A DNA stretch of 64,000 bases from Clostridium sp. Marseille-Q2269 (lineage in GTDB: Bacteria; Bacillota; Clostridia; Clostridiales; Clostridiaceae), in NCBI RefSeq assembly GCF_943736985.1, contig NZ_CALSFS010000006.1, forward strand, positions 124,001 through 188,000, in the 5' to 3' direction. A program made the translations under genes and the position numbers. The notes under the pieces are model-generated. The model did no database searches and had not been told where the DNA came from. It saw only the letters and a list, made by a program, of their open reading frames with translations. This document shows, piece after piece, positions 1 to 64,000 of this stretch. Within the stretch, counting starts at the first letter, position 1. Every line of letters begins with the position of its first letter.

Positions 1-2398
<2,398 letters not shown>

Positions 2399-2567
2399 AA
2401 AATAAAATTCACTGTGTAATTTTGAAAGAACATTCTTTCAATAGAAACTCATTATATTAATGAGTACTAATTTAAAACGAAATCGTAGATTATAGAATTA
2501 CGGGAAACTCCTCAGCGGAGCTGATGAGTATTTAACTTCTAGAAATCGAAGATTTAAGAATTTAAAT

Positions 2568-2685
2568 ATCTGGTGATTATGGCTTGAAGGTAACACCCGT
2601 TCCCATGCCGAACACGAAGGTTAAGCTTCAAAGCGCCAATGGTACTGCAGGGGAAGCTCTGTGGAAGAGTAGGTCGTTGCCAGAT
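2568..2685 (+). rRNA. 5S ribosomal RNA
   Basis: A 118-nt molecule begins TCTGGTG and ends TGCCAGA, so the ends pair as the 5S terminal stem. The internal CCCATGCCGAACACG box and the GGTACTGCAGGGG segment are typical of bacterial 5S. It follows the 23S gene after a 170-nt AT-rich spacer (2399-2567), which has no tRNA. It is part of the same rRNA operon. Confidence 0.96.
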
Positions 2686-2693
2686 AAAAATAT

Positions 2694-2768
<75 letters not shown>

Positions 2769-2801
2769 TTTTTATTTTTTGACTAATAATATTAATATAA
2801 A

Positions 2802-2840
2802 AAAGATGTTGGTGTATTTTATTCCAACATCTTTATTTGC
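2802..2840 (+). terminator. Rho-independent terminator of the rRNA-tRNA operon
   Basis: AAAGATGTTGG (2802-2812) and CCAACATCTTT (2824-2834) form a perfect 11-bp stem followed by a T-rich tail. It sits 34 nt after tRNA-Asn and before the convergent lipoprotein gene. Confidence 0.85.
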
Positions 2841-2944
2841 ATATAAAAGTTTAATTTTAATATTCATATTTAGAACTACTCAGAAGAATCAATAATTTAT
2901 TAATCTGTTTTTTATTTTTAGGGTGTTAAAATTAAATCTATATT

Positions 2945-3796
2945 CTAATTCTTTTTAATATTCTTCCCATCACTTGTTAAAACTATATTATCATCTATAT
3001 CTGTTCTATAAATTTTAATATTTCTTTTTTGTAACTCTTTCATAGTTTCTTTGTGAGGATGTCCATAATCGTTATTTTTGCCACAACTTATTATAGCTAT
3101 TTTAGGATCAACTTTATCCAAAAATTCTTTAGATGATGATGAATGACTGCCATGATGACCTATTTTAAGTACATCTGAAGATAGATCAGCATTGGAATTT
3201 AACATGTCTTTTTCACTGTTTTTTTCTGCATCGCCTGTGAATAAAAATTTTGTATTGCCATCAATTATTTTTACTACTGCAGAGTAATCATTTAAATTAT
3301 TATAATTATTCTTAACTGGAGCTAAAAAATTTAATATCACATTATTTGATAGATTTAAAGATACCCCAGCTTTAGCTACATTAATTTTTAAATTTTTCTT
3401 TTTAAGTCCTAATATCATGTCTTTAAAGATTTTAGTGTTTGTTGTTTTCTTAGGAGCATAAAAATTTTTTATTTCGAATTCATCAATAACTTTTGGCATT
3501 CCACCTATATGATCTTCATGAGGATGAGTAGCTATTACATAATCTAATTTTTTTATATTTTGTTTTTTTAAATAATCTATTACACTATGAGAATCCTTTC
3601 TGGTACCAGCATCTATTAATATGTTTTCATTCTTTGTTTGGATTAAGATACTGTCCCCTTGTCCAACATTTATATAATGAACTTTTAATTCAGATGTATT
3701 ATTAGTGCTAATGGATTGTGGGGAACAAGCTGTGAATATAATTGATAAACATACCAATAAACATACAGTTATTAAATTTTTTTTCTTAAGTTTCAT
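2945..3796 (-). CDS. Secreted metallo-beta-lactamase-fold lipoprotein (ComEC C-domain type)
   Basis: This is a 283-residue protein. Residues 1-24 form a lipoprotein signal peptide with the lipobox FTAC, so it is probably anchored outside the membrane. The rest is a metallo-beta-lactamase fold. It has the metal-binding motif THPHEDHIGG near residue 90, a second ligand region FTGDAEKNS near 190, and KIGHHGSHSSSS near 212. This layout matches the stand-alone form of the ComEC C-terminal domain (often called ComE operon protein 3-like). It lacks the ComEC membrane channel, so a DNA-uptake role is not implied; a secreted phosphodiesterase or nuclease activity is an inference. The start is supported by AAGGAGT upstream. 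It is transcribed alone, convergent with the rRNA operon. Confidence 0.85.
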   Translation of the reverse strand: MKLKKKNLITVCLLVCLSIIFTACSPQSISTNNTSELKVHYINVGQGDSILIQTKNENILIDAGTRKDSHSVIDYLKKQNIKKLDYVIATHPHEDHIGGMPKVIDEFEIKNFYAPKKTTNTKIFKDMILGLKKKNLKINVAKAGVSLNLSNNVILNFLAPVKNNYNNLNDYSAVVKIIDGNTKFLFTGDAEKNSEKDMLNSNADLSSDVLKIGHHGSHSSSSKEFLDKVDPKIAIISCGKNNDYGHPHKETMKELQKRNIKIYRTDIDDNIVLTSDGKNIKKN

Positions 3797-3933
3797 AAGT
3801 TCAACTCCTTGTGTTATGTTAAATAAAGCATATATTATTTAATTTTAACATAAATTAACCAGAAGTAGATAAGTTTTTACATATATATTATAATAATATA
3901 GGGAAATTACATAACAAAAGGAGAGAATTAAAA

Positions 3934-4671
3934 ATGAAATCATTTATTTTATATTTGGGTTTTGGATTCTATATGCTTTTATCCCTTTTAAGGATAATAA
4001 AATTAAAATACTTGAAAATAAAAGGGAATAAAGAGGAAATAGATAAATACATTAATAAGAGCGTTTTAGGTTGGGCTAATTTTATAGTTAAAGGGATAGG
4101 GATAAAAATAAATAAAAAGGGATTAGAAAATATTCCAGAAGGTTCGTGTTTATATGTTGGAAATCATCAAGGATTGTTAGATATTCCAGTTGTAATTTCA
4201 TCTTTAGATAAATATGTGGGTTTTGTAGCTAAAAAGGAAATGCTAAAGCTTAGAATACTAACATATTGGATGAGGCAAATGAAATGTGTATTTATTGATA
4301 GAGAAAATATTAGAGCAGCAATAAAAACCATAAATGAAGGTGTAGACAATTTAAAAAATGGATATAGTATGTTGATATTTCCAGAAGGCACAAGAAGTAA
4401 GGGTGAAAAATTAGGAGAATTTAAAAAAGGAAGTATGAAGTTAGGAATAAAAGCAGGAGTGCCTATAGTACCTATAGCTATTGATGGGACATATAAGGTA
4501 AGAGAAGTTAATGGCGGTAAAATAAAGGCCGCAGATGTAGATTTAATAATATGTCCACCAATAGATCCTAAGAAACTTTCTAAAGAAGAACAAAACAATT
4601 TATCTGAGACTATTAAAGAAATTATACAAAAAGAATTAGATAACGTAAGGAAAAAAAAGTGTAAGGATTAA
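3934..4671 (+). CDS. plsC: 1-acyl-sn-glycerol-3-phosphate acyltransferase
   Basis: This 245-residue protein belongs to the PlsC/LPLAT family, which adds the second acyl chain to lysophosphatidic acid to make phosphatidic acid at the inner face of the membrane. It has an N-terminal hydrophobic segment (residues 1-25), the catalytic NHQGLLD motif (an NHX4D box) near residue 77, and the substrate-binding FPEGTRS near residue 148. A later PIVPIAIDGT block is also typical. Length is normal for the family. AAAGGAGAG precedes the ATG. It appears monocistronic, with a terminator overlapping its stop codon. Confidence 0.9.
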   Translation: MKSFILYLGFGFYMLLSLLRIIKLKYLKIKGNKEEIDKYINKSVLGWANFIVKGIGIKINKKGLENIPEGSCLYVGNHQGLLDIPVVISSLDKYVGFVAKKEMLKLRILTYWMRQMKCVFIDRENIRAAIKTINEGVDNLKNGYSMLIFPEGTRSKGEKLGEFKKGSMKLGIKAGVPIVPIAIDGTYKVREVNGGKIKAADVDLIICPPIDPKKLSKEEQNNLSETIKEIIQKELDNVRKKKCKD

Positions 4672-4690
4672 TCCTTATGCTTCTTTTTTT
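4657..4690 (+). terminator. Terminator of plsC
   Basis: An inverted repeat around GTAAGGATTAATCCTTAT overlaps the plsC stop codon and is followed by a run of seven T from 4684. Confidence 0.7.
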
Positions 4691-5034
4691 ATTTTAAAGA
4701 AGAAATTTTGCAAGAATAAAATAAAAAATATCAATTGTAAGATTTTTAAAGCAAAAACATACAATTGCAATATAATTATTTTAAATTGCAAAATTGAAGA
4801 AAAAATATGGTTGATTAATTTCTGAACCAATGATAGAATACCAATTATACAAATAATATATGACTTTAGATTAGGTCTTTAATGGGAAGTGGTATTAATA
4901 AATATTTAATATGGTGTTTAATTATAATATGATATGTAAAATTCACAAAATGAATGAAAAAAAATAAAAAATTCATAATATAGCTTTAAGGAAGACATAT
5001 AGGGGAATATGTATAAATAAATTTAGGGGGAATT
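4691..5034 (+). other. Gene-free AT-rich leader of the citrate synthase gene
   Basis: I see no gene in these 340 bases. The palindrome TTGCAA occurs three times within 84 bases (4708, 4765, 4786), plus a related CAATTG at 4732. This could be a regulatory cluster, but the composition makes chance repeats likely. The promoter of the 2-oxoglutarate genes must lie here or close by; no convincing sigma-A pair stands out. Confidence 0.4.
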
Positions 5035-6396
5035 ATGATGGTTAAAGTAACTAAGTCTTCATATAATCACTGGCTTCAAAATATATCAAGTCCTAACTTG
5101 TATAAAGATTTGTTTCCATATGATAAAATACCCAAGGTAACTTTTAATGATATACAGGTGCCTATGGATTTACCAGACAATATATGGATTACAGATACAA
5201 CATTTAGAGATGGACAGCAATCAATGCCACCATATACTACAGAGCAAATAGTAAAAATATATGATTATCTTCACAAATTAGATAATGGATCTGGCATAAT
5301 TAAACAAACAGAGTTTTTCTTATATTCACAGAAAGATAGAAAAGCAGCAGAAATATGTTTAAATAAAGGGTATGAATTCCCTGAAATTACATCCTGGATA
5401 AGAGCAAATAAGGAAGATTTTAAATTGGTTAAGGAAATGGGAATAAAAGAAACTGGTATGCTTATGTCTTGCTCAGATTATCATATATTTAAAAAACTTA
5501 ATACTACTAGAGAAAATGCTATGAATATGTATTTGGAAATTGCTGAGGAAGCTTTAGCTAATGGTATTGTTCCAAGGTGTCATTTAGAAGATATAACAAG
5601 GGCAGATTTTTATGGATTTGTAGTTCCTTTTGTAAATAAGTTAATGGAGCTTTCAAGAAAAGCTAATATTTCTGTTAAAATAAGAGCTTGTGATACTTTG
5701 GGATTAGCAGTACCTTATAGTGGTGCTTCACTTCCAAGGAGCGTTCAAGGAATTATTCATGGACTTAAGTATTGTTGTGATATTCCTTCTGAAAGAATAG
5801 AGTGGCATGGACATAATGATTTTTATGGAGTAGTAGCTAATGCTTCTACATCATGGCTTTATGGATGTTCATCTGTAAATACTTCTCTTTTGGGTATAGG
5901 AGAAAGAACAGGAAATTGTCCATTAGAGGCTATGATTATAGAATATGCACAATTGAAGGGGAATACGGCCAATATGAATTTGCATGTTATAAACGAAATA
6001 GCAGAATATTTTGAGAGAGAAATGAAGTATAACATACCTCCTAGAGCACCCTTTATTGGAAGTGAATTTAATGTTACAAGGGCTGGCATTCATGCAGATG
6101 GAATATTAAAAAATGAAGAAATATATAATATTTTCAATACAGAAAAAATTTTAGATAGACCAGTTGTTGTTGCAGTAAATCAATATTCAGGATTGGCTGG
6201 AATTGCGGCATGGATAAATACTTATTTCAAATTAAAAGGTGAAAATAAGATAGATAAAAAAGATGAAAGAATCTTTGCTATAAAAGAATGGGTAGATAAT
6301 CAATATGAAAATGGCAGAACAACTATAATAGGAAATAATGAATTAGAGATTATAGTGAAACAACTTATACCAGAATTGTTTCAAAGAGCCAGCTAA
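5035..6396 (+). CDS. Citrate (Re)-synthase, homocitrate/isopropylmalate synthase family
   Basis: This 453-residue protein has the alpha-isopropylmalate/homocitrate synthase TIM-barrel fold. The DTTFRDGQQ motif lies near residue 53, the catalytic metal site HGHND near 262, and the GIGERTGNCPLE block near 296. It lacks the long leucine-type regulatory C-terminus. It is followed directly by aconitase and isocitrate dehydrogenase genes, the context of the experimentally established Re-citrate synthase of Clostridium kluyveri. I therefore infer that it condenses acetyl-CoA and oxaloacetate to citrate, not homocitrate. No normal (Si) citrate synthase gene is seen in the window. AGGGGG at 5025-5030 is 4 nt from this ATG and 7 nt from the next ATG at 5038, so 5038 may be the true start. 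Confidence 0.85.
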   Translation: MMVKVTKSSYNHWLQNISSPNLYKDLFPYDKIPKVTFNDIQVPMDLPDNIWITDTTFRDGQQSMPPYTTEQIVKIYDYLHKLDNGSGIIKQTEFFLYSQKDRKAAEICLNKGYEFPEITSWIRANKEDFKLVKEMGIKETGMLMSCSDYHIFKKLNTTRENAMNMYLEIAEEALANGIVPRCHLEDITRADFYGFVVPFVNKLMELSRKANISVKIRACDTLGLAVPYSGASLPRSVQGIIHGLKYCCDIPSERIEWHGHNDFYGVVANASTSWLYGCSSVNTSLLGIGERTGNCPLEAMIIEYAQLKGNTANMNLHVINEIAEYFEREMKYNIPPRAPFIGSEFNVTRAGIHADGILKNEEIYNIFNTEKILDRPVVVAVNQYSGLAGIAAWINTYFKLKGENKIDKKDERIFAIKEWVDNQYENGRTTIIGNNELEIIVKQLIPELFQRAS

Positions 6397-6571
6397 TTGT
6401 TAATGTATACTTATAAAAAACGGTCTATAGAAAATATAATTAAATGAAATATAGAACACAATTTTAAAAAGTATATCAGTATTAAGGAAGAAAAAATAAG
6501 TTAGAAGATATAAATAAAAATCAGTTATATAAATAAAATATAGAAATACAAATTGATTGGGGGAATAACCT

Positions 6572-8488
6572 TTGGGTTTAACTTTAACAGAGAAAATAAT
6601 TAAATCTCATTTAATAAAAGGAAGTATGGTTAAAGGACAAGAGATTGCAATTAAAATAGATAATACATTAACTCAAGATTCTACTGGAACCATGGCTTAT
6701 CTTCAGTTTGAAGCATTGGGTATAGATAGAGTAAAAACTAAAAGATCTGTAGCCTATATAGATCATAATATGTTACAGTCAGGGCCAGAAAATGCTGATG
6801 ACCATTTATATATACAAACTGTTGCTAAAAAGCATGGAATTTATTTTTCAAAGCCGGGTAACGGTATATGTCATCAGGTTAATTTAGAAAGGTTTGGTGT
6901 TCCAGGAGAAACTTTATTAGGCTCTGATAGCCATACTCCAACGGGAGGTGGAATAGGAATGCTAGCAATAGGGGCCGGTGGGCTAGATGTAGCAGTGGCT
7001 ATGGCTGGTGGAGAATATTATATAAATATGCCTAAAGTAGTTAAGGTGAATTTAACAGGAGAATTAAGACCTTTTGTATCTGCAAAGGATGTTATATTAG
7101 AACTTTTAAGAAGATTATCTGTAAAAGGTGGAGTGGGAAAAATATTTGAATATGTAGGAGAAGGAGTAGAAACTCTTACGGTTCCAGAGCGAGCAACTAT
7201 AACTAATATGGGAGCGGAATTAGGTGCTACAACATCAATATTCCCATCAGATAATATTACTAGAGAGTTTTTAAGGGCTCAAGAAAGAGAAGAAGATTAT
7301 AAGTATTTAGTAGCAGATGAAGATGCCATTTATGATGAAGAAGTAGAAATAAATTTATCAGAGTTAAAGCCTTTAGCAGCTTGCCCCCACAGTCCTGATA
7401 ATGTGGTTCCTGTATCAAAACTTAAAAGTATAAAGGTTAACCAAGTTGCTATAGGTAGCTGTACAAATTCTTCTTATACAGATATGTTAAGAACAGCTAG
7501 TATATTAAAGGGAAAAACTATATCAGAAAATGTATCTTTGGTTATAGCTCCAGGGTCTAAACAAGTTTTAAATATGATGGCTGACAACGGAGCTTTGACA
7601 AATCTAGGTATGGCAGGAGCAAGAATATTAGAATGTGCCTGTGGGCCATGCATAGGAATGGGTCAATCTCCTTGCACAGATGCGGTATCTTTAAGAACTT
7701 TCAATAGAAATTTTCAAGGGAGATCTGGAACTAAATCAGCTAATGTATATTTGGTAAGTCCAGAAGTAGCAGCCGTTTCAGCATTAACAGGATATATAAC
7801 AGACCCTACAGAATTAGATACTTTTGAAGATATAAAAATGCCTAATAAATTTTTGATTAATGATAATTTAATAGTGCCACCAGCAAAAGAGGGAGAACAT
7901 ATAGAGGTTAAGAGAGGCCCTAATATAAAGCCTTTCCCTAAATCAGAAGCATTAAAAGAATTAGTAGTGGGAAAGGTGTTAACTAAGGTAGAAGATAATA
8001 TTACAACAGATCATATAATGCCATCTAACGCTAAACTTTTACCTTATAGATCTAATGTTCCATATTTATCAAACTTCTGCTTAACTCCTTGTGATGAAAA
8101 ATTCCCTGAAAAAGCAAAGAAAAATGGTGGAGGTATAATAGTGGCAGGTACAAATTATGGACAAGGTTCTAGTAGAGAACATGCAGCTTTAGCCCCTTTA
8201 TATTTAGGAATAAAAGCTGTTTTAGCAAAATCTTTTGCTAGAATTCATAAAGCAAACCTAATAAATAATGGTATATTACCTTTAGTTTTTCAATGTGAGG
8301 AAGATTATAACTCTATTGATGAAATGGATGAGTTAATTATAGAAGACACATTAAGTCAGGTGGAAACAGGAAACATAGAAGTAATAAATAAAACTAAAAA
8401 TATAAAATACAAAACTTTATTGGAATCAACAGGCAGACAAAAGAACATGATCTTAAATGGAGGATTATTAAACCTGATAAAAAAATAA
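6572..8488 (+). CDS. acnA: Aconitate hydratase
   Basis: This 638-residue aconitase isomerises citrate to isocitrate through a [4Fe-4S] cluster. The cluster-binding cysteines appear as GSCTNSSYTD (near residue 295) and CACGPCIGMG (near 361). GSDSHTPTGGGIG (near 117) and the C-terminal swivel-domain motif YGQGSSREHAAL (near 528) are also present. It is a short aconitase (about 640 residues), as in other clostridia, not the 900-residue form. Translation starts at TTG, set by GGGGGA seven bases upstream; no ATG fits. It lies between citrate (Re)-synthase and isocitrate dehydrogenase and only 15 nt from the latter. Confidence 0.93.
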   Translation: MGLTLTEKIIKSHLIKGSMVKGQEIAIKIDNTLTQDSTGTMAYLQFEALGIDRVKTKRSVAYIDHNMLQSGPENADDHLYIQTVAKKHGIYFSKPGNGICHQVNLERFGVPGETLLGSDSHTPTGGGIGMLAIGAGGLDVAVAMAGGEYYINMPKVVKVNLTGELRPFVSAKDVILELLRRLSVKGGVGKIFEYVGEGVETLTVPERATITNMGAELGATTSIFPSDNITREFLRAQEREEDYKYLVADEDAIYDEEVEINLSELKPLAACPHSPDNVVPVSKLKSIKVNQVAIGSCTNSSYTDMLRTASILKGKTISENVSLVIAPGSKQVLNMMADNGALTNLGMAGARILECACGPCIGMGQSPCTDAVSLRTFNRNFQGRSGTKSANVYLVSPEVAAVSALTGYITDPTELDTFEDIKMPNKFLINDNLIVPPAKEGEHIEVKRGPNIKPFPKSEALKELVVGKVLTKVEDNITTDHIMPSNAKLLPYRSNVPYLSNFCLTPCDEKFPEKAKKNGGGIIVAGTNYGQGSSREHAALAPLYLGIKAVLAKSFARIHKANLINNGILPLVFQCEEDYNSIDEMDELIIEDTLSQVETGNIEVINKTKNIKYKTLLESTGRQKNMILNGGLLNLIKK

Positions 8489-8503
8489 ATATTTGGAGGG
8501 TAC

Positions 8504-9505
8504 ATGGTGAGATATAATATAACTTTAATACCAGGAGATGGTATAGGACCAGAAGTAACTGAAGCTGCAAGAAAAATTATAGATGCAACAGGAGTAGATA
8601 TTAATTGGCATATAGTAGAAGCGGGAGAAAAAGTTTTAGATGAATATAAAACTCCTCTTCCAGAATATGTTTTAGATAGTATAAAAGAGAATAAAGTAGC
8701 ACTTAAAGGACCTATAACTACTCCTATAGGAAAGGGATTTAGAAGCGTAAATGTTACATTAAGAAAAAGTTTAAATTTATATGCCAATATAAGACCTGTA
8801 AAAAGTTATAAAGGAATAAAATCTAGATATGATAATGTAGATTTAATAATTGTAAGAGAAAATACAGAAGATTTGTATGCAGGCATTGAGCATATGATTG
8901 GTGATGATGTTGCAGAAAGTATAAAAGTAATTACTAAAAAAGCCAGTGATAGAATAGTAGAATATGCTTTTGATATAGCAAGAAAAGAAAATAGAAATAA
9001 AGTTACTGCAGTGCATAAAGCCAATATAATGAAGTTATCTGATGGATTATTTTTAAAATGTTCAAGAGAGGTTGGAAGTAAAAATAGTGATATAGAATTT
9101 GATGATGTAATAGTAGATGCTATGGCTATGAAATTAGTTTTAAATCCAGAAAAATATGATGTTTTAGTAATGCCTAATCTATATGGAGATATTTTATCAG
9201 ATATGGCAGCTGGTTTAGTTGGTGGATTGGGATTACTTCCTGGAGCTAATATAGGTGATAAAGGAGCGGTATTTGAATCAGCTCATGGTGCAGCTCCTGA
9301 TATTGCAGGACAAAATAAAGCTAATCCAACAGCATGCATATTAAGTGGAGTTATGATGCTTAAATATCTTGGAGAAAATGAAAAAGCTAAAAAAATTGAA
9401 GATTCAATAGAGAAAGTATTTAGAGAAGGTAAATATTTTACAGAAGACTTAGGTGGAACTTCTACCACAGAAGAGTTTACAAAAGCAGTTATAAGGAATC
9501 TTTAA
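8504..9505 (+). CDS. icd: Isocitrate dehydrogenase (isopropylmalate dehydrogenase superfamily)
   Basis: This 333-residue beta-decarboxylating dehydrogenase converts isocitrate to 2-oxoglutarate and carbon dioxide. It opens with IPGDGIGPEV. The substrate site sequence FRSVNVTLRKSLNLYANIR (residues 86-104) and the metal/cofactor block MPNLYGDILSDMAAGLVGG (near 224) are intact. Its length is that of the short NAD-type enzyme. It follows aconitase by 15 nt with a strong GGAGGG site. With the two upstream genes it completes the oxidative route from oxaloacetate to 2-oxoglutarate, so glutamate synthesis is the likely purpose. NAD versus NADP use was not determined. Confidence 0.88.
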   Translation: MVRYNITLIPGDGIGPEVTEAARKIIDATGVDINWHIVEAGEKVLDEYKTPLPEYVLDSIKENKVALKGPITTPIGKGFRSVNVTLRKSLNLYANIRPVKSYKGIKSRYDNVDLIIVRENTEDLYAGIEHMIGDDVAESIKVITKKASDRIVEYAFDIARKENRNKVTAVHKANIMKLSDGLFLKCSREVGSKNSDIEFDDVIVDAMAMKLVLNPEKYDVLVMPNLYGDILSDMAAGLVGGLGLLPGANIGDKGAVFESAHGAAPDIAGQNKANPTACILSGVMMLKYLGENEKAKKIEDSIEKVFREGKYFTEDLGGTSTTEEFTKAVIRNL

Positions 9506-9835
9506 ATTTAAATATAAATTTTTAATATGCTAGTATCTTTTAATTTGATATATATAACTTCTATGATCCCCTTTACAATTTTACTTTGGTTTTTCTTATA
9601 ATTTTATTTTTATAGGAAGAACTTTTTTTATATTACAAAACTCATTGCTATGATGCTGTGTTTAAAGTGATTTTAGGGAATATATATAAAGAAACTTGAT
9701 TTGTTTATAAAAATTTTATTTTGTTATTTTCAAATAGAACTTAATATGATAAAGTATTAGTATATATTTTATTGCTGTATTAAGATAAAGTGATGAAATG
9801 CATTAATGAACAGTAAATTAATGGGAGGAATAATT
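9506..9835 (+). other. Gene-free interval between icd and the ABC ATPase gene
   Basis: These 330 bases are AT-rich with no open frame that has a ribosome site. I see no clear terminator after icd and no obvious regulatory fold. The promoter of the ABC ATPase gene presumably lies in the last 100 bases. Confidence 0.4.
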
Positions 9836-10618
9836 ATGGAACAATCCTTAAATATAAATGAGTATAATAAAGTTACAAATGAAAATCAGGTTATGATAGA
9901 AACTAAAAATATAAAAAAAGTTTTTGGTGATTTAGTGGTTTTTAAGGATTTAAACCTTAAGATTACAAAAGGAGAAGTTGTAGTAATAATAGGATCTTCT
10001 GGTTCAGGTAAAAGTACTTTTTTAAGATGTTTAAATGCATTAGAGGAAATAGATAATGGATCTATAGAAGTTGAAGGAAGGCTTTTAGATGCTAATAATA
10101 AGAAATCCATGAAAGAAGTATGTTCTAAGATGGGGATGGTGTTTCAAAATTTTAATTTGTTCCCTCACATGACTGTATTAAATAATGTAATGATAGGACC
10201 TTTAGTTTCTAAAGGTGAAAATAAAGAAGAAGTTTTAAAAAGAGCTAAAGATCTACTTAAAAAAGTAGGACTTCAAGATAAGATGGAGTACTATCCTAGC
10301 AAATTATCTGGAGGGCAAAAGCAGAGGGTAGCCATTGCAAGGGCTCTAGCTATGAATCCAGATATAATGCTTTTTGATGAACCAACTTCCGCTTTGGATC
10401 CAGAATTAGTAGGAGAAGTTTTAACTGTTATGAAAAATTTAGCAGAAGAAGGTATGACTATGGTGGTTGTAACTCATGAAATGGGATTTGCAAAGGAAGT
10501 TGCAGATAGAGTTATTTTTATGGATGGTGGGAATTTTATAGAAGAGTCTAGTCCAGATATATTCTTTACATGCCCTAAGGAAGAGAGAACCAAAGAGTTT
10601 TTAAAAAAAGTGTTATAA
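9836..10618 (+). CDS. glnQ: Polar amino-acid ABC transporter ATP-binding protein
   Basis: This 260-residue ATPase of the GlnQ/HisP family drives uptake of polar amino acids. Walker A is GSSGSGKST near residue 60, the Q-loop [15 protein letters not shown] near 100, the signature [16 protein letters not shown] near 157, and Walker [15 protein letters not shown] near 179. The start at 9836 is chosen because GGGAGGA lies just upstream; an in-frame ATG 30 bases earlier has no such site. There is no permease or binding-protein gene beside it. A permease and binding protein of the same family lie at 40923-42374 without an ATPase, so they may be its partners; that pairing is inference. Confidence 0.88.
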
Positions 10619-10717
10619 AAAAATAAATTCAAACAATAATATTAATAAATTTATACTGTTTTTATTGGTTAAATTAAAAAATATTATAAAAGTATGAAAA
10701 TCATTTCCAAAAATACC

Positions 10718-10746
10718 TTGACTATGGTATGAATTAATAATATAAT
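10718..10746 (+). promoter_or_regulatory. Sigma-A promoter of the lysine riboswitch transcript
   Basis: TTGACT (10718-10723) and TATAAT (10741-10746) are separated by exactly 17 bases and lie about 27 bases before the riboswitch. Transcription should begin near 10753. Confidence 0.75.
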
Positions 10747-10772
10747 ATATTAAAAGTGAATAGTAAGTAGAT

Positions 10773-10932
10773 AGAGGTGCGGTATTGATTAGTACTTTTA
10801 CAGAGGGAAGCACTATGAAGTAAAAGGAAAGGAAATATGGCCGAAGTATACAACTGAGACTTTAAAGTTGTACGCTGGGGTTGCATAGAATATGTGTAAC
10901 ACTGTCACAAATTTATTTTGTGGAGAGCTATC
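10773..10932 (+). promoter_or_regulatory. Lysine riboswitch (L box)
   Basis: The conserved L-box core is present in order: GAGGTGCGG, TTAGTA, AGAGGGAAGC, AAAGGAAAGG, GGCCGAAG, CGCTGGGGTTGCA, ACACTGTCAC and GGAGAGCTATC. The stem GGTTGCATAG...TATGTGTAAC and the closing helix of the junction are recognisable. It is followed by an intrinsic terminator at 10988 and then by an NhaC-type carrier gene. This arrangement predicts premature termination when lysine is bound, so the carrier would be expressed under lysine starvation. Confidence 0.95.
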
Positions 10933-10987
10933 ATTCAAAGTATTCGTACTGTTTTATTCATGTGGCACAACTAAAGTACGTTTATAT

Positions 10988-11021
10988 GCCTTGAGTGTAA
11001 AGCTTAAGGCTTTTTTGTTTT
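10988..11021 (+). terminator. Riboswitch-controlled intrinsic terminator
   Basis: GCCTTGAG (10988-10995) pairs with CTTAAGGC (11003-11010), with one mismatch, and is followed by TTTTTTGTTTTT. A second helix just upstream (CGTACT at 10945 with AGTACG at 10975) may act as part of the switch between folds. Confidence 0.85.
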
Positions 11022-11103
11022 TGATGATGGTTTTCCTCCCCGTATTCACTTAAATTTTTAAGCTTATATAGCTTAAAATTTATAAATAGAGGAGGAGATT
11101 TTT

Positions 11104-12867
11104 ATGAGAAAAAATAGGGGAATATTATTAACTTTTTCATTTGTTCTAATGATATTATTGTTTAGCAACATGTCAGTATTAGCCGCAGATCTAGATCCTA
11201 AGGTGGTAGCACAAAATGCTGGTAGACTTGGCATATGGACCATTTTACCACCAGTAATAGCTATTGTGTTAGCATTTATTACAAAAAATGTAGTTATCTC
11301 TTTAGCACTAGGTGTTTTTAGTGGAAGTCTTTTATTACACATAAATGGAAACAACATATTCGGTGCTATTTTCAAAGCTTTTTTAGATTTAATAAATAGA
11401 ATACTGGGCTCTCTTGCAGATCCTTGGAATGCAGGAATAATACTTCAATGTATGGTTATAGGTGGACTTATTGCAGTAATTTCTAAAATGGGTGGGGCTA
11501 AAGCCGTTGCGGAGTCTTTGGCTAAAAAAGCTAAAACACCAAGAAGTACTCAAATTATAACTTTGATTTTGGGTATATTAGTTTTCTTTGATGATTATGC
11601 TAATGCTCTTATAGTAGGACCTATAATGAGACCTGTTGCAGATAAAATGAAAATATCTAGAGAAAAATTATCCTTTATAATAGATGGTACAGCAGCACCA
11701 ATAGCTGGTATAGCGGTTATATCTACATGGATAGGATATGAAATAAGTTTAATAAAAGATGCCTATGCAGGTATAGGTCAAAGTGTAAATGCTTATGGTT
11801 TATTTTTGTCAACTATACCTTATAGATTTTATAATATATTAATATTAGTATTCATATTTTTTATAGCTTTAATGGGAAGAGATTTTGGACCAATGCTTAA
11901 AGCTGAAAGAAGAGCAAGAATTACAGGTAAGCTTTTATCTGATACAGCAAAGCCAATGGTTTCTGAAGAGACTACAGAACTCGAACCAGCAGAAGGAATA
12001 AAATTAAGTATTTGGAATGCTATAATTCCTATAGCAATATTAATATTTGGAGCTTTTGCTGGCTTTTATTATAATGGTTATCAAGTTATAATGGCTGGAA
12101 AAGATCAATCATTAATACAATTGCTACAAAATTCACCGGCATCATTTGATGCTTTAAGAGAAACTTTTAGTGCATCAGATGCCAGTATAGTTTTATTTCA
12201 ATCAGCAGTACTTGCAAGTATCGTAGCAATATTAATGGGAGCTTCACAAAAGATATTTAAAGTAGGAGAAGCTATAGAGGTTTGGGTTACAGGAATGAAG
12301 TCTTTAATTATAACAGCAGTTATATTACTTCTTGCTTGGTCTTTAAGTGCAGTTATAAAAGAACTTGGAACAGCTACATTCTTAGTTTCAATTTTATCTC
12401 ATTCTATACCAAAATTTTTGTTGCCAAGTATAATATTTATATTCGGATCTATTATATCTTTTTCAACAGGATCGGCTTATGGAACAATGGGTATATTAAT
12501 GCCTTTAACTATACCATTAGCTTATGCTATATCACCAGAGTCAGGTTACGTAGTATTAAGTGTAAGTGCGGTTTTAACTGGGGCAATATTTGGAGATCAC
12601 TGTTCTCCAATATCAGATACAACTATAATGTCTTCTATGGGATCTGCTTGCGATCATTTAGATCATACTTCAACACAAATTGTATATGCTTTAACTATAG
12701 CAGGATGCACAATAGTATTTGGATATCTTCCGGCAGGTTTAGGATTACCAATATATATGCTTCTGCCATTGGCAATAGCTGTAGTTGGAGTATTGGTTAG
12801 ATTTATAGGTAAACGAAATGATGTAGAAGAAGAAAATTTTCAACAAAATTTAGAAATAGATGCATAA
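11104..12867 (+). CDS. lysW: NhaC-type carrier under lysine riboswitch control, predicted lysine transporter
   Basis: This 587-residue membrane protein of the NhaC Na+/H+ antiporter superfamily has about a dozen hydrophobic segments. It has an N-terminal hydrophobic segment resembling a signal sequence (residues 9-28, ending LAAD). Motifs include FFDDYANALIVGPIMRP (near 161) and a repeat-related GAIFGDHCSPISDTTIMSS (near 493). GGAGGAG precedes the ATG. The lysine riboswitch and terminator directly upstream argue for lysine import coupled to an ion, as proposed for LysW by comparative genomics of L-box regulons. The transported substrate is therefore inferred from regulation, not from the sequence of the protein. 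It is transcribed as a single gene. Confidence 0.85.
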   Translation: MRKNRGILLTFSFVLMILLFSNMSVLAADLDPKVVAQNAGRLGIWTILPPVIAIVLAFITKNVVISLALGVFSGSLLLHINGNNIFGAIFKAFLDLINRILGSLADPWNAGIILQCMVIGGLIAVISKMGGAKAVAESLAKKAKTPRSTQIITLILGILVFFDDYANALIVGPIMRPVADKMKISREKLSFIIDGTAAPIAGIAVISTWIGYEISLIKDAYAGIGQSVNAYGLFLSTIPYRFYNILILVFIFFIALMGRDFGPMLKAERRARITGKLLSDTAKPMVSEETTELEPAEGIKLSIWNAIIPIAILIFGAFAGFYYNGYQVIMAGKDQSLIQLLQNSPASFDALRETFSASDASIVLFQSAVLASIVAILMGASQKIFKVGEAIEVWVTGMKSLIITAVILLLAWSLSAVIKELGTATFLVSILSHSIPKFLLPSIIFIFGSIISFSTGSAYGTMGILMPLTIPLAYAISPESGYVVLSVSAVLTGAIFGDHCSPISDTTIMSSMGSACDHLDHTSTQIVYALTIAGCTIVFGYLPAGLGLPIYMLLPLAIAVVGVLVRFIGKRNDVEEENFQQNLEIDA

Positions 12868-12871
12868 AAAA

Positions 12872-12898
12872 AAGGAAAGTGCTTTTAGCACTTTCCTT
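12872..12898 (+). terminator. Bidirectional terminator between lysW and the DUF378 gene
   Basis: AAGGAAAGTGCT (12872-12883) and AGCACTTTCCTT (12887-12898) form a perfect 12-bp stem with a 3-base loop. Runs of A on the left and T on the right let it serve both convergent genes. It reaches into the stop codon of the DUF378 gene. Confidence 0.85.
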
Positions 12899-13106
12899 AT
12901 CTTTCTTCTCTGGTTTCTCTATCTTTTCCGAAGAATGAAATTGCGTATAAACCTGCTATACCTACAAGAGCATATACAACTCTTGAAAATGCAGACATAG
13001 TTCCGAATAAAGCTGCAACTAAGTCAAAGCTGAAAAATCCTATAAGTCCCCAATTTATAGCACCAATTACTACTAATATAAGGGCAATAATATCTAATGT
13101 TCTCAT
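12897..13106 (-). CDS. DUF378 family small membrane protein (YuzA-like)
   Basis: This 69-residue protein has two hydrophobic helices (residues 6-28 and 41-60). The conserved LVVIGAINWGLIGFFSFDLV start is the hallmark of DUF378/YuzA proteins, and the tail is charged (KDRETREER). GGAGAT lies 8 bases before the ATG. The function of the family is unknown. It stands alone between lysW and panD, on the same strand as the pan genes. Confidence 0.88.
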   Translation of the reverse strand: MRTLDIIALILVVIGAINWGLIGFFSFDLVAALFGTMSAFSRVVYALVGIAGLYAISFFGKDRETREER

Positions 13107-13186
13107 ATTTACATCTCCTTATGTGATTTATATATTGTTAGTATTTCCAAAACTATATAAAATATAAGTAAAAGATGTAAAATTTT

Positions 13187-13570
13187 TTATTTTATTTCTC
13201 CATGTCTTTCATAATTTGAAATTTCTCTAATAGAATTATCCTCATTTACAAATAGTACTGTAGGATTAAAATGTTTTGCTTCTTCTATAGATAAATCACA
13301 ATAGCTCATTATTATCACCCTATCTTCAGGCTGAACCATTCTAGCGGCAGCACCGTTTAAACAAACTACACCACTATTTTTTTTACCAGCAATTACGTAG
13401 GTTTCAAATCTATTTCCATTGTTTATATCTACTATTTGGACTTTTTCGTATTCTAAAATATTAGCTTCGTCCATTAATTTTTTATCAATAGTTATGCTTC
13501 CAATATAATTAAGATTAGCTTCTGTTACAGTAGCTCTATGAATTTTTGATTTTAACATAGTTATTGTCAT
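13187..13570 (-). CDS. panD: Aspartate 1-decarboxylase
   Basis: This 127-residue proenzyme makes beta-alanine for pantothenate by decarboxylating aspartate. With the chosen start, the autocleavage site falls exactly at Gly24-Ser25 (YIGSITID), where Ser25 becomes the pyruvoyl group. This position and the typical [15 protein letters not shown]-terminus confirm the start. The [12 protein letters not shown] and VIIMSYC segments are typical of PanD. It is the third pan gene in the direction of transcription, 190 bases after panC. Confidence 0.95.
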
Positions 13571-13760
13571 TTATTTATACCTCACTTTAAATATACTCTC
13601 ACTCTGTATGGACTATACAAAATATATATTAATAATCTTTATACATATGGACTACATATAGAGAATAGTACATATTTTTTATCATGAATAAATTATCAAA
13701 TAATATTAGTAAAACTTATATAAAATTAAAAACTAACCAAAATCAGAACTTAATCCAATG

Positions 13761-14606
13761 TTATATGTTAAAGGTAAAGTTGTCTATAAGTCTTGTTTTA
13801 CCAATATAAACTGCTAGAGCTACTAATATTGAAGAGTTAATTTCTTCAATAGGTTGCAGATTAATGCTATCTACTATACTTACATAGTCTATTTTTGCTA
13901 ATGGCTCTTTATTTATTGTATCTAATATGATAGTTTTTATATTATTTGAATTTCTCTCTCCAGATTTTAATGCATTTAAAGCTTTTTTTAAGCTTTCATT
14001 TAATACTAATGCAGATGTTCTTTCCTCATTATTTAAGTAAGTATTTCTTGAGCTTTTTGCTAGTCCATCCGGTTCTCTAACTATAGGACATCCTATTATT
14101 TCTATAGGAAAATTCAAGTCTTGCACCATTTTTTTTACTACAGCTAGCTGCTGAGCGTCTTTTTCACCAAAATAAGCTTTTGTAGGGGTAATTATATTAA
14201 AAAATTTACTTAAAACTGTACACACTCCTCCAAAATGACCAGGTCTTTTTGTTCCACATAGATTTTCTGTAATAGTATCTACATTTACGTGGGTATATAT
14301 TTTGTTAGGATACATTTCTGAAACTTCAGGATTAAAAATTAAATCTGCTCCAGATTTCTCACAAAGGGAGGAATCTTTATTTAAATCTCTAGGATAACTA
14401 GAATAATCTTCATTTGGTCCAAATTGAATTGGATTTACAAAAATTGAAACTATAACTTTATCATTTTCTTCTCTAGATTTTTTTATAAGAGAGGCATGAC
14501 CTTCATGTAAATATCCCATAGTAGCTACATATCCTATAGATAAATTCTCATGTTTCCATTTTTTTATTATATCTCTAACATCTTTTGTTGTATGAACTAT
14601 ATTCAT
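13761..14606 (-). CDS. panC: Pantothenate synthetase (pantoate-beta-alanine ligase)
   Basis: This 281-residue ligase joins pantoate and beta-alanine with ATP, passing through a pantoyl-adenylate. The nucleotide-binding HIGH-like motif appears as TMGYLHEGHASLI (near residue 29). FVNPIQFGPNEDYSSYPRD (near 57), the GHFGGVCTVLSKFFNI block (near 122) and YFGEKDAQQL (near 144) are all intact. Length is normal. It lies between panB (110 bases upstream) and panD, so the three genes probably form one operon reading leftward. Confidence 0.95.
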   Translation of the reverse strand: MNIVHTTKDVRDIIKKWKHENLSIGYVATMGYLHEGHASLIKKSREENDKVIVSIFVNPIQFGPNEDYSSYPRDLNKDSSLCEKSGADLIFNPEVSEMYPNKIYTHVNVDTITENLCGTKRPGHFGGVCTVLSKFFNIITPTKAYFGEKDAQQLAVVKKMVQDLNFPIEIIGCPIVREPDGLAKSSRNTYLNNEERTSALVLNESLKKALNALKSGERNSNNIKTIILDTINKEPLAKIDYVSIVDSINLQPIEEINSSILVALAVYIGKTRLIDNFTFNI

Positions 14607-14715
14607 ATTGTATAGCTGACAAAATCAGCTTTCACCGTCCCTTCAATTATTAAATAAATATTTAAATAATTTATTATGTTAAAATTTATTAGCTTTTTAA
14701 AGTAACTAATAAAAA

Positions 14716-15543
14716 CTAATACAATTTATTTATTACATCATCATCTATTTTAAAACCATGTTTTTCTTCAGGAAATTTAGTTTCCTTAACTTCTTTTATA
14801 TATTCTGATACACCGTCTTTTATAGATTCTCCTACATTTGCAAAGGATTTAACAAATTTAGGTTTAAAATCTGAAAACATAGAAAGCATATCTTGATAAA
14901 CCAATATTTGGCCATCACAATATTTTCCTGCTCCTATACCTATAGTTGGAATAGATATAGATTCTGATATTATTTTTGATAATTTTTCAGGAATACATTC
15001 TAAAACTATAGAAAAAGCTCCTGCATGTTCTAAAATTTTAGCATCTTCTATTAGTTTTTTTGCCACTTCTTCGTTTTTTCCTTGTACTTTAAATCCTCCA
15101 AACATGTTTACAGATTGAGGTGTTAGACCTATATGTCCCATTACAGGAATTTGAGCTTTAACTATAGCTTTAACTTCATCAGCTACAGTAGCACCACCTT
15201 CTAATTTAACAGCGTGAGCTCCTGCTTCTTTTATAAATCTTCCTGCATTGTAAACAGCATCGTAAGTAGAAGTTTGGTAAGACATAAAAGGCATGTCCCC
15301 AACAACTAAGGCATTAGAAGATCCTCTTACTACAGCTTTTGTATGATGTAGCATATCCTCCATAGTTACACTTAATGTGTTCTCATATCCTAGACAGACC
15401 ATCCCTAATGAGTCACCAACTAGTATTCCATTAATACCAGAGGAGTCCATTAATTTTGCCATAGAATAATCATAGGCAGTTAACATAGTTATTTTTTCAC
15501 CTTTATTTTTTAATTCTTGAAAAGTTGATACAGTATTACGCAT
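14716..15543 (-). CDS. panB: 3-methyl-2-oxobutanoate hydroxymethyltransferase
   Basis: This 275-residue protein catalyses the first committed step to pantothenate, adding a hydroxymethyl group from methylene-tetrahydrofolate to ketoisovalerate. Family motifs include [15 protein letters not shown] (near 22), [10 protein letters not shown] (near 40), VKLEGG (near 113), [17 protein letters not shown] (near 134) and [21 protein letters not shown] (near 197, shown broken: [14 protein letters not shown] then QILVYQD). A strong AGGAGGG precedes the ATG. It is the first gene of the panB-panC-panD order. Confidence 0.95.
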
Positions 15544-16049
15544 GTGGTATCCCTCCTAAAATATTAGTATTATAAATAAATTTGTAAAAATTTATTAGGA
15601 TGGATAGAATACCAATGTGCATCCGAATTGTTTTTATGAAACGATTAGATAATTGGATAAAATACTTTAAATATATTAATTTAAAGTATGATAAGGTTAT
15701 GAATTGTAATAGTGATAAAATGTGATAACAAACATACTGTTTCGAGAAAATATATCCCAAATATAGTTGTTAATATCATAATTTATCATAATAAAAATAC
15801 AATTTTTTTTAAAATTTTGATGATATGATAAATTTGTATATGAATTTTAAAATAAAAACAATCAGGTGCAGTTCCATATTGGATACTACCCAAATTTATT
15901 TTAGCACAAATAATATTAATAATAAATATAAGTAATTCATAAGAAAATAAAAAAATTAACATATAAATATGAAGTTTAATTTATTTAAATTTGATAGAAT
16001 ATATATAGATGAAAATTATTTAAATCTATAAAATTTAGGAGTGGATTTA
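15544..16049 (-). other. Gene-free interval between panB and addB, with an inverted repeat
   Basis: I see no credible gene in these 500 bases. ATACTTTAAAT (15662-15672) and ATTTAAAGTAT (15679-15689) are a perfect 11-bp inverted repeat with a 6-base centre. It lies 120 bases upstream of panB and has no T-run after it in either direction. It could be an operator for the divergent panB and addB transcripts. Confidence 0.45.
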
Positions 16050-19000
16050 ATGAGCGTAAGGTTTATATATGGAAGAGCTGGTAGTGGAAAGAGCAATTAT
16101 TGTTTACATAGCATAAAAAAAAGAATAGAAGAAGATGTAAAGAGACCACTTATATTATTAGTACCAGAGCAGTTTTCTTTTCAAGCAGAAAAAAATTTAG
16201 TAGAAGTTTTAGAGGAAAGAACAAATTTTAAAGTTCAGGTATTAAGTTTTAAAAGAATGGCTTATAAAGTTTTTAATGAGGTAGGAGGAATCACTGCAAA
16301 GCATATGAATGAATCCGGTAAAAGTATGCTTTTATACAATATAATAGAAGACAATAAAAACAGTCTTAAGGTATTTAAAAAAGCTGCTAAAAGACAAGGA
16401 TTTATTACTACTGTTTCAGATATTATAACAGAATTTAAAAGATATAATATAACTCCGGAAACTATATTAAATAACTTAGATAATATTGAAGAAGATAATT
16501 TAAAATATAAAATGGAAGACTTATCTTTAATATTTTCTCAATTTCAAAAAAGATTACATAAAAATTATATAGATAGTGAAGATGATTTAACTATATTAAA
16601 AGATAAATTAGATGAGAGTAAACAGTTTGATAATGCAGAAATATGGATAGATGAATTTTCTAGTTTTTCTCCTCAGGAGTATTCCGTATTAGAAAAATTG
16701 CTTTTAAAATCTTATAGAATAAACATAACCATGTGTACGGATTATTTAAATGAAGGTGGATTTGTAGATACAACAGATGTATTTTCTCCTATTAAAAATA
16801 CAGAAAATAAATTATTGAAAATAATGGAAGACAATAATATAAAATTAGATAAACCAATAGCACTTAAATGTGAACCTTGTGCAAGGTTTAAAAATAGTAT
16901 AGAGCTTCAGCATTTGGAGAAAAATATGTTTTCTTTTCCTTACATTGAATATGAAAATAAAACAAAAGATATTTGTATGCTTACAACTTTAAATCAGTAT
17001 ACAGAAATAGAAAACACTGCAAAAGATATTATAAGACTTTGTAGAGATAAAGGGTGTAGATTTAAAGATATAGCAATAATTACAGGGGATTTAGAAGGAT
17101 ATGAAAATATAATTAGATCAGTTCTAAAACAATATAATATTCCATTTTTTATAGATAAAAAGATAGAAATAAATAGTAATCCTATAATAGTATTAATACT
17201 TTCTGCTTTAGAGGTTTTATCTAAAAATTGGACTTATGAATCTGTATTTAGATATTTAAAAACAGGTCTTTTAGATATTAAGAATGAAGAAATAGATATC
17301 TTAGAAAATTACGTTTTGGCTAATGGTATTAAAGGATATGGATGGACTAATGATAAAGCTTGGGAATCTAAATCTCTTAGTAATTATGAATTAAAAGAAG
17401 AGGCTGAAAAAGAGTTATTAAACAAGATAAATAATATAAGATATGAGGCTATGGGGCCCATTGTATCTCTTAATGAGAACTTAAAAAATAAAACTACAGC
17501 AAAAGAATACTGTGAAGAACTATATGAGTTTTTATGTAATATAAATTTGCCAGATAGGATAAATAACATAATAGAAAATTTTAAATTACAGGGACAAGTT
17601 GAAAAAGCTAGCGAATATAATCAAATATGGAATATAGTAATAGAGGTTTTAGATCAAATAGTTGAAGTTATAGGAAATGAAAAAGTATCTTTAAAAGAGT
17701 TCTTTAAAATACTTGAAACAGGATTTAAAGAATATGAAATTGGTATAATACCACCCACATTAGATCAAGTAATAGTAGGAAGTATAACAAGACTTAGAAG
17801 TCATAATATAAATACTTTGTATATAGTGGGAGTAAATGATGGAATATTTCCTTCACCATTAAAAGAAGAAGGAATATTAAGTGATGATGATAGAGAACTT
17901 TTAGAAAGTAAAGGGTTAGAAATAGCAAAAGATACTAAAAGCATAGCATTTGAAGAGCAATTTTTAGTGTATTCTACATTAACTACCGCCAGCAAATATC
18001 TAAGATTAAGTTATCCTATAGCAGATGGAGAAGGAAAAACTTTAAGACCATCTATAATAATATCAAGGATAAAAAAGATATTTTCTAATATATGTGAAGA
18101 AAATGATATAGTAAGATTTAATAATGAAGAAGAAGAATTAAAAAATATATCATCTGCAAAACCAACCTTTAATTATTTAATATCTAATTTGAGAAAAGAT
18201 GTAGAGGAAGTAAAAATACATAATATATGGGGAGATACTTATAAATGGTATTTAGAAAATGAATTTTGGGTTGGAAAATTAAATAGATTAATTAAAGGAT
18301 TCGATTACACAAATCAAAGTAAATATATAGAAACTAAAAAAATAAGAAATCTTTATGGTAAACCCTTAAAGATGAGTGTATCTAGGGTAGAAAAATTTTC
18401 TCAATGCCCATTTGCCTATTTTGTACAATATGGATTAAAGGCTAAAGATAGAAAAATATTTAATTTAAGTTATCCTGATTTAGGAATCTTTATGCATAGT
18501 ATATTAGAAAAATTTTCTGGGCAGCTAGAAAAAGAAGGATTAGATTGGAGTACAATGGATGTAAAATGGGCAGAAGAAGAAATAGATAAACTAATTAATG
18601 AAGAATTGGATAACAAATCCCTAGAAATACTAAACAGCTCCAAGAGGTACGAATATGTAACAAATAGTGTAAAAAAGATTTTAAAAAGATCTGTATGGCT
18701 TATAGGAGAACATATAAAAAGAGGTAATTTTAAACCTAGTTTTTATGAGCTATCTTTTGATGTGGATGGAGACTATCCCCCTATAGCAATGGAACTTCAT
18801 TCAGGGGAAATTGTGAATTTAATAGGTAGAGTGGATAGGGTAGATCTTTTGCAAAAGGATGGAGTTACCTATTTAAAGATAATAGATTATAAATCCGGTA
18901 CAAAAGAATTTAAATTATCAGACGTTTATTATGGGTTACAACTACAATTATTAATATATTTAGATGCTATACTTACAGAGTTAGCAGAAAGATCTGGAAT

Positions 19001-19493
19001 AAATGGAGAACCAGGAGCACTTTTATATTTAAAATTAGATGATCCCATAGTAAAAAATACGGTGGATATGAGTGATGAGGAAATTGAAAAAAATATAATA
19101 AAAAATTTAAAAATGAAAGGCTTAATATTAAATGATCCTAATATTATAAAAGATATGGATAATATAATATCAGGAATATCTGATATTATACCTGTTATGG
19201 TTAAGAAAGATGGTGGAGTATCAGAGTCTAAATCTTCTGTAGCCACAAAAGAAGAGTTTGATACCCTTAGAAAATATGTAAGATATACAATAATTGAGAT
19301 TTGTGAGGAAATGTTAGAAGGAAATATAGAAATAAAACCATATAAAAAGAAAGATGGGTCATCTTGTGATTATTGTATATATTCTTCAGTTTGTAAATTT
19401 GATACAGAAATAAGAGGGAATAAATATAATATATTAATAGATAAAAAAGATGAGGAAGTGTGGGAGACTATTGATAAGAAATTAAATAGCTAA
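16050..19493 (+). CDS. addB: ATP-dependent helicase/nuclease subunit B
   Basis: This protein of 1147 residues is the B subunit of AddAB, the Gram-positive counterpart of RecBCD that resects double-strand breaks. Walker A GRAGSGKS is at residues 6-13. Near residue 780 the Fe-S/nuclease domain begins with [10 protein letters not shown]; the nuclease core appears as LKIIDYKSG (near 945). The C-terminal cluster [10 protein letters not shown] (near 1105) supplies the remaining cysteines of the [4Fe-4S] staple. The start at ATG 16050 is preferred over the in-frame GTG at 16041, because AGGAG at 16037-16041 overlaps that GTG and is well spaced from the ATG. Unusually, addA is not adjacent but lies 10 kb downstream. 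Confidence 0.95.
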
Positions 19494-19611
19494 ATTTGAA
19501 AAGTGATTTTTTAAAGAGTAGATATAGTAATAGTTGATTTATAAATATATTTTAATATTCATATTGAAATATAATAGAATTGTAAATAAGTTTTTATTAA
19601 AAACAATAAAA

Positions 19612-19708
19612 GGGACTGTCGCATTAAAAAATTTAAGAACAATATATTGTTTTACAATTTTAAAGTTAACACAATATATTGTATAACTTATTTTTAGTGC
19701 GATAGCCC
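19612..19708. repeat. 97-bp MITE-like element with imperfect inverted ends
   Basis: The left end GGGACTGTCGCATTAAAAA and the right end TTTTTAGTGCGATAGCCC are inverted copies with a few differences. The centre carries ACAATATATTGT twice. No coding capacity is present. The ends resemble IS termini (I suspect the IS1182 type), so this is probably a non-autonomous mobile element, though it may also act as a terminator for addB. No clear target-site duplication is visible. Confidence 0.6.
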
Positions 19709-19777
19709 ATTTTTAGGTTATAGGAAATGGCGTAATTATTTTTTTATAATAGTTATAAGTAAGTATAATATAAATTA

Positions 19778-20218
19778 TTAATAACCATAGCCAGGTCTAT
19801 GAGGTCTTCTTCTCCTTCTCCTTCTTAAAAGTTCGTTTAAGAATAATATTCTTATAATATCTCTTACAGCGTGACGTCTTCTATAACGACGTTGTCTAGT
19901 ACAATCACAATCATCGTCATCATCATCTAATTGAGATTTAATTTTTTTATAGATTTCTTTACAAGTGGAATCTAATTCTTTTTCTGAAGGACAATAATCT
20001 TTACCTTTTTCTCTTTCCATTAAGTCACAATGATGAATAACTACAGGATAGATTTTAAAATAAATTCTTGGTAATAATCTTTTTAAATCCTCATCATGAT
20101 CAACAGTACATTTGCTTTTTTTCATGCAATCATGTTTATAAGGTGAAATTGGTTGAGGATTCTTAATATAGACAGGAACAGGTATGCACATAGAGCAAGG
20201 ATTGTAATAATTGAACAT
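19778..20218 (-). CDS. Uncharacterised Cys-rich protein with Asp run and Arg-rich tail, possible spore-coat component
   Basis: This 146-residue protein is not from a family I can name. It starts with a Cys/Pro-rich segment (CSMCIPVPVYIKNPQP), has an acidic run (QLDDDDDDCDC, near 100), then a strongly basic tail (RQRRYRRRH and LLRRRRRRRPHRPGYGY). AGGAGGT precedes the ATG. Such mixed charge and Cys-rich small proteins are common in clostridial spore coats, so a coat role is a guess from composition. It is transcribed alone, convergent with addB. Confidence 0.65.
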   Translation of the reverse strand: MFNYYNPCSMCIPVPVYIKNPQPISPYKHDCMKKSKCTVDHDEDLKRLLPRIYFKIYPVVIHHCDLMEREKGKDYCPSEKELDSTCKEIYKKIKSQLDDDDDDCDCTRQRRYRRRHAVRDIIRILFLNELLRRRRRRRPHRPGYGY

Positions 20219-20440
20219 TCATGAACCTCCTAAAACATAAATATACTATACTTTAATTTATGCATAAAAAGAATAAATGTTAATGATAATATAAAGAAGT
20301 AAAAACAAAGTGGATATATTTAACGGATATTATAGTATAAAATAACTAAAAAAATACATAAATTTTTGCATATAAATCAGAAAATATTGTATACTTATAT
20401 GTGTTATACTATTAAATTTGAAGGGAGAATAGAGGGCTAG

Positions 20441-21091
20441 ATGAAGAAAAACTTAAATAAGAAGTATGAAAAGCTTCTTTTAGACAATTATAGAGAAACT
20501 ATAGATGATTCAAATTATAAAGAGTTAATATTAGACAAAATGGAAACTCACAAAGCTATACATAGATATTTAAAAGATTATATAAAGAGTAACGAGGAAT
20601 ATTTAGATTTAAACTGGGGTAAGCAAATGCTTCTATTTATATATTCTTTTAACTCAAAGAATTTAGAACTTACAGAAAATTTTTATAAAGCCTTAAAAAA
20701 ATATCCAGATAATTATTTTATAGAGTGTGTAATGGCAGATATAGACTTAAGATTTTATGGAAATTTATTTAAAGCTAGAGATAAATATTTAAAAGCTTTA
20801 AGTTTATATGATAGGGATGCTCTTGTTTACTATAATTTAGGGCTAATATATAACTTACTAGGTATGTTTGAAAAGAGTATGGATTTTTATAATAAAAGTT
20901 TAAATTACATAAATAAAATGGATAATAAGGAATTTATAAAATCTAAATGTTTATATAATATTGCGGTTTCTGAGATTAATTACAATAGTAATTATAAAGA
21001 GGGAGAAAAGTTACTTAAAAGAAGTTTAAAATTAAATCCAAATTATAAAGAAGCCAATGATTTATTAGAAAAATTAAGAGGTGAAAAATAG
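20441..21091 (+). CDS. Tetratricopeptide-repeat protein
   Basis: This 216-residue, probably cytoplasmic protein has TPR-type helical repeats across residues 95-212. Examples are ALVYYNLGLIYNLLGMFEKS, then KSKCLYNIAVSEINYNSNYK, and a last repeat EGEKLLKRSLKLNPNYKEA. The N-terminal 90 residues are charged and unassigned. AAGGGAGAA lies well upstream of the ATG, so translation initiation may be weak. It ends 3 bases before the next gene, indicating a two-gene operon. TPR proteins are protein-binding scaffolds; the partner is unknown, with the downstream product an obvious candidate. Confidence 0.75.
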   Translation: MKKNLNKKYEKLLLDNYRETIDDSNYKELILDKMETHKAIHRYLKDYIKSNEEYLDLNWGKQMLLFIYSFNSKNLELTENFYKALKKYPDNYFIECVMADIDLRFYGNLFKARDKYLKALSLYDRDALVYYNLGLIYNLLGMFEKSMDFYNKSLNYINKMDNKEFIKSKCLYNIAVSEINYNSNYKEGEKLLKRSLKLNPNYKEANDLLEKLRGEK

Positions 21092-21093
21092 AC

Positions 21094-21780
21094 ATGATGT
21101 CAAAGCAAAAGGAGTTATGGATACCTAATGATGAGGTAGCAGAAAAAATAATATTAATACAAATAGAATGTTCATTAAATGAAAAATATGAAAAATTTCA
21201 TAACAATACTATGTTTATAGAGTCAATGAAAAGAAAAGATAGTTCTCCAGTATTAGAAATAGCACCTAAATTAAAAAATACAAATATATTAGATTTATAT
21301 AAAAGAATGTTGCCACTTACTAATGGAGATTTCATATATGCTTCTGTTTATTCTAAAACAGGTGGAGTGCTTAATTTGTTTAATGAAAAGGTTTCTGAAA
21401 ACATAGATATACAATTTAAAGAGTTAAGTGGAAAATTTCAAGATAAAAATGAAGTTGTAAAAAATTGGATAAATGAACCTTCAGAACTATGGAGTGGGTT
21501 AACACCTGCACAAATATGGTCAGGTGGAGGAAAGGTAGAGAAAGCTTTATTAATGGATTTTTTAAATAAGCTTACAGAGTTAATGAATGGGAAACAATTC
21601 AACTCAAAGGGAGCAGCTTTTATGAGTTCCATAGATGTATTAAGAGCTTGGCAACTTAATAAAAATGATATTTGTGAAGGTAAAACTCCTATGGAAGCCA
21701 TAATAGAAGAAAGAGATATAATATTAAAAGAAAAAATAGAGTTTATAAAATCAAAAAATATAGAATGTGATTTTATATAA
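21094..21780 (+). CDS. Uncharacterised protein, operon partner of the TPR gene
   Basis: I do not recognise this 228-residue soluble protein. It has no signal peptide or membrane segment. Its C-terminal half holds the clearest conserved-looking block: LWSGLTPAQIWSGGG (near 132), then a helix rich in Leu, then SIDVLRAWQL and GKTPMEAI. The last element recalls the end of small Xre/ParS-like antitoxins, but the resemblance is weak. AGAGGTGA of the upstream gene end serves as ribosome site, so translation is coupled to the TPR protein. Either of the two consecutive ATG codons could start. Confidence 0.65.
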   Translation: MMSKQKELWIPNDEVAEKIILIQIECSLNEKYEKFHNNTMFIESMKRKDSSPVLEIAPKLKNTNILDLYKRMLPLTNGDFIYASVYSKTGGVLNLFNEKVSENIDIQFKELSGKFQDKNEVVKNWINEPSELWSGLTPAQIWSGGGKVEKALLMDFLNKLTELMNGKQFNSKGAAFMSSIDVLRAWQLNKNDICEGKTPMEAIIEERDIILKEKIEFIKSKNIECDFI

Positions 21781-21849
21781 GAAAATTACATAAAACAGAA
21801 TCTAAGGGATAAAAATCAGAACAAGAAATATTTTTATTTAATAGCTAGT

Positions 21850-22299
21850 TATAAAAAATATTTGTCCTTTTATTTACTGCTTTTTTGGTATATGTACTTA
21901 TTAGTTCCATTGGAATAGGAGTCATTAGTATATATCCTATATCATCATTAATATTTAACTTGATTTTAATAATGTTGCTAATACCTATAACAATTGAGCA
22001 TTTACCAAAGAAAGTAAGAAAAGTTCAGGATTAAAATCTTATTTTCTAAAAGAAGTAAGAATGTTATTTAGAACATGAGCTTTTGCTTATAATTGTATTT
22101 TCCAAAATTTAATCATTGTAGTATTTATGATATATCAATATCTAGAGGAACTTTGCTAGTAAGTAAAATCAGAATAGGAAAAATCATTATTTTAAATAAT
22201 CCAACAACAACTTATGTAATATTATTTATAGTTTATTTAATACTAACTATTGTAGTATTCCAATATATTAATAAAAATGCAGATAAACTATTTAAGTAA
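21850..22299 (+). pseudogene. Decayed membrane-protein gene remnants
   Basis: Two hydrophobic peptide stretches in different frames are separated by stops. The first (about 21850-22034) reads FLVYVLISSIGIGVISIYPI and ends HLPKKVRKVQD. The second (about 22093-22299) ends in a transmembrane helix YVILFIVYLILTIVVFQY and a basic tail. Neither has a proper start. The order of two membrane segments followed by a basic tail suggests the C-terminal remains of a transporter; the family cannot be named. The neighbouring TetR gene may once have controlled it. Confidence 0.4.
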
Positions 22300-22314
22300 A
22301 TAAATTTTTTATTT

Positions 22315-22349
22315 ACTCACTCATAGGCTTTTGTCTGTGAGTTTTTTTA
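22315..22349 (+). terminator. Terminator after the decayed membrane gene
   Basis: ACTCAC (22315) pairs with GTGAGT (22337-22342) and is followed by seven T. The stem is short, so confidence is moderate. Confidence 0.5.
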
Positions 22350-22418
22350 TATTTTTCATTATAATATATGTTAAATTTTCTATGTAATGTATAGTAAAAA
22401 TAACTACAAAAATTTAAG

Positions 22419-23027
22419 TTAAGATTTGTTTTTTTGCATAAAGAAAGGAATACTTTCTGTAAAAAAATTAACAAAAGTGTCTTTAAATCTTTCATCTTCT
22501 TGCTTTAAAACTCCAAGAGAATATTGCATTGCAACACCATCTAGAGCAGCTACTAAAATAGAAGCAAGGCTTTTTTTATAGTATTCATTTTCAATACCAA
22601 ATGCAAAAAAGTACATTTCTGATACTTTTGTAATAATTTCATTATAATCTTGTTTTAGGCTGTCATTAAGCTGGCCACCTTTTGATAATACATAACCTAT
22701 TAATAGAATTAGAAGACGTTGTTCATCAATCTTTGACATACGTTCTCTAACTTTAATACTAATTTCATCTAACATACTTTCAGAACTTTTAATATTGCTA
22801 TTTTCATCTTTTTCAGATAGCTTTTGGGCAAAGTACATAGCTTCTTTTACCGCATGATAAAACAATTCGTCCTTATTCTTAAAATGATGATAGATAGCAC
22901 CAGTAGTTAGCCCAGCAGCAGAGGCTATTTCCCTTAAACTTGTTTTTTCAAATCCTTTTTCTGTGAATTTACTAATTGCAGATTCTAAAATATGCTGTTT
23001 TTTTTCATTGTGATTATTAGCGATCAT
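22419..23027 (-). CDS. TetR/AcrR family transcriptional regulator
   Basis: This 202-residue repressor-type regulator has the N-terminal helix-turn-helix KTSLREIASAAGLTTGAIYH followed by HFKNKDELF, the signature of TetR. The C-terminal ligand domain is not diagnostic. The start at 23027 is chosen because GAGGTGA lies 6 bases before that ATG; an in-frame ATG at 23045 has no site. It is divergent from hypB, and a perfect inverted repeat lies between them (23190-23209). It therefore probably represses the hypB unit and itself; the inducing ligand is unknown. Confidence 0.85.
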   Translation of the reverse strand: MIANNHNEKKQHILESAISKFTEKGFEKTSLREIASAAGLTTGAIYHHFKNKDELFYHAVKEAMYFAQKLSEKDENSNIKSSESMLDEISIKVRERMSKIDEQRLLILLIGYVLSKGGQLNDSLKQDYNEIITKVSEMYFFAFGIENEYYKKSLASILVAALDGVAMQYSLGVLKQEDERFKDTFVNFFTESIPFFMQKNKS

Positions 23028-23159
23028 ATTAGTCACCTCATTCATATGTAGTATAGCATATTTTTATAGAATTGGTGGTAAATAATTGAAGCATAAGGTT
23101 TTAAAAAATGTATGATTTTATGTTTTCAAAATATAATTATTATTCAGAATGTTAAAGCA

Positions 23160-23186
23160 TTGACAAAGTGTAATAGGTATTATAAT
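23160..23186 (+). promoter_or_regulatory. Probable promoter of the hypB unit
   Basis: TTGACA (23160-23165) and TATAAT (23181-23186) are both consensus hexamers, though the 15-base spacing is shorter than usual. The palindromic operator begins 4 bases downstream, which would block the polymerase. Confidence 0.55.
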
Positions 23187-23189
23187 ATA

Positions 23190-23209
23190 AACATAACAGT
23201 TGTTATGTT
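23190..23209 (+). promoter_or_regulatory. Palindromic operator, likely TetR binding site
   Basis: AACATAACA and TGTTATGTT are exact inverted copies around a 2-base centre (GT). The site overlaps the expected transcription start of hypB and lies in the divergent region upstream of the TetR gene. Confidence 0.65.
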
Positions 23210-23286
23210 ATATTATGGTATATATGTATATATCATTATTTTAATGAAATACAATTTAAATTATGTATAAAATGGGGGGGTATTAT

Positions 23287-23958
23287 ATGAACACATATAA
23301 AGTTTTAGAGATTAAGCAAAGTGTTTTCCAAAACAATGATCACCAAGCAGACTTACTTAGAGAAGACTTAAAAAAGCAAGGAGTATTTTTATTAAATCTT
23401 ATGTCATCACCCGGTTCAGGAAAAACAACAACTCTTCTAAGAACAATTAAGTCTTTAAAAGATGAAATGAATATTGGAGTATTAGAAGCTGATATTGATT
23501 CAGAAGTAGATGCACATAAGGTTTCACAGCCTGGTGTTAAAGTAATTCAATTGCACACTGGGGGGATGTGTCATCTTGATGCTGATATGACTAAACAAGG
23601 TTTGAAGGGGCTAGGTACTGAAAATATTGATTTTGCAGTATTGGAGAATGTAGGAAATTTAGTGTGTCCTGCAGAATTTGATACTGGTGCATCAAAAAAT
23701 GCTATGATTTTAAGTATACCAGAAGGAGACGACAAGCCTTTAAAATATCCTTTAATGTTTTCAATAGTTGATGTTCTTCTAATTAATAAGATAGATGCAA
23801 AGGATTATTTTGAATTTGATATAGAGGCAGTGGAAGAAAGAGCAAAAAGATTAAATCCTAATATCAAAGTTATTCCAATATCAGCTAAAACAGGAGAAGG
23901 TATGGATGAATGGTTTGATTGGATACGTAAAGAAGTAATGAATTGGAAGAAAAATTAA
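23287..23958 (+). CDS. hypB: Hydrogenase/nickel-enzyme maturation GTPase HypB
   Basis: This 223-residue SIMIBI-class GTPase delivers nickel to apo-enzymes together with HypA. Walker A SSPGSGKTT is near residue 40. The conserved intersubunit metal site GGMCHLDADM is near residue 95. ENVGNLVCPAEFD (near 120) and the base-recognition NKID (near 178) are intact. The N-terminal CXXCGC and His-rich nickel stores found in some HypB are absent. The ATG at 23287 is chosen because GGGGGG ends 6 bases upstream; the earlier in-frame start would precede that site. It heads a unit with an Fe-S flavoprotein and hypA, but no hydrogenase structural gene is present. Confidence 0.93.
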   Translation: MNTYKVLEIKQSVFQNNDHQADLLREDLKKQGVFLLNLMSSPGSGKTTTLLRTIKSLKDEMNIGVLEADIDSEVDAHKVSQPGVKVIQLHTGGMCHLDADMTKQGLKGLGTENIDFAVLENVGNLVCPAEFDTGASKNAMILSIPEGDDKPLKYPLMFSIVDVLLINKIDAKDYFEFDIEAVEERAKRLNPNIKVIPISAKTGEGMDEWFDWIRKEVMNWKKN

Positions 23959-24057
23959 TTGAAAATTTGTAATATTATTAATTAAACTTTTTATTTCTAT
24001 GATTTAATATCTATATATTTTATAGATTACACATAATTATTTTTAGGGGGATAATAT

Positions 24058-26736
24058 ATGATTAAGGAAAAAGTGCTTGATCTTGCAAATCATATAAGTA
24101 ATAAGAAGCGGGGATCAAAAAATGAGATTAAACCCACAGATCCAGAATATATGATTCTTGAGCCTGTTGTTACAAATGAAATGGCAGAAGTAGCACTTTG
24201 TATGAATATACGTAAGAAAGTTACAGCTAATGAACTGTCTATTTTATGTGGCAAAAGTGTAGAAGAAACAAAAAAACTTTTATTAGAGTTGGCAGATGCA
24301 GGAGTTTGCTTTGTAAATACAATCAATGGGGAAGATGTATTTTGGTATGATACATGGGTTCCCGGTATTATGGAAATGATGGTTAATAATAAAAATAATG
24401 TTAAGAAGTATCCTCAAATAGCCAGAGCTTTTGAAGCTTATGGAAGAGTAAGAGGCCCTAAAACATCAGGTAATTTCCCAGTAGGAGTAGGTCTTATGCG
24501 TGTTATTCCCATAGAGCATGCCATTTCAGGGGAAACTAGAAGAGCAAGTTATGAAGAAGTTTCAAAATATCTAACTGAAAATGAGATTTTTTCAGTTGCA
24601 GATTGTTCTTGTCGTACAGCGCGAGAAGCTATGGGAGAAGGTTGTGGGCACCTTAAGGAAGATATGTGTATTCAAATGGGACACGCTGCAGAGTATTATA
24701 TTCGTACAAAAAGAGGCAGGCAGATTACCCGTGAAGAAGCCTTTGAAATTATTAAAAGAGCAGAAGAAAACGGTTTAATGCACCAAATACCAAACTTAGA
24801 TGGATCAGGTAAAACTCATGCTATCTGCAATTGTTGTGGATGCTCTTGTCTTTCATTAAGAACTGCTAGTATGTTTATTAATGCTGATATGGTACGTTCA
24901 AATTATGTTTCTAAAGTTGATACAGATAAATGTGTTGCTTGTGGTGAGTGTGTTGAAAATTGTCCTGTTAATGCACTACAACTAGGGCAAAAATTATGCT
25001 CTAAGACTCCAGTTACCACTGAGATAAAAAGAACTGAAACTCCACGGGATACAGAGTGGGGGCCAGACAAATGGAATACTGATTATAGAATAAATAGGAA
25101 AAATGTAGTTGATACTGGCACCAGTCCCTGCAAAACTCAATGTCCAGCACATATTGCAGTTCAGGGTTATATTAAGCTTGCAGCACAAGAAAAATATAAA
25201 GAAGCTCTTGAACTTATAAAACATGAAAATCCATTTCCAGCTGTATGTGGACGTATTTGTCCAAGAAAATGTGAGTCAGAATGTACAAGAGGAGATATTG
25301 ACAACCCAGTTGCTATCGATGAAATTAAAAAATTTATTGCAGAGCAAGATCTAAATGTTAAATATCGTTATGTGCCTAAACATAAACATGAATATGGTAA
25401 AAAAATTGGAATTATAGGAGCTGGACCTTCAGGCCTTAGCTGTGCTTATTTTTTAGCTATTGATGGATATAAAGTAACAGTTTTTGAGAAACAGGAAGTT
25501 CTTGGTGGTATGTTAACTTTAGGAATTCCTTCCTTTAGACTTGAAAAAGAAGTTGTAAATGCAGAAATTCATATATTAAAAGAATTAGGTGTGGAATTTA
25601 GAACAGGCATTGAAGTTGGTAAAGACGTGACTCTTAATGAATTAAGAGATGAAGATTTTAAAGCTTTTTATATTTCCATTGGTGCTTCTATAGGAAGGAA
25701 ACTTGGCATAGAAGGTGAAGATGCTGAAAATGTTATTACAGGTATAGATTTTATGCGAGATGTAAACTTAGGTAAGGAGTTGAAACTTAAAGGCAATGTA
25801 ATTGTAATAGGAGGAGGCAATGTTGCTATAGATGTTGCAAGAACAGCAACTAGGCTAGGTGATACAAAAGTTAAAATGTACTGCCTAGAGAATCGTGATC
25901 AAATGCCTGCTCTTCCAGAAGAAATTGAAGAAGCTTTATCAGAAGATATTAAAATTAATAATTCATGGGGACCAAAAAGAATTATTCTTAAAAATAATCG
26001 TGCTACAGGTATAGAATTTAAAAAATGTATTTCTGTATTTAATGAAGAAGGAAAATTTAACCCAATATATGATGAGGACAATACCATAATAGTTAAAGCA
26101 GATACCATATTGCTTTCAATAGGTCAAGGAATAGATTGGGGTAAACTTTTAGTAGATAGTAAAATTGAATTTAATAGAAATAACACCATTAAAGCAAATT
26201 CAGTTACACTACAAACAGCTGAGAAAGATATTTTTGCCGGTGGGGATGCACTAACAGGTCCTAAATTTGCTATTGATGCCATTGCTTTAGGTAAAGAGGG
26301 AGCGATTTCAATTCATCGTTATGTTCAACCAGGGCAAAGTCTAATTATAGGTCGTGATAGGAAAGAATATCAGGCCTTAGATAAAGAAAATATAGAGATT
26401 GAAGGATATGATGGCACTCCAAGACAAAGCGTAGGTCATGTAAATGGGGATAAATCAAAAAAAACCTTTAAAGATTTACGAGGTACTTTTACTAAAGAAC
26501 AAGTAAAAAAAGAAACAGAACGTTGTCTTAGTTGTGGAGCCACTGTTGTAGATGAATTTTTGTGTGTAGGATGTGGTCAATGTACAACTAAATGCAAGTT
26601 TGATGCCATTTCACTTGTCAGAAAATATGATGGTGAAGGTGTGGCATACGAAGATTTAAAACCAGTAGTTGTAAAACAAGTTCTTAAACGTAAAGTAAAG
26701 ATAACTGCTAAAAAGGTAAAAACATTATTTAAATAA
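24058..26736 (+). CDS. Large Fe-S flavoprotein, NAD(P)H-dependent oxidoreductase of the GltD type with extra domains
   Basis: This is an 892-residue fusion. Residues 1-110 look like a winged-helix domain; 180-260 carry Cys clusters (CSCR, then CNCCGCSC). A ferredoxin motif CVACGECVENCPV starts at 292. Residues 350-415 hold the Fe-S region of glutamate synthase small chain/dihydropyrimidine dehydrogenase type (PCKTQCPAH, CGRICPRKCESEC). The FAD site IGIIGAGPSGLSCAYF is near 450 and the NAD(P)H site VIVIGGGNVAIDVART near 580. A final CLSCG plus CVGCGQCTTKCKF begins at 823. Many [4Fe-4S] clusters and electron flow from NAD(P)H through FAD follow from these motifs; the acceptor is unknown. It sits between hypB and hypA in one TetR-controlled unit. 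It is not glutamate synthase: no large subunit is present. Confidence 0.85.
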   Translation: MIKEKVLDLANHISNKKRGSKNEIKPTDPEYMILEPVVTNEMAEVALCMNIRKKVTANELSILCGKSVEETKKLLLELADAGVCFVNTINGEDVFWYDTWVPGIMEMMVNNKNNVKKYPQIARAFEAYGRVRGPKTSGNFPVGVGLMRVIPIEHAISGETRRASYEEVSKYLTENEIFSVADCSCRTAREAMGEGCGHLKEDMCIQMGHAAEYYIRTKRGRQITREEAFEIIKRAEENGLMHQIPNLDGSGKTHAICNCCGCSCLSLRTASMFINADMVRSNYVSKVDTDKCVACGECVENCPVNALQLGQKLCSKTPVTTEIKRTETPRDTEWGPDKWNTDYRINRKNVVDTGTSPCKTQCPAHIAVQGYIKLAAQEKYKEALELIKHENPFPAVCGRICPRKCESECTRGDIDNPVAIDEIKKFIAEQDLNVKYRYVPKHKHEYGKKIGIIGAGPSGLSCAYFLAIDGYKVTVFEKQEVLGGMLTLGIPSFRLEKEVVNAEIHILKELGVEFRTGIEVGKDVTLNELRDEDFKAFYISIGASIGRKLGIEGEDAENVITGIDFMRDVNLGKELKLKGNVIVIGGGNVAIDVARTATRLGDTKVKMYCLENRDQMPALPEEIEEALSEDIKINNSWGPKRIILKNNRATGIEFKKCISVFNEEGKFNPIYDEDNTIIVKADTILLSIGQGIDWGKLLVDSKIEFNRNNTIKANSVTLQTAEKDIFAGGDALTGPKFAIDAIALGKEGAISIHRYVQPGQSLIIGRDRKEYQALDKENIEIEGYDGTPRQSVGHVNGDKSKKTFKDLRGTFTKEQVKKETERCLSCGATVVDEFLCVGCGQCTTKCKFDAISLVRKYDGEGVAYEDLKPVVVKQVLKRKVKITAKKVKTLFK

Positions 26737-26786
26737 TGTTATACAAATAATGTAGTTTAAAGTTTAACTATAGGGGGTGTGTTTTG

Positions 26787-27128
26787 TTGCATGAACTTGG
26801 AGTAATTCTCGAAGTAGTAAAAACTGTAGAGGATATTGCTATAAAAAACCATCTAACAAAAATCGATACTATTGTCTTGCAAATTGGAGAGTTATCTTCC
26901 ATGATTCCTAAATATATTAAAGCCTGTTATCCCGCTGCGGTAGACGGCACTGCAATGGAATTTACAAAGTTGAAAATTGATGTATTGCCAGCAAATGCTT
27001 TATGTAAACACTGTAATAAAGTTTATAATATCTTAAAAAATAGGGAAGGATGTCCTTATTGTGAAGGTAAAGATTGGGACTTATTATGTGGCAAAGAATT
27101 TTTAATTAAAGAAATAGTAGCCTATTAA
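26787..27128 (+). CDS. hypA: Nickel-insertion protein HypA
   Basis: This 113-residue metallochaperone binds nickel through its N-terminal MHE and zinc through two CXXC motifs. Both appear here: MHELGVI at the start and CKHCNKVY...GCPYCEG near residues 72-95. The start codon is TTG 26787, which gives the family-typical Met-His-Glu; a TTG one codon earlier would displace the nickel-binding histidine. GGGGGTG is 7 bases upstream. It lies 50 bases after the flavoprotein gene and would act with HypB. Confidence 0.92.
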   Translation: MHELGVILEVVKTVEDIAIKNHLTKIDTIVLQIGELSSMIPKYIKACYPAAVDGTAMEFTKLKIDVLPANALCKHCNKVYNILKNREGCPYCEGKDWDLLCGKEFLIKEIVAY

Positions 27129-27167
27129 ATAATTTTTAAATTTTTAGAGGTGAAAAGGGGGAGAAAA

Positions 27168-28154
27168 ATGTTTGAATTTAACTATGCTGAAGGAGCAACT
27201 ATATTTAGTTCATTGGGGATATGGTTTATTGTTTTTGCATCACTGTTTTTATTCAACGAATTTGCAAGAAAGAAAAAATGGATAGGATTTTTTAGCTTTG
27301 TTATTTTACCTATTATTTTAACAATAACTTGGTTTACTGTTTTAAAGGATGAGACTTATACAGATTGGTTTCATTTAGCAAAAGTTTATTCTGCAACAGC
27401 AGGATGTATTGGTTTTTGGTTTATTCGACATTTTGAAAAGAAAGATAAAGCTACTGGTGAAGTTGTTTGGAGATTAGCAGATAATAAAATTGCTTTATGT
27501 TTTCCACCATTAATTCTAGCTATTAATATTTTAGAAGCAGTTGGAAGAGATTTTGAAGTGGGATCTTTATATTGGATGATGAACTCAGGATCTATTGAAG
27601 GTGAAATAGTAGGGGTTATGGGTGGCCCTTGGAATTATATAAATGCAATTGCCGGCATATTAAATATTATTACAATAACAGGGTGGTTTGGAATAGTAAT
27701 TAGAAAAGAAACTAAGAAGGATAAAAGTAGGGATATGCTATGGCCAGATATGCTTTGGTTTTGGATTATTGCATATGATGCATGGAATTTTGTATACACT
27801 TATAACTGTATACCTACTCATTCTTGGTATGCAGGTATTGCATTACTTTTGGCTCCAACCCTTTGCGCTTTTACCGTTGGAAAAGGTGCTTGGTTACAAC
27901 ACAGAGCCCAAACTTTAGCAATATGGTGTATGTTCGCTCAAACTTTTCCAAGTTTCCAGCATAAAGGAATATTTTTAATTAAATCAACCTATAATCCTAC
28001 CATTTATACAATTTTTAGTGTAATAGCTCTTGGAATTAACATAGCTGTATTTATTTATATGATATATAAAGTAAAGAAAACAAAGAGAAATCCATATAAG
28101 AAAGAACTTTATAGTGATCTTGATAAATTTAAAGAAGTTAAAATTATGGCTTAA
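27168..28154 (+). CDS. DUF5692-type multispanning membrane protein
   Basis: This 328-residue membrane protein has about eight hydrophobic helices, for example SSLGIWFIVFASLFLFNEFA near the start and a last one FSVIALGINIAVFIYMIY. The loops carry many aromatic residues (MLWPDMLWFWIIAYDAWNF) and a short HSWYAG motif. I recognise it tentatively as DUF5692, a family without known function. The ATG at 27168 follows AGGGGGAG; an in-frame GTG at 27150 is less well placed. It is the last gene of the hypB unit, 39 bases after hypA and ending at a strong terminator. A link to nickel or electron transfer is only positional. Confidence 0.75.
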   Translation: MFEFNYAEGATIFSSLGIWFIVFASLFLFNEFARKKKWIGFFSFVILPIILTITWFTVLKDETYTDWFHLAKVYSATAGCIGFWFIRHFEKKDKATGEVVWRLADNKIALCFPPLILAINILEAVGRDFEVGSLYWMMNSGSIEGEIVGVMGGPWNYINAIAGILNIITITGWFGIVIRKETKKDKSRDMLWPDMLWFWIIAYDAWNFVYTYNCIPTHSWYAGIALLLAPTLCAFTVGKGAWLQHRAQTLAIWCMFAQTFPSFQHKGIFLIKSTYNPTIYTIFSVIALGINIAVFIYMIYKVKKTKRNPYKKELYSDLDKFKEVKIMA

Positions 28155-28172
28155 AATAAAATATATTTACAT

Positions 28173-28207
28173 TAAAAAATGTAGGCTAAAAACCTACATT
28201 TTTTATA
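28173..28207 (+). terminator. Terminator of the hypB-hypA unit
   Basis: AAAAAATGTAGG (28173-28184) and CCTACATTTTTT (28192-28203) form a perfect 12-bp stem with built-in T-run. Confidence 0.88.
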
Positions 28208-28513
28208 TACAATTAATTATTTTAGAAAATGTAGTTTTTAATTGGAAAGATAAATTAATGTGATTTTGTAGTAAAATATGGTTATGTAGGATTTTTACTA
28301 ATAATTTTGTATAAGTCTTTTAATTATATAGTTGAATAGTATAATCAATTTGGATGTACCATTAATAATAGAATATAAAAAATATCAAATATATAGATTC
28401 CTTTTTTTATCGAAATGATTATTTTTTAGCTAAGTTATTATATTTCAATAGGTATAGCAAATTTAATATCTATATAACTTAACAGAACTGACATAATTTT
28501 ATGGAGGAGAATT
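28208..28513 (+). other. Gene-free AT-rich interval
   Basis: No gene, repeat or clear promoter is visible in these 300 bases before the broken response-regulator gene. Confidence 0.4.
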
Positions 28514-29178
28514 ATGAAAAATATTTTAATTATAGAAGATGATATAAATTTAAGAAAGTATATGAAAGATTTTTTAACAAGTTATGAGTATAATGTTGAA
28601 CTTGTAACGGATTTTGATAAAGTTAAGGAGAAGGCTTTAGAGTCCTCTATAGATCTAATACTTTTAGATATAAATCTTCCTAAATTTGATGGGTTTTATT
28701 TTTTAAAGGTAATAAGAAAAAAAGTTTCTACACCTATAATTATAATTTCCTCAAGAAGTGAAGAATAGGAGCAAATTAGAGGAATAGATTTGGGAGCAGA
28801 TGATTATATAGCTAAGCCCTTTGGAATTTAATTACTTATTGCAAAGATAAATGCAGTACTTAGAAGGGTTAATTCTGGAGAAACAAAGATTATAAAAGTA
28901 AATGAAATGAATCTTATATGTGAAAGTATGCAGCTTAAAATAAATGAGCAAATAATAGAGCTTTCAAGAAATGAGTACAAGCTATTAAAAATTTTTATGA
29001 GGAATTATAGAAAGGTTGTTCCACGAGAAGTACTTTTAGAGGAACTTTGGGATGATGATGTATTTGTAGATGATAACACATTAACTGTAAACATAACTAG
29101 ACTAAAAAAAGATTAAAGGAAATTAATGCTGAAGTTTCAATTATAACTAAAAGAGGTGTGGGATATACACTTCAGTAG
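28514..29178 (+). pseudogene. OmpR-family response regulator, broken by two stops and one frameshift
   Basis: The frame encodes a receiver domain (LIIEDDINLRKYM, phosphorylation site LLLDINLPKFDGF, later DDYIAKPFG) and a winged-helix DNA-binding domain (LSRNEYKLLKIFMRN, then LWDDDVFVDDNTLTVNITRL). An in-frame TAG at 28766 and a TAA at about 28829 interrupt the receiver domain. Loss of one A from a poly-A run near 29103-29110 then shifts the last 25 codons (ending KRGVGYTLQ). GGAGGA still precedes the ATG. No sensor kinase gene follows, so the whole two-component system has probably been lost. Confidence 0.85.
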
Positions 29179-29267
29179 AAAATTTTCCATGGAAACAGCT
29201 GTATTGTATTTTGTAAATAAAGTTTATAATATATATAGACTTAATAGTATTTAAAACCAGGTGAAAT

Positions 29268-29399
29268 ATGAATAAGAGAAAGAAATTAAGTTTCATAATG
29301 CCTTTGTTTCTAATATTGAAATCTTTATTATGTTTTAAACTTTATTTTAAAAATACGGGTTATAATATAGATAGTTATATAAAGTATTGTGAAATATGA
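29268..29399 (+). CDS. Possible 43-residue membrane peptide
   Basis: The short frame begins MNKRKKLSFIMPLFLILKSL and has a basic head followed by one hydrophobic helix. An AGGTG site lies about 5 bases upstream. There is no other support; it may equally be remnant sequence after the dead response regulator. Confidence 0.25.
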   Translation: MNKRKKLSFIMPLFLILKSLLCFKLYFKNTGYNIDSYIKYCEI

Positions 29400-29411
29400 A
29401 GGATGTGTTTT

Positions 29412-29576
29412 ATGTTTAGCGTAATTATGTCCATAATACTATGTCTTGTTGGTATGTTTTTAGGAGGAATATTTAATTCAGATTTGTATATATTCATGTT
29501 TGGATTATTAGGTATATTAATACCTCCAATATATTTATTAGAAAAAATATATTTTTTACTTAGGTCTAAAAAATAA
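29412..29576 (+). CDS. Possible 54-residue two-helix membrane protein
   Basis: The frame encodes two hydrophobic segments (MFSVIMSIILCLVGMFLGGI and LYIFMFGLLGILIPPIYLL) and a basic end (LLRSKK). AAGGATG is about 8 bases upstream. It ends 61 bases before addA and may be co-transcribed with it. Its function is unknown and it matches no family I recognise. Confidence 0.4.
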   Translation: MFSVIMSIILCLVGMFLGGIFNSDLYIFMFGLLGILIPPIYLLEKIYFLLRSKK

Positions 29577-29637
29577 ATATTAATACTATAACTTATGGAA
29601 TAAAAACTATATATAATGCGTAAAATGAGGTGAAAAA

Positions 29638-32600
29638 ATGGGTAATACTAGATGGACAGAGGAACAAAGACAAGCTATTTCTACTAAAGATTGTAATCTA
29701 CTTGTGGCAGCAGGGGCAGGGGCTGGTAAGACTGCTGTTTTAGTTCAAAGAATAATTGAAAAAATTTTAGATAAAGAAGAGCCTATAGATATAGATAAAT
29801 TATTGGTAGTTACTTTTACTAATGCAGCTGCAGCAGAAATGAGAGAAAGAATAGGGGATGCTATTTCTGAAGGATTAGACGAAAATCCAGAGTCTAAGGT
29901 ACTAAGAAAACAACTTACTTTACTAAATAAATCTAATATAATGACTATCCACTCCTTTTGTCTTCAAGTTATAAAAAATAATTTTCACACTATAGATATA
30001 GATCCTAATTTCAGGATATGTGATGAAACAGAGGGAGTACTGATGAGACAAGAAGCTATGGATGAGCTTTTTGAAGAATTATATGAAGAAGATAATGAAC
30101 AATTTATTAATTTAGTAGAAAGTTATGCCAGTAGAAAAGATATTAGATTACAAGAGATGGTTTTTGAGTTACATAGATTTGCTAAGAGTGCTCCACTTCC
30201 TTATAAATGGCTTTTAAATATGGCGGAAGAGTTTAATGTGGGTAAAGAGTTTGATTTTGAACACACATCATGGGCAAATATGATCATGGAAGATATGAAA
30301 GTATTATTGTATGGATTTAAAAATATTTTAGAGCAATCCATAGATTTAATACTAAATTCTATAGGCATAGATTATTATTATGAGCCTTTTAAAAATGATT
30401 TGTATTTTATAAATGATTTAATTAAAGCATCAAAATTTAAAGATTTTAGAGAAAAAGTAATAGGTTATGATTTTGATAAATTACCTGCAAAACGAAATAA
30501 AGATGCAGATAAAGAAGCTAAGGAAAAGGTCAAGAAATTAAGGGACAAAGTAAAGAAAAAGATATTAGAGTTAAAACATATACTACATTCCTATGAAAAT
30601 GAATTTATAAAAAATGAATTTATATTTTTGTATCCATATATGAAAGCATTATCTGATTTAACAATATTGTTTGACAAAAAATATGAAGCTAAAAAAAGAG
30701 AAAGAGATTTGATTGACTTTAACGATATAGAACATTTATGTCTGGCCATATTAACAGATAAAGATGAAAATGGGGATATAATTCCTTCAGATATTGCGTT
30801 AGATTATAGAAAGAGATTTAAAGAAGTACTTATAGATGAATATCAAGATAGTAACTTGGTACAAGAAGTTATTATGAGTATGGTATCAAGAGTAAAAGGG
30901 CATTGGAGTTTTTTTGATGGTCAATTAGTATTTAATGAAGAAGAAATAAATTTTCATGAACCTCAAACACAAGAGAATATACCTAATAGATTTATGGTAG
31001 GAGATGTAAAACAAAGTATTTATAGATTTAGACAGGCAAAACCGGAAATATTCTTAGAAAAATATAATAAGTATAATGAAGAAGAGGTCTCAAAATATAG
31101 AAAAATAAAGTTGTTTAAAAACTTTAGAAGTAGAGAAGAAGTAATTAATGGTGTTAACTATGTATTTAAACAAATAATGTCTAAAACCATAGGAGAATTA
31201 GATTATACAGAAGAAGAGGCTTTATCTGTTGGAGCTAGTTACGGTGAAGAGGTAAAAGGTGAGCCTATAGAATTATGTTTGATGGATAAAAAATATGAAA
31301 TAAGTGAAGAAGTTTTGAAAGAATACAATATGGGCGAAGAAGAAGCATTAGATAATATACAATTAGAAGGAAGATTAGTAGCTAAAAAAATACAGGAAGT
31401 AGTAGGAAATAATTTGGAAGGTGGATTAAAAGTATTTGATAAAAAATTAGGTGGATATAGAGGAGTCCAATATAGAGATATAGTAATTCTTATGAGAGCT
31501 ACATCCAATTGGGCACCAGTATTTGTAGAAGAACTGGCAAAGGAAGGTATACCAGTTTTTGCAGATACTAATTCAGGATATTTTGATACAACAGAAATAA
31601 AAACTATTATATCATTGTTACAAATAATAGATAATCCGCTTCAAGATATACCATTACTTTCAGTATTAAGATCTCCTATAGCTTCCTTTACAGATGATGA
31701 ACTTATAGATATAAGAATGATAAACAAAAATATAGCATTTTATGAATGTATGGAAATAATATATAGATTAGATAAAAATTTAGATGATTCATACTATAAT
31801 CTTTATGTGGAAAATGAAGAGAAAACAAATAGAGTATTAAAAGATATGAATGATGAATTAAAAAATAAAATATGTAGTTTTATAGAAAAATTAAACTCAT
31901 GGAGAAAAAAATCTATCCACATGGATATAGATGAGTTTATTTGGTTTTTATATGTAGAAACAGGCTATTATGGATATGTAGGGGCTCTCCCTGGTGGAGA
32001 ACAAAGACAAGCAAACTTAAGAATACTTTTTCAAAGAGCAAGACAATATGAGAAGAGCAGTTATAAGGGACTTTTTAATTTCATAAATTTTATAAACAAA
32101 TTGAAATTTAGCAGTGGAGATATGGGAAGTGCAAAAATTCTAGGAGAAAATGAAAATGTAGTAAGGATAATGAGCATTCATAAAAGTAAAGGTCTAGAAT
32201 TTCCAGTAGTAATATTAAGTGGCACAGGCAAAAATTTTAACATGACAGATCTTAATAAAAGTATATTATTTCATAGGGATTTGGGCTATGGTCCAGATTA
32301 TGTGAATACAGAAAGAAGAATAGCGTACCCATCTTTAGTTAAAAACATTATAAAAAATAAGATTAAGTTAGAAACTTTATCAGAAGAGATGAGAATATTA
32401 TATGTAGCTTTAACAAGAGCAAGAGAAAAACTTATAATCACAGGTTTAATTAATAATATAGATAAAACTGTGGACAATTGGTTGAGTTTATCAGAGGACA
32501 AAAATAGTGTACCAGAATATGCTGTTATTAGTGGAAAAACTTATTTAGATTGGATAGGACCAGTTATTATAAAACATAAAGATGCTATAAGTTTCAGGGA

Positions 32601-33474
32601 AGAATTAGATATAGTATCAGAGCTTTCAAATATAGTAGATGATAAGTCAAAATGGAAAATACAATTATGGAACAAAAAAGAACTGTTAAAGGAAAAAATT
32701 GAAGATAATGAAGAAGGAATTAGTGAAAAAATAAAAAAAACATTACTGGAATTAGAAGAAAGTAATTATAAAGAAGAAATATATAGAAGGCTATCTTTTA
32801 ACTATAAATATGATAGTGCATCAAATATACCAACAAAGCTATCAGTTTCAGATGTGAAAAAACAGTTTATAGTAGATGAAGAAGATAATACAGAAGAATT
32901 ATTTAAAAAAGTAGAGCTTAGAACACCTATGTTTATGGAGGGCAAAAAGAAAATATCTGCATCTGAAAGAGGAACTATTATACACTTGTTTATGCAGCAT
33001 CTAGATTTAAAACAGGTAGAAAATCAACAAGAGATAAAAGCCCAAATAGATAGATTAATAAAGAGAGAGTTTATAACTTATGAACAATCAAAGGTTATAA
33101 AGCCTTATAAAATATTAAAGTTTTGTAAAAGTGAATTAGGAAAAAGAATGATTAAATCTAATAGTATTAATAGGGAAATGGCTTTTTCTATTGAAGCACC
33201 ACCAGGAGAAATTTATAAAGAACTAGATAAAGAAAAGTATAAAGAAGAAAAAGTAATAATTCAGGGGATAATAGATTGCTATTTTGAAGAGGAAGATGGG
33301 TTAGTATTGATAGATTATAAAACAGATTATGTAGAGAATATAGAAGAAATAAGAAATAGATATAAAATACAAATTAAATATTATGAAGAAGCATTAAATA
33401 AAATAACAGGAAAAAGCGTAAAAGATAAATATCTATATTTATTCTCCATAGATGATTATATAAAAATCCATTAA
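29638..33474 (+). CDS. addA: ATP-dependent helicase/nuclease subunit A
   Basis: This 1278-residue UvrD-like helicase with a C-terminal RecB-type nuclease is the motor subunit of AddAB. Walker A AAGAGAGKTAVLVQ is near residue 25. Helicase motif II lies in VLIDEYQDSN (near 400) and GDVKQSIYRFRQ follows (near 458). Motifs V/VI appear as MSIHKSKGLEFPVV (near 844) and ILYVALTRAREKL (near 920). The nuclease core is LVLIDYKTDY near residue 1222. GAGGTG precedes the ATG. Length is typical. It is separated from addB by some 10 kb of unrelated genes, unlike the adjacent addB-addA order in most Firmicutes. Confidence 0.96.
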   Translation: MGNTRWTEEQRQAISTKDCNLLVAAGAGAGKTAVLVQRIIEKILDKEEPIDIDKLLVVTFTNAAAAEMRERIGDAISEGLDENPESKVLRKQLTLLNKSNIMTIHSFCLQVIKNNFHTIDIDPNFRICDETEGVLMRQEAMDELFEELYEEDNEQFINLVESYASRKDIRLQEMVFELHRFAKSAPLPYKWLLNMAEEFNVGKEFDFEHTSWANMIMEDMKVLLYGFKNILEQSIDLILNSIGIDYYYEPFKNDLYFINDLIKASKFKDFREKVIGYDFDKLPAKRNKDADKEAKEKVKKLRDKVKKKILELKHILHSYENEFIKNEFIFLYPYMKALSDLTILFDKKYEAKKRERDLIDFNDIEHLCLAILTDKDENGDIIPSDIALDYRKRFKEVLIDEYQDSNLVQEVIMSMVSRVKGHWSFFDGQLVFNEEEINFHEPQTQENIPNRFMVGDVKQSIYRFRQAKPEIFLEKYNKYNEEEVSKYRKIKLFKNFRSREEVINGVNYVFKQIMSKTIGELDYTEEEALSVGASYGEEVKGEPIELCLMDKKYEISEEVLKEYNMGEEEALDNIQLEGRLVAKKIQEVVGNNLEGGLKVFDKKLGGYRGVQYRDIVILMRATSNWAPVFVEELAKEGIPVFADTNSGYFDTTEIKTIISLLQIIDNPLQDIPLLSVLRSPIASFTDDELIDIRMINKNIAFYECMEIIYRLDKNLDDSYYNLYVENEEKTNRVLKDMNDELKNKICSFIEKLNSWRKKSIHMDIDEFIWFLYVETGYYGYVGALPGGEQRQANLRILFQRARQYEKSSYKGLFNFINFINKLKFSSGDMGSAKILGENENVVRIMSIHKSKGLEFPVVILSGTGKNFNMTDLNKSILFHRDLGYGPDYVNTERRIAYPSLVKNIIKNKIKLETLSEEMRILYVALTRAREKLIITGLINNIDKTVDNWLSLSEDKNSVPEYAVISGKTYLDWIGPVIIKHKDAISFREELDIVSELSNIVDDKSKWKIQLWNKKELLKEKIEDNEEGISEKIKKTLLELEESNYKEEIYRRLSFNYKYDSASNIPTKLSVSDVKKQFIVDEEDNTEELFKKVELRTPMFMEGKKKISASERGTIIHLFMQHLDLKQVENQQEIKAQIDRLIKREFITYEQSKVIKPYKILKFCKSELGKRMIKSNSINREMAFSIEAPPGEIYKELDKEKYKEEKVIIQGIIDCYFEEEDGLVLIDYKTDYVENIEEIRNRYKIQIKYYEEALNKITGKSVKDKYLYLFSIDDYIKIH

Positions 33475-33629
33475 TTAATTAAACAATTATTAAAAATAGA
33501 TCTAATTATACTTTATATTAACATTAGAAAAGTTAAGGATTTCAATAAATTAGAAGGAAAAAAAACTATATTGTAGAAAATTATATATATTATGCAAAAT
33601 AAAAATGTTCACAAATTTAAGGAAAGTTG

Positions 33630-35321
33630 GTGAGTGGATTGAAAAATAAGCTTATAAAGCAAATAGCTATTTTGTTTAATATACTAATACTTATATTATG
33701 TGGCACTTTTTTTATTGGAACTAAATTTATATTAAAAGGCTTAGGAAGTAATAACTCTACTCTAATAGCAAGCTTTAATAGTTTTTATCTAAAATTTATA
33801 ATCCTAATGTTTATATTAATGCTTGTAGTTTCATATATAGTAGTTAGGGTTTTTGTAAGTAAAGCTTATAGTTCTATAGAAAAGGTAGCAGAAATAACGG
33901 ATAGAGTATCAAAAGGTGAATTTGCAACTAGAGTTCCAGAAACAGGACTTTTAGAACCTATTGGAGCCAGCGTAAATGGTATAGTTCAAAATACTAAAAA
34001 AATATTGTCAGATTTATTACAGATATCACAAAAAAATAGAATTATATCAAATACACTAAATCAAAATGCACTAGATACTAATCAAGCTTCAGAAAATATA
34101 GCATCTTCTGTAACATCTGTAGCTGAAACAGCCACAACTCAAGCAGATTCAGCCACATCTACAAGAAATAATACTAGTGACATGGCAGAAAACTCAGCTG
34201 TAATAGCAGAAAAAGCCCAAAATACTAAAGATATAGCTGGACAAATGGTTGAAACAATAAAAGAAAATCAAAAAACTTTTGAAACTATGATATATAAAAT
34301 AAAAACCACAGAAGAGGTAAGCAAGAAATTAGCTACTAATGTAAGAATATTAGAAGATGAAGCAACAGAAATAAGTAAAATAACAGATGTAGTAACAGAA
34401 ATAAGCGAAAGAACTAATTTACTTGCATTAAATGCAGCTATTGAAGCTGCTAGAGCAGGAGAACATGGCAAAGGATTCTCTGTAGTAGCAGATGAAGTAA
34501 GAAAATTGGCAGAACAATCATCACAATCTGCTGGAGAGATAAGAAAATTAATAGAAAAGATTACTTATCAAATAAGTAATATAACAGAAGAAGCAGAAAA
34601 GCAAAGTAAAGAAGTGGAAGAGGATATAATCTATGCAGATGAATCAAAGCAATCATTTGGAAGAATAATATCTGCTACAGATGAAACTTATAGTTCAGTA
34701 GAACAAATATATGATTTGGCACATAAAAATACAACCATATCTAAAGAAGTAGATCAGTTAATGGAAACTATAGCTTCAGGAGCTCAGCAAAGTGCTTCTA
34801 TGACAGAAGAGATTTCTGCAGCAGCAGAAGAGCAAGCTGCATCTATCAATGAAATAACAGAATTAATAAAAGAAATGAATGGATGTACAGATAAGATAGA
34901 CAGCCAATTAAAGGCTTTCGTTACAGGAATAACTATAAAAGAAGACCAAATACAATTGGTTAATGATGGATTTAATATATTAAAAAATATTGGTGGAGAA
35001 ATAAGTTCTAGCGGATTAAATGTGGATTCTTGCTCTAATGTATGTAAAAAATATGCAGATGAAAATATTCAATTCGAATATATTGGAATAATAAATAAAG
35101 ATGGAATAATGAAGTCTGCTAATATTCCTATAACAAAAGGAAATGATGATTTTTCCCATAGACCATATTTCAAAAAAGCTATTTTAGGGGAAAAATACTC
35201 CAGTGAACCTTATATATCTAGTGTTAGCTACAATTATTGTATAGCTATAGCAATTCCACTTAAAAATAAAGATGGAAATATCGATGCTGTAATCATGGGG
35301 GATGTTTGCATAGAGAGATAG
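33630..35321 (+). CDS. Methyl-accepting chemotaxis protein with C-terminal PDC/Cache-like domain
   Basis: This protein of about 563 residues has two N-terminal membrane helices (residues 10-35 and 53-75) with only a short outside loop. A HAMP-like linker follows, then the MCP signalling domain with its hairpin tip [20 protein letters not shown] (near 266). After the signalling domain there are about 110 more residues. These contain [19 protein letters not shown] and [20 protein letters not shown], the pattern of a PDC/Cache sensor fold. This puts the sensor-like domain in the cytoplasm. The start is uncertain: TTG 33627, GTG 33630 and TTG 33639 are possible; GTG 33630 is best spaced from AAGGA. 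Confidence 0.88.
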
Positions 35322-35397
35322 TATATTGTAGAATATAAGTAAACAATTTCAAAAAAATAAAATAAAAACCATAATATATTATAGAGGGGGACTATAA

Positions 35398-36624
35398 ATG
35401 CAAAATGTATTAGACAGATTTTTAGGGTATATAAAAATAGATACTCAATCATCTGAGGAATCTGAAACTGTACCAACAACTAAAACTCAATTGGAATTTG
35501 CAAAAAAATTAGGGGAAGAGTTAAAGAAAATAGGCCTTAAAGATGTATCTGTAGATGAAAATGCATATGTTATGGCTACATTAGAATCTAACATAGACAA
35601 AAAAGTGCCTACAATAGGATTTATATCACATATGGATACAAGTCCAGATATATCAGGAACTAATATTAATCCTAGAATTGTAGAAAAATATGAAGGACAA
35701 GATATAGTTTTAAATAAAGAAAAAAATATAATTCTAAAGGTTGAAGAATTCCCAGAGATATTAGATTATAAGGGACAAGACATAGTAGTAACAGATGGAG
35801 ATACTCTTTTAGGAGCAGATGATAAAGCTGGAATAGCAGAAATAGTTACTGCTATGGAATATTTAATAAATCATCCAGAAATAAAACATGGAACTATAAA
35901 AGTTGGATTTACTCCAGATGAAGAAGTAGGTAAGGGAGCAGATTACTTTGATGTTAAAAAATTTGGAGCAGATTTAGCTTATACGTTAGATGGCGGTGGC
36001 ATAGGAGAATTAGAATGTGAAACTTTTAATGCTGCAAAGGCTAAAGTTATTATAGAGGGAAGAAACGTACATCCAGGCTCAGCAAAAAATAAAATGACTA
36101 ATTCAGTATTAGTAGCCAATAAATTTATAAGCATGCTTCCACAAAATGAAGTACCAGAAAGAACAGAAGGATATGAAGGATTTTTCCATTTATTAAGTGT
36201 AAATGGTGGAGTAGAAACAACAGAACTAAATTATATTATAAGAGATTTTCATAGAAATAAATTTGAAGAAAGAAAAAAACAAATTGAAGAAGTAGGCAAA
36301 AAAATAAATGAAGAATACAATAAAGAAATAGTATGTGTGAAAGTAGAAGATCAGTATTACAATATGAAGGAAAAAATAGATGAAGTAAAATATGTAGTGG
36401 ATATAGCTCATGACGCTATGAAAGCTATTGATATTGAACCAAAATTAGTTCCTATAAGAGGTGGTACAGATGGTTCAAGATTATCCTTTATGGGATTACC
36501 AACTCCAAATTTATTTGCAGGTGGTCATAACTTCCATGGAAGATTTGAATTTGTTCCAGTTCCATCAATGGAAAAGGCAGTACAGCTTGTAGTTAAAATA
36601 AGTGAACTATTTGCTAATAGATAA
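35398..36624 (+). CDS. pepT: Peptidase T (tripeptidase)
   Basis: This 408-residue cytoplasmic zinc aminopeptidase of the M20 family cleaves the N-terminal residue from tripeptides. Metal-binding and catalytic residues are in ISHMDTSPD (near 78), LLGADDKAGIAEI (near 139) and FTPDEEVGKGAD (near 173). A HPGSAKNKMTNSV block lies near 222, and a final metal ligand is in FAGGHNFHGRFEFVP near 379. Length is typical of PepT. AGAGGGGGA precedes the ATG. It is transcribed alone. A proteolytic, peptide-using lifestyle fits, though that is inference. Confidence 0.95.
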   Translation: MQNVLDRFLGYIKIDTQSSEESETVPTTKTQLEFAKKLGEELKKIGLKDVSVDENAYVMATLESNIDKKVPTIGFISHMDTSPDISGTNINPRIVEKYEGQDIVLNKEKNIILKVEEFPEILDYKGQDIVVTDGDTLLGADDKAGIAEIVTAMEYLINHPEIKHGTIKVGFTPDEEVGKGADYFDVKKFGADLAYTLDGGGIGELECETFNAAKAKVIIEGRNVHPGSAKNKMTNSVLVANKFISMLPQNEVPERTEGYEGFFHLLSVNGGVETTELNYIIRDFHRNKFEERKKQIEEVGKKINEEYNKEIVCVKVEDQYYNMKEKIDEVKYVVDIAHDAMKAIDIEPKLVPIRGGTDGSRLSFMGLPTPNLFAGGHNFHGRFEFVPVPSMEKAVQLVVKISELFANR

Positions 36625-36707
36625 TAATATATTTTAATTTATTGATTGATGTTAATTCTTTAGGGTAAACATAGGATATATAAGAATAGATTTAATTTTA
36701 ATATAAT

Positions 36708-36825
36708 AAAGATAAAAATATACCTAAATAAATGGTAAAGTTTATACAGAGTATTGTAAACTTTTATAAAAAACTTTCAAATTAACAAAAGAGTAAATTT
36801 ATTTATAAGGTATATTTTTATCTTT
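36708..36825. repeat. 118-bp palindromic element with 18-bp perfect inverted ends
   Basis: AAAGATAAAAATATACCT (36708-36725) and AGGTATATTTTTATCTTT (36808-36825) are perfect inverted copies. Inside, AAAGTTTATACA and TGTAAACTTT form a second, nearly perfect nested hairpin. No open frame is present. It lies between convergent pepT and the patatin gene, so it could be a MITE-like element or a complex bidirectional terminator. Confidence 0.65.
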
Positions 36826-36906
36826 GTAGTGTTAGAGTTAGATCTATTATATTTTTAAATATTAATGTGGTTTGCTGACTAATAGCTAGTAAATTTTATT
36901 ATATAT

Positions 36907-37842
36907 TTAAGCTGTGCCTTCATTTTTATACTTATTTTTATACTCTTGAAAATCCCAAGTTTTAAGAAACTTTTCAGCAGATTTGTATCCAGATTTATAT
37001 AATTTTATAGTTTCCTGTTTAGATAAATCAAAGTCTGTAGCGCTAATACCTAAAGTAGGTATCAGTATACTTCTGTCTATATTTTTATCTATCATCCATC
37101 TTCTAGAATCCTTCTTATTCATAGTATCAGCAATATCAAATAGAAAAGATAAGGGATCATTTTTACCCTGTTTAGTATTACTTATTTCAACATTGTCAAA
37201 CTTAAATCCAATAGTAGGAATGTTTTCTTTACCATCTAAGTTATCAAAAATAGAAATAGGATAGCCGGAGCAAACACTTCCATCTACTATGTAACTAACA
37301 CCATTACCATGAATAAATTCCACAGGTTTAAAGAAAAAAGGTATACTTATACTCATTCTAATGGCTTTAGAAACTCTAAAATTACTTAGGCTAAAACCGT
37401 AAGTATATAGATCATCAGGAAAAGTAATCATTTTTTTTTCTGTAATGTCTGAGGCTATTATCTTTAATTTACAAGTATCATTATCCATAAGATCATTAAA
37501 AGTATTTATTCCCTTTACCTTAAGCATATCATCAATCCATTTTTCTATGGAATCTCCAGAGTAAATACCGTTATATTTAAAAAAGCTTAATGCTTTACTT
37601 ACTAGTGTAAATTTTTGAAGACTTTCTTTATTAATAAGCTCCATAAAATTAGTGTTTGCAGTTATATTTTTTAAATCTTTTGCAGTGTATCCTGAAACTA
37701 ATAATGCTCCTAATAAAGCCCCAACAGAGCTTCCAGCAACATTGTTCCAAGTGAAATTTTTACTTTCCATATAGTTTAAAGCACCAATTATGCCAATACC
37801 CCTGATACCACCACTATCCAATACAGCATTACACTTCAACAT
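36907..37842 (-). CDS. Patatin-like phospholipase
   Basis: This 311-residue protein belongs to the patatin lipid acyl hydrolase family with a Ser-Asp catalytic dyad. The oxyanion loop SGGIRGIG is at residues 10-17. The nucleophile serine lies in AGSSVGALLGALL near residue 39. The catalytic aspartate is in the IVDGSVCSGYP block near 188. There is no signal peptide, so it acts inside the cell or is delivered by other means. It is transcribed alone leftward, with GGGAGGAA before the ATG. Substrate and role are not evident from context. Confidence 0.9.
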   Translation of the reverse strand: MLKCNAVLDSGGIRGIGIIGALNYMESKNFTWNNVAGSSVGALLGALLVSGYTAKDLKNITANTNFMELINKESLQKFTLVSKALSFFKYNGIYSGDSIEKWIDDMLKVKGINTFNDLMDNDTCKLKIIASDITEKKMITFPDDLYTYGFSLSNFRVSKAIRMSISIPFFFKPVEFIHGNGVSYIVDGSVCSGYPISIFDNLDGKENIPTIGFKFDNVEISNTKQGKNDPLSFLFDIADTMNKKDSRRWMIDKNIDRSILIPTLGISATDFDLSKQETIKLYKSGYKSAEKFLKTWDFQEYKNKYKNEGTA

Positions 37843-37998
37843 AAATTCCTCCCTTAGTTTAAGTATATATAATATAATGGTAACAAAACCTTATATAGAT
37901 TATACAATAAAAATCCAATATAAGGAAATTATAAATTATTTATAAGTATTTTTCATATAGAATAACATTAGAAAAATTCAACTAAAAATAATATATAA

Positions 37999-39472
37999 TT
38001 ATAACTTTAGTTATGCAAAATAAAAATCTAAATTGGTAAAACTACCAAAAAATAAATATGGCATACTTTCTCTCACTGTGTTATATAAAAGTTACCATAC
38101 AAATATAAACACAGGAGGTAAAAAGTATGCCAAGTACTAATATTGTATCCATTAATAATGAACTTTACAATTACTTAAATGATGTAAATTATGGAATGTC
38201 TAAGCCTCAATTTAATCATTTAACCAATATTGCCAATGGATTAATTAATTTACCTGGCACTAAAACTTTATCTGAAATTGCTAAAAATGTGTTGCATTCA
38301 AAAGACAAAAGTTGTATTTATAGATTTTTAAGCCATTCTAAATGGGACCATAGTCTTCTGAACAACAATAGAATTAGCTATTTAAACTTTTTCCTTGAGC
38401 ATAATATTAAACCTAAATCCGTAGGGTTTTTGATTATAGATGATACTGTAAATCCCAAGAAATCAGCAAAGAAAATGCAAGGATTATCTTATAATTACTC
38501 TCATACAGAAGACAAAAATATTTGGTCACATTGTGTGGTTACTTCAAATTTTGTTGTAAATGATAAATCTATTCCTTTACAATATAAACCTTACTATAAA
38601 AAGGAATTTTGCAAAGATTTAAATAAAAATTTTAAATCTAAGATTGATATTGCAAAAAATTTTATAACTTCTTTTAAAACTCCATCTAATTGTGAAAAAA
38701 TGTATTGTCTTATGGATTCATGGTATACAAATAATAATTTAATAGAAGCATCTTTAGCAAAGGGCTACCACCTAATAGGAGCAATTAAATCTAACAGAAA
38801 AATATCTCCATTAGGAATTTCAATGCAGTTATCAAAATTTGAAAAATTCCTTAGTCCTAACACCTTAGACCTTGTTACAGTTGAAGGTAAGGACTATAGA
38901 GTATATACCTATGAAGGTAATGTTTCTAAATTCCCTTATGCTAAAATACTTATTTGCTATGAAGTCACCCATGATGGATTCAAGAACCCAGTATATTTGC
39001 TGTCTACCGACATCTTATTAAATGCAGAAACTATAATTAAATATTATTCTCACAGATGGACTATAGAAACTTCATATAAATATTTAAAAAGCAATTTAGC
39101 TTTTGATAAATATAGAATGCGTAGCATTTTGTCTATAGAACGATATTTTCTTATAGTATTCTTAATCTATAATTTTTTAGAATTATTTAGAGTTAGTTCC
39201 AACCACGGAGATTTTAAGACTATAGGTGAAACTCAGAAATATCTAAACAGCCTGACGGCAAAAGCACTTGTGTGCTTTATATATGAAAAATCAAAACAGA
39301 ATATTGAACTAAAAGATATTTTATGTGAGCTAAAAATCCCTTAGAGTTTTTAAAAATTCATCATATAAAATTGGGCAAGTGTTTTCATATTATATGGATA
39401 ATATATCATAATAAGTATAATATAGTCTCAATAGGTAATTTAGCTTTTGAAATTGCCTAACTAAAGTTATAA
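37999..39472 (+). mobile_element. IS element, IS4/IS701-like, with 18-bp terminal inverted repeats
   Basis: TTATAACTTTAGTTATGC (37999-38016) and GCCTAACTAAAGTTATAA (39455-39472) are inverted copies with one mismatch. Weaker similarity continues inward (CTAAATT in both). They frame one intact transposase gene. The element is about 1.47 kb. I cannot see a convincing target-site duplication directly outside the repeats. It is inserted between the patatin gene and a small unknown gene. Confidence 0.85.
38127..39344 (+). CDS. DDE transposase of an IS4/IS701-like element
   Basis: This 405-residue transposase has the RNase H-like DDE fold. The first catalytic Asp is in FLIIDDTVNPKKSAKK (near residue 99), the second in YCLMDSWYTNNNLIEA (near 196), and the Glu in YYSHRWTIETSYKYLK (near 315). 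This last stretch is the YREK-like signature of IS4-type enzymes. The frame is complete, and AGGAGGT precedes the ATG, so it may still be active. It lies inside the inverted repeats at 37999 and 39472. Confidence 0.92.
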   Translation: MPSTNIVSINNELYNYLNDVNYGMSKPQFNHLTNIANGLINLPGTKTLSEIAKNVLHSKDKSCIYRFLSHSKWDHSLLNNNRISYLNFFLEHNIKPKSVGFLIIDDTVNPKKSAKKMQGLSYNYSHTEDKNIWSHCVVTSNFVVNDKSIPLQYKPYYKKEFCKDLNKNFKSKIDIAKNFITSFKTPSNCEKMYCLMDSWYTNNNLIEASLAKGYHLIGAIKSNRKISPLGISMQLSKFEKFLSPNTLDLVTVEGKDYRVYTYEGNVSKFPYAKILICYEVTHDGFKNPVYLLSTDILLNAETIIKYYSHRWTIETSYKYLKSNLAFDKYRMRSILSIERYFLIVFLIYNFLELFRVSSNHGDFKTIGETQKYLNSLTAKALVCFIYEKSKQNIELKDILCELKIP

Positions 39473-39615
39473 CTAAAATTTTTTTAAAATTATTAATGAA
39501 AACAATATAAATAACTAAAAATTTTTAAAACATATATAATTAAAAATATATATTGTATTGAATTTAATGCTTAAAATAAAAAATATAAATATTTTACGTT
39601 AGGAGGAAAAAGATT

Positions 39616-39831
39616 TTGAATTCTTTAGAAAACAATAATCAAGATAAAGAAGTATTAAGAAAACTTCAGGAATTGCAGACTAAATTTAATAAAGATGATG
39701 AGAAAAAAGGTGTAATGAAAAAACTAATAGATAATTTTAAAGAGTTGGAAGTAAGTGCTCCAGAAACTGATCCTAAGAAGATAATAAAAGACTTAATTCC
39801 AGCAATATTGGAGATACTATGCTGGATATAA
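39616..39831 (+). CDS. Small charged protein of unknown function
   Basis: This 71-residue protein starts at TTG with a strong AGGAGG 10 bases upstream. It is helical and rich in Lys, Asp and Glu (EVLRKLQELQTKFNKDDEKK), with a hydrophobic end (LIPAILEILCWI) that could insert in or lie on a membrane. No family is recognised. It lies 150 bases before another small TTG-started membrane gene, and both follow the IS element. Confidence 0.5.
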   Translation: MNSLENNNQDKEVLRKLQELQTKFNKDDEKKGVMKKLIDNFKELEVSAPETDPKKIIKDLIPAILEILCWI

Positions 39832-39982
39832 ATTTAATATAATATCATATAAAAAGTTAGAAATTTATTCATTGTTTTACTATAATATAATGAATTTATT
39901 GGGAAATATAACTTAAATAAAAATAAATATTCAATTTAAATCAATATATTCACAAAAAATATACTAAAGAGGAGTTTTAAAA

Positions 39983-40501
39983 TTGAAAAAAACAATTAAA
40001 CTATATAATTTAATCTTTCCTATTTGGATGGTATTATTTTTTCCACCGGTTATATTTATATCGCTTATTGGTAATTACATAATTGATTCATTAGTAGTAA
40101 TAGGGTGCTTTTTTGCATATAAACTAGCAAATAAAGATTTTAATCTAAAAACGATTTATAAGAAGAGAATATTAAAAGTTTGGTTATACGGGTTTTTATC
40201 AGATTTTATAGGAGCAGCAATACTATTAATATTATATTTTTTAGTAGGCATATTAAATTTGTCAGGATTACCTGCAGAAGCAATATTAGCAACAGCATAT
40301 GATCCATCTGTACAGCCTTTAGCATTTATAATAATACTATTGTGTATTTTTATATCAGCTGCATTTATATTTTTATTTAATTATAAATTTGTTTTTAAAA
40401 ATCAAATTAAGGAAAAGATTATAAGATTCAAAATTTCACTTACTATCGCAATTATAACTGCTCCATGGACATTCTTATTGCCAACAAAGTGGTTTTATTA
40501 A
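39983..40501 (+). CDS. Small four-helix membrane protein of unknown function
   Basis: This 172-residue integral membrane protein has about five hydrophobic segments, beginning IFPIWMVLFFPPVIFISLI and ending near ISLTIAIITAPWTFLLP. It starts at TTG with AGAGGAG 9 bases upstream. A VIGCFFAYKLANKDFNL loop is charged. I do not recognise a family. It follows the 71-residue gene at 39616 in the same direction and could be its partner. Confidence 0.6.
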   Translation: MKKTIKLYNLIFPIWMVLFFPPVIFISLIGNYIIDSLVVIGCFFAYKLANKDFNLKTIYKKRILKVWLYGFLSDFIGAAILLILYFLVGILNLSGLPAEAILATAYDPSVQPLAFIIILLCIFISAAFIFLFNYKFVFKNQIKEKIIRFKISLTIAIITAPWTFLLPTKWFY

Positions 40502-40922
40502 ATTACTCTTAGAGTATAATTTTAGTAGGGAAAGATAGCAAAACTTCAATTTTTACTATCAGAATCTTTTTATAATGAAAATAAAAAGAAAACATATAAA
40601 GGAAGAGAATTAGCTAAAGCTAGAATAATTAGAATATTTTATTTACAAACTAATATTTAAGCGTAAAGTAACCGTCCCGTTTAATTTACGCTTAAATATT
40701 ACAGTACCTGGCACCTGGCATTATGACGTTAGTTTAGATATTAGAATACTTTATTTTTATAGCTATCTATTGACTAAAAGTATTTCTTGTTTTAATATCT
40801 TAAAAATTATAAAAAACACAGTTTTTTCATATAAAAGGTATAAATTCTTAATAAAAATTTTTTTCAAATCTATACCCTATACTCTGTTCTTTGTACTCTA
40901 ATAAAAGTTCGTTGCACTTTTA
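40502..40922. repeat. Gene-free interval with a 17-bp perfect hairpin and REP-like motifs
   Basis: TAATATTTAAGCGTAAA (40651-40667) and TTTACGCTTAAATATTA (40685-40701) are perfect inverted repeats around a 17-base loop. The loop contains ACCGTCCCG, and the hairpin is followed by CCTGGCACCTGGCA (40708 onward). These two motifs often accompany REP-associated tyrosine transposases (RAYT/IS200-like) in Firmicutes, so this is probably the footprint of such an element. No transposase frame survives here; the remainder is AT-rich with no gene. Confidence 0.6.
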
Positions 40923-41567
40923 TTAATATGCACATTTTTTTTCTAAAGCTCTAAATATTAGTACTAAAAATGCTGTTATTAATAAATATATAGCAGCAGC
41001 TATAAAGAAGGGTGTTATAGTAAAATCTCTTGTTACTACTTCCTTTGCGGCTCTTAGCATATCACCTATACCTATGGCAGCTACTAGAGCAGAATCCTTA
41101 ATTAGATTTATGCTCTCATTACATATTGGTGGTATAACGTTTCGTATAGCCTGTGGTATAATTATTTTAAACATAGTTTGACTATAAGTAAAACCTAATA
41201 CCTTAGAAGCTTCAAATTGTCCTTTATCAATGGATTCTATACCTGCTCTAAAAGTTTCTGCTAAGTATGCTCCATAATTAATTATAAATGTTAAATAAGC
41301 TGCTGTTAAAGGTTCTAATCTTATGCCTATTACAGGAAGTCCAAAATAGGCAAAGAATAGTTGGAGCATCAGGGGAGTACCCCTAAATATCCAAGTATAA
41401 ATATTTAATATAGCCTTTAGTGGTTTTATTTTAGAACCCTTTCCCATAGCTATTAAAATTCCAAGTGGAATAGAAAATATTATTGTTACTATAAATAATT
41501 TAAAAGAAATAATATTACCTTTCAATATAAATATGGTTATATCAGAAAGATTAGACACATTAATCAC
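40923..41567 (-). CDS. Polar amino-acid ABC transporter permease
   Basis: This permease of up to 214 residues belongs to the HisM/GlnP family. It has about five membrane helices and the conserved EFAA-type ATPase-contact loop, seen as YLAETFRAGIESIDKGQFEA followed by SKVLGFTYSQTMFKIIIPQA. The start is uncertain: the GTG at 41567 sits almost on the AGGAT site, while GTG 41558 is 8 bases away and fits better. The binding-protein gene lies 3 bases upstream. No ATPase gene is here; the nearest is at 9836-10618. Confidence 0.9.
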   Translation of the reverse strand: MINVSNLSDITIFILKGNIISFKLFIVTIIFSIPLGILIAMGKGSKIKPLKAILNIYTWIFRGTPLMLQLFFAYFGLPVIGIRLEPLTAAYLTFIINYGAYLAETFRAGIESIDKGQFEASKVLGFTYSQTMFKIIIPQAIRNVIPPICNESINLIKDSALVAAIGIGDMLRAAKEVVTRDFTITPFFIAAAIYLLITAFLVLIFRALEKKCAY

Positions 41568-41570
41568 ATC

Positions 41571-42374
41571 CTATTTTTTCAAAATTCCTTTGCCAAACCA
41601 TTTGTTTGATATTTTATCTGCAGTTCCATCTTTTATACATTCATCTAAAGCTTTATCTACTGCTTCTCTAAAACTATTATCAGTTTTTCTAAAACCTATT
41701 CCATAGGACTCTCCACCAAAGTTTTCATCTAGTACTTTAAAAATATTAGGCTTTTTACTTATATAATATCTACCAACTACTTCATCCACTACAACTGCAT
41801 TTACTCTTTCAGCCTGTAAGTCCATAAGTGCTTCAGTGTTATTTGAGTATTTTTTTAGTTCTTTTAAAGATTTTGAAACATCTTTATCAGATTCTAAGGC
41901 AGTTTCACTACTACTTCCTAATTGAAGTCCTACAGTTTTACCACCTAAATCTTTCTTAGATTTTATATTAGATTTATTATTAACTACTATTATCTGTTTA
42001 TTTTCTACATAAGGCTTTGAGAAATTTATTTGTTGTTTTCTTTTTTCAGTAATTGTAAGTCCGTTCCATATAACATCAATATCTTTATTATTTAAACTAA
42101 GAACTACACCATCCCATTGAACTGGTTTAAAAACTACTTTAACCCCCATTTTTTTAGCAACTTCTTTTGCTAAATCAATATCAAAACCAACTATTTCACC
42201 TTTATCATTTTTAAATCCCATAGGAGGGAAACTATCGTCCAATCCTACTACAAATTCACCTTTATCCTTTATATCTTTAAGTGAAGTATCTCCTTTTGAT
42301 TTGTTACCACAACCTGTTAGCATAAAAATTAAACTTAATATTACAATTGAAAATAATACATTTTTTTTCTTCAT
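41571..42374 (-). CDS. Polar amino-acid ABC transporter substrate-binding lipoprotein
   Basis: This 267-residue family 3 solute-binding protein is anchored outside the membrane by the lipobox FMLTGCGN (Cys 22). Core motifs are present: FVVGLDDSFPPMGFKNDKGE (near 41), VGFDIDLAKEVAKKMG (near 62) and DVIWNGLTITEKRK (near 97). The ligand is a polar or basic amino acid, which cannot be told from the motifs. GGGGGA precedes the ATG. It and the permease form an operon with no ATPase. Confidence 0.92.
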   Translation of the reverse strand: MKKKNVLFSIVILSLIFMLTGCGNKSKGDTSLKDIKDKGEFVVGLDDSFPPMGFKNDKGEIVGFDIDLAKEVAKKMGVKVVFKPVQWDGVVLSLNNKDIDVIWNGLTITEKRKQQINFSKPYVENKQIIVVNNKSNIKSKKDLGGKTVGLQLGSSSETALESDKDVSKSLKELKKYSNNTEALMDLQAERVNAVVVDEVVGRYYISKKPNIFKVLDENFGGESYGIGFRKTDNSFREAVDKALDECIKDGTADKISNKWFGKGILKK

Positions 42375-42594
42375 ATAAAAATCCCCCTTGCTTTAATTTA
42401 TTATATTATACTTTAGCAAAGTGAATTTGTAAAGTGATAAAATTAAAAAAGTTTTTGTAACATAATTTTAAATTTTTCATATATATAGTAGTTACAGTGA
42501 GAAACAATCAAAATTTTTCTTGAAAAATCCCTTTATTAATGATAAAATCTACAATTATCAATGGGAGAAAATTAAGAAGGGAGCGTTATATAAT

Positions 42595-43323
42595 ATGAAA
42601 AAATATACAAAGCCCTATTACGGTCCGAATAATTATTTTAGTGCTGTTAAATTTTTTTCTGCAGGAATTTTAGGATTAATAGCTTTTATATTTAATCTTC
42701 AGCATAAAGAAATACAAAATTATATGGCTTATTTGATATTAATTATATCTATAATATTTATATTCAATGGATTAAGAATAATAAATTTCATATTTATAGG
42801 AAGATTTAGACATATAAATAGAATACTTTCTAAAGTAAATTGGACAGGAAATGAAAATGTATTAGATGTGGGTATTGGAAAAGGAATCTTGGCTATAGCA
42901 GTAGCTAAGAAATTAAAGAGCGGTTCAGGAAAAGTAACGGGTATAGATATATGGAATAGTGAAGGAATATTAGATAAAACTAAGTATTATATTAATCAAA
43001 ATGTAGAATTAGAAGGTGTGAAGAATAAGATAAAGGTAAAAACTCAAAATGCTTCAGCATTATCCTTTGAAGATCAATCCTTTGATATAATTGTGAGTAA
43101 ACAGTGTATTCATAATATAGAAAGTGCTGAAGAAAGAAAAATGGCTATACTAGAAATGCTAAGGGTTTTAAAAAAGGGCGGAAAGTTAATTATTTCTGAT
43201 TCTATGTATATGGATGAATATGAAAAAATATTATTGGATAAAAAATTGCAGGTTACCATGTCTCCAAAATATTTTTTAGACACTTATCCAGCTTTAAGTA
43301 TATTAGAAGTTATTAAAAAATAA
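42595..43323 (+). CDS. Membrane-anchored SAM-dependent methyltransferase
   Basis: This 242-residue protein has two N-terminal hydrophobic helices (residues 16-38 and 49-70), then a class I methyltransferase domain. The SAM-binding motif VLDVGIGKGILAIAVA lies near residue 93. A later DIIVSKQCIHNIES and MLRVLKKGGKLIISD match methyltransferase motifs IV-V. The ATG at 42595 is chosen because AAGGGAG lies upstream; an in-frame TTG at 42520 would add 25 charged residues and has no clear site. The substrate is unknown. Divergent from the ABC genes. Confidence 0.8.
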   Translation: MKKYTKPYYGPNNYFSAVKFFSAGILGLIAFIFNLQHKEIQNYMAYLILIISIIFIFNGLRIINFIFIGRFRHINRILSKVNWTGNENVLDVGIGKGILAIAVAKKLKSGSGKVTGIDIWNSEGILDKTKYYINQNVELEGVKNKIKVKTQNASALSFEDQSFDIIVSKQCIHNIESAEERKMAILEMLRVLKKGGKLIISDSMYMDEYEKILLDKKLQVTMSPKYFLDTYPALSILEVIKK

Positions 43324-43398
43324 CTAAAAGTTTAATTATTATATTTTTAAATAAGGTAAATACAAATTTAATTTGAAATAATAAAATATATAAAAAAT

Positions 43399-43434
43399 GG
43401 GTTGCTTTACTTAAATTTTCAGGCAACCCTTATT
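43399..43434 (+). terminator. Terminator of the methyltransferase gene
   Basis: GGGTTGC (43399-43405) pairs with GCAACCC (43423-43429), followed by a short TTATT. The tail is weak. Confidence 0.6.
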
Positions 43435-43611
43435 AATTGTTTTAGAAAAATAATTAATATAAACCCATTAAAGTGAGGTTCTATAGCCATATTTATAATA
43501 CTAATATTTATATAATGTTTTCATAGAAAATAAATTTATACATAATAATTTTTAAAAAATCACATGTTATATTTCATATATAAGTACTCAATATATAATT
43601 ACATCCAATAG

Positions 43612-44820
43612 TCAAATATTAAATTTATTTACCCAATTTAAGGCACAAATATATAAGTTTGTTAAATCAGTAGGTAATATATTTAGATCTTTGCACAAAA
43701 CATTTATATTATTCCAAGAACCTTTTTCGTAGCATAATGCAAGATGTAATATATTAGTTAATTTATTTATTCTTTTATCAAGAGCATGCTGCGGACTTTG
43801 TAGATTAGGATCATATAAAACAGTTCTTAAAGGATTATGCAAAAAGTTTTCTATTCCATAAAATAATCCAATGAAGAATAATTCATCTGTTTCATCTATA
43901 TAATTTATTTTTTTGGCCAAAAGATCTAAAAATTTTGCTCTTAATAAGATTAGTTTGATGTATTCTTTATTGTTACTTGTTATATCGTATAATAATATAA
44001 ATGATACTATTGTTATGGTGGATTTTTCTCCAATCAATGATATACACTTATTTAAAGAGGTTATATTTTGGCTAAAAGAAAAATAGGTGTTTATAAATTT
44101 AAATAGTTTATTATATAAAGATTGATCTGTTTTAATTAATTCTTCCAAATAAATAAAATCTATACTTGTTTTATTTAGTTCTTTTAGTATTTTATATTTA
44201 GTAAGATTATGTATAGGTATATTGTTACCATCAAATATAGTAGGTTTACTAAAAAAGTATCCTTGAAATAAAGAACAGCCCATAGATATAGATTCATAGA
44301 ATTCTTCTTTAGTTTCAATTTTTTCAGCTAGAAATTTTATATTGCTATTTATTTTAAGTACTTTGTCTATGACTTTTTTTCTGTTATTACCTTTAGTGAT
44401 TTTAAAATCTATTTTTACAATATCTGCTAATTCTACTAATTCTTTTAAATTGTCCATTAAAACAAAATCATCTAATGCTATAGTATATCCATCTTGTTTT
44501 AACTTTTTACAGGAATATATTATATCGTTAGATGGAGTTACATTTTCTAAAATCTCTATGGTTACGTATTCTTTTGGGAGAAGTGAGGCTACATTATTTA
44601 AAATAAGATTTTCTGTAAAATTAATAAAGGCCTTTTTACCATCTGTTAATTTTTCTATACCTATCAATAAAAAGCTATTAATTATTACTTTGGCTGTTGC
44701 TATATCTCCATTTATATTACCAAATTTGTTATCTCTATTATTAGTTCTAAATAGCAATTCATAGGCTATTACATTTTCATTTATATCAAAAATGGGCTGT
44801 CTAGCAACAAATGTATCCAA
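43612..44820 (-). CDS. EAL-HDOD signalling protein (YuxH type)
   Basis: This 402-residue protein has an EAL-type domain followed by an HDOD domain. It begins with the family-typical DTFVARQPIFDINENVIAYE, where the EAL motif reads ELLFR. That is a degenerate form, so hydrolysis of cyclic di-GMP is doubtful and binding is more likely. The HDOD part spans about 200-400. The start is TTG 44820, set by GGGAGAA just upstream; longer in-frame starts would add a hydrophobic stretch with no family match. It is transcribed alone leftward. Confidence 0.88.
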   Translation of the reverse strand: MDTFVARQPIFDINENVIAYELLFRTNNRDNKFGNINGDIATAKVIINSFLLIGIEKLTDGKKAFINFTENLILNNVASLLPKEYVTIEILENVTPSNDIIYSCKKLKQDGYTIALDDFVLMDNLKELVELADIVKIDFKITKGNNRKKVIDKVLKINSNIKFLAEKIETKEEFYESISMGCSLFQGYFFSKPTIFDGNNIPIHNLTKYKILKELNKTSIDFIYLEELIKTDQSLYNKLFKFINTYFSFSQNITSLNKCISLIGEKSTITIVSFILLYDITSNNKEYIKLILLRAKFLDLLAKKINYIDETDELFFIGLFYGIENFLHNPLRTVLYDPNLQSPQHALDKRINKLTNILHLALCYEKGSWNNINVLCKDLNILPTDLTNLYICALNWVNKFNI

Positions 44821-45089
44821 AAAAATTCTCCCAATAAAACTATATATTAAGTATATTCTAATATATATAATAAACATAAGTCTACTAAATTTATATAAAT
44901 AATTATTAACAATTCTCACATTTATATTTAGCAGTGGTTTAATGTGCAAAATATTAATCTGTAAGCTTAATTTAACTAGCACAACAAGTTAAATTAATAT
45001 GTGAGTAAAAAGTTAGTAAAGCATAATATATCATATTAATCTTTAGATATTATGTTAATGAGAATAATAAATGTTTTTAAATATTAAAG
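44821..45089. other. Gene-free upstream region of the EAL-HDOD gene
   Basis: The roughly 270 bases are AT-rich and hold the promoter region of the EAL-HDOD gene; no other gene is visible. Confidence 0.35.
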
Positions 45090-45129
45090 GACACTAGATT
45101 TAATTAAGGTATTTATTAAGTCTAGTGTC
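45090..45129 (-). terminator. Terminator of the thiDME operon
   Basis: GACACTAGA (45090-45098) and TCTAGTGTC (45121-45129) form a perfect 9-bp stem with further pairing inside. It lies 45 bases after the thiE stop in the direction of transcription. Confidence 0.65.
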
Positions 45130-45174
45130 TTAATTGTTATATTAAAACTATGATCAATTAATAAGTAGAGATTA

Positions 45175-45792
45175 TTATTTATTTAATAAAAGATTTTTGG
45201 CAGCAAGTTTAATATCATTTTCATTTAGTATAGCAGAAATTACAGAGATTCCATCTACACCAGTGTTTAAAATGTCTTTAAAATTAGATTTATTTATTCC
45301 ACCTATGGCTACAGATGGAATCTGTATACTATTTTTTATTTTTGATAATCCATCAATGCCTATAATTTCATCTACATCTTTTTTGCTACCAGTAGGGAAT
45401 ATTGTTCCTATTCCTAGGTAATCTGCACCATTATTTTGAGCTTCTAAAGCTTCATGAATATTTCCCGCAGATATACCTATTATTTTATCCTTACCTAATA
45501 TTTTTCTTGCAATAGTAAGATTCATATCCTTTTGGCCTAAATGAACCCCATGAGCATCTATGGCTTGGGCAATATCTAATCTATCATTTATAATTATAGG
45601 TACATTATAATAATCTGTTATTTCCTTTACTTCTTTAGCTACATTAAAGAATGCTCTAGTTGATACATCTTTTTCTCTAACTTGTACCAAAGTAACGCCA
45701 CCTAAAATAGCTTGTTCTAATACTTTTTTTAATTCACGTCCTCTTAGAAATCTTCTATCTGTAATTAAATAAAGTTCATAATTTATTTCCAT
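45175..45792 (-). CDS. thiE: Thiamine-phosphate synthase
   Basis: This 205-residue TIM-barrel enzyme joins the hydroxymethyl-pyrimidine diphosphate and the thiazole phosphate to give thiamine phosphate. Typical blocks are [20 protein letters not shown] (near 8), [11 protein letters not shown] (near 34), [20 protein letters not shown] (near 73), [17 protein letters not shown] (near 124) and [10 protein letters not shown] (near 166). Its start overlaps the end of thiM by 10 bases, so the two are translationally coupled. It is the last gene of a TPP-controlled operon. Confidence 0.95.
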
Positions 45793-46574
45793 TCTACATT
45801 ACCTCTTTTCCAAACTTCTTCATCAGATAGTGTATATATAATATCTATTAAAGCAATTCTAAAACTGCCTGGTAATTGTGATTTTTCAAAGGCTTTTTCT
45901 CCAGCAATATTCATAGATAATATAGCAGATGTAGTAGAGATTAATTTATCTTCAAAGTTGGCACAGGTGGCAGCACATAGAGCACCTAGCATGCAACCTG
46001 CTCCAGTTACTTTAGTCAACATTTCTGTACCATTTTTTATTATGCATCCTCTGTTACCATCAGATATATAATCTTTTTCACCAGTAGCTGCTACAATACA
46101 ATTATATTTTTTAGCCAATTTATCACAAGCTTCTAAAGCATTTTCTCCATTATCTAGAGAATCTACACCTCTAGTTTCAGAATTCATACCAGCTAAAAAT
46201 TTAATTTCCCCTATATTTCCTTTAATAATATCTATTTTACCAACTTTAGCAATTCTATTTATAACTTCAACTTTTCTTTTAATGGCAGGGCATCCTACTG
46301 GATCTATAACTACGGGAACATTATGATTTTTTGCAGATATTGAAGCAAGCACTGCTGCTGCTTCTTGTTCTTTAGTTAAAGTTCCTAAATTTATGTATAG
46401 AGCAGATGATATACTTGCAAAATCATAAACTTCGTCGTAGGCCTCACACATAGCAGGGGATGCACCAAATGAAAGAAGAATATTAGCGCAATCATTTATA
46501 GTAACATAGTTAGTTATACAATGAACAAGCGGTGTTTTGGCTCTCATCTTTTCAATAACATTTTTATTTTCCAT
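45783..46574 (-). CDS. thiM: Hydroxyethylthiazole kinase
   Basis: This 263-residue ribokinase-like enzyme phosphorylates salvaged hydroxyethylthiazole. [20 protein letters not shown] (residues 15-34) and [11 protein letters not shown] begin the protein. NLGTLTKEQ (near 63), [13 protein letters not shown] (near 90) and the anion-hole/catalytic stretch [14 protein letters not shown] (near 190) follow. The catalytic Cys in TGAGC is present. AAGGAAGAG precedes the ATG. It lies 195 bases after thiD, with no terminator between them. Confidence 0.95.
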
Positions 46575-46769
46575 AAAAACTCTTCCTTTCTTTTTTAATA
46601 CTGTATTTTTACAGTATAAATATTTAGTAATATAAGGTTTATCTTTTATATTAAATCAACAATATATTATTAAAATATTAGAATTTTAATAATTTAAATA
46701 TTTACTAAAGTACAACTTTTAATAAATAATTTTAAAATATTTATTTTTAAAGAATGACTTATAATATTT

Positions 46770-47570
46770 CTAAAAATCTAGATGAGCTTCTTTGTAAAGT
46801 TCTATAAAATGACCTACAGGGCCTACGCCTTCACCAATAGGGAAGGAATTTTCTATGGCTTTTGTAATATATTTTTTTGAAAGGCATACCGCTTTATCAA
46901 CTGTAAGTCCTTTAGCTAAATAAGAAGCTATAGCAGAGGATAGTGTACATCCAGTTCCATGGGTATTTTTAGTTTCTATTCTGCTGCCAGGTATTGTAAT
47001 AAATTTATCATCATAAAGAAGTATGTCATTTGCATCATTGCATCTATGTCCTCCTTTTACCAGAACGTTTTTAACACCCATAGATTGAATTATAGTAGCA
47101 GCTTTTTTCATAGTATCTTCTGAATCTATTTTTATACCACTTAAAACTTCAGCCTCTGGAATATTAGGAGTTACTATACTAGCTATAGAAATTAAATTTT
47201 TAAGTTCTTCTACAGCGTCTTCTTTAAGAAGAAAATAACCACTTTTTGATACCATAACAGGATCTAGAACTATGTTTTTAACATTGTATTTTAGTAAATA
47301 TTCCTTTATAGATCTAATAGTTTCTGAATTAGAAACCATTCCTATTTTAGTTGCATCTACAGATATATCATCAAATATAGATTGGATTTGACATTCAACC
47401 ATACTTTTGGGAATTTCATGAACATCTTGTACGCCTATTGAATTTTGTGCTGTTACAGCAGTTATTACGCTCATGGCATATACACCTAAGGCACTCATAG
47501 TTTTTATGTCTGCTTGAATACCAGCTCCTCCACAACTATCTGAACCAGCTATAGTTAAAACTTTTTTCAT
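46770..47570 (-). CDS. thiD: Hydroxymethylpyrimidine (phosphate) kinase
   Basis: This 266-residue ribokinase-like enzyme phosphorylates HMP to HMP-PP. The N-terminus VLTIAGSDSCGGAGIQADIK is the family signature. GVYAMSVITAVTAQNS (near 29), VLDPVMVSKSGYFLL (near 101) and the active-site THGTGCTLSSAIASYLA (near 207) are intact. AGGAGGT precedes the ATG. It is the first gene behind the TPP riboswitch. The operon makes thiamine from salvaged pyrimidine and thiazole, since no thiC or thiG is seen in the window. Confidence 0.96.
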   Translation of the reverse strand: MKKVLTIAGSDSCGGAGIQADIKTMSALGVYAMSVITAVTAQNSIGVQDVHEIPKSMVECQIQSIFDDISVDATKIGMVSNSETIRSIKEYLLKYNVKNIVLDPVMVSKSGYFLLKEDAVEELKNLISIASIVTPNIPEAEVLSGIKIDSEDTMKKAATIIQSMGVKNVLVKGGHRCNDANDILLYDDKFITIPGSRIETKNTHGTGCTLSSAIASYLAKGLTVDKAVCLSKKYITKAIENSFPIGEGVGPVGHFIELYKEAHLDF

Positions 47571-47628
47571 ATAAAAACCTCCTATATAACAATTGATAAA
47601 TTAAGCATTTTTTTAAAAACAAAATAAA

Positions 47629-47661
47629 AACAAGATGTATTTAAAAGCAATACATCTTGTT
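47629..47661 (-). terminator. Riboswitch-controlled terminator before thiD
   Basis: AACAAGATGTATT and AATACATCTTGTT are perfect 13-bp inverted repeats with a 7-base loop. Read leftward they are followed by GTTTTTATTTTGTTTTT. It lies between the TPP riboswitch and thiD. Confidence 0.88.
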
Positions 47662-47694
47662 AATAAATTTTATAAAAATCTATTATTTAGACAT

Positions 47695-47781
47695 GTTGCT
47701 TCCCTACGCCAGTATTAGCTGGATCAGGTTATCAGGGTTAGATATTTTAAATTCTTCTCAGCCACAATGGGCACCCCTACA
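47695..47781 (-). promoter_or_regulatory. TPP riboswitch (THI element)
   Basis: Read on the minus strand, the conserved core appears in order: GTAGGGGTGCCC, TGGCTGAGAAG, ACCCTGATAACCTGATCCAG, then CTAATACTGGCGTAGGGAAG. All invariant blocks of the element are present. With the terminator at 47629-47661 it should stop transcription of thiDME when thiamine pyrophosphate is plentiful. Confidence 0.97.
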
Positions 47782-47804
47782 ACATAAGGCTTATTTATAT
47801 TTTC

Positions 47805-47833
47805 ATTTTATACTTAATATGGGGAATTTGCAA
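47805..47833 (-). promoter_or_regulatory. Candidate promoter of the thiDME operon
   Basis: On the minus strand TTGCAA (47833-47828) and TAAAAT (47810-47805) are 17 bases apart and lie just ahead of the TPP riboswitch. Both hexamers deviate from consensus. Confidence 0.5.
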
Positions 47834-48110
47834 TTTTAAATGTATATATTTATAATTAAACAATAAATAAGCAAGTATATTGTTTGCATACCACTTGCAG
47901 ATTAAAAAATAAGTAGGGTGGTACTTTATTATATTTATAGAATGTATAAAATATAGTAAGAGGACAAAGAAGGACACATATGGTAAAGTTTTATTATATT
48001 AGCTATGAAATAATAACATCATTATTAATTAAGAAAATAATAAACATATAAAATATTTATCTAGAAGTTATGAAAAATAAGTTTATAAATAGATATGGGA
48101 GGAATATATA

Positions 48111-49013
48111 ATGAAAATTGGAGTTATAATGGGGGGAATATCTACAGAAAGAGAGGTTTCCTTGAATTCTGGTAGAGAAGTTATAAAGTATTTAGAACTT
48201 TTAAAACATGAAATTATTCCTATTATTATAGATAAAAAAGAAGATATTGTTGAAAAAGTTAAAGGTATAGATTTTGCTTTTCTAGCATTACATGGTAAAT
48301 TTGGTGAAGATGGAACAGTTCAATCAGTTCTTCAAACTTTAGATATACCATATTCAGGTTGTGGTCCTTTGACAAGTGCTATATGCATGGATAAAGATAT
48401 GACTAAGAAAATTTTAAAATATGCTAATATAAACACAGCAGATTGGGTAAATGTATCTAGTGTAGATGATATAGATTATGAAGCTATTGAAAAAATAGGA
48501 TATCCAGTGTTTGTAAAACCTAATAGTGGTGGATCTAGTGTAGCTACTAATTTAGTGAAAAACAAAGAAGGAATAAAAGAAGCAGTGGAACTAGCACTTA
48601 AATATGATAAAGAAGTTATGATAGAAAATTATACAAAGGGTGAAGAAATAACTTGTTGTATGCTAGATGGAAAAATGTTACCAGTGCTAGCTATAAGACC
48701 CCATGCGGAATTCTTTGATTATACAGCAAAATATGCAGATGGTGGATCAGATGAAGTAATTGTAGAATTAGAAGAAAGCCTTCATAATAAAGTAGAAAGA
48801 ATGGCTGTAGCTTGTTGGAGAGAATTAAAATGTCAGGTTTATGTAAGAGTAGACATGATAGTTAAAGATGGAGTACCTTATGTATTAGAATTAAATACAT
48901 TGCCAGGAATGACTAAAAATAGTTTATTTCCCAAAAGTGCTAATGCAGTAGGAATATCTTTTGCAGAATTACTAAATTTAATAGTAAAACATTCATTAGA
49001 GGTAAGGAGATAG
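48111..49013 (+). CDS. ddl: D-alanine-D-alanine ligase
   Basis: This 300-residue ATP-grasp ligase makes the D-Ala-D-Ala dipeptide for peptidoglycan. [17 protein letters not shown] (residues 8-24), [19 protein letters not shown] (near 60), [12 protein letters not shown] (near 143), YVRVDMIV (near 247) and the metal-binding [18 protein letters not shown] (near 262) are intact. GGGAGGA precedes the ATG. The sequence at the specificity loop (YTAKY, near 205) is that of the normal D-Ala enzyme, not of a D-lactate ligase. It is transcribed alone with its own terminator. Confidence 0.95.
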
Positions 49014-49077
49014 TAAATAAAGTATTTTAAAACAATATAAAATAACTATAGATTAATAAAATAAAATAGAAATTAAT

Positions 49078-49107
49078 AAAACCATATGTTTATAAGCATA
49101 TGGTTTT
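49078..49107 (+). terminator. Terminator of ddl
   Basis: AAAACCATATG (49078-49088) and CATATGGTTTT (49097-49107) form a perfect 11-bp stem with an 8-base loop and a T-rich end. Confidence 0.82.
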
Positions 49108-49235
49108 ACTAGTTCTTATATTTTGGGTAAATATACAATAAATGTATCGTTGATTTGAAATATTTTATATTATATAATTATTTAAAGTAAAATTAAGCAA
49201 TGATTCTAAGTTTAATACTTTTAAAGGATGATTAT

Positions 49236-49934
49236 ATGATATCGAATGAAATGGATGAACTGATAAAACGAAGGCAGGAGGAACAAAAAAGTAAAGGTAA
49301 AAATCAAATTCCTTATGCAATATTAATTTTATTTATAGCTTTAATATTGGGAATAGTTTTTTTTAAATGTAATCATGAATATCTTTCCGTATGGTTTGGG
49401 GGGATAGCCATAGGTATTATTCTACGATACTCTAGGTTTTGTTTTGCAGGAGCATTTAGAGACCCATTTATTATGAAAAATACCAAATTATTAAGAGGGA
49501 TGATATTAGGGTTGATAATAAGTACTGTTGGATTTGCAGTAATTCAGTATAGATATACTAGTACTTATACTAGTACTTATTCTTTAGTTTATAGTAAGAT
49601 TCCTGGATCTGTAGAATCTATAGGAATTCATTTAGTAATTGGTGCATTTATATTTGGGGTAGGCATGGTTTTAGCAGGTGGATGTAGTTCTGGCGTACTT
49701 ATGAGAATTGGAGAAGGACATACATTGCAATGGGTTGTACTTTTAGGATTCTTTATTGGAACTGTTATGGGAGCTAAAGATTATCCATTTTGGAGTAAAT
49801 ATTCTATAGCTAATTCAAAGGTGATTTATTTACCAGAATACATAGATTTAAAAATAATAGTCATAGTGCAGATTACTGTGTTGATAATTTTATATATAAT
49901 AGCACTATGGTATGAAAGAAAACACAGTAAATAA
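49236..49934 (+). CDS. YeeE/YedE family sulfur transporter, N-terminal half protein
   Basis: This 232-residue membrane protein corresponds to the first half of YeeE/YedE (TsuA-type thiosulfate transporters). A charged N-terminus is followed by about five helices. The conserved half-repeat motifs are RYSRFCFAGAFRDPFI (near 66) and VLAGGCSSGVLMRIGEG (near 144), where the cysteines line the substrate path in TsuA. The ATG at 49236 follows AAAGGA; an earlier in-frame ATG at 49200 lacks a site. An internal 12-base tandem duplication encodes YTSTYTSTY near residue 108. The second half is a separate gene at 50196, with a TusA gene between. Confidence 0.85.
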   Translation: MISNEMDELIKRRQEEQKSKGKNQIPYAILILFIALILGIVFFKCNHEYLSVWFGGIAIGIILRYSRFCFAGAFRDPFIMKNTKLLRGMILGLIISTVGFAVIQYRYTSTYTSTYSLVYSKIPGSVESIGIHLVIGAFIFGVGMVLAGGCSSGVLMRIGEGHTLQWVVLLGFFIGTVMGAKDYPFWSKYSIANSKVIYLPEYIDLKIIVIVQITVLIILYIIALWYERKHSK

Positions 49935-49946
49935 TGGAGGTTCTAT

Positions 49947-50174
49947 ATGTCAGTAAAAGAAGTTGATTGCTTATATGATGCATGTCCAATACCGGTACTT
50001 AAGGCAATGAAAGAACTAAAAAAGATGAATCAAGATGATATCTTGATATTATATTGCGATCATAGTTGTGTAGTTATTAGTCTAGAGGAATGGGCAGAGC
50101 AAAATAAATATTCCGTAAAATCAGTAGAAACTGAAGATGGACAGTGGGAAGTTTATATACAAAAGTCAAAATAA
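49947..50174 (+). CDS. TusA/SirA family sulfur-carrier protein (YeeD/YedF-like)
   Basis: This 75-residue protein has the TusA fold. The active cysteine is in DCLYDACPIPVLKAMKELKK, where the CPxPVL motif carries the persulfide. The rest (LYCDHSCVVISLEEWAEQNK) is typical. It lies 12 bases after the first YeeE-half gene, with GGAGG as ribosome site, and 21 bases before the second half. In TsuAB systems the TusA-like protein accepts sulfur from the thiosulfate carrier; the same handover is inferred here. Confidence 0.92.
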   Translation: MSVKEVDCLYDACPIPVLKAMKELKKMNQDDILILYCDHSCVVISLEEWAEQNKYSVKSVETEDGQWEVYIQKSK

Positions 50175-50195
50175 AAAACAAAGAGAGGTGATAAA

Positions 50196-50723
50196 ATGGG
50201 ACCCATTCCAAAGTGGCTAAAAAAGCCATGGCCCTATTGGCTAGGAGGAAGCTTGCTTGGAGTAATGAATGTAGTTTTATTAGCTACAAGTGGCATCAAT
50301 TGGCAAATAACTAGCGGATTTTTATTATGGGCTGTTGGTATTTTAGAATGGTTTGGATTAGAACCATTGAAATGGGAGTACTTTAGTCATTCTAGCTATT
50401 ATTATGAATTTATAATTAGAAATGAAAGTGTATTTATTAACAAATATACTGTCTTGAATATAGCTGTAATTTTAGGATCTTTAGTAGCTACATTATTAGC
50501 ATCTCAATTTAAATTTAAAAAAATAAAAGATAAGAAGCAATTCATATTTGCTCTTTTGGGAGGAATTATGATGGGGTATGGCACTAGGATTGCATTTGGA
50601 TGTACCATTGGAAGCTTTTTTAGTGGTATTCCCTCATTTTCTTTGCATGCTTGGATTTTTGGGATTTTTTTAATTTTGGGCACATGGGTTGGAATTAAAA
50701 TTTTAGTAAAATTTTTGTTATAG
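50196..50723 (+). CDS. YeeE/YedE family sulfur transporter, C-terminal half protein
   Basis: This 175-residue membrane protein has about four helices and corresponds to the second half of YeeE/YedE. The key motif is MMGYGTRIAFGCTIGSFFSG (near 128), with the conserved Cys in FGCTIG. AGAGAGGTG precedes the ATG. With the genes at 49236 and 49947 it makes a split thiosulfate/selenium-type uptake system. The substrate is inferred from family, and selenium is an alternative. Confidence 0.85.
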   Translation: MGPIPKWLKKPWPYWLGGSLLGVMNVVLLATSGINWQITSGFLLWAVGILEWFGLEPLKWEYFSHSSYYYEFIIRNESVFINKYTVLNIAVILGSLVATLLASQFKFKKIKDKKQFIFALLGGIMMGYGTRIAFGCTIGSFFSGIPSFSLHAWIFGIFLILGTWVGIKILVKFLL

Positions 50724-50747
50724 GAGGACTTGAGTCCTCCTTATTTA
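50722..50747. terminator. Bidirectional terminator between YeeE half and LysR genes
   Basis: AGGAGGACT (50722-50730) and AGTCCTCCT (50733-50741) form a perfect 9-bp stem. It overlaps the stop codon of the YeeE half and serves the convergent LysR gene. Confidence 0.7.
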
Positions 50748-50748
50748 A

Positions 50749-51639
50749 TTAGCAGAATCCACGTTTATTAGAAATAATAAAGTCTACGAAGGTTTGTTCA
50801 TAATTGCTAAAATTATAATTTTTTCTAAAAGCTATATAATAGCTAAAATTCATTTTTAGATTATCTACCTTAATTTGTTGAAGATATTCTTTTTTTAATT
50901 CTTTTTTTACTATTAACTTAGGTAGAAAAGAAAAACCTTTACCTGAAGAAATAGAAGATTTAATAGCTTCTGGTGAATTTAAATCATAAATAATATTTAA
51001 ATCATTTATATTTATATTTTTTTCTTTTAAGGATTTTTCAATTAAATGTCTTGTACCAGAACCGCTTTCTCTAAGAATTAAAGGTATATTTTTTAGTTCT
51101 TCTATAGATATTGTTTTTTTATCTATAGAAGAATCTCCTACTAAAATTAATTCATCTGAAATTATATTTTTTGTGGCTAAGTTCTTTTCATTAGATTCCC
51201 ATTGAATAATACCAATATTAATGGTATGGTCTAATAATTTTTCTATAACTTCATGGGAGTTTGCTACTTTCATTTGAATATCTAATTCTTTATGAAATTT
51301 TTTAAAAGTATAAATGCTACAAGGTAGAGCATATTCTCCTACACTTTTGCAGGAGCCAACAATTAATTTGGGTATCTCTTTTTGTAGATCCTTAAGGTCT
51401 CTTTCTATATTTCCTTTAATAGATAAAATAGTATCTGCATAATTAAAAACAACTTTTCCTTCTTCAGTTAGTTTCACACCTTTATTGCTTCTATTTAAAA
51501 GTCTGGCGCCAAATTCTTTTTCTAGATTTTTAAGTTGAATACTAAGTCCAGGCTGAGTTAAGTGAAGACTTTCTGCTGCTTTGGATATGCTATTACATTT
51601 TACAGTAATATAAAATGATTGAAGATACTCAAGATTCAT
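50749..51639 (-). CDS. LysR-family transcriptional regulator
   Basis: This 296-residue regulator has the LysR N-terminal winged helix: LEYLQSFYITVKCNSISKAA followed by ESLHLTQPGLSIQLKNLEKE. A periplasmic-binding-type effector domain extends from about 88 to 290. The domain order and length match CysB/CysL/YeiE-type regulators. It is convergent with the YeeE/TusA genes and may control them, since LysR proteins often regulate sulfur uptake; the spacing and orientation do not require it. Confidence 0.92.
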   Translation of the reverse strand: MNLEYLQSFYITVKCNSISKAAESLHLTQPGLSIQLKNLEKEFGARLLNRSNKGVKLTEEGKVVFNYADTILSIKGNIERDLKDLQKEIPKLIVGSCKSVGEYALPCSIYTFKKFHKELDIQMKVANSHEVIEKLLDHTINIGIIQWESNEKNLATKNIISDELILVGDSSIDKKTISIEELKNIPLILRESGSGTRHLIEKSLKEKNININDLNIIYDLNSPEAIKSSISSGKGFSFLPKLIVKKELKKEYLQQIKVDNLKMNFSYYIAFRKNYNFSNYEQTFVDFIISNKRGFC

Positions 51640-52222
51640 ATACTCACATCCTCAAAATTTTAAAAATACATATAAAAGGTTTACTACATAATAATATATA
51701 TAACTTACTATGTAGAACTAATATATGTATATGATACTTTATTATATCACTATAACATATAAAAAAGAACGATAAATTAAATTTTTAACAAGAAGTATAT
51801 TAATATAAATCCTTATATATCAGTATTTATAGGGAATTTTACAAAATTTATAATATTCTTATAAATACATGTATAGGTTTTAAAAAATGTACTAATAACA
51901 AAATTATATAGTGTATAATATATACTCATCATTAAAAGTATTAAATAATAAATTTATAAAGCAGAAATATTATTTAATACTGTTCTAGATTGATTATAAT
52001 TCATATTAAATAATGAATTTAGTAATATTAATTAATATTCTTCTTATTTTGTAATTTTGAATTATAATAATAAGTAGTATTATACTATTAATGCAATAAG
52101 AAATTATTTTATTAAATATATTACAATTAAATAAAAAATTTGATATATTTATAAATATAATATGGTATTAAATAGATTTTTTTAGATATGTGTGTAAAAT
52201 AAATGGGTGAAGGAGTATAGCT
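51640..52222. other. Gene-free interval with a 14-bp perfect inverted repeat
   Basis: These 580 bases have no credible gene. AGTATTAAATAATA (51937-51950) and TATTATTTAATACT (51968-51981) are perfect inverted repeats with a 17-base loop and no T-run. A weaker palindrome (AATTCAT with ATGAATT) follows near 52000. They could form a regulatory hairpin for the downstream threonine exporter genes or a worn repeat. Confidence 0.4.
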
Positions 52223-52981
52223 ATGGAAGCTAAACAGGTTTTAGAAATTTCACTTTCTGTAGGTAAAATGCTTCTAAGCAATGGAGCAGAATCTTATAGG
52301 GTTGAGGAAACAATAGAGAGAATATGTACAGCGTATGATATGCAATGTGAATGCATGGTTACTGCTAAGGGTGTTTTTTTATCTATTATAGATCATAACA
52401 ACGAAAAAGTAACTTCACTTAAGAAAGTAAAAACAAGAGCGGTAGATTTGGCTAGAATAGACAGACTTAATTCTTTTTCTAGAAGTCTTCAAAATGATCC
52501 TATTTCTTATGAGGAAGCTAAAGAAATTTTAAAAGAAATAGAGGTATTACCATTTTTTACTTTGCCAGTGAGAATTGTGGCAGCAGGCATGACTTCTTTT
52601 GTTTATTCATTGTTTTTTAATGGTACAATTTATGATTCTATTATTTCAACATTTATAAGTATGGGAATTTATTATATGTTATATAAGGTATCAAGAATTG
52701 GATTTTTTCAATTTTTTCAGTTTTTCTTTTCAGGGTTTATTATAGGAATATTAAGTCTAGTTGCAGAAAATGTATTTCCTCTTGTAAATAGAGCTAATGT
52801 TATAACGGGAGGAATAATGATATTAGTTCCAGGAGTTCAATTAACCAATGGTATAAAGGATATTATATATGATGATTTTATGTCTGGTATAGTTAAGTTT
52901 GGCGAGGCTATGTTAGTAGTAACTGCCATAGGAGCGGGAATCGCTACAGCATTAACATTGGGAGTAGGTGTTAAGTGGTGA
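52223..52981 (+). CDS. Threonine/serine exporter ThrE, N-terminal domain protein (DUF1212)
   Basis: This 252-residue protein carries the first half of the ThrE exporter family. It has a soluble N-terminus with MLLSNGAESYRVEETIERIC (residues 16-35), then about five membrane helices including the block GGIMILVPGVQLTNGIKD near 193. AAGGAG precedes the ATG. Its end overlaps the next gene by 7 bases. The two-gene split of ThrE is common in Firmicutes. Substrate (threonine or serine) is inferred from the family. Confidence 0.9.
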   Translation: MEAKQVLEISLSVGKMLLSNGAESYRVEETIERICTAYDMQCECMVTAKGVFLSIIDHNNEKVTSLKKVKTRAVDLARIDRLNSFSRSLQNDPISYEEAKEILKEIEVLPFFTLPVRIVAAGMTSFVYSLFFNGTIYDSIISTFISMGIYYMLYKVSRIGFFQFFQFFFSGFIIGILSLVAENVFPLVNRANVITGGIMILVPGVQLTNGIKDIIYDDFMSGIVKFGEAMLVVTAIGAGIATALTLGVGVKW

Positions 52982-53421
52982 TAAAGCAAGTTATATTAGC
53001 ATTCTTTGGAAGTATATTCCCTGTTATACTTTTTAATATTGACAGGAAAAAAATAATATGGACTGGTTTTTCAGGTGCCATTGGATGGGCAACTTATCTT
53101 ATAGTATATAAGTATATACACAGTCCAGCTATGTCATCCTTTGTTGGAGCTTTTACGGTAGGAGTGTATAGTGAATTAATGGCAAGAAAGCTTAAAACTC
53201 CTGCTATGCAATTTTCTATACCGGGCATATTCCCATTAGTGCCAGGAATTACTGCCTATTATGCTATAAATTCTATAGTTGAACAAAATTATAATTTAGC
53301 ATATTCTAAAGGTCTTCAAACTATAGCTGTAGGTGGAGCTATTGCTTTTGGTATAATGCTTTCCTCCACTACTATTAGATTTATTGCTAAGATAATATAT
53401 AATTCCAGAAATAAACATTAA
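52975..53421 (+). CDS. Threonine/serine exporter ThrE, second-half protein (DUF3815)
   Basis: This 148-residue membrane protein has four to five helices and completes the ThrE exporter. The conserved FSIPGIFPLVPGITAYYAIN lies near residue 81. It starts at GTG 52975 or 52978, overlapping the end of the partner gene, so translation is coupled. The same operon may continue into the MocR regulator 20 bases downstream. Confidence 0.9.
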   Translation: MVIKQVILAFFGSIFPVILFNIDRKKIIWTGFSGAIGWATYLIVYKYIHSPAMSSFVGAFTVGVYSELMARKLKTPAMQFSIPGIFPLVPGITAYYAINSIVEQNYNLAYSKGLQTIAVGGAIAFGIMLSSTTIRFIAKIIYNSRNKH

Positions 53422-53441
53422 AAATTTTTAGGAGGGTTTTA

Positions 53442-54878
53442 ATGTTTTTTGATATAAATTTAGATAAAAATTCCCCAGTATATATACAGATAAGCCATTA
53501 TATAAGATCTATGATATTAAAAGGAATGATAAGGGCAAATGAAAAACTACCATCTACTAGAGAATTAGCTTCTATACTCAAGGTTAGCAGAAATACTATT
53601 ATATCTTCCTATGAACTTTTAGAAGATGATGGATTTATATCAATAAAAAAAGGGAAAGGCGCTTTCGTTTCTAATGTTAATATACATGTGGAAGAAAAGT
53701 GGACAGTTAATTGGGAAAAAAATATAAATGATTATGCAAAGAAAGCTGAAAATTTAGACATAATAAAACATGAGATACCTTGGGAAAAAGGTATGATATC
53801 TTTTAAAAGTATTTCTCCAGATGAAAGTTTATTCGATTTAGATGAGTTTAAGAAAGCTTTTTTAAATAGATTTTCTTTAGAAGGAGAGAAAATATTAAAT
53901 TATGGTTATGCTATAGGATATAGGGATTTAATAAACTATCTGATGAAATATATGAAAAATAAAGGTGTAGATACTTCAAATAAAAAGATATTGATAACCA
54001 ATGGTTTTACAGAAGGATTTGATATTGTATTATCGTCTTTAATAAAACCAAGGGATAAGGTATTATGTGAAAATCCTACTCATAATACAGCAATAAAAAT
54101 AATGAAAATGCACAATGTGGATATTGTAGGCATTGATATGGAGAATGACGGTATAAATATAGACAAATTAAAAGAAACTATAAGTAATAATGATATAAAG
54201 TTGACTTATTTGATACCTTCTTATCATAATCCTACAGGAATAGTTATGAGTCCAGAAAAAAGAATAAAAATATATAATATATTAAAAGATAATAATATAC
54301 CTATAATAGAAGATGGGTTTAACGAAGAACTGAGATATTCTGGTGATCATGTATCACCTATGATTGCCTTTTCAGGCAAAGGTAACAGTATTATTTATAT
54401 AGGAAGTTTTTCAAAGGTACTTTTTCCTGGTATAAGAATAGGATGGGTATTAGCAGATGAGAACCTTGTGGATTATTTGGAGAGTGTAAAAAGGAGTAGA
54501 AATATTCATACATCCTTCTTAGATCAGGCTATATTATATGAATATTTAAACAGTGGAAGCTTTGAAAAATACATTAAAAAATCTAGAAAAATATATAAAC
54601 ATAAATATGAGTTTGCTTTAAAGTGTGCTAAAAAATATATACCTTCAAAATATATAACTGGAGAAGGTGGTCTTCACATCTTTATAAAATTAAAAAATAT
54701 AAAATCAAGAGAATTGTTACAAGAATGTTGTAAAAAAGGTGTTATTTTTACTCCAGGAGACATATTTTATGTGGATAATAAGGGAGAAGATACTTTTAGA
54801 TTAGGTATATCTAGAGTTTCCTTACAAGAAATAGAAAAGGGATTTAAAATTATAGGAGATGTAGTTAAAAATCTATAA
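53442..54878 (+). CDS. MocR-type GntR/aminotransferase regulator
   Basis: This 478-residue protein fuses a GntR winged-helix (LPSTRELASILKVSRNTIIS, near 40) with a class I aminotransferase fold. The PLP lysine is in GSFSKVLFPGIRIGW near 326. The cofactor-contact motif IPSYHNPTGIVMS lies near 263. It is a PLP-dependent transcription factor like PdxR or GabR. AGGAGGG precedes the ATG. It directly follows the ThrE genes, so it could sense an amino-acid related ligand there, but this is inference. Confidence 0.92.
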   Translation: MFFDINLDKNSPVYIQISHYIRSMILKGMIRANEKLPSTRELASILKVSRNTIISSYELLEDDGFISIKKGKGAFVSNVNIHVEEKWTVNWEKNINDYAKKAENLDIIKHEIPWEKGMISFKSISPDESLFDLDEFKKAFLNRFSLEGEKILNYGYAIGYRDLINYLMKYMKNKGVDTSNKKILITNGFTEGFDIVLSSLIKPRDKVLCENPTHNTAIKIMKMHNVDIVGIDMENDGINIDKLKETISNNDIKLTYLIPSYHNPTGIVMSPEKRIKIYNILKDNNIPIIEDGFNEELRYSGDHVSPMIAFSGKGNSIIYIGSFSKVLFPGIRIGWVLADENLVDYLESVKRSRNIHTSFLDQAILYEYLNSGSFEKYIKKSRKIYKHKYEFALKCAKKYIPSKYITGEGGLHIFIKLKNIKSRELLQECCKKGVIFTPGDIFYVDNKGEDTFRLGISRVSLQEIEKGFKIIGDVVKNL

Positions 54879-54952
54879 ATAATTATATCTAGTGATAATT
54901 TTGGCAAATTAATGTATAATATAATAAAAATATTAATATGGTGGTGAAATTT

Positions 54953-55522
54953 ATGAAAAAAGGGTTAAGAAATGCGCTAATAGTAGTGGGTATACTATTA
55001 TTAATAATATTTCCGTTAGTGGGAACATATAATAATTTGGTATCTATGGAGCAAAACGTAAATAGAGCAGCTTCTAATATTGATACAAATCTTCAAAGAA
55101 GATCTGATCTTATATCAAATTTAGTAGAAACAGTTAAGGGATATGCTGCACAAGAAAAAGATATTTTTAAGGGTGTAGCAGATGCAAGATCAAAATTGGC
55201 AGGAGCCCAAAGAATAGATCAAAAAGCTCAAGCAAATGAAGAATTATCAGGAGCTTTATCAAGATTATTGGTAGTAGTTGAAAGATATCCAGATTTAAAA
55301 TCTAATCAAAATTTTAAGGATTTATCAGTAGCTATAGAAGGAACAGAAAATAGAATAGCTATTGCAAGGCAGGATTATAATGAATCAGTAAATAATTATA
55401 ATACTAGTATAAGAAAGTTCCCAAACTCTATTATAGCTGGTATGTTTAGATTTAGTGAAAAACCATATTTTAAAGCGGAAGCAGGAGCAAGTAAAGTTCC
55501 AAAAGTAGACTTCTCAAAGTAG
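54953..55522 (+). CDS. LemA family membrane-anchored protein
   Basis: This 189-residue protein has one N-terminal membrane helix (residues 8-25) and a coiled-coil bundle outside or inside the membrane. VSMEQNVNRAASNIDTNLQR and SDLISNLVETVKGYA are the LemA signature. LemA genes commonly sit beside TPM-domain genes, as here. The ATG at 54953 is chosen because GGTGGTG is just upstream; an in-frame ATG at 54938 precedes that site. Function is not established. Near the stop lies a direct repeat (see 55532). Confidence 0.9.
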   Translation: MKKGLRNALIVVGILLLIIFPLVGTYNNLVSMEQNVNRAASNIDTNLQRRSDLISNLVETVKGYAAQEKDIFKGVADARSKLAGAQRIDQKAQANEELSGALSRLLVVVERYPDLKSNQNFKDLSVAIEGTENRIAIARQDYNESVNNYNTSIRKFPNSIIAGMFRFSEKPYFKAEAGASKVPKVDFSK

Positions 55523-55531
55523 GTGAAAGAC

Positions 55532-55606
55532 GTGGAAAGTTTTCCACAGCCTACAAATTTAAAATATGTAAATTCTTATATTAGTTATTTGGGTTTTATT
55601 AATTAG
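55532..55606 (+). pseudogene. Duplicated 5' fragment of the TPM-domain gene
   Basis: The 24-codon frame VESFPQPTNLKYVNSYISYL matches FPKPTNLKYVNDYVGVIDD of the neighbouring TPM protein. At DNA level CCTACAAATTTAAAATATGT is almost identical to 55790 onward. The 13-base AAAGTAGGTGAAA lies upstream of both copies (55517 and 55671). A signal-peptide part is missing, so this is a partial tandem duplication that has decayed. Confidence 0.7.
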
Positions 55607-55640
55607 GAGTTTTTGTTTTTTCACAAAAACTCTTTAATTT
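55607..55640 (+). terminator. Weak terminator-like hairpin after lemA
   Basis: GAGTTTTTGT (55607) pairs with ACAAAAACTC (55623-55632), followed by a T-rich tail. It may end some lemA transcripts before the TPM gene. Confidence 0.5.
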
Positions 55641-55687
55641 TATGGGAACAGCACCTAAAATAGATTTTTAAAAGTAGGTGAAAAAAT

Positions 55688-56521
55688 ATGAAAAAATTTT
55701 TAAATAAAATAAGACTTACATTTATATTATTAATAACTTTGATTATAGTTTCTCCAACCTTAGTAAATGCAGAGCCAAATTTCCCTAAACCTACTAATTT
55801 AAAATATGTAAATGATTATGTAGGAGTAATAGATGATACCACTAAACAATACATTGTGTCAGTAGGAAATGAATTGGAGAGAAAGACAGGAGCTCAGATG
55901 TCGGTGGTAGTAATAGATTCTCTACAAGGTTCTGATATAGAATCTTACAGTAATAAATTATTTAGACAATGGGGATTGGGACAAAAGGAAAAAGATAATG
56001 GAGTTATGATTCTTTTATCTATAAAAGATAAAAAATGGAGAGTAGAAGTTGGAAGAGGATTAGAAGGTAGAATAACAGACATATATTCTTCAAGAGTAAT
56101 GGATGATATAGCGAAACCTCTACTTAAACAAGAAAAATATGGAGAGGCTATGAAAAATGTCTATTCTGTATTTGCAGATGATGCTGCTAAAGAGTACAAT
56201 GTAACATTAGAAAAAAATGAAAAAATTAAAGTTACACAAAGAAGAAAGAAAAGTGGAGGTATAATACCTACTATAATTTTGATCATAATTTTAATGAGTA
56301 TCTTTGGTGGAAGAGGTGGCAGACGTGGAAGAGGAGGATCTATTTGGGATCTTATATTCTTAAACTCACTGTTTTCTGGATCAAGAGATAGACGAGATGA
56401 TGACGATGGACCATTCGGTGGTGGCGGCTTTGGAGGCTTCGGAGGAGGCTCTGGAGGCGGAGGATTCGGTGGCTTTGGCGGAGGAAGTTCCGGCGGAGGA
56501 GGATCTTCTGGTGGATGGTAG
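55688..56521 (+). CDS. TPM-domain membrane protein with Gly-rich tail
   Basis: This 277-residue protein has a signal peptide (residues 1-28, ending VNA). The extracytoplasmic TPM domain follows (residues 34-165), seen in DYVGVIDDTTKQYIVSVGNE and DNGVMILLSIKDKKWRVEVG. A membrane helix IIPTIILIIILMSIFGG near 197 and an extreme Gly/Ser/Phe tail (GGGGFGGFGG repeats, residues 241-277) end the protein. The tail gives local GC enrichment. TPM proteins are linked to membrane-protein or photosystem upkeep in other organisms; the role in clostridia is unknown. GTAGGTG precedes the ATG. Confidence 0.9.
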   Translation: MKKFLNKIRLTFILLITLIIVSPTLVNAEPNFPKPTNLKYVNDYVGVIDDTTKQYIVSVGNELERKTGAQMSVVVIDSLQGSDIESYSNKLFRQWGLGQKEKDNGVMILLSIKDKKWRVEVGRGLEGRITDIYSSRVMDDIAKPLLKQEKYGEAMKNVYSVFADDAAKEYNVTLEKNEKIKVTQRRKKSGGIIPTIILIIILMSIFGGRGGRRGRGGSIWDLIFLNSLFSGSRDRRDDDDGPFGGGGFGGFGGGSGGGGFGGFGGGSSGGGGSSGGW

Positions 56522-56569
56522 TTAAACCACCGTATGTTACAAAATGTAATTTAGTTAAAAATAAATTTA

Positions 56570-56605
56570 TAAAGAGTCTTTGCTTTAGGGCAAAGACTCT
56601 TTAAT
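56570..56605. terminator. Bidirectional terminator after the TPM gene
   Basis: TAAAGAGTCTTTG (56570-56582) and CAAAGACTCTTTA (56591-56603) form a perfect 13-bp stem with an 8-base loop. Confidence 0.85.
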
Positions 56606-56623
56606 TATAGGTGTAAGGTTAAT

Positions 56624-56955
56624 TTATTCTATATTTACTTTCCATTGGCTATACATTGAATTAAAAAATTCAATGCCTGTTTTAGTCTTAAACACGTTTG
56701 CAAGTACATTAACTGATGCCTTACTGGATAAATCATCTTCTAAAATATTTACAAGAAAATCTGCTTCAAGGAGTATTTGGTAGTCAATGCCATCAACATT
56801 TGTATAAGTATGATGATGAACTATAAGATAGCAGACACGCTCAATGACATTTTCATCAAAACCTAATTTTCGTAAAATTGGCTTGGCAATATATGGACCC
56901 TCTTTTTCTTGTAACTTACCATTACATTTACCATATTTTTTGTGGTTTATATTAG
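56624..56955 (-). pseudogene. C-terminal remnant of an HD-domain phosphohydrolase
   Basis: The frame reads KYGKCNGKLQEKEGPYIAKP, then VIERVCYLIVHHHTYTNVDG and LLEADFLVNILED, which is the second half of a small HD-domain protein family. The first HD metal-binding portion (about 60 residues) is missing, and the upstream frame (to 57037) is unrelated hydrophobic sequence. It lies convergent to the TPM gene. It is most likely a truncated, inactive copy. Confidence 0.7.
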
Positions 56956-56970
56956 AGGCTTTATATAAAA

Positions 56971-57225
56971 ATGAAATTTTTATGTTTAAATAAAGAGAAT
57001 GAATATGGTTTATGTAGATACAATTGTAACTTAACATCAGAAAGCTGTAGTATAAAAGTAAATTTAAAAGAAGTGTTACATATTAAATTACAAATTGTAA
57101 TAGGGCAAAAAAATTTAGGCATATTTTTGTATAAAAAAAATAATAAAATTTACAAAAGAAATATTAGCATAATTAGCTTGAAAAAAGAAGAAATAATATA
57201 TGAAAATGGTAGTAGGATAAAATAA
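56971..57225 (+). CDS. Doubtful 84-residue frame with an N-terminal Cys cluster
   Basis: The frame begins MKFLCLNKENEYGLCRYNCN and continues with a basic, Ile-rich sequence. AGAGG is 12 bases upstream, a poor distance. It has no recognised domain and overlaps the degraded head of the HD remnant, so it may not be expressed. Confidence 0.3.
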   Translation: MKFLCLNKENEYGLCRYNCNLTSESCSIKVNLKEVLHIKLQIVIGQKNLGIFLYKKNNKIYKRNISIISLKKEEIIYENGSRIK

Positions 57226-57429
57226 GAATGTGTATTAAAAGAAAATATTTCCAGGGAATTAGTTAGAATATTTACATTTATCAAGTATAATACACAAATA
57301 AGTTTGTAAAACTAATATTAATGATGATGAAAAACACAGTTAAAAGATATCATTCCATAAAAAGGAAAATATTTTATTTTATAGAAGATTTTAAGAGAAA
57401 GCAATTTAAAGTAATTAGGAGGTATTAGA

Positions 57430-57912
57430 ATGAATGTGTTAGAAGGAATATTATTAATATTAGTAGGGGCAACCTTTATATTTTGGATTGTGTTAACTTT
57501 TATAAATCTTTGGTACAAAACTAAAGAGGGTGGAAAAGTTCTTTTAAATATAAAAAGAGGCATAGAGAGAAATATTATGATACTTATGTCTTTAACAATA
57601 ATTTTCTTTTCTTTTTTAAACAACAATGCTAATACTTATATAGAGATGATAATAGGTATAGTTATATTGTATAATGGCGTAGAAAGATTTGAAATAATGG
57701 AAAATGGAATATTTGTAGAGGGAAACTTTAAAAAGTGGGAGGATATAGAATCTTGTGATTGGCATGAGAGATTAGATCATACTTTAATAATAAGAGGAAA
57801 AGATGATGTAGAGTATTTAAGAAGATTTAACACTATAAAGCTAAAACTTAAAAAGGAAGAACAAGAACAGGTTTTTAAAATGATCAATACAAAAATAGCT
57901 AGAGCATCTTAA
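57430..57912 (+). CDS. Membrane protein of unknown function, possibly DUF5673
   Basis: This 160-residue protein has three hydrophobic helices (residues 4-27, 48-65 and 69-83). A soluble C-terminal domain follows, starting NGIFVEGNFKKWEDIESCDW and ending in a Lys/Glu helix. This membrane-plus-PH-like layout resembles DUF5673, a family of unknown function; the assignment is tentative. AGGAGG precedes the ATG. It is transcribed alone and ends at a very strong hairpin. Confidence 0.65.
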   Translation: MNVLEGILLILVGATFIFWIVLTFINLWYKTKEGGKVLLNIKRGIERNIMILMSLTIIFFSFLNNNANTYIEMIIGIVILYNGVERFEIMENGIFVEGNFKKWEDIESCDWHERLDHTLIIRGKDDVEYLRRFNTIKLKLKKEEQEQVFKMINTKIARAS

Positions 57913-57961
57913 AAAGAAGAAGGCTCTTTAAATGGCTAGTGGCAGTAATAATATTATTAAA

Positions 57962-58003
57962 AAATAAGAGTGAGAGTAAATCAATTTACTCTCACTCTTA
58001 TTT
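57962..58003. terminator. Long bidirectional terminator
   Basis: AAATAAGAGTGAGAGTAAA (57962-57980) and TTTACTCTCACTCTTATTT (57985-58003) form a perfect 19-bp stem with a 4-base loop, unusually stable for this genome. Confidence 0.85.
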
Positions 58004-58060
58004 GATTTAATCTAATATATTTTTTTCACTTTTGGATTTCAGTTTTATTCTTTTTATGCT

Positions 58061-58201
58061 CTAAATATCACCAGGTTGGCAATTTAGTTCTCTGCACATT
58101 GCTTCTAGGGTAGAAAATCTTATAGCTTTTGCTTTGTTATTTTTTAAAATTGATAAATTGGTGTTAGTTTTACTCCTTATAATTATTGAATATATTTCCA
58201 T
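58061..58201 (-). pseudogene. Remnant of a small Cro/CI-type helix-turn-helix regulator
   Basis: The 46-codon frame ends KAIRFSTLEAMCRELNCQPG and DI-stop. This is the end of short YozG-like Xre regulators (normally about 70 residues, with GISRNTISNL before it). The recognition region here is degraded (IRSKTNTNLSILKNNKAK) and the first 20 or more residues are gone. It is probably inactive. Confidence 0.65.
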
Positions 58202-58290
58202 AATAATTTTATTTATCTCACAAGTAAGAAAAGTTTAAGTTATAATATATATAATAGATTTGATTATTTTATTTTAAAAAAATATTTTAT

Positions 58291-58465
58291 CCGATGACTA
58301 CACGCTCTAATGCTCTTATCCCACTCTGTGAAAGCGATTGGCACGGAATCGAAGATTTGGACTCTCTGCTTTTCTTCAAAGTGGGAGTAAAGAGCGGGTA
58401 CGTTCCTGGATAACAATTTCCAAGCTTTAGAGGGAGTAAAAACTCCCTCTGAAGCCAAGAACTTT
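58291..58465. other. GC-rich island with nested stems, candidate structured RNA
   Basis: This stretch has markedly higher GC than its AT-rich flanks. GCTCTTATCCCACTCTG (58312) pairs with CAAAGTGGGAGTAAAGAGC (58377-58395) in a long stem. Inside it, CGATT and AATCG form a small hairpin around GGCACGG. A third hairpin AGAGGGAGTAAAAACTCCCTCT closes the island. A minus-strand frame of 64 codons crosses it, but the stems suggest RNA, not protein. Strand and family are not determined; comparison with Rfam clostridial RNAs such as raiA would be the first test. Confidence 0.5.
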
Positions 58466-58547
58466 GTTTATAGTATAGATATTAACTATAATAATTATGA
58501 AACAGAAAAGTGAAAACATAACTAGATGTAAAAGGGAGATGAAACAT

Positions 58548-59777
58548 ATGAGAATATTGCATACCTCCGATTGGCACTTGGGAAAGAATCTTGAAGGTTT
58601 TAGTAGAATGGATGAGCAGGAGAGATTTTTACAAGATTTTATTAACATTGTGGAAAACAATAATATAGATATGGTGATAATAGCCGGGGATATATATGAT
58701 AATGGTAATCCTCCTGCTAGAGCGGAAAAAATGTTCTATGCTTGCATAAAAAAAGTGAGCAATAAGGGAAAAAGATTAGTATTGATCATAGCAGGTAATC
58801 ATGATAATCCAGAAAGACTGGTTGCTGCAAGTCCATTAGCTTATGATGAAGGAATAATACTTATGGGAACCCCTAAAACAATAGTGTCAAAAGGAAATTA
58901 CGGAGATTTTAAGGTTATAGATTCAGATTCATCTTGTTTAGAAATAGAAATAAAAAAAGAAAAGGCTGTAATTATAGCCTTACCTTATCCTAGTGAAAAA
59001 AGATTAAATGAAGTATTATCTAAAGAAATAGATAATGATGAGGACAGAAGAAAGACTTATTCAGAAAGAATAGGTGAAATATTTTCTAATTTAGAGGATA
59101 AATATTATAAAGATAATACTGTAAATTTAGCTATTTCTCATATATTTATAAACGGAGGAGAAGAAACGGATTCTGAAAGACCTATACAATTAGGTGGTAG
59201 TTTGGCTGTGGATACATATAATTTACCTAAGAAAGCTCAGTATATAGCATTGGGACATCTTCATAAACCACAGAAGGTAAGAGGATTAGATAATGCTTAT
59301 TATTCTGGATCACCATTGCCTTATAGTAAGAGTGAAAAGGGATATAGTAAGGGATGCAAAATAATAGATGTACATCCAGGAGAGAATGCCAAAATTGAAG
59401 ATATTTATTTTAACAACTATAAACCTATAGAAGTATGGCATTGTAATGGTGTAGATGATGCTATAAATAGATGTGAAGAAAATAAAGATAAGGATATGTG
59501 GTTGTATTTACATATAAAAACAGAACAATATATAAGTACAGAAGATATAAAAGCTTTAAAGGAGATAAAAAAAGATATAGTTGAAATTGTACCAGAAATA
59601 GAAGAAAAAAAAGAAGAGATCTTTAAAGGGAATATAAAAGAAAAATCTATGGGAGAATTATTTAAATCCTTTTATGTTAATCAAAGGGGAATAGAAGCTA
59701 GTGAAGAATTGATGGATTTGTTTTTAAGAATAGCTCAAGAGGAGGATGAATATGAGACCAAAGAAACTTGTGATTAA
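58548..59777 (+). CDS. sbcD: Exonuclease SbcCD, subunit D
   Basis: This 409-residue Mre11-type metallophosphoesterase opens with MRILHTSDWHLGKNLEGF. Later it has IIAGDIYDNGNPPARAE (near 44), IIAGNHDNPERL (near 83) and ALGHLHKPQKV (near 237), supplying the manganese ligands. It cuts hairpins and blocked ends together with SbcC. The ATG at 58548 is set by AAAGGGAGATG; an in-frame ATG at 58497 would precede it. Its end overlaps the sbcC start by 26 bases. Confidence 0.95.
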   Translation: MRILHTSDWHLGKNLEGFSRMDEQERFLQDFINIVENNNIDMVIIAGDIYDNGNPPARAEKMFYACIKKVSNKGKRLVLIIAGNHDNPERLVAASPLAYDEGIILMGTPKTIVSKGNYGDFKVIDSDSSCLEIEIKKEKAVIIALPYPSEKRLNEVLSKEIDNDEDRRKTYSERIGEIFSNLEDKYYKDNTVNLAISHIFINGGEETDSERPIQLGGSLAVDTYNLPKKAQYIALGHLHKPQKVRGLDNAYYSGSPLPYSKSEKGYSKGCKIIDVHPGENAKIEDIYFNNYKPIEVWHCNGVDDAINRCEENKDKDMWLYLHIKTEQYISTEDIKALKEIKKDIVEIVPEIEEKKEEIFKGNIKEKSMGELFKSFYVNQRGIEASEELMDLFLRIAQEEDEYETKETCD

Positions 59778-62700
59778 GGGACTAAACAGTTTTATACAAA
59801 AACAAGAAATAGACTTTGAAACTTTAGTTAAGAGAGGTTTGTTTGGTATATTTGGTCCTACAGGAAGTGGAAAATCCAGCATATTGGATGCTATGACTAT
59901 GGCTCTATATGGAGATATAGCAAGAGACAGTACTCAGTTTATAAACCTAGATACAGACTCTTTATTTGTAAGTTATGAATTTGATATATGTAGAGGAGAT
60001 AAAAGAGAGGATTATGTTGTTTCAAGAAGCGTAAAAAGGGACAAGAAAGGTGGCTATAAAACCTCTGCAGCTAGGTTAGTTAAAAATATTAATGGTGAAG
60101 AAGAAATAATAGCAGACAAACCAAGGGATATACAAAAAAATATAGAAGATATAATAGGATTAACTGCAGAGGATTTTACTCGTTCAGTAGTTATACCTCA
60201 AGGAAAGTTTAGTGAATTTTTAAAACTAAGTGGAAAAAGTAGAAGAGACATGTTAGAGAGAATATTTGGACTAGAAAAGTATGGTAAAAAACTTTCAGAG
60301 AGAATAAGAAAAGCTAAGAATAAACAGCTATCTTCATTAACACTAATAGAAGGAAGAATGGAACAATATAAAGAGGTATCTAAGGAAAAATTACAGGAAT
60401 TAAAAAAGCAACATGAAGATTTATTAAAAGAGAAATCTAAAATATTAAAAGAAAAAGATGAAACCAATAAGGTTTATGATAGTTATAAAATCATATGGGA
60501 ACTTCAAGAAGAGTTGGATTGTTACTTAAATAAATTAGAGAATTTAAAAAAACAGTTAGTGGATATTGAAGGGAAAAAAGTAAGAGTAGAAAAAGGAGAA
60601 AATGCGTTAAAGGTTAAGCCCTATATAGATGAGCTTTATAAAATTGAGCAAGATAGAAATGAAAATGAAAAAGAATTAGAATTGGCCTTAAAGGAGCTAA
60701 ATAATATAGATTTAAACTTGTTAACTATAGAAAAAGAATACAAGAAAGCATTAGAAGACAAAGAAGAAAAAATACCTTTATTATTACAAAAAGAAAGTAA
60801 TTTATTACAAGCTATGGAGATAAAGAAAAAAGTTGACATTATAAAAAAAGAAAGAATAAATTTAGTAGATAAATATAGAAAAAAGAAAGTGTTATAAAAA
60901 TAAAAATTAGAGAAAAAACAAATAGAAGATATTATAAATGAAATTCAAAAGGAAATAAAATTAAAAGATGAAGAAATAAATTCTTTAAAAATAGATGGGG
61001 ATAGAAAAGAAAAAATACAAAAATTATATGAAATAGATAAAGAATATAAAAGATTAAACTTGGAATTTTGCAATGTAATAGAAAAAATAAAAAAGAAATC
61101 AAAAAACTTGAAAGAATATGAATTAGAGTATAAAGATACATTTAAAATGCAAAAAGACATAAATAAAGCCTTAGACCACTTATTAAACAAAAAAGAAAAT
61201 TTGATAAAAAATTTTCCAGGAGACAATGACATACTACTTCATAAAAAGGACTATATAAATAAATTAAATGAGGATTTTAATAATTTACATAAGATAAATA
61301 GTAAAAAAGTGGAGCTGAAACATAAATTAAAAGAAAAATTATCTCAAAAATTAGATTTACAAAATCAGTGGGAAAAAATATTAAAAGAATTAAAGAATAA
61401 AGAAGAAAAAGCTGGAGAACTATATGAAAAAATAAATAATATAGAAAAAATGGATATGGCATCTATACTAGCATCTAGTTTAAAACAGAAAGAATCATGC
61501 CCTGTATGTGGATCTATACATCATGTTAAATTAGCTAAAAAAGTTGATATAAAAGAATTAGAATCATTAAAAGAAGATTATGAAAATATTTCTAAAGAAT
61601 TAGAAAATATAAAAAAAGAAGAAAATGAAAAAAATATACTTTTAATTTCTATAAAAAAAGAAGAAGAATTAATATTAGAGGAATTAGAGGACTTAAATAA
61701 ACAATTAGAAAATAGAGATTTAGATGATTTAGTATACAAGCTTAAAAAAGAAAAAGATGATTTTCAAAAATTAAATTCCAATATAAAATTATGGGAAAAA
61801 GAAAAATTAGAGTTAGAAGAAGAGATAAATAATATTCAAAAGGAAAAAAATAATATAGATAAAGAGGAAGCTAAAAAAAATGAATCTATATTAAAAGAAA
61901 AGGAATTAATAGCTGCTATAGAAAAGGACAAAGAAGAACAAGAAGTATTATTTAAGAAAAAAGAAAACGAATATACAACCTTAAAAGAAGAAATTAAAGT
62001 GTATGATGTGGAAGAAGAGATAAATAAAATCAGAGATTATGATAAAAAAATAGAAAAATACAATAACATTATAAAAGATAAAAGAGAGCAGCTAGATTAT
62101 AAAAATAGTAAGAGAGAAGAAATGGTTAAATATATAAATGCTATAGAAATAGATTTAGGGAAAATAATAGAAGCAGGGAAAGAAAAGAAGAATTTTATAG
62201 ATAAAGAAGAAAAAGAAATAGAAAAATTAAATGTAGAATACATATGTAAAGAGCATTTAGAAGAAATAAAAAAGGAAATAGAAAATATAAAGATAAGAGA
62301 AGAAAAGCTAAGAGTTAAAATAGATATTGAACAGAAAAATAGAGAAATACTATGGGAAAATAAAATAAGTAAAGATCAAATAAAAATTAATTTACAAAAA
62401 CTTTATAATGAAAAATCTACCCAGTTAAATAAGTCATTTGAGGAAAATAAGTTTAATACTTTAGAAGATGCAAAATTAATGTTAATATGTAAAGAAGAAA
62501 TAGAGGAGTTACAAAAAGAAATAGAAGAATTTGAAAAAGACTACAACAATTTAAATATGAATATAGAAAGAGTAAATAAAAAGTTGAAGGGAGAAAGGAT
62601 TGATAAGGAAAGCTGGAAAGAAATAATAGGAAGAAAAGAAAACAAAGAAAAAGAGTTGGAAGATATAAGCAAAACCGTTGTAATTATAGAAAAAACTATA

Positions 62701-63279
62701 AGTGACATGAAAGATGATATAAAGGCACTAAAAGATTTATTAGATGAGAAAGAAAATGTATGTCATAAAAAAGCTTTATTGGAGGATATGGACAAATTAA
62801 TTCAAGGCAATAAATTTGTAGAATTTGTAGCTATGAATCAGCTGCAATATATTGCATTTGAAGCCTCTAGACGGCTTAAGGATATAACAAGAGGTAGATA
62901 TGCATTAGAGCTAGATTGTAATGGGAACTTTACCATGAGAGATGATTTTAATGGAGGAGGCATAAGACCTACAAACACTTTATCAGGTGGGGAAACTTTT
63001 TTAACATCATTATCATTAGCCCTATCACTATCTTCTCAGATACAACTAAAAGGAAGAGCACCTTTAGAATTTTTCTTTTTAGATGAAGGATTTGGCAGCT
63101 TAGATAGTGAACTGTTAGATACAGTTATGACATCTCTTGAAAATTTGAGAAGTGATAGATTAAGTGTAGGAATTATAAGTCATGTAGAAGAACTTAAAAA
63201 TAGAGTGCCAATAAAACTTATAGTAGATCCTGCAGTTCCAGGTGAGGGTGGAAGTAAAATAAAAATAGAATATAGCTAG
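59752..63279 (+). pseudogene. sbcC: Exonuclease SbcCD subunit C, frame broken by two in-frame stops
   Basis: The frame encodes a Rad50-type SMC-like ATPase of about 1175 codons. Walker A GPTGSGKSSILDAM (near residue 35), the Q-loop SVVIPQGKFSEFL, a long coiled coil, the zinc hook ESCPVCGSIHH at 61492, then LSGGETFLTSLSLALS and FFFLDEGFGSLD near the end are all present. TAA at 60895 and TAA at 60901 interrupt the first coiled-coil arm; reading then resumes in the same frame without further defects. No good ribosome site follows, though TTG codons exist (for example 61060). The gene is probably inactive, or the stops are sequence errors. GGAGG precedes the ATG at 59752. Confidence 0.8.
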
Positions 63280-63307
63280 CATTAAGTTGCAGCGTGGAGG
63301 TAATTTG

Positions 63308-63856
63308 ATGAAGAAATTAGATGAAAAAATATTATACAAGGGTAAATGGATAAGTTTTAAGGAAATAAGTTATTTAAACAAGGAAGAAAAACTTTTAAAA
63401 TGGGAAGCCATAGAGAGAACAAACACCACTGCAGCTGTAGTTATTGTGGCAAAATTAGTTCCATCAGAAAGATATATATTTATAAAGCAATATAGACCAG
63501 CCATAGATAACTATGTTATAGGTTTCCCAGCAGGATTGGTGGAACAGGAAGATATTGAATTAGAAGCTAAGAGAGAATTAAAAGAAGAAACAGGCTATAT
63601 AGGAAAAGTTATAGATATAGGACCTAAGGTAAGAGCTAACCCAGCATTATTAACAGATTATACTATATTGGTTCAAATGGAGATTGATGAAAACTGTGAG
63701 CTAAATAAAAATCCTAAACAAGACCTAGAACCTTCAGAGGATATAGAAGTTATATTAGTTTCTAAAGAGGAAACAAGAGATTTTTTAATAGAGCAAAAAA
63801 ATAAGGGGATAGATATAGGTGTAGGACCATGGTACATATTTGGATTTACATTATAA
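63308..63856 (+). CDS. NUDIX hydrolase, ADP-ribose pyrophosphatase type
   Basis: This 182-residue NUDIX enzyme has the box GFPAGLVEQEDIELEAKREL followed by KEETGYIG, matching GX5EX7REUXEEXGU with an extended spacing. FIKQYRPAIDNYVI upstream of the box is typical of ADP-ribose pyrophosphatases. It probably cleaves ADP-ribose to AMP and ribose phosphate. The ATG at 63308 follows TGGAGGT; an in-frame start at 63287 lacks a site. It follows sbcC by 28 bases and ends before a terminator. Confidence 0.9.
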   Translation: MKKLDEKILYKGKWISFKEISYLNKEEKLLKWEAIERTNTTAAVVIVAKLVPSERYIFIKQYRPAIDNYVIGFPAGLVEQEDIELEAKRELKEETGYIGKVIDIGPKVRANPALLTDYTILVQMEIDENCELNKNPKQDLEPSEDIEVILVSKEETRDFLIEQKNKGIDIGVGPWYIFGFTL

Positions 63857-63930
63857 TTAATTATTTTTTAGTTTATATAAAACTTTAAAAATATTTTATA
63901 AAACCTATATTTTAAAATAGCAATAAAAAT

Positions 63931-63970
63931 AACTAGGAAAAAGTGATTAAGTTAATTCCTAGTATTTTTT
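63931..63970 (+). terminator. Terminator of the sbcDC-NUDIX unit
   Basis: ACTAGGAA (63932-63939) pairs with TTCCTAGT (63956-63963) and is followed by a run of T. Confidence 0.75.
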
Positions 63971-64000
63971 ATTGAATTTGTAAAATAGTGTGAAAAAATC

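Follow-up and report, generated by a model that had tools for sequence, protein, structure and literature searches.

Flavoproteins of the type that we term Fox here were already described as a family in 2023, in the paper on IsrA from Acetobacterium wieringae, a putative isoprene reductase (PMC10134865). According to the available part of that paper, the neighbours of 988 IsrA homologues include HypA, HypB, TetR (0.21) and DUF5692 (0.40), and A. wieringae ISORED-2, whose genome contains neither a [NiFe]-hydrogenase nor hypCDEF, responds to isoprene by inducing IsrA, HypB, a ferredoxin and one HypA. The same part of the text places a TetR-type regulator and a hypothetical protein in cluster II of Acetobacterium, with an oleate hydratase in two species, and states that A. 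woodii has a Fox-type operon that includes an oleate hydratase (its homologue lies in cluster II), yet does not reduce isoprene. A second system of interest is the anaerobic biohydrogenation of linoleate in Butyrivibrio and Clostridium sporogenes, for which the accessible parts of two reviews describe a membrane-bound isomerase and a conjugated linoleic acid (CLA) reductase, and name no gene for the latter (PMC12254105, PMC13365329). In the literature searched, the word DUF5692 occurred in PMC10134865 alone, and no link between the operon and fatty acid biohydrogenation was found.

The locus studied here lies in a window of 64,000 nucleotides of Clostridium sp. Marseille-Q2269, and its gene order and lengths are as given in the first-pass annotation: a divergent TetR gene, then hypB, the gene of an Fe-S flavoprotein of 892 residues (Fox), hypA and a DUF5692 gene (Table 1). 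We likewise found no gene for hydrogenase, urease or CO dehydrogenase by eye among the ORFs of at least 120 amino acids in the window, where the profile scan covered the five cluster genes and the ORF at 28514 only. The arrangement is not new and agrees with that published for the 'clade 9' relatives of IsrA; the likeness to IsrA itself is drawn from the published description. It consists in an oxidoreductase of approximately 900 amino acids with two CxC motifs in an N-terminal domain, Fer4, Fer4_20/Pyr_redox_2 and a C-terminal Fer4 stretch, and in the adjoining hypA and hypB genes. The isr operon, however, contains two hypA genes and a ferredoxin but no DUF5692, whereas the Fox operon has a single hypA, no ferredoxin, and TetR and DUF5692 in addition. 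The latter lies outside the isr operon in the strict sense, where isrA is surrounded by hypB, a 4Fe-4S ferredoxin gene and two copies of hypA. By analogy, isoprene reduction is not expected of this Fox, because A. woodii with its cluster II homologue did not reduce the compound.

Table 1. Features of the Fox locus, with positions counted from the first letter of the window.
Feature	Position	Strand	Basis or remark
TetR-family repressor	22419..23045	-	divergent from operon; PF00440 (TetR_N) E 9.2e-17
sigma-70-like promoter TTGACA-17-TAATAT for hypB onward	23160..23188	+	10/12 consensus matches
palindromic operator AACATAACA-GT-TGTTATGTT	23190..23209	.	9+2+9, just after -10
HypB-type GTPase, Fox-linked clade	23287..23958	+	ATG start inferred; ORF open from 23263
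Fox, IsrA-like 892-aa Fe-S flavoprotein	24058..26736	+	Pfam and homology
Fox codons C183-C264	24604..24849	+	C183, C185, C204, C257, C259, C264; E236 and H242 between
HypA-type nickel metallochaperone, Fox-linked clade	26787..27128	+	TTG start, M-H-E
DUF5692 multi-helix membrane protein	27168..28154	+	PF18948 E 2.6e-117; ORF open from 27150
11-bp perfect inverted repeat and T run	28175..28203	+	pattern match; 0 in 100 shuffles

Fox is composed of an N-terminal Cys/His domain (residues ~1-290), a Fer4 domain and an FAD/NAD(P)H module (354-850) that, together with Fer4_20, resembles the large subunit of NfnABC/StnABC and the dihydropyrimidine dehydrogenase family (Pfam matches to Pyr_redox_2, Fer4_20 and Fer4, E 7e-27 and weaker). 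Unlike NfnABC/StnABC, it has an additional, cysteine-bearing N-terminal domain, which is not covered in the 50 matches listed; none of these starts before residue 291, an observation that does not show a new fold. A partner subunit of the Nfn/Stn type was not found among the five genes (22419-28154). The two CxC motifs, C183xC185 and C257xC259, are invariant in 47 aligned rows. The complete set of six cysteines was considered as a nickel marker, but was set aside as such because it also occurs in six stand-alone proteins that have no adjacent HypA. His242 and Glu236, on the other hand, are retained in all 61 Fox sequences (47 + 14) and in 0/6 of these HypA-unlinked proteins. Among the compared proteins sharing the six cysteines, the two are Fox-only residues, which is new here. 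We also considered Fox as a typical plasmid load and rejected this because only one of 166 matching plasmid records, from Subdoligranulum with 50% identity, covers at least 80% of the query.

For HypB, the Pfam profile CobW/HypB gave an E value of 3e-20 and the NCBIfam equivalog TIGR00073 was passed with 250.9 bits (cut-off 121.2). HypA matches PF01155 (E 3.1e-28, 98.5 bits, cut-off 28.9), but with 72.3 bits it remains below the cut-off of 88.1 bits of TIGR00100, the equivalog for hydrogenase HypA. As judged from the sequence, translation of hypB probably starts from the ATG at 23287, and that of hypA most likely from the TTG at 26787, which would give M-H-E-L with the nickel-binding His2. As in the maturation of [NiFe]-hydrogenase and urease, HypA possesses His2, Glu3 and four zinc cysteines in two CxxC motifs, all kept in 29/29 aligned rows, and HypB the CH...C pair in its G domain (motif according to the available part of PMC10134865). 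Different from these systems is that no hypC, D, E or F and no hydrogenase gene was seen beside the Fox operon, and that the Fox-linked HypA and HypB form clades apart from those of hypD genomes. The trees, in which the comparison proteins were those from hypD-bearing genomes and adjacency to Fox was checked, split on one branch into 59 Fox-linked and 20 other sequences for HypA and into 60 and 18 for HypB, with a support of 100/99 in both cases. That each forms a single clade separate from its hypD-genome counterpart is a further new finding. As the Fox-linked clades stand apart even where one genome holds both kinds (seven genomes in the HypA tree), the phylogeny identifies them as dedicated paralogues.

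The linkage extends across genomes. In a sample of 291 Clostridia genomes (the class of C. sulfidigenes), Fox was found in 22, and in 22/22 of these HypA adjoins a Fox gene, with a contig end cutting the locus in one genome (G298). Twelve of these 22 genomes lack hypD while ten contain it, and the twelve contain no strong HypA other than the one adjoining Fox. A strong HypA (E<1e-20) is present in 44 genomes of the sample, half of them (22) with Fox and the remaining 22 with hypD; none lacks both. This genome-wide linkage of HypA and Fox, including the 12 Fox genomes without hypD, is new here. In four of the fetched loci a full-length Fox gene lacks a HypA gene within 1.5 kb (L001, L052, L084 and L089). 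Note that one of them, L052, belongs to the oleate hydratase loci described below. Another locus, L035, stems from an A. woodii MAG.

Starting from the membrane protein, 80 DUF5692 loci were fetched and the genomes of 44 were tested. All 44 contain Fox and HypA, including 13 in which Fox is missing from the fetched DUF5692 stretch. This conserved co-occurrence supports the proposal of the first-pass annotation that the genes work jointly, forming a stand-alone metal or electron-transfer module. Its counter-scenario, in which another hyp set already uses these HypA and HypB, was not encountered among the relatives tested: 26/44 genomes lack hypD and 18/44 possess it, and the HypA found outside the Fox locus in 11 of these 18 belongs to a different clade. 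In the class sample, DUF5692 is present in 15/22 Fox genomes vs 3/269 others, and within Clostridiaceae in 39/45 vs 7/86.

The sequence points to the ATG at 27168 as the most likely start of DUF5692 itself. Its structure model (pLDDT 88.7) found no match among solved structures, and 24 charged or amide residues are invariant across 74 sequences, 19 of them within predicted helices. In some relatives the operon gains further genes, encoding an oleate hydratase or a nickel/cobalt importer of the CbiM type, and this, too, is new here. A CbiM-PDGLE/CbiQ/ABC importer set lies 3' of DUF5692 in L001, L044, L048 and L060, and its cargo could be cobalt. Oleate hydratase directly follows DUF5692 in 8/80 loci (Clostridium and Acetobacterium), and beyond it the next gene is hypB or Fox in seven of the eight, the eighth locus ending there. 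Genome-wide, the enzyme occurs in 7/22 Fox genomes vs 22/269 others in the class sample (p 0.003, a value that ignores genome size and kinship) and in 33/45 vs 47/86 within Clostridiaceae (p 0.04), where its association with DUF5692 reached p 0.09. As a genome-wide marker of Fox it is weak, and we retained it solely as evidence from within the operon. The loci L003, L004, L007 and L008 carry a DsbD_2-type permease between hypA and DUF5692. Its H-x5-D-H motif, which we take to be a sign of nickel permeases, had led us to consider it as such; the assignment was dropped and no substrate is claimed, because NCBIfam gives the protein no name.

The operator pointed out in the first-pass annotation proved to be real, being both beyond chance and conserved in relatives. 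Its core, ATAACANNTGTTAT, occurs once in the window (23193-23206; 0.04 expected), and the palindrome also precedes hypB in seven relatives, as a perfect 9+2+9 repeat in L001, L002, L006 and L007 and in shorter forms in L003, L004 and L008. The divergent position of the TetR gene is kept in the same seven (L001-L004 and L006-L008). Promoter-type matches are common by chance (47 in the region vs 35.6 expected), and visual inspection showed elements resembling the hypB promoter at the corresponding position in L001, L002 and L006. Across the family the regulators differ, comprising two TetR types and GntR/FCD. The inverted repeat downstream of DUF5692 was not flagged by the terminator scan, but from its form it is likely the operon terminator.

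We propose, giving the reading an even chance, that the locus is a reductase operon induced by its substrate and equipped with a nickel-insertion pair of its own, in which HypA and HypB load nickel into Fox, a reductase of conjugated C=C bonds. TetR would occupy the operator behind the hypB promoter until released by a hydrophobic substrate, and the GTPase HypB together with HypA, whose linkage to Fox is observed, would pass nickel to the flavoprotein. Electrons from NAD(P)H would enter at the FAD module, recognized by its homology to Nfn, and reach, via the Fe-S clusters, a site within the N-terminal domain. This may be a nickel or nickel-iron-sulphur centre on the six invariant cysteines, with His242 and Glu236 nearby in sequence, and by analogy to IsrA it would reduce one double bond of a conjugated pair. 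DUF5692 is envisaged as a partner in the membrane by which the same substrate is handled or prepared. The best reading for this substrate is a hydrophobic compound with conjugated C=C bonds.

The placement of HypA and HypB beside Fox might also be incidental, the pair acting as general chaperones for some other nickel enzyme such as hydrogenase, CODH/ACS or glyoxalase. Both proteins serve several enzymes in other bacteria, and hypD accompanies Fox in 10/22 genomes of the class sample and DUF5692 in 18/44; the separate clades, the seven genomes with both kinds of HypA, and the 12 Fox genomes without hypD in which the only strong HypA adjoins Fox nevertheless make this very improbable. An explanation without nickel, in which Fox is an electron-bifurcating or transhydrogenase-type enzyme like NfnABC/StnABC and HypA a mere zinc supply or assembly factor, is in our view unlikely, as no Nfn partner appears among the five genes or the annotated recurrent neighbours (a minority of the neighbours), the nickel residues His2 and Glu3 are kept in HypA, and several relatives have a nickel/cobalt importer of the CbiM type added to the cluster.

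With respect to the substrate of the proposed nickel reductase, it is a bold, if testable, guess that unsaturated fatty acids are the likeliest class and that DUF5692 is an isomerase acting on them. In its full form, a long shot, the operon would supply the long-missing genes for the anaerobic biohydrogenation of polyunsaturated fatty acids by clostridia, with DUF5692 as the membrane-bound isomerase converting linoleate-type acids to conjugated dienes and Fox as the CLA reductase, a nickel enzyme of a new class with its own HypA and HypB. The likeness to linoleate biohydrogenation, as far as the sources describe it, is one of logic, drawn without sequence comparison: a membrane step is followed by a reductase step, and one of the two double bonds of a conjugated diene is reduced. 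Somewhat doubtful is the alternative that Fox instead reduces some other unsaturated compound of hydrophobic or aromatic nature (terpenoids, pigments, diene hydrocarbons including isoprene, or compounds of plant or host origin), DUF5692 acting as its permease and fatty acids being uninvolved. The variety of regulator types would agree with there being several substrates, the enrichment of oleate hydratase across genomes is only weak, and in the available part of the literature isoprene induces IsrA and strain Y reduces conjugated diene gases. The presence of oleate hydratase within the operon in two genera and the enzyme-like invariant polar residues of DUF5692, with no match to a solved structure, speak against this alternative, but neither is decisive.

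The number of known nickel enzyme types is small, and HypA and HypB are usually taken as a sign of hydrogenase or urease. The conserved operator, the dedicated chaperone clades and the two Fox-only residues render the claim of a nickel-dependent Fox directly testable. Should the substrate be a conjugated fatty acid, genes would be in hand for biohydrogenation in the rumen and the gut, and if the biohydrogenation reading is true, DUF5692 genomes without Fox would represent strains that isomerise only. If Fox is the client of the pair, HypA and HypB without hypD would point, in Clostridia, to one more nickel enzyme, whose reaction is the saturation of C=C bonds.

The first-pass annotation had described a TetR-controlled unit of hypB, an Fe-S flavoprotein (here Fox), hypA and a gene for a DUF5692 membrane protein, and both the unit and its operator stand. 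The operator core occurs once in 64 kb, with 0.04 occurrences expected, and the palindrome is found again 5' of hypB in seven relatives, as a perfect 9+2+9 repeat in loci L001, L002, L006 and L007 and in shorter form in L003, L004 and L008. The genes are probably co-transcribed, presumably in response to an inducer.

Features of the window
Feature	Position (strand)	Description
Gene cluster	22419-28154	Divergent TetR gene, then hypB, Fox (892 codons), hypA and DUF5692 on the same strand
Promoter-like site TTGACA-17-TAATAT		Precedes the operator and the same-strand run from hypB onward
Palindromic operator	23190-23209	Precedes the same-strand run
Inverted repeat and T run	28175-28203	Most likely end of the run
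Response regulator remnant	28514-29180 (+)	OmpR type; 84-aa receiver ORF, then like sequence with in-frame stops (by eye); reads as a pseudogene
Citrate synthase-like (Re type by look), aconitase and isocitrate dehydrogenase genes	5035-9505 (+)	In a row (translations, by eye)
Transposase-like ORF	38127-39344 (+)	405 aa (by eye)
ORF	1364-2020 (-)	By eye, the translation resembles that of reverse-strand rRNA; an rRNA operon may open the window

The locus has its nearest relatives in Clostridium, where Fox identity is 88% (Clostridium sp. UBA1056), 86% (C. sulfidigenes) and 82% (C. mobile). When GTDB contigs were scanned for DUF5692, 319 relatives emerged, and the best 80 were fetched as loci, many of them cut by contig ends. 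Fox is present in 50 of these 80 (49 by clustering), and clustering placed HypB in 46 and HypA in 43. Within the same set gene order varies, with DUF5692 closing the run in loci of the window's type and opening it in many others, and the regulators vary as well: 12 loci have a window-like TetR, 25 a TetR_C_8 protein and 19 a GntR/FCD protein, the latter two names resting on Pfam for one member of each group. Between hypA and DUF5692, loci L003 (7261-7962), L004, L007 and L008 encode a membrane protein of the DsbD_2 type, some 230 residues long, with an HTVIGVDH motif in L003.

Among all fetched loci, the best 80 of 319 and others, four with full-length Fox have no HypA within 1.5 kb (L001, L052, L084 and L089; L079 is cut off). 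In L001, C. sulfidigenes has no hypA between Fox and DUF5692 (7935-8000), and a second Fox, with HypA, lies elsewhere in this organism (genome G001, contig C28). L052, from an Acetobacterium MAG, has the order TetR_C_8-DUF5692-oleate hydratase-Fox, with neither HypB nor HypA in the 3.3 kb after Fox. L084 and L089 encode a Fox of about 940 residues with Ser196, Glu198 and altered positions 260-262, without adjoining HypA, HypB or DUF5692, and their genomes hold a second Fox copy. The stand-alone proteins of L090-L095 (417-431 residues) join the Fox N-terminal domain to further Fer4-kind cysteine motifs, again with no adjoining HypA; they are a HypA-independent relative of Fox and a useful control. 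DUF5692 was also found without Fox in the fetched stretch (L009-L018, L022, L026, L029, L031, L037, L045, L064, L077, L078 and others), in several cases directly 3' of a TetR_C_8 regulator, and those genomes that were tested carry Fox elsewhere.

That the genes act together had been proposed from the window alone, and among relatives their linkage proved to be conserved. The 44 tested genomes of the fetched loci (best 80 of 319) all have HypA as well as Fox, the latter at E 2e-84 or better, and 18 of them have hypD; all 13 genomes lacking Fox in the fetched DUF5692 stretch have it elsewhere, the stretches of L039 and L063 being cut by a contig end. A less biased sample comprised 291 genomes, of unstated completeness like all those counted here, drawn evenly from the class to which C. 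sulfidigenes belongs. In 22 of them Fox is present at E 1e-80 or better, leaving out a partial match in G245 (4e-22). DUF5692 occurs in 18, 15 of them with Fox; two of the other three are partial matches and one is marginal. HypA at E<1e-20, a line picked after viewing the list, was found in 44 genomes, namely all 22 with Fox and 22 others, every one of these with hypD. At the curated cut-off HypA occurs in 55 genomes: 22 carry Fox, 23 carry hypD alone and 10 carry neither gene. The matches in these ten have weaker E values, from 1e-18 to 1e-6, and nine of them start no earlier than profile position 4, beyond the nickel-binding His2. HypA adjoins a Fox gene in 22/22 Fox genomes (G298 is cut by a contig end), and in each of the 12 without hypD the sole strong HypA is the one adjoining Fox. 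Fisher tests, with kinship ignored, gave p values of 3e-17 (Fox and DUF5692) and 3e-21 (Fox and HypA). Among 131 Clostridiaceae genomes DUF5692 was present in 39/45 with Fox versus 7/86 others (p 8e-20); in some (G354, G369, G433) a strong DUF5692 was accompanied by no Fox match at E<=1e-60.

The strongest evidence that HypA and HypB of the Fox operon are dedicated, and not borrowed hydrogenase parts, comes from their trees, in which the Fox-linked proteins are resolved as separate clades. For HypA, 59 sequences from Fox loci (the window's and 58 with a Fox ORF no more than 1.5 kb away) were compared with 20 not beside Fox from hypD-bearing genomes; of these 20, 14 lie some 5 kb or less from hypD, one at about 10 kb and five elsewhere. 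A single branch with support 100/99 separates both sets, and seven genomes contribute both kinds. With 113 columns the alignment is short, and the program gave a long-branch warning; 99% of bootstrap trees nevertheless contain the split. HypB yields the same split (60 Fox-linked versus 18 others, 100/99), including L046 and L069 in the Fox-linked set, whose contigs end before any Fox. Fox-linked HypA retains the four zinc cysteines in 59/59 and His2 and Glu3 in 58/59, with a gap there in one, and has residues of its own, such as Lys108 (58/59) and Glu109 (57/59), where other HypA are mixed. Four HypA beside neither Fox nor hypD (L110, L114, L115, L120) group together in the tree.

Fox itself contains an Nfn-like module and the Fox-only residues His242 and Glu236; we infer that it would hold nickel and reduce C=C bonds. 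Genes for CbiM-PDGLE, CbiQ and an ABC ATPase, together a type of nickel or cobalt importer, lie 3' of DUF5692 in L001 (with an 80-aa ORF between), L044, L048 and L060; in L027 CbiM is close by on the opposite strand. NCBIfam favoured a cobalt name, with scores far below the cut-offs.

As for the substrate, the published Acetobacterium data, in which strain Y reduces conjugated diene gases, point to conjugated dienes, and conjugated linoleate is a diene of this kind. An oleate hydratase gene (one member scored 942 bits in NCBIfam against a cut-off of 567) lies directly 3' of DUF5692 in 8 of the best 80 of 319 loci, five from Clostridium and three from Acetobacterium, and is followed by hypB in six and by Fox in L052, L063 ending there. 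Genome-wide it is weakly enriched, in 7/22 Fox genomes versus 22/269 others in the class sample and in 33/45 versus 47/86 in Clostridiaceae. For Butyrivibrio and Clostridium, passages of two reviews from 2025 and 2026 (PMC12254105, PMC13365329) describe membrane-bound linoleate isomerases and a CLA reductase activity and name no CLA reductase gene; passages of PMC4901502 and PMC11723137 supplied no gene either. DUF5692 has nine predicted helices of at least 17 residues, seven clearly hydrophobic, and 19 of its 24 invariant charged or amide residues (74 sequences) lie inside helices, so it looks more enzyme-like than a simple channel. That its role might be that of a linoleate-type isomerase is an idea built entirely on these features and the published diene and linoleate parallels, and a fatty acid is our hypothetical substrate for the operon.

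IsrA of Acetobacterium wieringae is described in the relevant passages of a 2023 study (PMC10134865) as an oxidoreductase of 901 residues. Isoprene induces it along with one HypA, HypB and a ferredoxin, and the genome has neither a [NiFe]-hydrogenase nor hypCDEF. Neighbours counted in that study for 988 IsrA homologues include HypA (0.73), HypB (0.56), DUF5692 (0.40) and TetR (0.21); in one Acetobacterium cluster a TetR-type regulator and a hypothetical protein adjoin the homologues, with oleate hydratase in two species. Its authors propose that IsrA receives nickel from HypA and HypB, perhaps at a site of six cysteines. Given these homologues and the same neighbours, the locus is, by its likeness to the published description, one more member of a family that is known yet poorly understood, and to this the present study adds the dedicated-chaperone result and a testable fatty acid hypothesis.
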